Shown here piece after piece: positions 1 through 34,983 of a DNA stretch of 34,983 bases. The position numbers and the translations under genes are program-made. The notes below the pieces were generated by a model. It saw only the letters and a list, made by a program, of their open reading frames with translations. It was not told the DNA's origin and made no database searches. The DNA comes from a virus. The stretch spans positions 1-34,983 of IMG/VR virus record IMGVR_UViG_3300042691_032367; one strand, written 5' to 3'. Position 1 is the stretch's first letter. Each line of letters starts with the position of its first letter.

Positions 1-1253
1 GTGCAGATTCTTTTAGACTTAACACATCCAACTCAATTACCGGTTTCCAAGATATTAAGAAAGGTATCACTCTTGTAAACACTAATGGAACTACGGGTGT
101 AACAAGTACCGATCATTATTTTTGGGGTACTGCTGCTAATGCAGTTAAGTTGGGAGGTTTTTCTGCATCGGATTTTGTTAGATCCGGAGCAGCAACGTTT
201 TCTACGGGATTATCAGTAGCTGATTCGGGATTGACAATTGGCGATCAGAATGATCTTAGAATATGGGTTGAAGATGGTAACAATGTTTTATTAGAAAATC
301 AACTAGGCGATAATATTACCTTTAGAATTAAAACATCTACTAACACCGATGTTTTGAGAATTTCTTCTACAGGAGTATTTCCTCCTACAGATTCAACATT
401 TAATTTAGGAACTTCTGGTAGTGCTTGGTTACAAGTAACTGCTAATACCTTCAATGGTTCATTAGTAGGAAATGTAACAGGAAATACCACAGGTGTACAC
501 AAAGGAAACGTACTAGCTAGCGATAATTCAGTAGCTTATAATGCAACAACAAAAGTTTATACCGGTAGTTTTACCGGAAATCTAACAGGAAACGTTACAG
601 GTAGTGTTACAGGTACAGCGTCTTCGGCATCTACATTGGGTGGTATTTCTGCTTCAGAGTCCGTTTCTAATAGTACGATTCCAATTAGAACATCTTCGGG
701 TAACATTCTAGCTAATCAATTTGTAGGAACATCTGATAAGACCGACAGATTAAAAATTAATGATGCTGCCTCCGATACAGATCCAAATTATCGTTCAGCC
801 AAAACTACGGCTACAGCCAGTACTATAGCTGCTAGAGACTCGTCCGGAGATATATATGCTGTTAAGTTCAGAGGAACTGCAACAGCAGCAGAATATGGCG
901 ATTTAGCAGAAAAATATCTACCAGATCAAGATTATGAAGTGGGAACAGTTGTATCTGTAGGCGGCGAAAAAGAAATTACAGCATCAAAATTTGGAGACAG
1001 AGCGATAGGTGTTGTTTCAGAGTTTCCTGCATATCTTATGAATAACAATTTATCTGGTGGTGTAGCAGTAGCACTTAAAGGAAGAGTTCCTGTTAAAGTT
1101 GTTGGAGCAGTTAAAAAAGGCGATCGATTGATTGCAGTTGATAATGGAACTGCACAAAAAGCTGCATTTCACTCTCATGCCGATGTGTTTGCTATAGCTT
1201 TAGAAACCAATGATGAAGTACAGCAAAAACTTGTTGAATGTATCGTAATATAA
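1..1253 (+). CDS. Tail-fibre-like structural protein, 5' end outside window
   Basis: The reading frame is open from position 3 with no stop, so this is the C-terminal part of a longer gene. The TTG at 150 is internal and not a real start. The visible protein has two phage-fibre 'LGGxSAS' motifs (near 'LGGFSASDF' and 'LGGISASES') and short Thr-Gly-Asn repeats such as 'LTGNVTGSVTG' encoded around 450-620. The last ~120 residues begin at 'GDLAEKYLPD' and continue through 'GVVSEFPAYLM' and 'ALKGRVPVKVVGAVKKGD'. This resembles the C-terminal chaperone/autocleavage type domain (Peptidase_G2-like) seen in marine phage fibres; whether it is cleaved is not known. It ends 12 bp before the next structural gene. 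The fibre role is well supported by composition, the exact position in the virion is not. Confidence 0.8.
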   Translation, partial: ADSFRLNTSNSITGFQDIKKGITLVNTNGTTGVTSTDHYFWGTAANAVKLGGFSASDFVRSGAATFSTGLSVADSGLTIGDQNDLRIWVEDGNNVLLENQLGDNITFRIKTSTNTDVLRISSTGVFPPTDSTFNLGTSGSAWLQVTANTFNGSLVGNVTGNTTGVHKGNVLASDNSVAYNATTKVYTGSFTGNLTGNVTGSVTGTASSASTLGGISASESVSNSTIPIRTSSGNILANQFVGTSDKTDRLKINDAASDTDPNYRSAKTTATASTIAARDSSGDIYAVKFRGTATAAEYGDLAEKYLPDQDYEVGTVVSVGGEKEITASKFGDRAIGVVSEFPAYLMNNNLSGGVAVALKGRVPVKVVGAVKKGDRLIAVDNGTAQKAAFHSHADVFAIALETNDEVQQKLVECIVI

Positions 1254-1265
1254 GGAAGAATAAAA

Positions 1266-2285
1266 ATGGCATCAGTCGGATCACAAATATCAGCAGCGGA
1301 CTATAACGCTATTAGAAATAAAATCATAGCTGTTATGGGACCAGGTACAACAAATCCTACCACCGGAGTGACTGATTATACATTTGGCTATGGACAACAA
1401 TTAATGAGTTCGGCTGTGTCAGAAGGACAAACGATTACTAGAGCACAGTTTGAAAATTTAAAAAATGACATATTAAATGCTAGACTACACCAAGATGGAA
1501 CAACTCCTACTATTACCACAGTTAACGTTGGCGATGTTGTAAGATATGGAGCCACTCATCCAATAACACAATACGATACATTAACTTCTACAGCTATTAC
1601 TAATAAATTTAATCTAGGAACAGGGTACTTTAGTACAGTAGCAGTTAAAGATAACGTAGGTACAGATCTTGTTATGCCTATTACGAGAACTACTAGCTGG
1701 AGCTCTAGTGTTTCTTGTAACGTTACAGCTACTTTTGCTAGTGCAAATGCAATGCGTTACTTCTTCAATAGCGGCGGCCGAATCAATTTTAATAGTAGCA
1801 GAACAGGCGGTGCTTCAACTTCTCAAAACAACATATGGTCTTCGACTTTAACCTCGGCAGGTACACAGGGGCTAGGTTCAATTAGTAGCGGAAACCAAGG
1901 TGTTAATTTTTACAATCTCACAACGACTGATCAAATTTGGTATTCGATTACATCTTCGGCTCCTTATGCTTCGAATACGTGGAGATTACGAGCTAGATTA
2001 GGAAGTGGGGCAGTGGGTACTTCTACGTTTACGGCAACATCTATTATTTTTACAATTACTTGGACCGACGGATATACAGATCCTGATACAAATGCTGGAA
2101 ACCCGGCACTAACCAATCCACCAGCTGACGTGGTAGATGGAACATTGAATTTAACAGTTACCCAAACTTATGCCGGTAGCACATCTGGAATTAATTTATT
2201 ACCTGTAGTAACACCTCCTGCAGTTCAGCCAGTATGGACAATTACATTGCCTACATATAGTAATACTGCAATCTCTGGTTCATAA
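1266..2285 (+). CDS. Phage structural protein, fibre or baseplate associated
   Basis: The product has 339 residues. ATG at 1266 follows 'ggaagaataaaa', a plausible ribosome site. The N-terminal ~80 residues carry the pattern 'FGYGQQLMSSAV...ITRAQFENLKNDILNARLHQDG', which I recognise from structural proteins of marine T4-like phages. The rest is rich in Ser, Thr, Asn and Gly with no charged core, typical of beta-structured virion proteins, and contains 'IIFTITWTDGYTDPD'. No signal peptide or membrane segment is seen. It lies directly after the tail fibre gene, so both are probably late virion genes of one transcript. The specific role (fibre, fibre adaptor or decoration protein) cannot be settled. 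Confidence 0.7.
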   Translation: MASVGSQISAADYNAIRNKIIAVMGPGTTNPTTGVTDYTFGYGQQLMSSAVSEGQTITRAQFENLKNDILNARLHQDGTTPTITTVNVGDVVRYGATHPITQYDTLTSTAITNKFNLGTGYFSTVAVKDNVGTDLVMPITRTTSWSSSVSCNVTATFASANAMRYFFNSGGRINFNSSRTGGASTSQNNIWSSTLTSAGTQGLGSISSGNQGVNFYNLTTTDQIWYSITSSAPYASNTWRLRARLGSGAVGTSTFTATSIIFTITWTDGYTDPDTNAGNPALTNPPADVVDGTLNLTVTQTYAGSTSGINLLPVVTPPAVQPVWTITLPTYSNTAISGS

Positions 2286-2290
2286 TCTCA

Positions 2291-2342
2291 TATCCCTAAT
2301 TTAAGTAGCACTAAATAATATGCTACTTTAATTAAGGGGATA
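2291..2342 (+). terminator. Long imperfect inverted repeat between structural and glycosyltransferase blocks
   Basis: Bases 2298-2310 pair with 2321-2333 over 13 positions with one mismatch (core AAGTAGCA/TGCTACTT) around a 10-base loop. An outer arm TATCCC (2291-2296) pairs with GGGATA (2337-2342). The hairpin could end the structural transcript, although it is followed by mixed A/T rather than a clean U-tract. Because the outer arm covers the 'AAGGGG' ribosome site of the gene at 2346, it could instead control translation of that gene. Confidence 0.5.
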
Positions 2343-2345
2343 TAA

Positions 2346-2696
2346 ATGGATGAACGTCTTCGAAAAGCCTTAGATTTTTCCAATTTTAGGCATACTTTTT
2401 CAATTCAAAGAAAAATTTTAAAAGAAAAAAACGAAGCCCGCCTGACCTACGGCCATGCCGGTGGTATATTTAAAATTGATATGTCGCTGATCACTTTTGT
2501 TGATATGCTTATTAACAATGGTCGGAAAAACGATGTACCTTTATTAGACTCGAATGACAATCCTATTTTAATTAATGATTTAGAAGAATTTAAAAACGAA
2601 ATATTAGATAGATATTTTACTTCTACTTTAGAGTATTATAAAGAATACGAAAAAGTAAAAAAGACAAGGTCATTAGAAAAACTGTTAGAACTATGA
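2346..2696 (+). CDS. Conserved marine-myovirus hypothetical protein, 116 aa
   Basis: ATG at 2346 sits six bases after an 'AAGGGG' ribosome site. The protein starts 'MDERLRKALDFSNFR' and is mainly helical and charged, ending in a Lys/Glu-rich helix. The motif 'GGIFKIDMSLITFVDMLI' and the segment 'LLDSNDNPILINDLEEF' match my memory of a small protein found near structural genes in marine T4-like phages, but no function is known to me. Its stop overlaps the next start as ATGA (2693-2696), so translation is probably coupled. No catalytic motif, signal peptide or membrane segment is visible. Confidence 0.7.
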   Translation: MDERLRKALDFSNFRHTFSIQRKILKEKNEARLTYGHAGGIFKIDMSLITFVDMLINNGRKNDVPLLDSNDNPILINDLEEFKNEILDRYFTSTLEYYKEYEKVKKTRSLEKLLEL

Positions 2697-3553
2697 AAAA
2701 AGGAGTAATAGTTTTTGCACATAATAGCCCTTTTATAGATTATGGATTGTTAGCAATTATATCTGGGGGGTTAGCTAAGAAAAATCTCGGAGTACCAGTG
2801 TCCTTAGTAACAGACACTGGCACATTGGCGTGGTTGAACTCTTCTGGGATGGAAAAAAAGTTAAGCGATGTTTTTGAAAATATTATAGAAGTCGAATATC
2901 CGTATACAGAAAATAAAAGAAAATTGCACGATGGATTTTATCATCAAACGGTTCCTTTTATAAATTCCAATAGATGTGATGCTTATTCATTATCGCCGTA
3001 TGATAATACTTTATTAATAGACAGTGATTTTTTAATTTTCACTGATAGATTGAACGAGTATTGGAATGTTGAATCTAATGTTATGATCGGAAGTTATATT
3101 AATGATATTTTAGATGATCGTCCGGGATATTTAGATAAGAGAATTTCGGAATCGAGTATTCCCTTATTATGGGCAACTACAGTGATGTTTAAAAAAAATA
3201 AAGAAAGCGAATTTTTCTTTAAACTAGTAGAATTTATAAAAGTAAATTACGTTTATTTTGCTGATCTTTTTAGATTCAACCCATTACAATTTAGAAATGA
3301 TATTGCATTCAGTATAGCTAAACATATACTCAGTGGATACGAAGTTGAAAATATTTATAATCTTCCCTGTTTAACGTCTACCCTTGATAAAGATGTTATA
3401 TTAGAAATTGATAAAAATGGTAAGATGATAATTTTAATGAATCCTAATGATGACGGAAATTACAAGGCTGCGAAAATTATAAACACTGATATTCATGTGA
3501 TGAACAAGCAAAGTATTATTAGAAATAAAGATGTCCTAATGGAATTAATATGA
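2693..3553 (+). CDS. GT-A-like glycosyltransferase, copy 1 of a sibling pair
   Basis: The protein has 286 residues. After an N-terminal 'MKKGVIVFAHNS' strand it has 'YDNTLLIDSDFLIF' near residue 110, the metal-binding DxD-type motif ('DSD') of GT-A nucleotide-sugar transferases. It then has a long C-terminal helical part and a late histidine in 'TDIHVMNKQS', where GT8-type enzymes often supply a metal ligand. The next gene is a divergent sibling with the same order of motifs (see 3550-4395). Start and stop overlap both neighbours by ATGA. Sugar donor and acceptor cannot be predicted. The glycosyltransferase class is inferred from motif and layout only. Confidence 0.65.
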   Translation: MKKGVIVFAHNSPFIDYGLLAIISGGLAKKNLGVPVSLVTDTGTLAWLNSSGMEKKLSDVFENIIEVEYPYTENKRKLHDGFYHQTVPFINSNRCDAYSLSPYDNTLLIDSDFLIFTDRLNEYWNVESNVMIGSYINDILDDRPGYLDKRISESSIPLLWATTVMFKKNKESEFFFKLVEFIKVNYVYFADLFRFNPLQFRNDIAFSIAKHILSGYEVENIYNLPCLTSTLDKDVILEIDKNGKMIILMNPNDDGNYKAAKIINTDIHVMNKQSIIRNKDVLMELI

Positions 3554-4395
3554 AATTTGGTTATTTAATATTCGCCTCTAACGAAAATATAGATTATCTT
3601 AGAATGGCCTATTGCTTGGCTATGAGTATTAAAAATACTCAGAAAGAAGGATACGACCAAGTAGCATTAGTTATAGATGATAAGTCAAAAGTTGATACTC
3701 TTAGTTCTCCTTGGGTCTTTGATAATATCATTGAATGGAATCAAAAGAAGGGTTGGGACGGAAGATCTTGGATGGACGAATTAACTCCTTTTGATTATAC
3801 AGTATGTTTAGATGCCGATATGCTGTTCATGAGAGATTACAGTCATTGGATAGATTATTTTGTTGATAACAACACAGAACTCTTTATAACAAATAAGAGT
3901 TATACTTTTAGAAATGACATTGTCACAGACAATTTTTATAGAAAAACTTTCGAAAAGAACGACCTTCCGAATTTGTACAGCTTTTACACTTTTTTTAAGA
4001 AAGATTCTCAATTATCAAAAGAATTCTTTTCTTTAGGAAGATTCATTATTGAGAATCCTGTTGAATTTTCAAATCTATTTTTAAGTAAACACGTACCAAA
4101 AGTTTTAGGAACTGATGAAGCGTTTGCCTTGAGTGCAAAAATATTAGATATTTCAGATGATATTAGTTACGATTTAAGTTTTCCTTGTGTAACACATTTA
4201 AAACCTAGAATACAAGATTGGTCGTTCTCGTCTGATAAAGTTACAGATCATGTAGGGTTTTATTTAAACGATCAAGGAAATTTAAAAATTGGTAATTTCC
4301 AACAAACAAACATAATTCATTATGTTGAAAAAGATTTAATCACTAACGAGTACGTGAGTTTATTAGAGGATATTTTATGGTCGAAGAAACAATAA
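3550..4395 (+). CDS. GT-A-like glycosyltransferase, copy 2 of a sibling pair
   Basis: The protein has 281 residues and parallels the preceding gene: N-terminal strand 'MKFGYLIFASNENIDYLRMAY', a DxD motif in 'FDYTVCLDADMLFMRDYSHW', the segment 'YTFFKKDSQLSKEFFSLGRF' aligning with 'VMFKKNKESEFFFKLVEF', and a C-terminal 'NIIHYVEKD'. The pair probably arose by duplication and has diverged strongly. The start overlaps the previous stop (ATGA at 3550) and the 3' end overlaps the next gene by 19 bases. It is likely a cytoplasmic transferase acting in the same pathway as its sibling. Donor and acceptor are unknown. Confidence 0.65.
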   Translation: MKFGYLIFASNENIDYLRMAYCLAMSIKNTQKEGYDQVALVIDDKSKVDTLSSPWVFDNIIEWNQKKGWDGRSWMDELTPFDYTVCLDADMLFMRDYSHWIDYFVDNNTELFITNKSYTFRNDIVTDNFYRKTFEKNDLPNLYSFYTFFKKDSQLSKEFFSLGRFIIENPVEFSNLFLSKHVPKVLGTDEAFALSAKILDISDDISYDLSFPCVTHLKPRIQDWSFSSDKVTDHVGFYLNDQGNLKIGNFQQTNIIHYVEKDLITNEYVSLLEDILWSKKQ

Positions 4396-4973
4396 TCGAA
4401 GATTATTTTGATTTAAAAATTGATATACCTGTAATAAAATACTATGTTCGATTTGACAGAGATTCCGGAAGAGTCACAGAAGTTTTTCCTAGTCATAATA
4501 ATATAGAAGAAAAAAGTTGTCTAGCAGTTGATTCTGATTTAGCTGTTGATCTGTTGACCGGAATTAAACCACTAACATCGGTTAGAGTAGATATTAGTCA
4601 ACCGCCATTTAAAATTGTAGAACACTCAAATCAAGATTTTGTTTTAAGTAAAATTGATAATGTTCTACATAGAGTGATTGAAAAAAAATGGTCGAAAATA
4701 TCTAGACCAGATGTTCAAATAATTTATAATAGAAAAGAAGAAGAGCTTATTTTTAAAATAAATCCCTCTATAAAAGAAATGTCGTGGCCGGGTGAAAAAG
4801 AAATGATATTTTTGATTACAGGATATAATGATCCTAATAATTTAAAAGAGATGATCAAGTTTTCTATAGATGAATTATCGGCCTATCCTCAGAAATTTAA
4901 ACTTAAATTGCGAAGTAAATTTAGTATTTTTACCAGACGATTATTTTCTAATTACACTTTGGAAATTAAATGA
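4377..4973 (+). CDS. Hypothetical protein, 198 aa
   Basis: ATG at 4377 follows 'agagga' with six bases of spacing, a strong ribosome site inside the end of the previous gene. The protein has no motif I recognise. It looks beta-rich in the first half ('VIKYYVRFDRDSGRVTEVFP', 'TSVRVDISQPPFKIVEH') and has a basic C-terminus ('KFKLKLRSKFSIFTRR'). No cysteine cluster, signal peptide or membrane segment is seen. It ends in an ATGA overlap with the next glycosyltransferase-like gene, so it is made with the same block. The alternating polar strands could suit a small binding or chaperone protein, but no function is claimed. Confidence 0.6.
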   Translation: MVEETIIEDYFDLKIDIPVIKYYVRFDRDSGRVTEVFPSHNNIEEKSCLAVDSDLAVDLLTGIKPLTSVRVDISQPPFKIVEHSNQDFVLSKIDNVLHRVIEKKWSKISRPDVQIIYNRKEEELIFKINPSIKEMSWPGEKEMIFLITGYNDPNNLKEMIKFSIDELSAYPQKFKLKLRSKFSIFTRRLFSNYTLEIK

Positions 4974-5884
4974 AAGTTATTGAATTTGATGTAGTTTTTC
5001 TTAGCTACGATGAACCCAATGCAGATTTGCATTATGCAGACTTATGCAATAAAGTGCCCTGGGCTAAAAGAGTTCACGGAGTTAAAGGCAGCGATCACGC
5101 ACATAAAGCAGCAGCCGAAAAATCAGAAACCGAATGGTTCGTTACTGTTGATGCAGACAATATTGTAGATACTAGATTTTTTAATATTGATCTTGATATG
5201 AAAGATCCTAAGATACAAGTCTACGGCTGGTGCGGCCGCAACGTGATTAATGGACTTCGTTACGGTAACGGCGGATTAAAAATTTGGAAGAAAGATTTTG
5301 TTCTCAATATGCGCACACATGAAAACAGTGACAGTGATCGAGGACAGGTTGATTTTTGTTGGGAAGACGGATATAAAAATTTTCCTTTGAGTTTTAGTGA
5401 TAGTATCATAACAGGTAGTCCTTTTCAGGCCTGGAGAGCTGGTTTCCGAGAAGGAGTTAAAATGACCCTTCTAGACGGTGTAAAAGTTCCTCCGCAGGAA
5501 ATACAAGAGAGAATATGGTGGCATAATATTCATAGGCTTCGTATGTGGTCAACAGTTGGCGCCCATGAAGATAATGGTTTGTTTGCTGTTATGGGATCTA
5601 GACTAGGAACCTGGATGACTAATTGTACTGATTGGAATTATGTAGATGTTCGAGATTTTGAAATTTTACGTAATATTTACAACGAAAACGTAAAACGTTA
5701 TGAAACAGATTTTAACGGATTGATAGAAGCTACAAAGGATCTTGGAGATAAGATTAAAGTGCAATTAGGTTTGCATTGGCCTTATTTAGATCCCGATCAA
5801 AGCAAATATACATTAGATTTATATAATGAAACTATGAATCTAAATGACACTTATTTTAGAATGCCTGTCCCTGCAAATGTATGA
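4970..5884 (+). CDS. Marine-phage glycosyltransferase-like protein ('SYDEPNA' family)
   Basis: The protein has 304 residues. Near the N-terminus it has 'VVFLSYDEPNADLHYADLC', then 'AKRVHGVKGSDHAHKAA', then 'WFVTVDADNIVD' with a DxD motif near residue 61. This order is that of GT-A-like proteins common in marine phages. A later 'PFQAWRAGFREGVKM' segment recurs in the next gene ('PFNTWKSAFRECVKL'), so the two share the whole catalytic module. The start overlaps the previous stop by ATGA and the stop overlaps the next start by 8 bases. Acceptor is unknown; a virion or host-surface glycan is a guess from its position after tail-fibre genes. Confidence 0.65.
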   Translation: MKVIEFDVVFLSYDEPNADLHYADLCNKVPWAKRVHGVKGSDHAHKAAAEKSETEWFVTVDADNIVDTRFFNIDLDMKDPKIQVYGWCGRNVINGLRYGNGGLKIWKKDFVLNMRTHENSDSDRGQVDFCWEDGYKNFPLSFSDSIITGSPFQAWRAGFREGVKMTLLDGVKVPPQEIQERIWWHNIHRLRMWSTVGAHEDNGLFAVMGSRLGTWMTNCTDWNYVDVRDFEILRNIYNENVKRYETDFNGLIEATKDLGDKIKVQLGLHWPYLDPDQSKYTLDLYNETMNLNDTYFRMPVPANV

Positions 5885-7217
5885 TATTTTTTACGTTTCT
5901 CGAGACGAAGGTTTTGAGGATAATTGGAAAAAAATTAAATCCAAATATCCTATTGCGCAACGACTGTCTAACATTGAGACTTATGATAGCATTCGATCTC
6001 GAGCATTTACAAAAATGTTCTGGGTCATATGGGACGATTTAGAAATCGGCAATGCTGTTGATTTATTAGAATATAAAGCTACCAAATGGGACGACAAATA
6101 TGTTCACGTTTTTAAAAATGGAGAACATCATGATGGCATCTGTTTATTTCCTAAATCAGAGAATATTTCTCAAAGAGAATTTGATTATAGATTTTTCAAC
6201 AATAAAAAAGAAATAGACATTGTCGCCAGTCTTCCTAGAAGATATAAAATTTATAGTCCGTCTACATTCGAAGAGTATCAAACAATTCGAGACGATATTT
6301 TTTGGTTAAAATGGCCAGAAATCGAAGTCATTAATGACAGTGTGTTAGATTTATATTTTAGTCATCACAATGTCTATGATCGAAAAGAAAATCATATTTT
6401 TAAAAACTCTTGTAATAATACTCTTTCTTATATTAACGGACTGATTCTGTGTAGCAAATACAAACCTTTATCTAAGAGAGAGTTCAATTTAAGATATGCA
6501 GTAGATAAAAAAGAATATGATATCGTAGCTACAAAAAGTTCAGACTATGATATTGTGTTTATAAGTTACGATGAGCCAAATGCCGAAGAGAATTATAAAA
6601 AGTTAATAAAAAAATTCCCTAATGTTAAACGGATTCATGGAGTAAAAGGAATCCATCAAGCACATATCAAAGCTGCTGAATCGGCTACAACTTTTATGTT
6701 TTGGGTTGTTGACGGCGATGCAGTCATAGAGGAAGATTTTAATTTTGACTTTAGAGTTTCTAGATGGGAAAAAGACATAGTTCACGTTTGGCGTAGTAAA
6801 AATCCTATCAATGATTTAGTCTATGGATATGGTGGAGTAAAATTACTGCCTCGAGATCTTACAAAAAATATGGATGTAACGAAACCAGATATGACTACAT
6901 CAATTAGCAGTCAATTTAAAGCTATGGAAGCTATTTCTAATATCACTGCTTTTAATACCGATCCGTTTAATACATGGAAATCTGCTTTTAGAGAATGTGT
7001 AAAATTAGCAAGTCGAACTATCGATAGACAATTCGAAGAAGAAACTGCAAATCGTTTAGAAACATGGTGTACTGAAGGAAAAGATAAAAAGTTTGGTGAG
7101 TATGCTATAAAGGGAGCATTAGAAGGAAAAAAGTTTGGTGAAGAGCACAAAAATAATCCTTTGATGCTTGCAAAAATTAACGACTTTGATTGGCTCAGGC
7201 AGCAGTATGGAATATAA
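5877..7217 (+). CDS. Three-module glycosyltransferase-like protein
   Basis: I chose ATG at 5877, which overlaps the previous stop by 8 bases and gives 446 residues beginning 'MYDIFYVSRDEG', the natural module start. Module 1 (about 1-118) and module 2 (about 121-220) are short and end in matching linkers ('REFDYRFFNNKKEIDIVA' and 'REFNLRYAVDKKEYDIVA'). Module 3 (from ~223) is the complete version, with 'YDIVFISYDEPNAEENY', 'VKRIHGVKGIHQAH' and the DxD motif 'VVDGDAVI' near 279-281. In module 1 the motif position reads 'VIWDDLEI', so only module 3 looks catalytically complete. The first two may bind substrate or be decaying copies. Family knowledge is from recall of marine phage proteins. Confidence 0.6.
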   Translation: MYDIFYVSRDEGFEDNWKKIKSKYPIAQRLSNIETYDSIRSRAFTKMFWVIWDDLEIGNAVDLLEYKATKWDDKYVHVFKNGEHHDGICLFPKSENISQREFDYRFFNNKKEIDIVASLPRRYKIYSPSTFEEYQTIRDDIFWLKWPEIEVINDSVLDLYFSHHNVYDRKENHIFKNSCNNTLSYINGLILCSKYKPLSKREFNLRYAVDKKEYDIVATKSSDYDIVFISYDEPNAEENYKKLIKKFPNVKRIHGVKGIHQAHIKAAESATTFMFWVVDGDAVIEEDFNFDFRVSRWEKDIVHVWRSKNPINDLVYGYGGVKLLPRDLTKNMDVTKPDMTTSISSQFKAMEAISNITAFNTDPFNTWKSAFRECVKLASRTIDRQFEEETANRLETWCTEGKDKKFGEYAIKGALEGKKFGEEHKNNPLMLAKINDFDWLRQQYGI

Positions 7218-8637
7218 TAGAAATATTAAAGGCAATGAATTAAGGAAGATTGATGGAAAATATCAATCAAGGTATCTTCTTGATGCAGAATATGTACATC
7301 AAGAATTGAACAAAATTAGTAATAGTTTTTGTTTAGCCAAATGGTTTAATGTTAGTATACATATTCCCACAGGACGCACTCACAGTTGTTATCATCCTAG
7401 AAGTCACGCTATTCCTCTTGAAGAGATTAAAATTGATGTAAGTGCATTACATAATACAAAATATAAAAAAGGCCAACGACAATTAATGTTAAGTGGCACT
7501 AGACCTAAAGAATGCGAATTTTGTTGGCAAATAGAGGACAGCGGCTCTCAACTCAGTGATCGAGCATATAGAAGTAAAGATGTTTGGGAACCCGGCCTCG
7601 TCGACGAAGCATTAATCGTCGGCACAGAAGGAAATGCAAATCCTAGATATGTTGAGGTAAATTTTAATCAGGCCTGTAATTTTAAATGTAGTTATTGCAG
7701 TGCTCATTTAAGTACTGCATGGTTTGACGAAGTTAAAAAGCACGGCCCTTATAAATTATCTGATAGAATCCATAACGATATAAGATGGATTGAAAATGAA
7801 ATGCCCATCAATAATGGTCCTGATAATCCTTACCTTTTGGCTTTTTGGGAGTGGTTACCTAAAATTTATCCTACTCTACAAACATTTCGAATGACCGGCG
7901 GCGAGCCTTTGATGGATAAAAATACTTTTAGAATGTTTGATTACGTAAAAAATAATCCTAAAAAAGATTTACATCTAAGTATTACCAGTAACTGTTGCCC
8001 TCCGGGTAACCAGTGGTCGAAATTTATGAGTAGTCTTAAAGAAATTACTGATGCCGATGCCATTGATCATTTTATGTTATTCTGTAGTTTAGACAGTTGG
8101 GGAAAACAGGCCGAATACATACGTAATGGAATGAATTTTGATCTACTTTATAAAAATGTATGCGATTATTTACAAAATGCAGATAAGCACAGTCTTACAT
8201 TTATAATTACTTTTAATGCTTTGAGCTATACAGGTTTTTATAATTATATTGAAAATATTTTAAGTTTAAGAAAACAATACAACACTAATCGTCAATTAGT
8301 GTGGTTCGATGTCCCCCAACTTATAGATCCTGATTTTTTAAATCCTAAATTGATTCCTGAATTGGTTACAGAGTTAGAACGTACAATAGAGTTTATGAAA
8401 AATAATCCGGAAACTAGATGGAATGAATTTAAAGGATTCAGTGATTTTGAAATCAGCAAAGTCCAAAGATTAATTGACTGGATAAAGTCGGATACAGGAT
8501 TTAATAAAAATTTAGCAATGGAAAATTTTTATATGTTCTTTAGTCAACACGATGAACGTAGAAATACAGATTTTTTAGAAACATTTCCAGAATTAGAAAA
8601 ATTTTATAACGAATGCAAAGGAATTAACAGTGTCTAA
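7207..8637 (+). CDS. Radical SAM protein with N-terminal twitch-like region, copy 1
   Basis: The likely start is ATG 7207, overlapping the previous stop by 11 bases; the upstream TTG at 7168 would add 13 residues of the previous gene's frame. The protein has 476 residues. Cysteines at about 42, 61, 103 and 106 ('FCLAKW', 'HSCYHPR', 'CEFCW') form an N-terminal twitch-like region that could hold an auxiliary Fe-S cluster. The radical SAM motif follows at about 157-164 ('CNFKCSYC', CxxxCxxC), then 'FRMTGGEPL' for SAM binding. This order, auxiliary domain before the barrel, fits the twitch-domain radical SAM proteins seen in marine phages. Radical SAM twitch/SPASM enzymes often modify peptides or sugars; the substrate here is unknown. 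Confidence 0.8.
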   Translation: MEYNRNIKGNELRKIDGKYQSRYLLDAEYVHQELNKISNSFCLAKWFNVSIHIPTGRTHSCYHPRSHAIPLEEIKIDVSALHNTKYKKGQRQLMLSGTRPKECEFCWQIEDSGSQLSDRAYRSKDVWEPGLVDEALIVGTEGNANPRYVEVNFNQACNFKCSYCSAHLSTAWFDEVKKHGPYKLSDRIHNDIRWIENEMPINNGPDNPYLLAFWEWLPKIYPTLQTFRMTGGEPLMDKNTFRMFDYVKNNPKKDLHLSITSNCCPPGNQWSKFMSSLKEITDADAIDHFMLFCSLDSWGKQAEYIRNGMNFDLLYKNVCDYLQNADKHSLTFIITFNALSYTGFYNYIENILSLRKQYNTNRQLVWFDVPQLIDPDFLNPKLIPELVTELERTIEFMKNNPETRWNEFKGFSDFEISKVQRLIDWIKSDTGFNKNLAMENFYMFFSQHDERRNTDFLETFPELEKFYNECKGINSV

Positions 8638-10030
8638 TAGTTATATGGATAGGGTTAGAAAAACCAGAGATACACTAAATTCAGTGGGACCGGGATTCTG
8701 TTTAATGAAATGGAGGAACGAAACTCTATATCTTCATATGGGAGACAATCATAGTTGTTATCATCCTAGACCTAGAAAGATTCCTCTCGAAGAGATTAAA
8801 ATTGATGTAAGTGCGTTACATAACACTCAATGGAAAAAAGAACAGCGCAAAACTATGCTTGAAGGCGGCAGGCCTGAAGAATGTTATTACTGCTGGAACA
8901 TAGAAGATTTGCCAGGAGAACATTACAGTGATCGAATGTTTCACAGTGCTAGTAGATGGCTAGATGCACAAAAAGAAACAGAGTATATTAAGTCTATTCC
9001 GTGGGATACTAATGTTAATCCTATGTTTTTAGAAGTTAGTTTTGGTAACGGTTGCAATTTTAAATGCGGGTACTGTTGTCCTCAAGCTAGCAGTTTATGG
9101 ATCGACGAGATTAAAAAACACGGAAATTATGATATAAGTTACAATCAATACGGAATTGAATTTCTAGATCAAATGAAAGTCTATTCTGATGACGAACCCA
9201 ACCCGTATGTCAATGCTTTCTGGGAATGGTGGCCAAATCTTAAAAATGATTTAAGAGTATTTCGAATCACTGGAGGAGAACCTCTAATGAATTCTAATAC
9301 CTGGAAATTGTTAGATATGATAGATAAGGATCCTTGTCCAGACTTAGAACTTAATATGAACAGCAATCTCGGAGTCAGCAACGAAAAGATTAAAAGAATG
9401 AGTGAAACTATGAATAATTTGCTGACTACAAATAAAGTCAAATCGTTCTTTTTATATACTTCAATTGACGCCTGGGGTTCGCAAGCAGAATATATGCGTC
9501 GGGGTTTAGATGTCGAACTTTGGGAAAAGAATTTAGAAACATATTTGAATACTAATCCTAATTTTCAAGTATCTTTTATGATTACATATAATGTTTTATC
9601 TGTAGCATATTTTCGTCCTCTATTAGAAAAAATATTAGAATTAAGGAAAAAATTTAATAAAGGACAAAATAGAATACATTTTGACACACCATATCTGAAA
9701 GAACCTCCACACTGGATGATAAACATTTTACCAAAAGAGTTTGGAAAGTTCATTGACGACGATTTAAAATTCATAAGAGAACACATACCCGATGTGCATA
9801 ATTTTAATAAGTTCAGCGAACACGAATATGAAAAATTAAAAAGGGTAAGAGATTATTTTTACGAAGGCGGTCAAAAAATCACAGAAGAGTTAATCAAAAA
9901 TGGTCGAATTGATTTTTATAAATTCTTCACAGAATACGATAAGAGAAGTAATTTAAATTTCAACAACACATTCCCGGAGTACATAGAATTTTTAAATAAC
10001 TGTAAGCAATTGTATGAATTATCAAGATAA
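8630..10030 (+). CDS. Radical SAM protein with N-terminal twitch-like region, copy 2
   Basis: GTG at 8630 lies seven bases after 'AAAGGA', better placed than ATG 8645, so I favour GTG (466 residues). Cysteines near 24, 43, 85 and 88 mirror copy 1 ('GFCLMKW', 'HSCYHPR', 'CYYCW'). The radical SAM motif is 'CNFKCGYC' at about 142-149, followed by an extra Cys, and 'FRITGGEPLMNS' follows. It is the closest relative of copy 1: both share 'IPLEEIKIDVSALHNT', and a 26-base DNA stretch is identical (7420-7445 and 8789-8814), which points to recent duplication or conversion. It probably works with or beside copy 1 on a related substrate. Confidence 0.8.
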   Translation: MSNSYMDRVRKTRDTLNSVGPGFCLMKWRNETLYLHMGDNHSCYHPRPRKIPLEEIKIDVSALHNTQWKKEQRKTMLEGGRPEECYYCWNIEDLPGEHYSDRMFHSASRWLDAQKETEYIKSIPWDTNVNPMFLEVSFGNGCNFKCGYCCPQASSLWIDEIKKHGNYDISYNQYGIEFLDQMKVYSDDEPNPYVNAFWEWWPNLKNDLRVFRITGGEPLMNSNTWKLLDMIDKDPCPDLELNMNSNLGVSNEKIKRMSETMNNLLTTNKVKSFFLYTSIDAWGSQAEYMRRGLDVELWEKNLETYLNTNPNFQVSFMITYNVLSVAYFRPLLEKILELRKKFNKGQNRIHFDTPYLKEPPHWMINILPKEFGKFIDDDLKFIREHIPDVHNFNKFSEHEYEKLKRVRDYFYEGGQKITEELIKNGRIDFYKFFTEYDKRSNLNFNNTFPEYIEFLNNCKQLYELSR

Positions 10031-11207
10031 GCCCTATTTTTGCATCTTACCCTGGATGCATTTATATATTAATCCAAAAGGTAAATTATTACCTTGCTGT
10101 GTTGCGAATGACAAAAAACCTTTTCCAATGGTTACTGATGGTTCGTTCGAAGAAATTTATAATTCGGAATCGATGAATAAACTGAGACAGAATATGTTAA
10201 ATGATATACCGTCATCAGTATGCGAGTATTGTTATAAATTAGAAAAGTACGGAAGCCATTCTCATAGAAAACACAGTAATTATAGATATTTTGAACCACG
10301 ATTGAAAGATGTAGTTGACAACACCAAAGAAGACGGATCGCTATCAGAAATAAATGTTTTGTATTTTGATATACGATTTAGCAATGTCTGCAATTATAAA
10401 TGTAGAATGTGCGGTCCTTTATACAGCACCAAGTGGTACGAGGATGCCGATTTACTAGGCTGGAGAATTAAACCAACTGACAATTTTGTAAGTATTGATA
10501 ATATTAAAAATTTTTGTCAGGTTAATTTTCAGTATTTAAAATCAATAAAATATATCTATTTTGCTGGCGGTGAGCCATTAGTTCAACAACAGCATTATGA
10601 ATTTCTAGAATGGTGCATTGAAAATCAAATCGATGCTGAAATTTATTATCAAAGCAATGGCAGTGTTGTTAAGTATGGAAAGTACGAAATTTTTGATCTG
10701 TGGAAAAAATTTAAAAAGGTTACCTTTAGCGTATCAATCGACGGTCTAGGTTATATGGGAGAATACATTAGATCTGGATTTAAAACAGATACAGTCGATA
10801 ATAATCTTACCAAGATATGTCAGTTTATGGGTAACAATAAAGAAATAACTGTAAATTGTACATTCATGGCCTATAACGCTTTTTTTGCTACTGAATTTTT
10901 CGATGAAATGTCGACCAAAGATTGGGTATTAATTTCTAACGTATATACGCAATTATTGATAGGTCCCGAATACTTACAACCTAAAGTATTGCCTAAAGAA
11001 ATAAAGGAAGCAGCAATAGAAAAAATTAAAACTTCTAAATGGTTTAGTTTATATCCTAAAAAGTTTGAACAATTAATATCTAATCTGCAAGAAGATTCAA
11101 CTGATATGCTATGGAAACAATTTGTAGAATACACTAAAAAATCAGATGATCGTAGAGATCAAAGTATCTTAAATTTTTTTCCTGAATTAAAAAAATATTA
11201 TGACTAA
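10014..11207 (+). CDS. Radical SAM protein with N-terminal twitch-like region, copy 3
   Basis: The protein has 397 residues; ATG at 10014 overlaps the previous gene by 17 bases. It starts 'YFCILPWMHLYINPKGKLLP' followed by CC, a classic twitch/SPASM-like opening, with further cysteines near 70 and 73 ('CEYC'). The radical SAM motif is 'CNYKCRMC' at about 126-133 and the SAM-binding motif is 'YFAGGEPLVQQ'. It is shorter and more divergent than copies 1 and 2 and closer in plan to copy 4. The ending 'RRDQSILNFFPELKKYY' matches the endings of copies 1 and 2 ('RRNTDFLETFPELEKFY', 'RSNLNFNNTFPEYIEFL'), so the C-terminal tail is a family trait. Confidence 0.8.
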   Translation: MNYQDKPYFCILPWMHLYINPKGKLLPCCVANDKKPFPMVTDGSFEEIYNSESMNKLRQNMLNDIPSSVCEYCYKLEKYGSHSHRKHSNYRYFEPRLKDVVDNTKEDGSLSEINVLYFDIRFSNVCNYKCRMCGPLYSTKWYEDADLLGWRIKPTDNFVSIDNIKNFCQVNFQYLKSIKYIYFAGGEPLVQQQHYEFLEWCIENQIDAEIYYQSNGSVVKYGKYEIFDLWKKFKKVTFSVSIDGLGYMGEYIRSGFKTDTVDNNLTKICQFMGNNKEITVNCTFMAYNAFFATEFFDEMSTKDWVLISNVYTQLLIGPEYLQPKVLPKEIKEAAIEKIKTSKWFSLYPKKFEQLISNLQEDSTDMLWKQFVEYTKKSDDRRDQSILNFFPELKKYYD

Positions 11208-12402
11208 ATGTGTAAATGCTTTATATGGTCTACGAATTAACAATGACGGTAGTTGCAGTCATTGTTGTATGCAGAAAGGTCATTTTAAGAAACAAGGAAA
11301 AAAATTTAATGTCCGAACAGACTCTTTTCAAGACATAGTTAATAGCGAAGATTCTAAAAAAATCAGAGATGATTTAAAAAACGGAATTAAAAATCCAGCT
11401 TGTCAATATTGTTGGAAAGAAGAAGCGGCCGGAAAAATCAGTAAAAGGTTACGTGATAATAAAACATATAATCATTTGTTAGAAACTGACCAAGACGGAC
11501 CTCGGCTATTCGATATTAGTATGGGTACTACCTGCAATATTAAATGTAGAACTTGCGGTCCGTTTAACAGTAGCTTTTGGAATGACGAATGGAAAGCTGC
11601 AGGATATTTTAAAGGATCTGATGAGAAATATAAAACTTTTATACTAGAACATAATCATTCATTTGATGACGACAGTTTATTTTGGAAAGAGTTTCAAAAC
11701 AATTTACACAATGTAGATCACATTGATTTTTATGGCGGTGAACCATTCTTAGTTAAGAAACAATGGGAAATAATGGAATTTGCCATTGATAAAGGATTTG
11801 CAAAAAATATCACAGTTCATTACAACACGAACGGAACTTTATGGGACGATAAAAAATTTGAAGTCCTCAACAAATTTAAAAAAGTGTATATTGATTTTAG
11901 TATAGATGGAATCGATAATCAATTGACATACATTAGATATCCTGCAGATTGGAACACGGTTTTACAAAACTTTTTAAAAGTTTTAGAAATTTCTAAAAAA
12001 GACGATAGATTTCATTGTTCGATTTGTTGTACAGTGAGCACTTTAAATGTTTTCTATATTGACGAGATTATGAAATTTTTTGACAATTACACAAAAAATT
12101 TATATCTCAACTTAGTCCATGGTCCAACTCATTTGTGCATTGTAAATATTCCCACTGACATCAAAAAGATTATCACTGAAAAGATTTTACAATCAGTGAA
12201 TCCTTCTCTTTCTGGATATTATTTTGTAAATAGCGTATTAGAATTTATGAACAATTCTGATTGCGATATAAAATATTGGAACGAATTTTTAAGAACAACG
12301 GCGTGGCACGATGAATATAGAAAACAAAATTTTAAAGAAACTTTCAACGAATTTTATAAGATTGTTAAGGAAAACGGATATGACATATCAATGGAAAAAT
12401 AA
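11200..12402 (+). CDS. Radical SAM protein with N-terminal twitch-like region, copy 4
   Basis: The protein has 400 residues; ATG at 11200 overlaps the previous stop by 8 bases. N-terminal cysteines near 4, 19, 22 and 23 ('CVNALYGLRINNDGSCSHCC') and 68/71 ('CQYC') form the twitch-like region. The radical SAM motif is 'CNIKCRTC' at about 112-119, with 'DFYGGEPFLVKKQWE' after it. The C-terminal tail 'RKQNFKETFNEFYKIV' again matches the family ending. It lacks the aromatic 'FCxLPW' opening of the other copies and starts almost at the first cysteine, so its N-terminus may be slightly trimmed. The next gene starts 23 bases inside it. Confidence 0.8.
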   Translation: MTKCVNALYGLRINNDGSCSHCCMQKGHFKKQGKKFNVRTDSFQDIVNSEDSKKIRDDLKNGIKNPACQYCWKEEAAGKISKRLRDNKTYNHLLETDQDGPRLFDISMGTTCNIKCRTCGPFNSSFWNDEWKAAGYFKGSDEKYKTFILEHNHSFDDDSLFWKEFQNNLHNVDHIDFYGGEPFLVKKQWEIMEFAIDKGFAKNITVHYNTNGTLWDDKKFEVLNKFKKVYIDFSIDGIDNQLTYIRYPADWNTVLQNFLKVLEISKKDDRFHCSICCTVSTLNVFYIDEIMKFFDNYTKNLYLNLVHGPTHLCIVNIPTDIKKIITEKILQSVNPSLSGYYFVNSVLEFMNNSDCDIKYWNEFLRTTAWHDEYRKQNFKETFNEFYKIVKENGYDISMEK

Positions 12403-13588
12403 TAGAGTGTCTTTGATGCATCTAGAGCTTACAAATTATTGTAATGCCGCTTGCCCCTTTTGTCCTAGATTTGTCGATTCAACAGATATAGTAAGACCCG
12501 ATCTAAAATTAGATCAGATAACTTTAGAAAAGTTTATGAAATATTTTCCTGTCGATGTTTTGCGAGATTTAAAGAGAATATTATTTTGCGGAACACACGG
12601 AGATCCGATGATGGCTAAAGATCTAATAGAGATTGTAAAATACATAAGATCTTCTAGTCCAGAAACAATGTTAATATTTCATTCCAATGGCGGATTGAGA
12701 AAACCAGAATTTTGGGAAGAATTAGGTAATTTACTGAAAAATAATGGTAGAGTTACTTTCAGCATAGACGGTCTTGAAGATACGAATCATTTGTACAGAA
12801 GGAATGTCAAGTGGTCAGTGTTAATGGAAAACGTCAAGGCATACACTGCAACAGGCGCTCAAGCATATTGGGATTACTTAACCTTTAAGCACAACGAGCA
12901 TCAAATTGAAGAAGCAAGAAATTTAGCTAAATCACTAAACTTTAAAAATTTTTTAGTGAAGAGAGCTTTAGGTTTCGAAGATAGTAAAGGCGGTTATAAA
13001 GACAGAGGAGTATATGATAAAAATGGAGACTTAGTTTATACTTTGCAACCACCTACAGATGAGTCATTGATAAACACTAACGAATTCAAACCAATTCAAA
13101 AAAATATACCACAAAAAATAGATATAGGATATCTTGAAGAAATTAAAAAAACTAAAATCCATCCTGGTGTAAAAGACAAATTAGAAAAATTTTCTCATGA
13201 GGAAATACCGGACTGGAGTAATTATGTTTTAGAATACAATGATCACGAAATAAATTGCAAAAGTAATTGTTCTAATTTATTAGAAAAACAAACAGAAATA
13301 TACGTTAGCTGTCATGGAGTTGTGTTTCCGTGTTGTTATGTAGGTACAAGAGTAGATAGTACGATCGACTTGTATGAGGACACTCAACTAAGATACGCAA
13401 TCAATCAAGAAGGTAAAGATCTATTTGATCTAAACAAACGATCATTGAAAGAAATTATAAACGGTGGACATCTTGACAATGTCTATACAGAAAGCTGGAA
13501 AAAGAAAACAGTACAAGAAGGAAAATTAGCCTATTGTGCAATGACCTGCGGCCAGAAAAGTCAGATAGATAAGATTTTTGTGAAATAA
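12380..13588 (+). CDS. Radical SAM/SPASM-type protein
   Basis: I chose ATG 12380 because 'AAGGA' lies eight bases upstream; the ATG at 12311 would add 23 residues overlapping the previous gene. The 402-residue protein has the radical SAM motif near its start ('LTNYCNAACPFCPRF', cysteines at about 21, 25 and 28). Its C-terminal third is cysteine-rich ('INCKSNC', 'VSCHGVVFPCCYVG', 'YCAMTCGQ'), as in SPASM domains that hold two extra Fe-S clusters. This is the ordinary domain order and so differs from the four genes before it, where the auxiliary region comes first. SPASM enzymes commonly modify ribosomal peptides or sugars. No precursor peptide gene is recognised nearby. Confidence 0.8.
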   Translation: MTYQWKNNRVSLMHLELTNYCNAACPFCPRFVDSTDIVRPDLKLDQITLEKFMKYFPVDVLRDLKRILFCGTHGDPMMAKDLIEIVKYIRSSSPETMLIFHSNGGLRKPEFWEELGNLLKNNGRVTFSIDGLEDTNHLYRRNVKWSVLMENVKAYTATGAQAYWDYLTFKHNEHQIEEARNLAKSLNFKNFLVKRALGFEDSKGGYKDRGVYDKNGDLVYTLQPPTDESLINTNEFKPIQKNIPQKIDIGYLEEIKKTKIHPGVKDKLEKFSHEEIPDWSNYVLEYNDHEINCKSNCSNLLEKQTEIYVSCHGVVFPCCYVGTRVDSTIDLYEDTQLRYAINQEGKDLFDLNKRSLKEIINGGHLDNVYTESWKKKTVQEGKLAYCAMTCGQKSQIDKIFVK

Positions 13589-13591
13589 AAA

Positions 13592-14383
13592 ATGCAAAAA
13601 ATAAAAAAAGATTCATTTGACCGTATTTTATTTTATGGATGTAGTTGGACAGAAGGTCAAGAAATCATTGACCATGAAGTGTTTGATATGACATTTGAAA
13701 AATGTAATGAATGGAAAAAACAGTTTAAATCAATAGTCGAATGGAATAACTCTTATCATGGAAAACATATTGTTAAAGACATAGTCAAACAGAATATTGA
13801 TTTATATCATCGAGCGGCCTGGGGAGGACAGTTATCAGAAAAGCTTCAAAAAAAATTTGAAAACAGATCAAAGGGCGGGACAGGTATAGACGAACATTTG
13901 TTTAATATTTCTAGAGATTATCATTCTGGAAAAATTGCATCAACTGATTTAGTAATTTTAGGATTAACTAAACCCGACAGAACTTTTGTATTTGATAATA
14001 CTGGTAATATAAAAACAAGATTATTTTTAGAATGGCATTGGCCTACCAACGATATTCGAAACTGGTGTGTGAATAATATTTTTAACGACCAATATATGAT
14101 ATGGAACTATACTAAGACATTATCGGCATTAGATAGTTTGCCTATTAATTTAAAATTGCAGCCGGTTAGGAACGGAATAAATCCTAAACAGAATGCATAT
14201 TCTATTGATCAAATAAGTTTTTATGTAAATGATGTGTGGAAAAAATTAGAAGATAAATTTTTATTAGAAGATTGTTATCTAGATAAAACAAAGGAAATGT
14301 CACACTGCGGATTCGGACATCTTCCTAGAGAATCTCATGATGACTTAGCAAATAAGATTTTTGAAAATTGTTTTTATGATTAA
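13592..14383 (+). CDS. SGNH-hydrolase-like protein
   Basis: The protein has 263 residues and starts three bases after the preceding stop. The N-terminus carries 'RILFYGCSWTEGQE', which resembles block I of SGNH/GDSL esterases with Ser18 as the candidate nucleophile. The C-terminus has 'GFGHLPRESHDDLANKIFE', which fits block V with its catalytic histidine (His249 or His243). A central 'DLVILGLTKPDRTF' resembles the strand before block III. In glycan loci such proteins often add or remove acyl groups on sugars, which would fit the neighbouring glycosyltransferases. A GCSW-type opening is also common in phage proteins of unknown role, so activity is uncertain. Confidence 0.6.
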   Translation: MQKIKKDSFDRILFYGCSWTEGQEIIDHEVFDMTFEKCNEWKKQFKSIVEWNNSYHGKHIVKDIVKQNIDLYHRAAWGGQLSEKLQKKFENRSKGGTGIDEHLFNISRDYHSGKIASTDLVILGLTKPDRTFVFDNTGNIKTRLFLEWHWPTNDIRNWCVNNIFNDQYMIWNYTKTLSALDSLPINLKLQPVRNGINPKQNAYSIDQISFYVNDVWKKLEDKFLLEDCYLDKTKEMSHCGFGHLPRESHDDLANKIFENCFYD

Positions 14384-15557
14384 TTTATTATATCCTGATT
14401 CAAGATTTGATTATAGTGTGTTCAATGAAAAAGAAATTACCTTCTCACGCAGCGATAGATCTAATGAATGGACATTAGAATGGTTATTAGATACCTGCGG
14501 AATACAATATTCAAAATCAACAACTCCGAGTTTAATTGATGATAGTTATTATCTGTTTAACTTAAATTCACCTACATCCTATACCGACCTTAATAAATTA
14601 CCTTCGGAAATTTGGAATAATATCAAGGACAACGACAAAGTTTTTTTATTGTTATATCAAGCACCCGAACCTAACACATATTTTTATTATCGTCGACCTT
14701 GGTTAAATCTAATTGAATTTTTAAAAAGTAAAAATATATTACCTCATAAAGTTCATTATATTTCCGGTGACATACGTGTTAACGAAAATCACGAAAATAA
14801 AAAAATAGATTTTTTATCTGATATCAATATGATCGGATTAGGGATTTTTGAATTAATTCATAAAAGTCGCCATTTGCGTTTTAGTGGAGAAAATTTTTTA
14901 GAAAGTTTTGAACTTTATAAAAAAAATAATAATAAGAAAAAATTTTTAAATCTTAATAACGTAATGAGACCTAATAAACAGTCTTTATTTTTTTATCTAT
15001 GTAAGAACAATCTCGTTGAAGATGCATTGGTAAGTAATTTATGGGAAGATTCAAGAGATACTATATTATCTAAAAAAGAATTTGATGAACTTTATAATTA
15101 TGACAGTAGCGAATACGAAAGCTTTCAACGAACTGTGATAAAAAGACAGGAAATTTATGGCGACAACTATAAGAGTAATCAAGCATCACCTATAAATTTT
15201 TATACTGACACACATTATAGTTTAGTCAGTGAAACTCATGCCGGGTCGAATATTTTATGTGTGTCAGAAAAAACTTATAAACCGATACTAATGGGACATC
15301 CATTTTTAATTTTTGGAAATACATTTACTCTAAATTATCTTAAAAAATTAGGTTATGAAACTTTTGATAATAAATTTAATGAAGAATACGATTCTTGTGA
15401 AAACATCAAAGACAAGTTACGTATAATTATAGAAAATGCTTCTAGAAATTTTGTAATTGATTCGCTGACCTTAGAAAAATGCGATCACAATCAAAAATTA
15501 TTTTTAAAACAAACAACAATTAAAATTATTCGAGAGCAATTAGAAAGTTTTTTATGA
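14376..15557 (+). CDS. Glycosyltransferase-like protein, marine phage type
   Basis: ATG 14376 overlaps the previous stop by 8 bases; the TTG at 14361 is less likely. The protein has 393 residues. The best-conserved part is near the C-terminus: 'SLVSETHAGSNILCVSEKTY' followed by 'KPILMGHPFLIFGNTFTLNY' and 'LKKLGYETFDNKFNEEYDS'. I recognise this pattern (E-K-T-x-K-P, G-H-P-F, L-G-x-x-T-F) from phage and algal-virus proteins usually annotated as glycosyltransferases, with a GT-B-like C-terminal donor site. The N-terminal 250 residues are unassigned. The ATGA overlap with the next gene couples it to the B12-type radical SAM protein. Confidence 0.55.
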   Translation: MINLLYPDSRFDYSVFNEKEITFSRSDRSNEWTLEWLLDTCGIQYSKSTTPSLIDDSYYLFNLNSPTSYTDLNKLPSEIWNNIKDNDKVFLLLYQAPEPNTYFYYRRPWLNLIEFLKSKNILPHKVHYISGDIRVNENHENKKIDFLSDINMIGLGIFELIHKSRHLRFSGENFLESFELYKKNNNKKKFLNLNNVMRPNKQSLFFYLCKNNLVEDALVSNLWEDSRDTILSKKEFDELYNYDSSEYESFQRTVIKRQEIYGDNYKSNQASPINFYTDTHYSLVSETHAGSNILCVSEKTYKPILMGHPFLIFGNTFTLNYLKKLGYETFDNKFNEEYDSCENIKDKLRIIIENASRNFVIDSLTLEKCDHNQKLFLKQTTIKIIREQLESFL

Positions 15558-17470
15558 AATTTATTAGTTTGGTTCAGCCTAATTTTAGACAAGGTCCGAT
15601 AGAAGTAAATGCTTACTATCTTCCTTATACTGTAGGTGTTATCTGGGCCTATGCAAATAAATTTAATGAAATAAAAAATAATTATCAAATTAACGAAATT
15701 ATTTTTAAAAGAGATCCTGTTGAGAAGGTAGCAGAACTTCTTAAAAATGATTTTATTGTTGCATTTAGCGTTTATGTGTGGAACAAGAATTATAGTTTTG
15801 AATTAGCAAAACTATTAAAAAAAATAAATCCTAATATTATTTTAATTTTTGGCGGTCCTGAGATTCCAATAGAGGACAAGAACATATTCGTAAATTATCC
15901 GTTTATGGATTATGTTATAAAAAACGAAGGAGAAAAATCATTCAAGGCGTTATTAGAAAAAATAATAGAATTAGAAGACAAAGTTTCGATCCCAGGGCTG
16001 CTTATTAACGATAATGGACAATTAATTGATACAGGTGTACCGTTAAGAATAGATGATTTAAATGAAATTCCTAGCCCGTATATAGAAGGAGTCTTTGATA
16101 AGATTATAGCAGACAATCCTACAGTAGAATGGAATGCCACATTAGAAACTAATAGGGGGTGTCCTTATGCCTGTACTTTTTGCGACTGGGGATCTTTGAC
16201 TTATAGTAAAGTTAAAAAGTTTGAACTTGAAAGAGTTTTTCAAGAACTTGAATGGATCGGAAAGAACAAGTGTGGTTTTGTAACTGTAACAGATGCTAAC
16301 TTCGGAATTTTTGTAGAAAGAGATAATCAAATAGCAGATAAGTTATTAGAAGTACAAGATACATATGGATACCCTTACACATTTAGTGTGACCTGGGCTA
16401 AAAATCAAAAAGATGAAGTGATTAATATAGTAAAAAAATTAATCTCGTCAGAAAAATTTAATCAAGGGTTAACTGTCAGTGTACAGAGTATGAATCTTGA
16501 TGTGTTGGAAAACATTAAAAGAAAAAATTTAGAACAGCACAGAATTAAAGAAATATTAAGATTATGTGAATTAAAAACAGTTCCTACATATACTGAATTA
16601 ATTCTCGGCCTGCCCGGCGAAACTTTAAGTTCTTGGAAAGAAAATTTTTGGCAGCTATTTGATTCGGGAGCACACACAGGTATCAATATTTTTCAGGCTC
16701 AACTTTTTGTCAATGCTGAAATGAATTTATTACAAAAAAAATTATATGAATTAAAGTCTCAGACAGTGTACGACTATATGTCGGGTAGTTACGAAGAAGA
16801 CATAATAAAAGAAGGCGTTGACGTTGTAGTTTCTACTAAACATATGTCTTTTTTAGAAATGTTAGACGCACAAATATTTTCGTGGTTCCTGAATACATTT
16901 CATATTAACGGATATACTAATTTTATTAGTCGTATACTGTATAAATCAAAGAATATTTCCTACAAAGATTTTTATGACAATTTTCTTATTTTTTTACAAA
17001 ATAAAGAATGGTTCTCACAGGAACAAGAAATTATAAAATTTTATTATAACAAATGGATGACAGAAGGAAAAATAGATCATCCTAAAATCGGTGGTATAGA
17101 AATACACGGATGGAATTTAATTCATAGAACTATCTTAAAAGTTAATACAGAACAGCTATATGATCAGATATTTTCTGATATTGCCGAATATTTACAGCAG
17201 TTAGATATTGATGATGATATGATAGAAGACTTAATCGAGTTCCAAAAATCATATATCGTTACGTTTGATAAGATAAATCAATATCCTTTTACTAAACAAT
17301 TTCGGTTGAACGTATTAGACTATCTAAATAACGATACTGAATTATTTAAGAATACAGATTATAGGTTTGATTTTCCTGAGAACAGGCAAATGACTAAGAA
17401 AACGTTTTTAGAAAATATCTACTACAGAAGAAGAAGAAATTTTGGAAAAGCATTAGTTGAACAGTTGTAA
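15554..17470 (+). CDS. B12-binding-type radical SAM protein
   Basis: The protein has 638 residues. The first ~170 form a Rossmann-like B12-binding domain by position ('IVAFSVYVWN', 'NIILIFGGPEIP', 'YVIKNEGEKSF'), but the cobalt-ligating DxHxxG motif of classical B12 domains is not visible. The radical SAM motif is 'NRGCPYACTFCDWGS' with cysteines at about 203, 207 and 210. The barrel continues with 'VSVQSMNLDVLENIKRKNLE' and 'ELILGLPGETLSSWKE', typical of the B12-binding/Elp3-like group. The ~200-residue C-terminal part is helical and unassigned. Family members include methyltransferases and ring-forming enzymes in natural-product and lipid pathways. Its 3' end overlaps the opposing gene by 18 bases. 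Confidence 0.8.
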   Translation: MKFISLVQPNFRQGPIEVNAYYLPYTVGVIWAYANKFNEIKNNYQINEIIFKRDPVEKVAELLKNDFIVAFSVYVWNKNYSFELAKLLKKINPNIILIFGGPEIPIEDKNIFVNYPFMDYVIKNEGEKSFKALLEKIIELEDKVSIPGLLINDNGQLIDTGVPLRIDDLNEIPSPYIEGVFDKIIADNPTVEWNATLETNRGCPYACTFCDWGSLTYSKVKKFELERVFQELEWIGKNKCGFVTVTDANFGIFVERDNQIADKLLEVQDTYGYPYTFSVTWAKNQKDEVINIVKKLISSEKFNQGLTVSVQSMNLDVLENIKRKNLEQHRIKEILRLCELKTVPTYTELILGLPGETLSSWKENFWQLFDSGAHTGINIFQAQLFVNAEMNLLQKKLYELKSQTVYDYMSGSYEEDIIKEGVDVVVSTKHMSFLEMLDAQIFSWFLNTFHINGYTNFISRILYKSKNISYKDFYDNFLIFLQNKEWFSQEQEIIKFYYNKWMTEGKIDHPKIGGIEIHGWNLIHRTILKVNTEQLYDQIFSDIAEYLQQLDIDDDMIEDLIEFQKSYIVTFDKINQYPFTKQFRLNVLDYLNNDTELFKNTDYRFDFPENRQMTKKTFLENIYYRRRRNFGKALVEQL

Positions 17471-18292
17471 TTGAAATTCGGTTGAAGATTCGCTCAACAT
17501 CTTTCTTAAATTAATTTTTACATCTTCGTCTAGTTTAGCTATAGGAATATATCCTATAGAGCCCTGATAGTTATGTAGATCGAGCCAGTTTTTAAAATTC
17601 TCAGACTGCCAAAAATTTCTTATATCGCCGTTGAGGTCAAATAAGAAACTAGGATAAGTCACCCAAGCATTGTTCACATCCCATGAATCAGCAGTGTCTT
17701 CATTAAAATATGCTGTCATAAAATCTTTTCCGGTTATATGCTTAACTGCAAAAATATCAGCATCTTGAGATACTAAATCTAAATATTTTCTACAATCAAT
17801 TAAATTAGTTTTGTCCTGAGGTATCGAATAAATTTCGTATGCGTGTATTTTATTTGGAAAATAGTTTTTTAAAGTAGGGTTTGTTACTTCAGATTCTATT
17901 ATATGACAACTATCATTTATCTGATTAATCAACTGTAGAATTTTTTCAGATGCTGTAATTTTTTGATCGAATACAATCTTTTTTTCTAATGCTGTTGTAA
18001 AAACTCTATGTAATTTATTCAAATAAAAATTAGTCTGATCAAATTCTTTTGGAGGATAAATTTCATCTTTTATGTTGACTAGGTTTAATAATTGATAATA
18101 TGATTCGATTATTTTGTTCCAGTGTAGTTTTATTAGATCAAGATTTGGATTATTTGGATAATGAGGCCAAGCTGCCGGACGGCCCTGCCAGTTTTTTACA
18201 GTATGAAATTTTTCTGCAAATTCTTCAATAAATTTATTTTTCAAAGTCGGAAACCTAACTTTCAGATCGCGTAATTTAATTTCTATTTCCAT
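17453..18292 (-). CDS. Hypothetical protein, 279 aa, lone minus-strand gene
   Basis: I do not recognise the family. The N-terminal half is helical and charged, with an early 'NWQGRPAAWPHYPNNPN'. The C-terminal half has aromatic strands such as 'DADIFAVKHITGKDFMTAYF' and 'WDVNNAWVTYPSFLFDL'. No cysteine cluster, signal peptide or membrane helix is seen. It lies between two plus-strand blocks: its end overlaps the B12 radical SAM gene by 18 bases and its start is only 14 bases from the next plus-strand start. Any promoter must therefore lie inside the neighbouring gene. No clear ribosome site precedes the ATG. Confidence 0.65.
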   Translation of the reverse strand: MEIEIKLRDLKVRFPTLKNKFIEEFAEKFHTVKNWQGRPAAWPHYPNNPNLDLIKLHWNKIIESYYQLLNLVNIKDEIYPPKEFDQTNFYLNKLHRVFTTALEKKIVFDQKITASEKILQLINQINDSCHIIESEVTNPTLKNYFPNKIHAYEIYSIPQDKTNLIDCRKYLDLVSQDADIFAVKHITGKDFMTAYFNEDTADSWDVNNAWVTYPSFLFDLNGDIRNFWQSENFKNWLDLHNYQGSIGYIPIAKLDEDVKINLRKMLSESSTEFQLQLFN

Positions 18293-18306
18293 GATAAGTA
18301 GTGTGT

Positions 18307-18765
18307 ATGATCAACAGTAATCAATCTGCAATAGTAGTTATGGATATCGCAAACCCAAAATATTCTCACGACTATTATTCCGAATTTGAGATCAATAATA
18401 AATTTATTGAGTATTTAAATGAAAGATTAATTGGATTAAAGGAATCTGGGTTTAAGATTATATTGTCAAATTTTATTGCAGACAGACACGAGTTGTTGTC
18501 GCTGGTACCCGATGCCGAGATCGTTGATCTAAATGAATTGATAAAGTATCTCACTGATAATGATATTAAGAATGTTGTATATGCAGGGTTTCATTATCCA
18601 GTATGCACACATCACGGTAGATCAACAAGCAGTCAATTTCTTAAAAAAGCCCTACCTCATCTAACAGTTTATGTTTGCCCATTTTTAAGTAGACCTCCTA
18701 CATATTTAATTGGAAAAATAACACCTTTAGATAATCTTACAGAAATTAAACAAATTATGTTATAA
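18307..18765 (+). CDS. Isochorismatase-like/cysteine-hydrolase-fold protein (tentative)
   Basis: I favour ATG 18307 over the in-frame GTG at 18301; neither has a strong ribosome site. The 152-residue product starts with a hydrophobic strand ending in Asp ('SAIVVMDIANP', Asp13). A later strand is followed by a Cys in 'NVVYAGFHYPVCTHHGR' (Cys100). An N-terminal Asp and a Cys after a 'xxYxGF/xxxC' strand recall isochorismatase-like hydrolases, but a matching catalytic Lys is not obvious and the protein is short. Activity should not be assumed. It is followed after 8 bases by the nucleotide-sugar dehydrogenase gene, so the two are probably co-transcribed. Confidence 0.5.
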   Translation: MINSNQSAIVVMDIANPKYSHDYYSEFEINNKFIEYLNERLIGLKESGFKIILSNFIADRHELLSLVPDAEIVDLNELIKYLTDNDIKNVVYAGFHYPVCTHHGRSTSSQFLKKALPHLTVYVCPFLSRPPTYLIGKITPLDNLTEIKQIML

Positions 18766-18773
18766 GGATAGAA

Positions 18774-19985
18774 ATGAAGATTGGATTTATTGGAATAGGC
18801 AAATTAGGTTTGCCCTGTGCCGAAGAGATAGCAAAAAAAGGTCACGATGTAATTGGCTATGACTTAATAAAGGTTGAAAGCCAGCATATAAAGATTGCTT
18901 TATCGATTCAGGACTGTGTCAAAGACCGAGATATAGTTTTTATCGCTGTACCGACTCCCCACGATAGTAACTATGACGGTCGAGCACCAACTGCTCATTT
19001 AGAACCAAAAGATTTTCAATATGATATAGTAAAGGATGTACTCCGCGAAGCAAATTATCATATGAACAATAATCAATTACTAGTACTGATAAGCACAGTG
19101 TTGCCCGGAACTGTTAGAAAAAATCTTATTTCGTACGTTACTAATACAAGATTTATTTACAACCCTTATCTAATTGCGATGGGAAGTGTCGCCTGGGATA
19201 TGGTAAATCCTGAAATGGTCATGATAGGAACAGAGGACGGCAAAGAAACTGGAGATGCCAAGCAACTAGTAGATTTTTATAAAACTATAATGGAAAATAA
19301 TCCTAGATATGTAATTGGTACTTGGGATGAGTGTGAGTGTATAAAGGTTTTTTATAACACTTTTATTTCTGCTAAAATAGGTCTTGTTAATATGATACAA
19401 GATGTTGCTATGAAGCAAGGTAATATTGATGTAGATGTTGTTACAGATGCACTAGCTAAAAGCAACATGAGAATTATGGGACCTCAATACATGAAAGCCG
19501 GTATGGGAGACGGTGGTTCTTGTCATCCTAGAGATAATATTGCCTTAAGATATCTAGCGACAAATTTAAATCTTGGGTATGACTTATTTGATTCTATAAT
19601 GAATGCTAGAGAAGTACAATCTAAAAACTTAGCAACTTTTTTAGTCGAGTTGGCAAAAGAACACTCCTTAGAAATTTTTATTCACGGTAAATCTTATAAA
19701 CCTAATGTTCCGTACTGTGACGGAAGTTATAGTCTATTAATAGGACATTACTGTGAAGAGTTAGGTTATAAACCTACTTACATTGATCCTCTAACCGGTG
19801 ATAATATAAAGGGCTGTTATGGAGTTGTTCTGCTGGCACATAATAAGAGAGTGACTTATAACAAAGAAGATCAAAATTTGTATTGTAAAATAGAAAAAGG
19901 GTCAATTGTTGTTGACCCTTGGCGCTCATTCACCCATCCTGATTTACAAGTTATTCACTACGGTAATACTAGAAAAATTTCTTAG
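18774..19985 (+). CDS. UDP-glucose/GDP-mannose dehydrogenase family protein
   Basis: The protein has 403 residues; ATG follows 'aagga' with good spacing. It opens with the NAD-binding 'GFIGIGKLGLPCAEEIA'. It has 'STVLPGTVRKN', a central-helix 'YNTFISAKIGLVNM' with the catalytic-type Lys near 201, and the active-site 'GGSCHPRDN' with the nucleophile Cys near 250. It ends with the second Rossmann part, 'HGKSYKPNVPYCDGS'. These are the hallmarks of four-electron nucleotide-sugar dehydrogenases, which make uronic-acid sugars. The segment between the first strand and 'VPTP' is shorter than in typical UDP-glucose dehydrogenases, so substrate may differ. It would supply an acidic sugar to the glycosyltransferases upstream, which is inference. 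Confidence 0.85.
   Translation: MKIGFIGIGKLGLPCAEEIAKKGHDVIGYDLIKVESQHIKIALSIQDCVKDRDIVFIAVPTPHDSNYDGRAPTAHLEPKDFQYDIVKDVLREANYHMNNNQLLVLISTVLPGTVRKNLISYVTNTRFIYNPYLIAMGSVAWDMVNPEMVMIGTEDGKETGDAKQLVDFYKTIMENNPRYVIGTWDECECIKVFYNTFISAKIGLVNMIQDVAMKQGNIDVDVVTDALAKSNMRIMGPQYMKAGMGDGGSCHPRDNIALRYLATNLNLGYDLFDSIMNAREVQSKNLATFLVELAKEHSLEIFIHGKSYKPNVPYCDGSYSLLIGHYCEELGYKPTYIDPLTGDNIKGCYGVVLLAHNKRVTYNKEDQNLYCKIEKGSIVVDPWRSFTHPDLQVIHYGNTRKIS
19885..19920 (-). terminator. Rho-independent terminator for the minus-strand operon, inside the opposing gene
   Basis: Bases 19897-19905 and 19912-19920 form a perfect 9-bp stem (AAGGGTCAA/TTGACCCTT) with a 6-base loop. Read on the minus strand, the stem is followed at once by 'TTTCTATTTT', a U-rich tract. 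It lies about 50 bases past the stop of the last minus-strand gene (19969). On the plus strand no U-tract follows, so it should act in one direction only. It also encodes part of the dehydrogenase. Confidence 0.75.
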
Positions 19986-20274
19986 TTTCTTTTTCAACAT
20001 CTTTTTTCAGTTTTTCAACATCGATTTTAAAATCAATTTTAGAAATTTCTTCTTGATATTCTTGAAAGGTATCTACTAGTTTATCTGCGACCAATTGACT
20101 ATGCGATTCAGACAACTGCTCTTTAATATCGATTTCCCAGATTCTTCCGTTCTTGAATTCTAATCTTATGACTTCAAGATAGGCCACAGGCATCGTATTC
20201 ATATATAAATCTTCGAATACCTCTGGCCATTCTTTTACAAGATGACTAGGTGGTTTAAACAGTCTCTTCGGCAT
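19969..20274 (-). CDS. Conserved marine-myovirus hypothetical protein, 101 aa
   Basis: This is the last gene of the minus-strand run. The protein has 'HLVKEWPEVFEDLYMNTMP' and 'VIRLEFKNGRIWEIDI', a pattern I recognise from small uncharacterised proteins of T4-like marine phages. The C-terminal 35 residues are a Lys/Glu coiled-coil-like helix. Its start overlaps the preceding gene by 20 bases and its end overlaps the dehydrogenase gene by 17 bases. A terminator follows inside that gene. Function is unknown. The conservation suggests a core phage role, possibly in virion assembly, which is a guess. Confidence 0.75.
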   Translation of the reverse strand: MPKRLFKPPSHLVKEWPEVFEDLYMNTMPVAYLEVIRLEFKNGRIWEIDIKEQLSESHSQLVADKLVDTFQEYQEEISKIDFKIDVEKLKKDVEKETKKFF

Positions 20275-20893
20275 CTACAGTCTTAGTTGTTTTCTTTTTA
20301 GGCGGATCTAATTCGTCTGCCTGTTTCCTAAGACGAGCCGCCTCTTTATACATAGCATCGGCTTGACTACGATAGGATCTAGCAATATCAGCATCTGTTA
20401 AAACTTGATTGTCAGCTGCTTGAGCTTTTTGAGTAGTTTCCTTGACCGGAGTTTCTTTATTGATTTTTCTAGAATCAACTAATCCCGGGTCATTTGGACC
20501 ACCTTTAACAAATGTGCAAAGCTCGTCTATAGTGCAATTTTTCTGTTCAGATATTAGTACATTTAGTTGAGCTAAACTGATCTCGCTGTTTGGCGTAGGT
20601 GTCATAACAACGTTATCCGTTGCAACCTTTTTAAGACGTCCATCGGCCTGCAATCCTCGTAACATAGGACGTCCGTCCGGAAACGGTCTGACAAATAACA
20701 TTTCTCCGAATTCAAATGCATCTTGAGATTGATCACCATCGACTAAATCAATAAGTGCATTATGATAAGAATCTGGCAGCGTAGCTGTTTCTACTACCAA
20801 TGCCATATTTGATTCTCCGGGTAATGTTCTAAAAACAACTAGGCATTTATTGCCTGTGTTTTTAATTTTACCAACGTGTTTTGTGGTTTTCAT
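20255..20893 (-). CDS. Conserved marine T4-like phage protein, 212 aa
   Basis: ATG follows 'AAGGA' with seven bases of spacing. The N-terminal ~115 residues ('KHVGKIKNTGNKCLVVFRTL', 'DSYHNALIDLVDGDQSQDAF', 'VATDNVVMTPTP') form a domain I recall as conserved in cyanophages and pelagiphages without an assigned biochemical role. A Pro/Lys/Thr-rich linker follows, then a helical tail with 'AARLRKQADELDPPKKK'. The linker and tail look flexible and could bind a partner. Its position between small conserved genes is typical for this phage group. Similar proteins are sometimes labelled structural; I cannot confirm that. Confidence 0.7.
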   Translation of the reverse strand: MKTTKHVGKIKNTGNKCLVVFRTLPGESNMALVVETATLPDSYHNALIDLVDGDQSQDAFEFGEMLFVRPFPDGRPMLRGLQADGRLKKVATDNVVMTPTPNSEISLAQLNVLISEQKNCTIDELCTFVKGGPNDPGLVDSRKINKETPVKETTQKAQAADNQVLTDADIARSYRSQADAMYKEAARLRKQADELDPPKKKTTKTVDAEETV

Positions 20894-20895
20894 TT

Positions 20896-21120
20896 TTAAT
20901 CCTTTTTAGTAACTGAATCTAAAAATGTTGATAGTTTGTTATAGATTTTACCAACCGGTTCCATCTCAGCTGCCTTAAAGGCACCTCTCGATGAAGCAAC
21001 GTCGATAATACTTTTCAAAGCAGCAAGATCATTTAGATTTAGATCTGTAACCTGCTGTCCGTTAGCCTGCTGCTGTGCAGTTTCAGGGGCCGGTTGTTGT
21101 TCTTTAATTTCTTCGGTCAT
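20896..21120 (-). CDS. Small conserved phage protein, 74 aa
   Basis: The start is ATG 21120, preceded by 'GGAGAAACC' and overlapping the upstream stop as ATGA; a longer reading from 21144 lacks such a site. The protein has a Gln/Glu/Pro-rich disordered N-terminus. It then has 'LNDLAALKSIIDVASSRGAFKAAEMEPVGKIYNKLSTFL', a short helical domain I recognise as conserved in small T4-like marine phage and giant-virus-like proteins (pattern 'IDVxSxRGAFxxxEx'). Function is unknown. The helical domain may mediate oligomerisation. It ends two bases before the next gene. Confidence 0.75.
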   Translation of the reverse strand: MTEEIKEQQPAPETAQQQANGQQVTDLNLNDLAALKSIIDVASSRGAFKAAEMEPVGKIYNKLSTFLDSVTKKD

Positions 21121-21392
21121 TGGTTTCTCCTTATAAATGGGCATCCGAGCATAAAAAATGTTAATTCTTTGTGATCTTCGAACCCAACAAACACACTTAT
21201 ATTCAACTTACCATTTTCGTCAATCTGTGGTAATTTTGAAATTGAATATCGATTCTTACATTTTACATCTATCCAATCTTTGATTTCGTTGATTTGAAAA
21301 TCAATTTTGGATAATCTCATTTTAGCAAAATGAGGAGGGATAAATTTTAAAAATCTTTGATTCAAAACGTCTAATGGGTTTAGATCTAACAT
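21117..21392 (-). CDS. Hypothetical protein, 91 aa
   Basis: The protein is small and mixed alpha/beta, with no motif I know: 'FLKFIPPHFAKMRLSKIDF', then 'IKDWIDVKCKNRYSISKLP', then a beta hairpin 'KLNISVFVGFEDHKELTFFM'. It ends in an ATGA overlap with the next gene, so translation is coupled. A TATAAATA box (21407-21400) lies seven bases before its ATG. If used as a T4-type late promoter this would give an almost leaderless message. The plan of a basic helix and two strands would fit a small nucleic-acid or protein adaptor, but that is not evidence of function. Confidence 0.6.
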   Translation of the reverse strand: MLDLNPLDVLNQRFLKFIPPHFAKMRLSKIDFQINEIKDWIDVKCKNRYSISKLPQIDENGKLNISVFVGFEDHKELTFFMLGCPFIRRNQ

Positions 21393-21399
21393 CGTGAAA

Positions 21400-21407
21400 T
21401 ATTTATA
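21400..21407 (-). promoter_or_regulatory. TATAAATA box, weak late-promoter candidate
   Basis: The minus strand reads exactly TATAAATA, the T4 late -10 consensus. It is only seven bases from the ATG at 21392, leaving almost no leader, so chance occurrence in this AT-rich gap is quite possible. It is listed because a second copy with a proper leader occurs at 22139-22146. Confidence 0.35.
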
Positions 21408-21415
21408 ATATCTAA

Positions 21416-21817
21416 TTATTGTGGAGTTAATTCTTGGTTGAATCGTTTGGCAAGAGCTTTTGAACTGCCCATCTTTTTAACATCGCCTGAAAACAGGTAT
21501 AGTTCAAATGCTGCTTTTTCTGTTAGAACTTTGATAAATTTTTTTTCTAAATAAAAAGGAGATTCTATAAATTGATCTAACCAAATTAGGACTTGGGGTC
21601 CTATGATTAAATCTTTAGGAAAGTCGATTTTGTAGGTTTTTATTTTAGCTTGATTTTCTATAAAATCGATACAGTTTTCTGTGATTCTTAATCCGCCGCT
21701 GTTCTTTTCTCGATTGTTCTGCCACCATATCGATCTAAATTTTTTTACGGTCGAATCGTCGTATGATTCACCGCCTGCTTTTAAAAATACCTGTGTATAG
21801 GTATCCTTTCGATCCAT
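21416..21817 (-). CDS. Hypothetical protein, 133 aa
   Basis: It starts 'MDRKDTYTQVFLKAGGESYD' and contains 'KFRSIWWQNNREKNSGGLRI', 'YKIDFPKDLIIGPQVLIWLD' and 'PFYLEKKFIKVLTEKAAFEL'. The '...SGGLRIT..C..FI...' segment and the 'QVLIWLDQFI.SPFYL' segment look like a conserved phage family to me, but I cannot name it. No catalytic motif, signal peptide or membrane helix is seen. The gene starts one base before the upstream stop region ends, so it is co-translated with its upstream neighbour. The aromatic and Gly content suggests a compact globular protein. Confidence 0.65.
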   Translation of the reverse strand: MDRKDTYTQVFLKAGGESYDDSTVKKFRSIWWQNNREKNSGGLRITENCIDFIENQAKIKTYKIDFPKDLIIGPQVLIWLDQFIESPFYLEKKFIKVLTEKAAFELYLFSGDVKKMGSSKALAKRFNQELTPQ

Positions 21818-21818
21818 A

Positions 21819-22103
21819 TTATTTCAGTTCTTCGCCGTCGGTAAGTTTATAAACTGAAAAGTCTGCGGTTTTAAAAATTCTATTCAACTTCTTTGCTAAA
21901 TTGTATGCATGACCGGGATTTGAAAAACTTACCTTTTTATACTTCGGTCCAGGATAACTAGAAACGAGACTGCCACTTTTCAGATTAAAAGGTTTGCCTT
22001 TGTAGAATACCGCCCAGATAGCTTCACTATCTAGAATTTGTTCTACCTTAAAATTTTCTTTGTTTGCATACTCGAGTATTACTCGAGGTTTTGGTCTACT
22101 CAT
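21819..22103 (-). CDS. Hypothetical protein, 94 aa, under a T4-type late promoter
   Basis: The protein opens 'MSRPKPRVILEYANKENF' and has 'SEAIWAVFYKGKPFNLKSG' and 'GPKYKKVSFSNPGHAYNLAK'. It is basic and looks like a small alpha/beta fold with a C-terminal helix. I do not recognise the family. It is the first gene after a 47-base gap that holds a TATAAATA box and a leader hairpin, so it probably heads the transcript that runs to 19969. The spacing suggests that this group of small genes is expressed late, like virion or assembly genes. Confidence 0.65.
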   Translation of the reverse strand: MSRPKPRVILEYANKENFKVEQILDSEAIWAVFYKGKPFNLKSGSLVSSYPGPKYKKVSFSNPGHAYNLAKKLNRIFKTADFSVYKLTDGEELK

Positions 22104-22108
22104 TTTTC

Positions 22109-22138
22109 TATACGTGTCCTAATAATTAAGCACGTATA
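22109..22138 (-). promoter_or_regulatory. Leader hairpin upstream of the 94-aa gene
   Basis: TATACGTG (22109-22116) and CACGTATA (22131-22138) are perfect 8-base inverted arms around a 14-base loop. The hairpin falls between the TATAAATA box and the ATG at 22103, so it would form at the 5' end of that message. It may stabilise the transcript or be an operator. The loop contains 'TTAGGA', which could present a ribosome-binding sequence. Confidence 0.5.
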
Positions 22139-22146
22139 TATTTATA
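22139..22146 (-). promoter_or_regulatory. T4-type late promoter box TATAAATA
   Basis: The minus strand reads TATAAATA, identical to the T4 late -10 element recognised by gp55-type sigma factors. It lies in one of the few intergenic gaps, with 35 bases between box and the ATG at 22103, a normal leader length. No -35 element is expected for this promoter class. Confidence 0.6.
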
Positions 22147-22150
22147 TCTT

Positions 22151-22399
22151 TTAGAAAGACCCGCCGTCAAATTTTACGTCTATCTTAGTAGTAGATTCGC
22201 GTACTTCAGACAAAATTTGATGTATTTCTTGAATAGTTTTACCCAATTTAGCTGTTATTAGTGCAAGTTCGTTAGTTAATTCTCTAGCTTCTTGTATGGT
22301 TATTCTAATTTCTTTTTGATTAGACTTTTCTGCTGAATTTACCCGTTGTAGTAATTTTTCAACAGACGCTAAATTGGCTGGAATATTATTTAGAGACAT
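22151..22399 (-). CDS. Small conserved phage coiled-coil protein, 82 aa
   Basis: The whole protein is predicted helical, with heptad-like spacing from about residue 10 to 70 ('LASVEKLLQRVNSAEKSNQK', 'IRITIQEARELTNELALITA'). It ends in the strand 'TKIDVKFDGGSF', an ending I recall in small marine T4-like phage proteins. A coiled coil with a short terminal strand suggests an oligomeric adaptor. The gene overlaps the upstream gene by 14 bases. No enzymatic motif is present. Function is unknown. Confidence 0.7.
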   Translation of the reverse strand: MSLNNIPANLASVEKLLQRVNSAEKSNQKEIRITIQEARELTNELALITAKLGKTIQEIHQILSEVRESTTKIDVKFDGGSF

Positions 22400-22862
22400 T
22401 TGATAATACCTGTTTCATTTCAATTTCTGTTTTAAAAGGTCCTTGGTATTCGTATCTTTGAAGAGTGATTAATTTAGGACAAAAACTTTTTACCCATCCC
22501 TTGTCGAATCGAATAACATAGTAACCGGCACAGTATAAACTTTTTGAATCTTCACTTTTTGTAAACAAAGGAAGTTTTCTTTTTATATCAAACATAGCAT
22601 TGTGGGGTGTAGTACTACAGCTATAACCATGAATTTCGTTAGGCTGAGCGCATCGAGATTCTTGAACAATTTTAGCAACAAAAAAATCTTTACCAAATTG
22701 ATCAGTTAAACTTTTTTTATTATCGTAAATTTTAATACCTAATTGATTACTCATAACAAATCTGTTATCTTCATCTTTTCTCAAAGTGGCAACTTTTTCT
22801 CCATCTTTTTCTATTATCCAAAACTTATTATCGATAATTGGCTTTGCGTGTAAGTCTGTCAT
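22386..22862 (-). CDS. Conserved phage protein, 158 aa
   Basis: The start is uncertain. ATG 22862 follows 'GGGAGGAACC', a very strong site, and gives the natural opening 'MTDLHAKPIIDNKFWIIEKD'. ATG 22949 also has 'GGAG' at seven bases but would overlap the exonuclease gene by 44 bases and adds a Cys-rich 29-residue extension. I use 22862. The first 45 residues ('KFWIIEKDGEKVATLRK') recall a domain of unknown function in cyanophages. The rest has several cysteines and 'EIHGYSCSTTPHNAMFDIKR' and 'LYCAGYYVIRFDKGWVKSFC'. The paired Cys residues could bind a metal, but no standard motif is met. Confidence 0.65.
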   Translation of the reverse strand: MTDLHAKPIIDNKFWIIEKDGEKVATLRKDEDNRFVMSNQLGIKIYDNKKSLTDQFGKDFFVAKIVQESRCAQPNEIHGYSCSTTPHNAMFDIKRKLPLFTKSEDSKSLYCAGYYVIRFDKGWVKSFCPKLITLQRYEYQGPFKTEIEMKQVLSNVSK

Positions 22863-22905
22863 TGGTTCCTCCCAACAAGTGTCTGTTCGAGATTCACAAC
22901 TCAAA

Positions 22906-23916
22906 TCAAACGGACAAGCTGTGATCTTCTTTAATATTGTATCTAGCATTTAATGGCTCCGCATAACTTTGTGCCTGTTCAGAAATTTTCTTAAGGTCAT
23001 AGAGACCGCAAAATTTCATTAACTTCACACCAACCTGGTTAATATTTTTATTGGAATTAGTAGCTTCTGCAATCGTGGTTGCAATAATTTCTTTAATGTC
23101 ATCGGGTTGATAGCTAAGATCGATCAACCTGCGATTGCGTTCATAATCTTCTAAGACTCGATGTTCTTTACCTTCGTGATCGGTCCATCTCTGTAGCATG
23201 AGATTATTCCACGCATATCCTTTGGTGCCACGATCCTCGAACGCTTCAGTAAGACCCACTTTTTTGCTTGTGCCTTTAGTACGCACACCTGGATATGCCG
23301 AGAAGACATTATCACTGGTATCACCACGCATACATTTTTCAAAGAGTAGCCATTCTGGATTTGGAGCGGCTTTCGCTTCTTTAGTTTTCTTGTCAATGAC
23401 GGGCTTGCCTTTGTCATCAAAGATTCCTTCGTGTGTGATAACGTGTTCCATTACTCCGTTATACTGTTTAACATTGGAGGCGATCAGTTGTACGAAGTCT
23501 GTGTCAGTACTGATGATCACATGGTTATCATTCGGATGGCTCTGTATCCAACCTGCGATTAGATCGTCCGCTTCTAGCTGAGAATTTTGTAGAACTGTAC
23601 AGTTGGTCTTTTCTGTTACAAATTCTTTAAATGTATCAAATGCTTCCCAAAATACACGTTCTTCTTCTTGTTCTCTTTCGTTATGAGCAGCACGAGCATC
23701 TGCACGATTACGCTTATAGGGAGCATAATAATCTTTGCGCCACGATCTGCCTTCTAAACAGAAGATAACATGACTTCCGTTAAACTGTTGCCACGCTTTT
23801 CGTATTGAATTTAAGGTAATATGAAAAGCCATACCTAACTTGATATCAGCATCGCCGTTGATTACGTGGCGAGCACGAAAAAATGTATTTGCTGTATCAA
23901 CTAAAATATAGGTCAT
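22906..23916 (-). CDS. 5'-3' exonuclease / RNase H-like, FEN-PIN family
   Basis: The protein has 336 residues. Acidic metal ligands of the FEN family are in place: Asp7 in 'YILVDTANTFFRAR', 'LEGRSWRKDYYAPYKRNR' near 54-71, 'LEADDLIAGW' (Glu115, Asp117, Asp118), 'ISTDTDFVQLI' (Asp138, Asp140) and 'CMRGDTSDNV' (Asp199, Asp202), followed by a helix-hairpin-like 'YPGVRTKGTSKKV'. It corresponds in type to T4 RNase H, which removes RNA primers and trims flaps at the replication fork. It starts in an ATGA overlap with the upstream gene. The C-terminal ~90 residues are less conserved. Confidence 0.9.
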   Translation of the reverse strand: MTYILVDTANTFFRARHVINGDADIKLGMAFHITLNSIRKAWQQFNGSHVIFCLEGRSWRKDYYAPYKRNRADARAAHNEREQEEERVFWEAFDTFKEFVTEKTNCTVLQNSQLEADDLIAGWIQSHPNDNHVIISTDTDFVQLIASNVKQYNGVMEHVITHEGIFDDKGKPVIDKKTKEAKAAPNPEWLLFEKCMRGDTSDNVFSAYPGVRTKGTSKKVGLTEAFEDRGTKGYAWNNLMLQRWTDHEGKEHRVLEDYERNRRLIDLSYQPDDIKEIIATTIAEATNSNKNINQVGVKLMKFCGLYDLKKISEQAQSYAEPLNARYNIKEDHSLSV

Positions 23917-24350
23917 TGATTTTTCTTCTTTACTGATTGTATGTCTATAACACCTGTATTAACAGGGCCACCAAAATCACCATCGACAACTACGTTGGCG
24001 CAAAGTTCACGGAACCAACGATCGACAATTTCCTCGTCCTTGTCACCGTCTGCACCATAACCGTCTTGCTTTAATTGTAGCACAAAGAACTCATTCCAGT
24101 CAAGCTCAAAAAAACCGTTACGAATGTTATCTTTGTTTACGTGAGTATTAATGACTCCGACCCAAGGTTCTTTCTTTCGAGTAGCACGATCTTTTGGCGA
24201 TAATTTGGCTAACTCTTCTTGTTCTTGAGCAAGTTTGGCAGATTCTTCTGCTTGTTGTTTTCTAATTTCTGCTTCTTCTAGAGCTTTTTGTGCCTGCACT
24301 AAACTCTCTTGGATCTTATCAATACCTAATAGTTTTTTGATCAGTTTCAT
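23913..24350 (-). CDS. Conserved marine-phage protein with coiled-coil N-terminus, 145 aa
   Basis: I chose ATG 24350, which overlaps the queE stop by one base; a GTG at 24362 would add four residues. Residues ~15-55 are a coiled coil rich in Gln, Glu and Ala ('EEAEIRKQQAEESAKLAQEQ'). The C-terminal domain has 'PWVGVINTHVNKDNIRNGFF' and 'ELDWNEFFVLQLKQDGY', a pattern I remember as strongly conserved in T4-like marine phages. A late 'EEIVDRWFRELCANVV' completes it. Function is unknown. Its position between queE and the exonuclease suggests expression with replication genes. Confidence 0.75.
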   Translation of the reverse strand: MKLIKKLLGIDKIQESLVQAQKALEEAEIRKQQAEESAKLAQEQEELAKLSPKDRATRKKEPWVGVINTHVNKDNIRNGFFELDWNEFFVLQLKQDGYGADGDKDEEIVDRWFRELCANVVVDGDFGGPVNTGVIDIQSVKKKNQ

Positions 24351-25201
24351 TAAGTTCCCCACTCATTTTTAAACAAAGGCACCTGCAAGCGATCTGAATA
24401 GCGTAGACCATTTTTCATTGCCAGTTCCGCTACACGGCGATTATTTAATGTATAAACACTTTCTACTCCACCCACTGGCATCAAATATACAGGACCAGTA
24501 AAGCCTTCTGCACGATAAATGTCTACAGTTTCTAAGGCTTCTTCGGCGTCGTCTTCTGTGGCTACTACAAATTTTAGATAGGCGTAGCCTACTTCTTGAT
24601 ATTCGCATACAACATCAGGTCGAATAGCTACAGATCTTTCTTCGCCGCTGCAACTTAATTTCGCACTAACAGAAAACGTTAATCTAGTGTAACCTCTTTT
24701 TTCAATACCCCAATCTAATAGATATTTTTTAAATTCGGGTGTAAGATTTTGAGTACCATTAGTTTCAAAAGTAATTTCTTTTAAACCTTCCATCTTAGGA
24801 TGATTTAAAAGTTCCGGATAGATATTTTGCCATTTTAACAAAGGCTCCCCTCCAGTAATAACTAAATGTTCATCTTCCCATTTACCGTATGGTAGAATCT
24901 TCATTATGTTTTCTGCGATCTCGTCCGGGCTATAAAAAGGACTCAGATGTTTAAAAGCTGGATGCCACGAAGCATAGCTATCACAGCCTGTTGATACTAG
25001 AGGTAACTCTTCATAAGTTTTATACAGATGTACATTGTTAGCAATAGGATCAACTTCAGTAGTTGATTCTCCTTTAGGCATGCCAAACCCGGCACACTTA
25101 AAATTGCAACCAAATGTTCTCATAAACACTGAAGGAACGCCCATAAAACGTCCTTCTCCCTGTATGCTGTAAAACAGCTCTGCTAATTTAATTTTTTCCA
25201 T
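24350..25201 (-). CDS. queE: 7-carboxy-7-deazaguanine synthase (QueE), phage type
   Basis: QueE turns 6-carboxytetrahydropterin into 7-carboxy-7-deazaguanine, the third step from GTP to preQ0. The 283-residue protein has the QueE opening 'LAELFYSIQGEGRFMGVPSV' and the SAM-binding 'VITGGEPLLKWQ' near 114-124. It also has 'FETNGTQ' and 'FSVSAKLSCSGE'. The cluster motif is not the usual CxxxCxxC: Cys32 and Cys36 are present in 'GCNFKCAGFGMP', but position 39 is Phe. The next cysteine is Cys73 in 'STGCDSYASWHP'. I recall this GFGMP variant from phage QueE proteins, so the gene is probably functional with a displaced third ligand. With FolE, QueD and the DpdA-like gene in this window it forms a DNA 7-deazaguanine pathway. 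Confidence 0.92.
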   Translation of the reverse strand: MEKIKLAELFYSIQGEGRFMGVPSVFMRTFGCNFKCAGFGMPKGESTTEVDPIANNVHLYKTYEELPLVSTGCDSYASWHPAFKHLSPFYSPDEIAENIMKILPYGKWEDEHLVITGGEPLLKWQNIYPELLNHPKMEGLKEITFETNGTQNLTPEFKKYLLDWGIEKRGYTRLTFSVSAKLSCSGEERSVAIRPDVVCEYQEVGYAYLKFVVATEDDAEEALETVDIYRAEGFTGPVYLMPVGGVESVYTLNNRRVAELAMKNGLRYSDRLQVPLFKNEWGT

Positions 25202-25207
25202 ATTTTA

Positions 25208-25372
25208 TTATACACTCTTTTTTCGTAGTTGCCAAGAGCCATCACCTAGATCGAGCCATTCTAGAGTATCACCTTCTTTCCAATCTGCTTCTTTTAACAG
25301 GTCGGGAGGAAATGTTAAAATACTATCTCCGGTTTCGGGATCTTCTTCAACTGTCAATGTCCAACTTTTCAA
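25208..25372 (-). CDS. AbrB-like small protein, 54 aa
   Basis: This gene is too short for many gene callers. The start is TTG 25372, preceded by 'AGGAG' with six bases of spacing inside the end of the dCMP deaminase gene (26-base overlap). The product begins 'MKSWTLTVEEDPETGDSILT' and continues with 'FPPDLLKEADWKEGDTLEW' and 'DGSWQLRKK'. The pattern of two strands, 'PxxLLxEAxWxxGDxLEW' and a final strand fits the swapped-hairpin AbrB/SpoVT DNA-binding fold. I recall near-matching small proteins in cyanophages. It may be a transcription regulator, but DNA binding is not shown. It ends six bases before queE. Confidence 0.8.
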   Translation of the reverse strand: MKSWTLTVEEDPETGDSILTFPPDLLKEADWKEGDTLEWLDLGDGSWQLRKKSV

Positions 25373-25865
25373 CGTTAACTCCTGATTTGGTTAAAAAATT
25401 TATTCCAGTATCGTCTCTGTAATTTTCTTTAAAATATACATTTTTAATACCGGATTGATATATCAATTTAGCACAATCTAAACACGGACTATGTGTAACA
25501 AATAAATCTGCGTTAAGTCCTGATTCGTTACTGCGAGCTAATTTTGCGATAGCGTTTGACTCTGCGTGTAGTACTTCTGATTTTGTTTTTAAGCCATATC
25601 TGTATTCTTCTTCCGCATCCTCGTTCCATTCAGTATACGGATACATAGCTTCAAACTCTTCTGGACTTACCCAGCCACCTGCGCCGGAATCATATACTTT
25701 GTCTTCGCAGTTGTTATCCCAACCAGCCGGCATACCGTTGTAGCCGATAGAGATAATTCTATCATCCTTGACTACAATAGCACCAACGTGTAAGCGACGA
25801 GCATGACTAAGTGCTGAGAAGATTTCTGCCGTTCTCATAAAGGCGCTTTTCAGTTTCTGTTTCAT
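25347..25865 (-). CDS. dCMP deaminase
   Basis: The enzyme deaminates dCMP to dUMP, feeding dTMP synthesis and setting the dCTP/dTTP ratio, and acts in the cytoplasm. The 172-residue protein has the zinc signature 'HAESNAIAKLA' (His100, Glu102) and 'SPCLDCAKL' (Cys128, Cys131). The fold opening 'RRLHVGAIVVKDDRIISIGY' is followed by 'NGMPAGWDNNCED'. A ~40-residue insertion with Cys53 before the HAE motif is typical of phage dCMP deaminases, which use it for a second zinc or for allosteric control. ATG 25865 is preferred over the internal Met10 because the N-terminal helix 'KSAFMRTAEIFSALSHARRL' is a family feature. It overlaps a membrane-protein gene upstream by 59 bases. Confidence 0.92.
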   Translation of the reverse strand: MKQKLKSAFMRTAEIFSALSHARRLHVGAIVVKDDRIISIGYNGMPAGWDNNCEDKVYDSGAGGWVSPEEFEAMYPYTEWNEDAEEEYRYGLKTKSEVLHAESNAIAKLARSNESGLNADLFVTHSPCLDCAKLIYQSGIKNVYFKENYRDDTGINFLTKSGVNVEKLDIDS

Positions 25866-26028
25866 TTTTTCTTCGATTTCTACATTCTTCTTTTACCCTA
25901 GGTGGGATATCTGGATGCCATTCTGCCATACCACAATCATATATCTTATATTCTGGTATTTCTACATTAGAGAGAAGAATCACCCATAATACACTAGCCA
26001 CTATAAAACCAATGATGTACTTTCTCAT
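25807..26028 (-). CDS. Small single-span membrane protein, 73 aa
   Basis: Residues 4-21 ('YIIGFIVASVLWVILLS') form one hydrophobic span after a short basic N-terminus, then a charged tail with 'YDCGMAEWHPDIPPRVKEEC', which I recognise from small proteins in marine T4-like phages. The tail has two cysteines and ends very charged. It may be an inner-membrane protein with the tail inside or outside; topology is not settled. It overlaps the dCMP deaminase gene by 59 bases, an unusually long overlap, yet both reading frames look conserved. No clear ribosome site precedes the ATG. The role is unknown. Confidence 0.65.
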   Translation of the reverse strand: MRKYIIGFIVASVLWVILLSNVEIPEYKIYDCGMAEWHPDIPPRVKEECRNRRKNETETEKRLYENGRNLLST

Positions 26029-26046
26029 TGAGCGTTTTTCAAAGAA

Positions 26047-26250
26047 TCAGATATTGAAATGTTTATCCAACACTTCAAGTTTATCCATATATTCGGCAAT
26101 GATAGCCATTTCTTTTTCAATAGCACTCATTAAATCAGTATGATCGTGAATGGCCATAGGGTTACCTAACATAATATCTACATTCATTTTATGTTTTAAA
26201 ACGTGTGCTGAAAAATGCGCTCTTAGCGCATCAAGAATTTCTTTTCTCAT
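26047..26250 (-). CDS. Conserved small phage protein, 67 aa
   Basis: The start is ATG 26250, in an ATGA overlap with the HIT gene and seven bases after 'AGGA'; the nearby ATG 26256 is too close to that site. The protein is mostly helical: 'MRKEILDALRAHFSAHVLKH', then 'NVDIMLGNPMAIHDHTDLM', then a charged helix 'IEKEMAIIAEYMDKLEVL'. The pattern is one I recall as common in cyanophages near nucleotide genes, with no known role. His residues at several points could bind metal, but there is no standard motif. Confidence 0.75.
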   Translation of the reverse strand: MRKEILDALRAHFSAHVLKHKMNVDIMLGNPMAIHDHTDLMSAIEKEMAIIAEYMDKLEVLDKHFNI

Positions 26251-26636
26251 TTCCATTTCCTATAATTGCCCCGTTCTGGTATGACGTGTCTCACGCCTCC
26301 AGTAGGGTCTTCCATATCACCACTACGTCTCGGAATGAGATGTACGTGGGGCCAACCTACGGTTTGTCCTGCTGACTTTCCGTAATTAAAACCGATGTTA
26401 AAACCGTCACACTGTCCTTCTTCAACCATACGTATACCGTCACGCACAGCATCTTCAAATGCATCCATTAGTACAGATACTGTGTTATATTTAGGTACAA
26501 ATAACAGATGCCCTTCTGTAACCGGATATTTGTCTGCAAATACTTTTACGTGATAGTCCTCGTCTACAAGATTATCCCAAGGTGCTTGACTATCCTCTAT
26601 AGACTCAGCTTGATCATTCATTATTTTTTCATTCAT
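26247..26636 (-). CDS. HIT-family nucleotide hydrolase or transferase
   Basis: I chose ATG 26636, which overlaps the upstream stop as ATGA; a TTG further up is rejected. The 129-residue protein has the HIT hallmark 'NYGKSAGQTVGWPHVHLIPR'. The nucleophile His97 and the following His99 are in place, but the first His of the HxHxH triad is Trp95. HIT proteins cleave nucleoside phosphoramidates or dinucleoside polyphosphates. A conserved C-terminal 'GDMEDPTGGVRHVIP' is typical of marine-phage members. A role in nucleotide clean-up beside the phosphoribosyltransferase is likely but not shown. Confidence 0.85.
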   Translation of the reverse strand: MNEKIMNDQAESIEDSQAPWDNLVDEDYHVKVFADKYPVTEGHLLFVPKYNTVSVLMDAFEDAVRDGIRMVEEGQCDGFNIGFNYGKSAGQTVGWPHVHLIPRRSGDMEDPTGGVRHVIPERGNYRKWK

Positions 26637-27220
26637 TTTGCCCACCAATCTTCCCAAGGGAAATCAACCCAAACATCGTTTTCTGCTTTGTTGATTTCTT
26701 TTCCAACAAAATCCATTTTAACTTCGCACTTACTAGCTAGATTATCAACTAATACTGCAAATTTTACATTATTGTTCCAAACGTGTTCCCAGTCAGGATC
26801 GTTAGGCAAACAGCCACTCGGCCAATCATTAATTATCCAATTAAAAGTAGCACCGGTGTCGTTGATGTCGTCAACAATAAGAATATTCTTAAAGTTTTCA
26901 CCTTGTTCTAAAAGTGAACCAGCTGCATCTAATACAGCCCCTATATCGTTTTCGTCGGTTACGAATATTTCTTTTTTAGGATAACCTAAAGCATCTTCGG
27001 CCATCCATAAATTACTTTCTCCGCCCTGACCATCTCGTAGGCTTACTCCTAAGGCATACATCGGAACATTGAGATAATGACTGATCATTACAGCAGGAAT
27101 CAGCCCACCTCTTGTTAATCCTACAATGTAATCAGGACGCCAGCTGCTGATCACAATATCTCTACATATCTTGCTAACAAGACCGTTAAGTTCTTGTTGT
27201 TGAAATATGAGCTTGTTCAT
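26633..27220 (-). CDS. Type I phosphoribosyltransferase
   Basis: The protein has 195 residues. The PRPP-binding loop is 'ILIVDDINDTGATF' (about 113-126), with the two acidic residues at 117-118. The pyrophosphate loop region is 'YIVGLTRGGLIPAVM' (31-45). This is the layout of purine and xanthine/hypoxanthine salvage transferases, which join a free base to PRPP. An insert at about 62-110 ('RDGQGGESNLWMAEDALGYP') is longer than in bacterial enzymes. The start has 'AAAGGAAAG' upstream. The base cannot be predicted; given the deazaguanine genes, a modified purine is possible but speculative. It is followed in ATGA overlap by the HIT gene. Confidence 0.85.
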   Translation of the reverse strand: MNKLIFQQQELNGLVSKICRDIVISSWRPDYIVGLTRGGLIPAVMISHYLNVPMYALGVSLRDGQGGESNLWMAEDALGYPKKEIFVTDENDIGAVLDAAGSLLEQGENFKNILIVDDINDTGATFNWIINDWPSGCLPNDPDWEHVWNNNVKFAVLVDNLASKCEVKMDFVGKEINKAENDVWVDFPWEDWWAK

Positions 27221-27662
27221 ATCTTTCCTTTAAATATTGTTCGTGTTGAATCCATTTGTTATTAACTAAGAATCCCCAATCACGTTTGTGAGGACCGGGC
27301 ATAAACAACGTCCACGCTGTTACGCCAGGCTTAAGCTCAATACGATGATAAGAGTTAGGGCTACATATACGAAAATGGCCGGGTCCTCTCCATTTACGTA
27401 TTTCACAAGATTTATTGCCCTGTTCGTCAAACTGCGGAACCCATTCATAATAACCACCTTTCAAAATCAATGTAGCATAGGGCCAAGGATGATCGTGAAC
27501 GTCATCCGGATCTCCTTTTAAGAACTTGTGTAAAAATACATTAAATGGAAAACGGTTACGCTCTTTTAAAAAGAGATAATACCGTTCGAGATACGGTTCA
27601 TTGTGTACGCGATCAAAAATAATACGCTTACGACCTAATCGTTCAAGTAGCTTCAACAACAT
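27186..27662 (-). CDS. Cupin-like protein
   Basis: The protein has 158 residues. A central 'DVHDHPWPYATLILKGGYYE' and a later 'SYHRIELKPGVTAWTLFMPG' match the two halves of a cupin barrel, with His residues that could bind one metal ion. The C-terminal 'RDWGFLVNNKWIQHEQYLKE' is a conserved phage ending that I recall. Cupins include dioxygenases, epimerases and binding proteins, so the reaction is open. The gene overlaps the DNA glycosylase gene by 20 bases and the phosphoribosyltransferase gene by 35 bases, so the three are co-translated. Confidence 0.75.
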   Translation of the reverse strand: MLLKLLERLGRKRIIFDRVHNEPYLERYYLFLKERNRFPFNVFLHKFLKGDPDDVHDHPWPYATLILKGGYYEWVPQFDEQGNKSCEIRKWRGPGHFRICSPNSYHRIELKPGVTAWTLFMPGPHKRDWGFLVNNKWIQHEQYLKERYEQAHISTTRT

Positions 27663-28080
27663 TAAAAATTTCCTCTTCGAGATATCTTTTTAGTTCTTTG
27701 TCTGTAGGTTGCACAGAATAATTTTGTTTAAAAAAGATTTCGTAGCTATCGCTTCCGTATTTGCCGATACCATACAACAGTTTAGCATCATTTCCATCCC
27801 AAAGCAAGAAATCAGCAGTCATTCTTTTAAGTCTTTGAAAACGTACATTGTACATACCTAACGGCCAAATTACTTCCTTGACCTCGTCGATAGTAGAGAA
27901 CAAAAATTTATTAGGAGTGGGCCAACGATTGAGAAATATAGGCAGTACATACTTCACTGCCTTTCTTCCAGTTTGATTTAGCATAATGACAGCGACCATA
28001 TGCTGCCAAGCACGAACAGTTCGATCGTTAGAAGGTAACTGTTGTTGTACCATTAATTCATCTAATAACGGTTTAATCAT
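27643..28080 (-). CDS. MBD4-like HhH-GPD DNA glycosylase
   Basis: The 145-residue protein covers a minimal HhH-GPD fold. It has 'VAVIMLNQTGRKAVKYVLPI' (helix with the QT motif of EndoIII-like enzymes), then 'LGMYNVRFQRLKRMTADFL'. The helix-hairpin-helix is 'LYGIGKYGSDSYEIFFK', with Asp111 in the catalytic position. This segment closely matches the catalytic site of MBD4, which also reads GIGKYGxDSYxIF. The Lys of bifunctional EndoIII is replaced by Tyr, so a monofunctional glycosylase acting on mispaired T or U is expected. No C-terminal Fe-S cysteines are present. Confidence 0.8.
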   Translation of the reverse strand: MIKPLLDELMVQQQLPSNDRTVRAWQHMVAVIMLNQTGRKAVKYVLPIFLNRWPTPNKFLFSTIDEVKEVIWPLGMYNVRFQRLKRMTADFLLWDGNDAKLLYGIGKYGSDSYEIFFKQNYSVQPTDKELKRYLEEEIFNVVEAT

Positions 28081-28294
28081 GTGTGCCTTCTAACCAGCGA
28101 TCTACCATTTCTTCTGCTTCCTGTTGACTTACTGCTAATACAGAGAACCAAGCATATTCTTGATTGGCTTTTATGTCAAAAGGAACAGGCCCCCTAGTGA
28201 AAGATAAAGGGTCGTCAAGAGATCTCTGAACTTGAAAAGTTTTAAGATTTCTAACTCTTTGTATAAAAGAACTGGCTAATTCTGCACTATTCAT
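28073..28294 (-). CDS. Hypothetical protein, 73 aa
   Basis: It has 'FIQRVRNLKTFQVQRSLDDP' then 'AWFSVLAVSQQEAEEMVDRW', a small alpha/beta protein with a C-terminal helix. The second half resembles the strand-helix ends of small phage proteins with the pattern 'xxxSVxAxSxxEAxxxVxxW', but I cannot name a family. It overlaps the DNA glycosylase gene by 8 bases. No catalytic or metal-binding motif is seen. The position right after the CDGSH-like gene suggests shared transcription from the folE side. Confidence 0.65.
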   Translation of the reverse strand: MNSAELASSFIQRVRNLKTFQVQRSLDDPLSFTRGPVPFDIKANQEYAWFSVLAVSQQEAEEMVDRWLEGTHD

Positions 28295-28303
28295 TATAGT
28301 CTT

Positions 28304-28468
28304 TTATTTTTGTTCTGCTTCTTGATCTTTACGAAACTGTTCTTCTAGCCAGAGTCTTTTTTGATGTTGATACATATCTTCTGACAGACTGTGCCATCCG
28401 ATACAATCTCCTGTAGGACTACGACCACAGCCACAGGTTCCTTTTTTTAGTTCAGTTTGTTGATTCAT
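28304..28468 (-). CDS. CDGSH-like small Fe-S protein, 54 aa
   Basis: This gene was found by reading the 182-base gap after folE. ATG 28468 has 'AAGGA' five bases upstream. The product has 'GTCGCGRSPTGDCIGWHSLS' at residues 10-29, with Cys12, Cys14, Cys22 and His26. Three Cys and one His in this spacing closely follow the CDGSH iron-sulfur motif (C-x-C...C-D-G-x-H), with CIGWH in place of CDGSH. The rest is a charged amphipathic helix. CDGSH domains hold a 2Fe-2S cluster used in redox or cluster transfer. Here it could serve the Fe-S-dependent radical SAM enzymes or QueE, which is inference. Confidence 0.75.
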   Translation of the reverse strand: MNQQTELKKGTCGCGRSPTGDCIGWHSLSEDMYQHQKRLWLEEQFRKDQEAEQK

Positions 28469-28476
28469 AATTTTCC

Positions 28477-29313
28477 TTATCTAGGGGCAAAGTCTTGTTG
28501 TAATTTGATATTATCAAAGAATTCCTTCTTTGTACTTTGGTCATCTTTGAAAGCACCTTTTAGCACAGTAGTCTGTGTTAAACTTGAATGTGCCATAATA
28601 CCGCGATTCTCGCAGCATCCGTGTACTGCTTGAATATAAACACCTACATCCTTGGCACCTGTAGCTCGCATGATTTCTCGGGCAATGTCGTTCGCCAACT
28701 CTTCTTGAAGCGTGCCGCGCCGGGCACACCACTGTGCGATACGAGTGTATTTAGAAAGGCCGATGAGTTTTTCTGCGGCAATGATGCCGATATATGCCAC
28801 GCCACTAACGGGCTGGTGATGATGACTACACATACTGCGTAGCTCGCTACGGACAACCAACATACCTTCGTAACGGTCCTCTGTATCATTTGGAAACGCT
28901 GTAGCGTCTGGTGCTGGTTCATATCTTCCTGCCATTATTTCATTAAAGTACATTTTAGCAAGACGTCTTGCTGTACCTTTGCTGTTAGGATCAGTTTCTC
29001 GATCAATAAGCAATCTATCTAGAACTGTTTCAAATGCTTCTGCGGCTTCGTCAATAAGTTTCTCTTTATCGCCTTCGTGTAAGAAGTCGCTGATGTTATC
29101 GCCTGCCCAAAAACGTTTACCTTCACGTTTCATTTTAAAGCGAAGATGATCGCCAAGATATGCTTCTTCGTAGCCCTTGTCACTCATCATTTCCCCAGCT
29201 TTAACATAAACTTTTTGGGGAAGTGGAACATACTGATCTTTAAATTCGTCTTTTACGAATTCTGTGTTTATATTTTCATTTAATACAGGATCTGGTTTAA
29301 ATTTGTTTGTCAA
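28477..29313 (-). CDS. folE: GTP cyclohydrolase I
   Basis: FolE converts GTP to 7,8-dihydroneopterin triphosphate, the first step to folate and to 7-deazaguanines. The start is TTG 29313, with 'GGAG' eight bases upstream. The 278-residue protein has the zinc and active-site motifs 'RSMCSHHHQPVSGVAYIG' (Cys162, His165) and 'AVHGCCENRGIMAHS' (Cys233). The core starts at about residue 85. The N-terminal ~80-residue extension is longer than in E. coli FolE; its role is unknown. With queE, queD and the DpdA-like gene it supplies the deazaguanine route. It lies 35 bases from the GT-B gene. Confidence 0.93.
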   Translation of the reverse strand: MTNKFKPDPVLNENINTEFVKDEFKDQYVPLPQKVYVKAGEMMSDKGYEEAYLGDHLRFKMKREGKRFWAGDNISDFLHEGDKEKLIDEAAEAFETVLDRLLIDRETDPNSKGTARRLAKMYFNEIMAGRYEPAPDATAFPNDTEDRYEGMLVVRSELRSMCSHHHQPVSGVAYIGIIAAEKLIGLSKYTRIAQWCARRGTLQEELANDIAREIMRATGAKDVGVYIQAVHGCCENRGIMAHSSLTQTTVLKGAFKDDQSTKKEFFDNIKLQQDFAPR

Positions 29314-29348
29314 TTATAATTCTCCGAGTTATAGTCGTGGATGACATT

Positions 29349-30449
29349 TTATTTTAACATCTCTAGCAGTTTATTACAACTAAAGAAGTTTTGTGTTAAC
29401 GCATCTGCTTGTTTATTTAGGCTAGGTAAAAACTGTCTGTAATTTTCCATGTACTCAATAATCTGCGCCACAATGTAGTGTCTATTTGTTTTATAAGATT
29501 CAAATGATTCCGTCCATTCGCTAGGATATTTGAAATCATCTAACGCCATTTCACTGTAGCTCAAACGATCCGGAACCATAGGAATAGCATCTACTAATGC
29601 ACCTTCATACCAACTGATACCTAGTGTTTCTTGTAAGTTAGCACTAAACACTAACTTAGCCTCGCCTAGTAAATTATGATATTCGTTTTTCGATAGCGGA
29701 TACTCTTGACACACCTTAAAATCATATTGAGGAAGTTGTTGACGCAGATCTTCAAAAATAGGCAGTTGTTTTTCCGGAGCCATTCGATGCGGAAACAATA
29801 TGAGATCACGCTTAGGCATATTTTTGTACATTAATAGAGTGTCTTGCATATACTCCATTGGCCAGCCTGATCTTATTATACCAGAATATTCCCCTCTAAG
29901 AGCTTCTTGTATCTGTTCTTCAATCCAAGGATTTTCAAACATTTCGTCATTAAGAAGATTACGCATAAACATCTCAATGTGAAAGTCTGTGGCAAAATAA
30001 TTATGGTCAATAGCGTGAAAGAAACTCTTTTCAGCATTTCTTACCCAAGGCTTGTTCCCGATAAGTCTACCTAAAAAGTCTTGAGGATCATAGCTGCCGG
30101 CATGCCAAAGTGCATGAATGGTTACAGGAATCTGTAACAGTTCACTCATATACTTTAGATTTATGATACCCGGGTGCCAAGCATCAGTAAAAATAAAGTG
30201 ATCGCCGGCATGAACGGCTCCGTTACAAAATAAACGGCCCATCTGTTCAACTTGGCTAGACTTATAGATATTAGTGCCGCCAAAATTAAGAAAGGCGCCA
30301 GGAGTAGTGGCACTAGGAATATCCGTAGGGCCAGCAATAATTTGAACATCGTGTCCTCTCTTTCGTAGTAACGCAGGCAAGTGGGTTTTCCACTCGCCTG
30401 TGTATCGTGTTTCTACTGCTTCTAGATCAACGAGAAAAATTCTGGCCAT
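29349..30449 (-). CDS. GT-B (GT4-like) glycosyltransferase
   Basis: The protein has 366 residues. The N-terminal Rossmann-like half opens 'YTGEWKTHLPALLRKRGHDV', typical of GT-B acceptor domains. The C-terminal half has 'LILFPHRMAPEKQLPIFEDL', 'EYHNLLGEAKLVFSANLQET' and 'LGISWYEGALVDAIPMVPD', which match the donor-site pattern of GT4 enzymes (E-x7-E replaced by a similar 'ETLGISWYEGA'). It lies in the DNA-modification half of the window between folE and queD, not with the glycan block. A role in decorating phage DNA is therefore possible, but acting on a sugar polymer is equally possible. Confidence 0.8.
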   Translation of the reverse strand: MARIFLVDLEAVETRYTGEWKTHLPALLRKRGHDVQIIAGPTDIPSATTPGAFLNFGGTNIYKSSQVEQMGRLFCNGAVHAGDHFIFTDAWHPGIINLKYMSELLQIPVTIHALWHAGSYDPQDFLGRLIGNKPWVRNAEKSFFHAIDHNYFATDFHIEMFMRNLLNDEMFENPWIEEQIQEALRGEYSGIIRSGWPMEYMQDTLLMYKNMPKRDLILFPHRMAPEKQLPIFEDLRQQLPQYDFKVCQEYPLSKNEYHNLLGEAKLVFSANLQETLGISWYEGALVDAIPMVPDRLSYSEMALDDFKYPSEWTESFESYKTNRHYIVAQIIEYMENYRQFLPSLNKQADALTQNFFSCNKLLEMLK

Positions 30450-30699
30450 ATGGTCTGCGGTTTTGTCCGCGATCTCCGTTGTTGTCCCAGCGAGGCTTAT
30501 TGCCTTGATATGGTCTGCGTGGACGCCTACTATTTAAGTAAGCCTGATAGTTTGCAGAATCTTTGCGATAAAGATCTGCAGGATTAAAATCGCAGAGTTC
30601 AAATCTGCAATAGTCGTGGTAGGCTTCAAGATCCTCCCACACTTTAACGACATCAGGACGGTTAGTGAAATAAGAATAGTCCTTGTAGTTACGAGCCAT
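30427..30699 (-). CDS. Conserved phage protein with basic Arg/Gly-rich tail, 90 aa
   Basis: The N-terminal half carries 'YFTNRPDVVKVWEDLEAYHD' and 'CRFELCDFNPADLYRK', a pattern I remember from marine T4-like phages. The C-terminal half is disordered and rich in Arg, Asn and Gly ('RRPRRPYQGNKPRWDNN'), which suggests nucleic-acid binding. 'AAAAGGAAGAAGC' lies upstream of the start. It overlaps the GT-B gene by 23 bases. No enzymatic motif is seen. Confidence 0.7.
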   Translation of the reverse strand: MARNYKDYSYFTNRPDVVKVWEDLEAYHDYCRFELCDFNPADLYRKDSANYQAYLNSRRPRRPYQGNKPRWDNNGDRGQNRRPYGQNFSR

Positions 30700-30719
30700 T
30701 TTAGCTTCTTCCTTTTAGT

Positions 30720-31115
30720 TTAGTACTTGATAAATGAACCATTTTCTCCGTCTTCGGAGACCTCAATCCAAACCTCACGGTCTGGATACTTTGCATGAAT
30801 CTGAGCATATAAGTCATCGCTCATCATCTCACAACTCTTATAGTCTAGCGACAATACACCTTCGTTGCTAGAATACAGTTTTTCGAGCCATCGCTTGAAT
30901 TGTATAAATTCCACATCTCTGTCATTGTGGGTGACACTAAGATAAACCCTAAAATGAAAAATATGGCGATGGGGATTAGCCAAAAACGAAACATCATATT
31001 CATCTCCTGTTGCTAAGTTTGGATCAGTTGCGGCTGCGGGATATTTGTGAATACCTTCTTTGCGAAAGGTAACCCAAATCATTTTGTTAGGTCGAATGTC
31101 TTGCTTGATAATCAT
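30720..31115 (-). CDS. queD: 6-carboxytetrahydropterin synthase-like (QueD), phage type
   Basis: QueD makes 6-carboxy-5,6,7,8-tetrahydropterin from the FolE product. The 131-residue protein has the T-fold plan. A zinc-type histidine cluster is seen in 'HKYPAAA' (His23) and 'PHRHIFHFRVYLSV' (His49, His51, His54). The helix 'VEFIQFKRWLEKLYSS' is followed by 'LDYKSCEMMSDDLYAQI' and the terminal strand 'VWIEVSEDGENGSFIKY', with its conserved glutamates. I recall this variant, with short spacing between histidines, in phage deazaguanine loci. It overlaps the next gene upstream by ATGA. Assignment as QueD rather than another T-fold enzyme rests on context with folE and queE. Confidence 0.85.
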   Translation of the reverse strand: MIIKQDIRPNKMIWVTFRKEGIHKYPAAATDPNLATGDEYDVSFLANPHRHIFHFRVYLSVTHNDRDVEFIQFKRWLEKLYSSNEGVLSLDYKSCEMMSDDLYAQIHAKYPDREVWIEVSEDGENGSFIKY

Positions 31116-31456
31116 CTCTTCAATGCCTCCATCATGACGATTTGGCCTAATGCTTTGCCGAGATCTTGATCTTCAGTGATAACGTGCATACTATTAAGAT
31201 TGCGATCTTTGTGACTATCGTAACTACGAGTTTCTACAACATAGCCACCGCTGGCTCTATAGATCTGTAGACGCATACCGTCACTAGAAAGTCTGTCTGC
31301 CTCTACGACCTGTAGAGAGTCTTCTTCATAATCATCGCTGTTTATCCAATTGCGAATACGTTGTTTCAGTGTTAGCTTCACTTTCTTTGCCTTTCTTATT
31401 CTTCGCTGTTTATTTGCTGAGCCAATAGTAGCGATTGCCTGTCCATAACCACTCAT
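31112..31456 (-). CDS. Conserved marine-phage protein, 114 aa
   Basis: The N-terminal 35 residues are strongly basic ('KQRRIRKAKKVKLTLKQRIR'). The core has 'VEADRLSSDGMRLQIYRASG' and 'GYVVETRSYDSHKDRNLNSM', then 'HVITEDQDLGKALGQIVMME'. This pattern is one I recognise as a conserved but uncharacterised protein of T4-like marine phages, usually near queD and DNA-metabolism genes. The basic start could bind nucleic acid or a virion component. It is coupled to queD by an ATGA overlap downstream and to the next gene by another upstream. Confidence 0.75.
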   Translation of the reverse strand: MSGYGQAIATIGSANKQRRIRKAKKVKLTLKQRIRNWINSDDYEEDSLQVVEADRLSSDGMRLQIYRASGGYVVETRSYDSHKDRNLNSMHVITEDQDLGKALGQIVMMEALKR

Positions 31457-31986
31457 TTAAGTATCTCATCCTTGCCATATTGGTCCCAGTCTGTGAAGCG
31501 ATCTCTTCCCAGAAGGTCCTGTAGGTTATGGCACCATACCCCAGGATTGGTTGCTGAAAAATCTTTATCGTCGATCTTTAGTGTAGCGTTATAGCCTAGT
31601 TGATTAATATAAGGTAATTTTACACTAATTTGCGGAATAAATCTACGCTTTTCGGTAAGACCGCTCTCTAGTAATCCTTCCGTTTCGCTGACATCAAAAT
31701 CTAGGGTACACCAAAACCCATCTTCGGCATCTAGGCAGACATAGATCATATCTTCCCAAGGTCGCCAAGTTTCGGAATCATTGACACCTTGAGTTTTAAA
31801 ACTTTGATTAGCGCCGAAATAGATATGCTGACATTTGTTATTTCGAGCCAGTTCCATAATAATATACGGATCGTGAACACCTACAACAAACAAAGTTTTC
31901 ATTCCAAAGGCAGGAGTTCTTTCAATTTCAGTGCCAACAAAGAATATAATATCCTCTTTAACACCAGATTCATAATTTCTTTTCAT
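31453..31986 (-). CDS. Conserved marine-phage protein, 177 aa
   Basis: ATG 31986 shares one base with the previous stop; a TTG two codons up is less likely. The protein has 'FVGTEIERTPAFGMKTLFVV', 'YIIMELARNNKCQHIYFGAN', 'GFWCTLDFDVSETEGLLESG' and 'VKLPYINQLGYNATLKIDD', ending in 'GVWCHNLQDLLGRDRFTDW'. I recognise this as a conserved protein of T4-like marine phages that often lies beside queD and queE, with no known activity. The 'YFGANQSF' strand end is suggestive of a nucleotide-fold edge, but no catalytic set is visible. Its constant place in the deazaguanine locus makes it a candidate accessory factor. Confidence 0.75.
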   Translation of the reverse strand: MKRNYESGVKEDIIFFVGTEIERTPAFGMKTLFVVGVHDPYIIMELARNNKCQHIYFGANQSFKTQGVNDSETWRPWEDMIYVCLDAEDGFWCTLDFDVSETEGLLESGLTEKRRFIPQISVKLPYINQLGYNATLKIDDKDFSATNPGVWCHNLQDLLGRDRFTDWDQYGKDEILK

Positions 31987-32213
31987 TACCAAGTGCTTAC
32001 ATCAGTGATATCAACGGTAGTATCGATGTCCTTATCGCTATCGTTGAATAGGTTAAACTTGACAACAACGGCAGGACCAATTCCGCTGCTGTTACTTTCT
32101 TCTAAAGTAAACCACTCAACTTCTTTGAAGTGAGCAGCCATTTTAGCAAGTTTTTCAATCTGTCCCCTGTTAAGAGAAAATTGACTGGGTTTATGTTTTT
32201 TATCTTTCGTCAT
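31986..32213 (-). CDS. Small conserved phage protein, 75 aa
   Basis: The start is ATG 32213 ('MTKDKKHKPSQFSLNRGQIE'), which overlaps the upstream gene by 14 bases; a longer reading from 32267 would overlap it by far more. It contains 'KLAKMAAHFKEVEWFTLEES' and 'SSGIGPAVVVKFNLFND', ending 'TTVDITDVSTW'. This ending and the 'ESNSSGIGP' turn are familiar from marine T4-like phages. It is a small beta protein with a basic N-terminus. Function is unknown. Confidence 0.75.
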   Translation of the reverse strand: MTKDKKHKPSQFSLNRGQIEKLAKMAAHFKEVEWFTLEESNSSGIGPAVVVKFNLFNDSDKDIDTTVDITDVSTW

Positions 32214-32409
32214 CGTAGTCAACAGTTTCGTGATCCTGTTCCCATTGCAATTTAGTAAGTCTAGCAATTTCGTCTTTAAAAAGCAACTTCTGTTTCTTCA
32301 ATTCAGACAATTTTTGATTATCAAAATTGCCATTTTTCTCTATTTCGGATATTTGATTATCCAATAAACGATGGCTTTCGGTAAGCATTTTTATACGACT
32401 TTCATACAT
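32200..32409 (-). CDS. YdcH/DUF465-like coiled-coil protein, 69 aa
   Basis: ATG 32409 lies five bases after 'GAGGAGGT', a very strong ribosome site; the longer reading from 32511 is not used. The protein is one long helical hairpin: 'YESRIKMLTESHRLLDNQIS', then 'LSELKKQKLLFKDEIARLTK'. That plan ('LxxxHxxLDxxI...LKKxKLxLKDEIxRL') is the signature of YdcH/DUF465-type small proteins, whose role is unknown. An acidic tail 'ETVDYDDER' follows. The gene is separated from the HNH gene by one base. Confidence 0.8.
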   Translation of the reverse strand: MYESRIKMLTESHRLLDNQISEIEKNGNFDNQKLSELKKQKLLFKDEIARLTKLQWEQDHETVDYDDER

Positions 32410-32410
32410 A

Positions 32411-32821
32411 TCATACCTCCTCGAAAAAATTATTAAACATTGGATTGGTATACGAATACCTTTTTTTGTGATCTCCAAAAATTTTAGTTTTCTTGTTATG
32501 ACAATTAGCACATAAAATTTTTAGATTTTCTTTAGAAGAATTTAACTTATCTCCGTCGTGATGGTCAATAGTTAAACTTTCTGTGTGAGGGTCTTTACAG
32601 AACCATCCTAGGTAGCCGTGTTTATTTTCACAACCAACAGATCGCATCCATTCGTCAACTTCGAAACGTAGTGCAGTTCTATGGGGTTCGCAAAATGTCT
32701 TCCATTTCCAAACAGGACTACCATCTAATTTATTACTTCGTCGATGGTATCCTACTTGATTACAACAATTTGGTAACGCACATTTAGGAGCATGAATTTT
32801 AGCTGTTGATTGTGATCGCAT
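32411..32821 (-). CDS. HNH endonuclease-like protein
   Basis: The protein has 136 residues. The HNH core is 'LTIDHHDGDKLNSSKENLKI' followed by 'LCANCHNKKT', with the DH pair, the central Asn and the C-terminal CxxC of the zinc-ribbon type. An N-terminal Cys/His set ('KCALPNCCNQVGYHRR', 'FCEPHRTAL') probably binds a second zinc. Phage HNH proteins include homing endonucleases and packaging nicking enzymes. No intron or insertion site is apparent here, so a host-like or packaging role is possible. It starts directly at the DpdA stop, with TAA and ATG adjacent. Confidence 0.85.
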   Translation of the reverse strand: MRSQSTAKIHAPKCALPNCCNQVGYHRRSNKLDGSPVWKWKTFCEPHRTALRFEVDEWMRSVGCENKHGYLGWFCKDPHTESLTIDHHDGDKLNSSKENLKILCANCHNKKTKIFGDHKKRYSYTNPMFNNFFEEV

Positions 32822-34378
32822 TTATTCCACTTTCAATTTGTCAAGTTCTTCGTCTTCTCTCTCATCTGAGTAAGCAGATTTTTCTTCTTCGCCTTCTTCG
32901 TAGAAGTGTTGATTAAATGTACTCTTAACACCTCCGCGCAGTCTAGCACCTTCCACACCGTTTAAGAAACCTAGTGTAGTAGCAGTTTCGATCATTTCGA
33001 ATGCTGCGGTTTTATCTTTACAGGCAAACAATTCTTCTACAAAGCTGTCAAAGTAAAGAATGTTTCTAGGAACCCAATCACTGATTTCGTCGCTGTAGTC
33101 ATTGTCTTTGACTTTAGCACGATATGTTCTCCACGGCATTCTAGGTTTATTTTTTAGCTCGATATCCATTAAGTGATTTGCACGTTGTACCGCAACAATA
33201 TGACAATACACATTATGACTCATCATCAATGCATAGGCAAATGAATCCCAAGAAGTTTTACCTTCTTTACCGATCTTGTTTAACATTCCTGGTGCATAGT
33301 GGCAGATATCAGCGATCGTAAGTCTGCGACCAACTTCGGACTCGAAAGGAAAAGGTATATCGTGCCGTCCGGAAAGACTCTTATTATCCGGGGCTTTATC
33401 CATGATAACACTCCAGCGTTTAGGGGTATGTTGGGCGTTAGTGTATACCAATCCGTGAGCTGTTGCGATGAACGGTGATGCACAGTCAAAGGAGATAGTG
33501 AAGTTTTCATTGATATGTTTCCTAATTTGTCTCTGAATAGACGTTAAGTAACAACTCCAGTCTAATTGTGCAGTACCTAAGAAGTGCATCCAATCTTTAC
33601 CTTCTAGCATACCATCGAACTTCATAGTGATAAGACGCTTTAAGGTTACTGGCATTTTGCACATATTGGCACCACCCATAGCCCATCCTTCAGCGGCTTT
33701 GTCACCCCATACTGCTTTGTCGCTGAATTCTTTAACACCTTGATACCAAGCTTCTGCAGTTTCCCAATTAGAACCCTGTAAAACATTTAAAAATTTAGTA
33801 CCACCATTATCAGAACCAACTCTATTTTCAATAAAGTATTTGTTATTGAATTGTGTCTTCTCAAGACAATCATCAAAGGTTTTTAAACCTGTTTTTTCAG
33901 TATGATTTTTATCACAGGCCCAGGTAGGCACGTCTAGCATCATAGACCAGTCTGCAGTAACATCTAACCAAGTTAAGATTTTTTCACGGACTTTGTTAGC
34001 AGCAGGGCCTTCGAAGTCTTGCCAGTCGAATTTAATAACACCCTTACCAATCTGGTATCCACCAGAATCTCCTAAGATCATTGTTTTAGAACGATCTCTA
34101 GCCTGTATCATTAGTTCTTGATCAAGACTCTTTTCGATATCTAATTGTGCATGACCTGCTGAATACAAAGCATTTTTATAATAAAAATATCCTTGTTCTG
34201 GATTAAGAAAGTTCATACCTTCGATACCACGGTCGAATCCTTTGGGAATTCGATCATTAGGTATAAATTCTTCTTTTCGTTGTTTGTCTACATAGGTACT
34301 ATAGAAAGAACTGATCGCAGGAAGATAAACTGCGTAGTCCTTTTGTAATGGTGTTAAGTCAACTGGTTGTTTGTTCAT
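32822..34378 (-). CDS. dpdA: DpdA-like DNA/tRNA-guanine transglycosylase
   Basis: The 518-residue protein has the TGT-fold hallmarks. 'LGDSGGYQIGKG' (Asp104, Ser105, Gly106, Gly107) holds the base-binding Asp. 'MMLDVPTW' has Asp149, and 'GWAMGGANMCKMP' is the GG loop that contacts the base. 'ISFDCASPFIATAHG' has Asp298 in the position of the TGT nucleophile. Phage DpdA enzymes swap guanine in DNA for a 7-deazaguanine such as preQ0, which blocks restriction enzymes. The tRNA-enzyme zinc motif (CxCxxC..H) is not visible, which favours DNA over tRNA. FolE, QueD and QueE in the window supply the precursor. A Glu/Asp-rich C-terminal tail is unusual. Confidence 0.88.
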   Translation of the reverse strand: MNKQPVDLTPLQKDYAVYLPAISSFYSTYVDKQRKEEFIPNDRIPKGFDRGIEGMNFLNPEQGYFYYKNALYSAGHAQLDIEKSLDQELMIQARDRSKTMILGDSGGYQIGKGVIKFDWQDFEGPAANKVREKILTWLDVTADWSMMLDVPTWACDKNHTEKTGLKTFDDCLEKTQFNNKYFIENRVGSDNGGTKFLNVLQGSNWETAEAWYQGVKEFSDKAVWGDKAAEGWAMGGANMCKMPVTLKRLITMKFDGMLEGKDWMHFLGTAQLDWSCYLTSIQRQIRKHINENFTISFDCASPFIATAHGLVYTNAQHTPKRWSVIMDKAPDNKSLSGRHDIPFPFESEVGRRLTIADICHYAPGMLNKIGKEGKTSWDSFAYALMMSHNVYCHIVAVQRANHLMDIELKNKPRMPWRTYRAKVKDNDYSDEISDWVPRNILYFDSFVEELFACKDKTAAFEMIETATTLGFLNGVEGARLRGGVKSTFNQHFYEEGEEEKSAYSDEREDEELDKLKVE

Positions 34379-34730
34379 AATCTCTCGCTAAAATTGCTGT
34401 AAGTTCTAATTTTGTTTTTGCCTGTTCTAATTGGTCTAATGCAATACGAACTGCTTCGTTGTTTGATGCGAGCTCGTACCATTGTTTCTCTTGTTCAATT
34501 CTTTTCAACGCCCATTCTATGGCTTTCTCTGCATCTGGATTCATACTTACACTAGCCGAAGTTCCCGTCATTGGTCTCCAACTACTGCCGTCATACACTT
34601 CCATATTCCTTGTGTCGCCATTAAATCTCAACATACCAGCACTTGGCGCCGACATACTGAAATAGGGATCGTTGTTAGATCCCATGTATGCAGTGATATA
34701 CTTAGATGCTTGTGTAAAAGAATTAATCAT
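34359..34730 (-). CDS. Conserved phage protein with virion-like N-terminus, 123 aa
   Basis: The N-terminal half has 'SAPSAGMLRFNGDTRNMEVY' and 'DGSSWRPMTG', the '...LRFNxDTRNxEVYDGxSW' pattern common in T4-like tail and head-associated proteins. The second half is a helical hairpin with 'EKAIEWALKRIEQEKQWYEL' and 'VRIALDQLEQAKTKLELTA'. It could be a virion component with a coiled stalk. It overlaps the DpdA gene by 20 bases and shares one base with the next gene upstream, so it is co-translated with both. Confidence 0.7.
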   Translation of the reverse strand: MINSFTQASKYITAYMGSNNDPYFSMSAPSAGMLRFNGDTRNMEVYDGSSWRPMTGTSASVSMNPDAEKAIEWALKRIEQEKQWYELASNNEAVRIALDQLEQAKTKLELTAILARDYEQTTS

Positions 34731-34983
34731 TAAGCTGCCTGTGCAGGGATAATGTATTTGTAAGTAGCAAGTCCGCTATCGAGAGTGATCTGAATAGCAC
34801 CTTCATTGCTCAAAGCCATTTTAGTGTTATTAACGTCTGCAATTTTTAAGATGCTTAACACAGGTAACACTGGCCATGTCCAACCACGATCTAACTTACC
34901 TGCTACGTTCTGTGCAAACACAAACTCACCGCCGTGTGTTGATGCATCACCGAAGATAAACTTCAGGTTACCGCCGTCTGTCT
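34730..34983 (-). CDS. Conserved phage protein, 5' end outside window
   Basis: The frame is open to the window edge, so the start lies beyond it; the ATG-like start at 34921 is internal. The visible ~84 residues read '...GGNLKFIFGDASTHGGEFVF', 'AQNVAGKLDRGWTWPVLPVL' and 'ALSNEGAIQITLDSGLATYK', ending 'YIIPAQAA'. I recognise this pattern (GGNLKFIFGD, RGWTWPV) from small proteins of T4-like marine phages. No activity is known. The TAATG overlap couples it to the next gene. Confidence 0.75.
   Translation of the reverse strand, partial: TDGGNLKFIFGDASTHGGEFVFAQNVAGKLDRGWTWPVLPVLSILKIADVNNTKMALSNEGAIQITLDSGLATYKYIIPAQAA

Follow-up and report, generated by a model that had tools for sequence, protein, structure and literature searches.

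A small phage protein family with an invariant three-cysteine, one-histidine motif recurs on marine bacterial chromosomes

Introduction

The consensus published for CDGSH proteins reads PhiCXCXX(S/T)XXXPPhiCDG(S/T/A)H in the accessible text of two papers (PMC3174974, PMC5859297), and the former describes type 5 there as a tandem CDGSH joined to a glutamate-synthase FMN domain. According to the available part of a further paper (PMC8463382), NEET clusters, when oxidised, can be handed to apo-acceptors. No phage CDGSH protein was found described in open PMC papers, as far as their titles and the beginnings of their abstracts tell. A Roseobacter phage with folE/queE has been reported, and the available part of that report (PMC11981692) does not mention the small protein considered here. 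For the E. coli LysR regulator YhaJ, the accessible part of PMC5031710 describes the divergence of yhaJ and yhaK and links the YhaJ regulon to quinol-like compounds.

The window analysed here is a whole stretch of 34,983 nucleotides from an uncultivated virus (IMG/VR record IMGVR_UViG_3300042691_032367). A sequence-only reading had singled out a 54-residue ORF behind folE as a CDGSH-like Fe-S protein. The relatives, metal-site comparisons, predicted structure and genomic company of this protein are reported below.

Results

A 54-residue gene in the folE gene run

The gene lies at 28304..28468 on the minus strand and translates as MNQQTELKKGTCGCGRSPTGDCIGWHSLSEDMYQHQKRLWLEEQFRKDQEAEQK. Its core, residues 12-26 (CGCGRSPTGDCIGWH, within 28304..28468, minus strand), was delimited from the translation, the relatives, the Cys/His conservation and the codon variation. 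The ORF itself, the spacing of Cys12, Cys14, Cys22 and His26, and the ribosome site were all as the sequence-only reading had described them, the last being a Shine-Dalgarno-like AAGGA just before the ATG (28474..28478, minus strand). Upstream, separated by an 8-nt gap, is folE, encoding GTP cyclohydrolase I (28477..29313, minus strand; PF01227, E 5.4e-40; phrog_2197). The next ORF begins 9 nt past the stop and encodes 73 residues of unknown function (28073..28294, minus strand; no match in Pfam, NCBIfam or PHROGs); among 185 phage loci, 44 have relatives of it close to the small gene. The same gene run includes a QueE-like radical SAM enzyme (24350..25201, minus strand; phrog_2076, E 8.7e-52) and an ORF (27186-27662, minus strand) that matches phrog_4786, 'cysteine dioxygenase' (E 6e-38), and has no Pfam match.

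Among the ORFs of the window that start with ATG and reach 40 residues, 91 in all, this one alone carries the C-x-C-x7/8-C-x3-H motif. When residues were shuffled within the window ORFs, 11 of 1000 windows contained one or more such loose motifs and none of 1000 the stricter C-x-C-x2-[ST]-x4/5-C-x-G-x-H.

Elsewhere in the window, several radical SAM proteins are encoded among other ORFs between 7168 and 17470 on the plus strand. Four of these ORFs were tested; three scored above the Pfam cut-off, one of them with a B12-binding domain as well, and the fourth scored below it. A 518-residue ORF (32822-34378, minus strand) carries the string GDSGGYQ, which resembles a motif of tRNA-guanine transglycosylase/DpdA enzymes. 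This ORF matched nothing in Pfam, PHROGs or PADLOC, and PDB sequences yielded no match of weight; together with FolE and QueE it would fit a 7-deazaguanine DNA pathway. Scanning the window for Rfam families and tRNA genes gave no matches.

Relatives keep the three cysteines and the histidine

A scan of viral contigs yielded 190 confirmed relatives of the 54-residue protein, 80 of which were kept. These 80 loci represent 59 distinct cores, and the core CGCGRSPTGxCxGWH is nearly invariant across them. Because the seeds of the viral search partly contained the motif, conservation was retested with patterns free of the ligands concerned. The cysteine-free pattern GRSPTG-x3-GWH returned at least 119 stretches, one being a chance match; among the other 118 matches listed, both N-terminal cysteines were kept in 117, the exception having serine as the second, and the third cysteine was kept in all 118. 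The pattern CGCGRSPTG, which leaves the third cysteine and the histidine free, also returned at least 119 stretches, one of them cut by the end of its locus; in the 118 readable matches listed, third cysteine and histidine were both kept without exception, and tryptophan was replaced by leucine in 16 of the matches listed. The two sets of matches overlap. Loss of the cysteines and the histidine in homologues, named beforehand as what would speak against the protein, was thus not seen.

Across the 185 de-duplicated phage loci, each conserved residue is written with several synonymous codons while the x positions vary, and selection therefore acts on the protein. The relatives, the conservation of ligands in tests that did not require them, the codon variation and the shuffled controls together rule out a chance ORF; the gene is genuine. 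Five relatives are present in the BFVD structure library under the name 'Uncharacterized protein', from uncultured Caudovirales phages.

Two variants of the phage protein were observed. In 30 of the 185 loci (e.g. L012, L013, L016, L023 and L065) the small protein forms the C-terminal part of an in-frame fusion with a domain bearing the signature KGSxxRPxSVxxxxFxxNxDxIF, stand-alone versions of which lie directly upstream of the small gene in a few loci. In 20 of these 30 fusions the internal ATG has retained a Shine-Dalgarno-like site ahead of it, against a background of about 10%; two products may therefore arise from nested starts. A conserved DSCT tail, which brings one more cysteine, forms the C-terminus of 43 of the 185 phage proteins (e.g. 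L010, L020 and L049), and typical bacterial members have no such tail.

Distribution in bacteria and phages

With a 26-row alignment as query, 214 relatives were confirmed on bacterial genome contigs, and 80 of them were kept. They are mostly small proteins, the shortest of 39 residues (L099), from marine Proteobacteria including Rhodobacteraceae, SAR86, SAR116, SUP05, Methylophilaceae and Luminiphilus. Many reside on large chromosomal contigs with host-type neighbours (3.95 Mb, 2.2 Mb and a complete one of 1.3 Mb), and the presence of a homologue among ordinary host genes on bacterial chromosomes agrees with the definition of an auxiliary metabolic gene. A few of the 'bacterial' members probably come from phage contigs that were binned with bacteria, such as L083, a 4-kb contig whose protein has the phage-type tail.

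In a profile search of 398 genomes from the phylum of the seed genome, with up to 17 candidates scored per genome, six matches reached E ≤ 0.01 and only that of the seed genome was convincing; the gene is therefore rare in the phylum at large and the family is patchy. A search of plasmids gave no match, and tblastn against 50,697 phage records gave no fitting match. One tblastn match in an Erythrobacter phage (E 5) was rejected as a relative after inspection of its DNA.

The window protein had no accepted match in Pfam, NCBIfam, PHROGs or PADLOC, so the profile check proposed in the sequence-only reading came back negative: neither a Pfam nor an NCBIfam model, CDGSH included, recognised it. 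When 38 members were scanned singly, six touched DUF1289 (PF06945; best E 0.0084) and one touched CDGSH (PF09360; E 0.033) in Pfam, and nothing better than 0.036 was obtained from NCBIfam. The string CGCGRSPTG did not occur in the open PMC papers searched, and no prior description of the protein family was found in open PMC papers; it is an undescribed family. Although missing from Pfam, NCBIfam, PHROGs and PADLOC, the family is frequent in contigs of uncultivated phages and turns up repeatedly in marine bacteria.

Comparison of the metal site with CDGSH, DUF1289 and SEC-C

In the matches listed, the family has three cysteines and one histidine arranged as C-x-C ... C-x3-H. Of the CDGSH consensus, the ligands, the serine and the glycine are found in it; the aspartate, the proline, both hydrophobic places and the Ser/Thr/Ala position are not. 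The residue after the third cysteine (core position 12) is I, V or C in the family versus Asp in CDGSH, and where CDGSH has hydrophobic residues the family has mostly T, K or S before the first cysteine and K, D or N before the third. The loop from the first cysteine to the histidine spans 15 residues, compared with 16 in all 58 extracted CDGSH motifs. The likeness to the CDGSH core C-x-C-G-x-S...C-x-G-x-H involves glycine at position 4 and serine at position 6, which are present in 44 and 48 of 56 CDGSH motifs, respectively.

Profile comparison by hhalign of 204 family sequences with 56 CDGSH modules gave a moderate probability of 54.7, with the four ligands in register and one gap; none of 200 column-shuffled CDGSH profiles reached this value, and the reversed profile gave 1.6. 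Against DUF1289 the same larger profile gave 53.2, which none of 200 shuffles reached, over 18 helix columns devoid of cysteine. With a smaller alignment the hhalign order was reversed (CDGSH 26.0, DUF1289 54.4). On account of the register of the four ligands in the larger profile, CDGSH is treated as closest in the metal site. For SEC-C, the zinc motif aligned over nine columns at 9.4, and in place of its C-x-C-G-S-G ... C-[CH] the family has I/V/C after the third cysteine and a conserved histidine at +4; membership in SEC-C was rejected on the low hhalign value.

Predicted structure

AlphaFold2 was run on 38 sequences with residues 2-54 (28304-28465, minus strand, without Met) as reference. 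The model (mean pLDDT 81.4) consists of a loop at 1-28 and a helix at 29-52 in the numbering without Met, with no strand; in the full protein the predicted helix covers residues 30-53 (within 28304..28468, minus strand). The N-strand and beta-sandwich of CDGSH are thus missing from the predicted fold, and Foldseek matched the family model to no solved structure in the PDB. As a matched control, a CDGSH module of 51 residues was modelled from 24 sequences; its model had strands and gave 51 PDB matches with E up to 10, the first being the type 6 CDGSH structure 3tbn; the best 50 of these 51 were all CDGSH/NEET chains, or complex chains linked to CDGSH by PDB sequence search. Because the control recovered both the strands and the NEET structures, the difference between family and CDGSH is not a limit of the tool, and a prediction of this kind cannot place a metal.

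As judged from sequence and model, the 54-residue protein is not a CDGSH-family protein. The earlier term 'CDGSH-like' stands for ligand order and flanking residues and falls for CDGSH membership, whether by published consensus or by predicted fold. Small 3Cys-1His metal proteins are a known kind, of which the present family would be a variant outside CDGSH.

Redox neighbours in bacteria, FolE and QueE in phages

Bacterial neighbourhoods were examined in 80 loci, some with short flanks. A divergent LysR gene lies directly upstream of the small gene in 15 of them. Glutathione-transferase-type and glutamate-synthase-type genes were each found in 12 loci, cytochrome b561 and pirin each in six, and two DoxX types in five and four. 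At least one of the GST, DoxX, pirin, cytochrome b561 or glutamate-synthase types occurs in 26 of the 80 loci (together with the divergent LysR gene in 13), and none of the six redox neighbour types in 54. A true CDGSH-motif protein is encoded within 5 kb of the small gene in eight of the 80 loci, on seven contigs (L128 and L131 share one), and the neighbour in L103, a tandem CDGSH with a glutamate-synthase domain, has the type 5 architecture. Ten genomes with the small gene were searched for CDGSH; matches were found in three, two of them in the same locus as the small gene. On the 14.4-kb contig holding L128 and L131, a block of LysR gene, small gene, cytochrome b561 and CDGSH occurs twice, as a duplication or an assembly artefact.

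Phage neighbourhoods were examined in 185 loci with up to 4 kb per side, against 120 loci centred on a terminase motif. FolE was found in 60, QueE in 57 and a phosphoribosyltransferase in 51 of the 185, versus 0, 1 and 0 of the 120 controls, a contrast that gene order may exaggerate because the control loci are terminase-centred. FolE lies directly upstream of the small gene in 19 of the 185 loci, at a scripted distance of 9-14 nt in 14 of these; the recurrence beside folE in related phages that the sequence-only reading had proposed to look for is thereby borne out. FolE and QueE are the main, though not universal, company of the small phage gene. Among 42 large contigs carrying the small gene, 23 had strong QueE matches (below 1e-40), and QueE is therefore not an obligate client; an obligate QueE link was rejected.

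Of the 185 phage loci, 10 have an AhpC-type peroxiredoxin, 7 a peroxiredoxin of a second type and 4 a rubredoxin-like ORF; all three are absent from the 120 controls. Peroxiredoxins were found in 16 of the 42 large contigs, mostly far from the small gene where its place is known, and a tight peroxiredoxin link was discarded as weak. The 127-kb contig L214 has a rubredoxin-like gene (assigned by eye) and a peroxiredoxin gene close upstream of the small gene, at gene positions -4 and -2.

Discussion

The gene is real, its three cysteines and one histidine are invariant, and it is common to phages and bacterial chromosomes, in the contexts described above. From these observations we infer metal binding, a type of cluster, a redox or cluster-transfer role and possible clients. 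The reading put foremost here, tentatively, is a one-site mini-protein whose 3Cys-1His set binds a metal, most likely [2Fe-2S], with a redox or cluster role in bacterial LysR sets and in the phage FolE/QueE block. Cys12-x-Cys14 and Cys22-x3-His26 would hold one metal centre on a single glycine-rich loop (CGCGRSPTGxCxGWH) ahead of the C-terminal helix. The centre would most likely be a solvent-exposed, labile [2Fe-2S] cluster held as in CDGSH/NEET, with a loop one residue shorter and no beta-sandwich, and such a cluster in the 54-residue protein is plausible. In marine bacteria the small protein may belong to LysR-controlled sets for redox or aromatic-electrophile stress in a sizeable minority of loci. 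In phages, where it is frequently part of the FolE/QueE block, it would be an auxiliary gene whose product donates electrons or a cluster to oxygen-sensitive enzymes, for example the radical SAM proteins of the phage, or buffers redox stress. NEET clusters can be handed on, and a site exposed in a similar way would lend itself to delivering electrons or a cluster to QueE and to the other radical SAM proteins of the window, or to redox buffering.

The main rival is a zinc mini-domain, in which the 3Cys-1His set holds one structural Zn(II), the helix binds protein or nucleic acid, and no redox role exists. This is possible, though we lean against it. A C-x-C and a C-x3-H before a helix suit a small zinc site, the predicted model offers no beta-sandwich to shelter a cluster, and, according to the accessible text of PMC5859297, CDGSH was itself taken for a zinc finger when first annotated. 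Of the 204 sequences, 26 have cysteine at core position 12; the position therefore tolerates an additional thiol, which would also suit zinc. Against zinc, the ligands fall in the register of CDGSH rather than that of SEC-C, and the bacterial neighbours include redox and CDGSH proteins. A further explanation is descent from the type 5/6 modules whose genes adjoin the small gene in some bacteria, by which the protein would be a degenerate true CDGSH that lost one loop residue and the beta-cap. A neighbour protein in L158 has CRCGRSSTQPYCDGSH beside the CGCGRSPTG-xCIGWH of the small protein, and the profile register and the eight shared loci point the same way; the loop length constant in the CDGSH motifs, the missing hydrophobic residue before the first cysteine, the missing Pro, Asp and Ser/Thr/Ala, the N-strand that only the control model has, and the single member touching PF09360 all argue against it, and we consider such descent improbable.

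Derivation from DUF1289, with two cysteines replaced and a histidine gained, is still harder to credit. The six members that touch PF06945, both hhalign values and the shared helix start W..[LM][ST] speak for it, but the larger-profile match covers the helix only and the cysteine spacing is different. A thiol redox switch or sensor free of metal, its cysteine pairs forming disulfides under quinone or peroxide stress, is the least probable of these explanations and very unlikely. It would be consistent with the LysR, GST, DoxX and pirin neighbours and with the peroxiredoxins near some phage genes, but disulfide chemistry does not call for the invariant histidine seen at the fourth ligand position.

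If the preferred [2Fe-2S] reading is true, the family would provide a very small, easily expressed model of the CDGSH ligand set outside the CDGSH fold, and a phage supply of electron or cluster carriers to radical SAM enzymes becomes testable. If zinc is bound, the shared ligand pattern is convergence, and the family is still new. A bolder and rather unlikely extension of the [2Fe-2S] reading is that the family, whose members go down to 39 residues, includes some of the smallest [2Fe-2S] (3Cys-1His) proteins in nature, with a NEET-like grip rebuilt on a bare loop and helix. In oligotrophic marine bacteria it would then serve LysR-controlled operons for quinone/redox stress, and in phages it would keep QueE and other oxygen-sensitive radical SAM enzymes charged, or repair them, in the course of infection.

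Among E. coli proteins, YqjF is DoxX-like and YqjG is a glutathionyl-hydroquinone reductase. The YhaJ regulon, with the LysR regulator YhaJ, the pirin-like YhaK and YqjF, resembles the bacterial loci in that a LysR gene likewise accompanies a divergent redox set of pirin, DoxX and GST types, but the small protein has no known relative there. SEC-C (PF02810) also begins with C-x-C-G, but its fourth ligand stands beside the third cysteine, compared with four residues further on in the small family. The DUF1289 proteins are likewise small, cysteine-rich and proteobacterial, and their helix start, W..[LM][ST]xxE, is similar; they differ in having four cysteines spaced as C-x3-C...C-x-G-C-x-R and no conserved histidine. 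From CDGSH (PF09360, NEET, types 1-7) the family differs by the loop one residue shorter, a tryptophan before the histidine, an additional C-terminal helix and a model that lacks strands, whereas it shares with CDGSH, especially type 5, the C-x-C ... C-x3-H ligand set, the glycine at position 4, the serine at position 6, the glycine of CxGxH and the register of the profiles.
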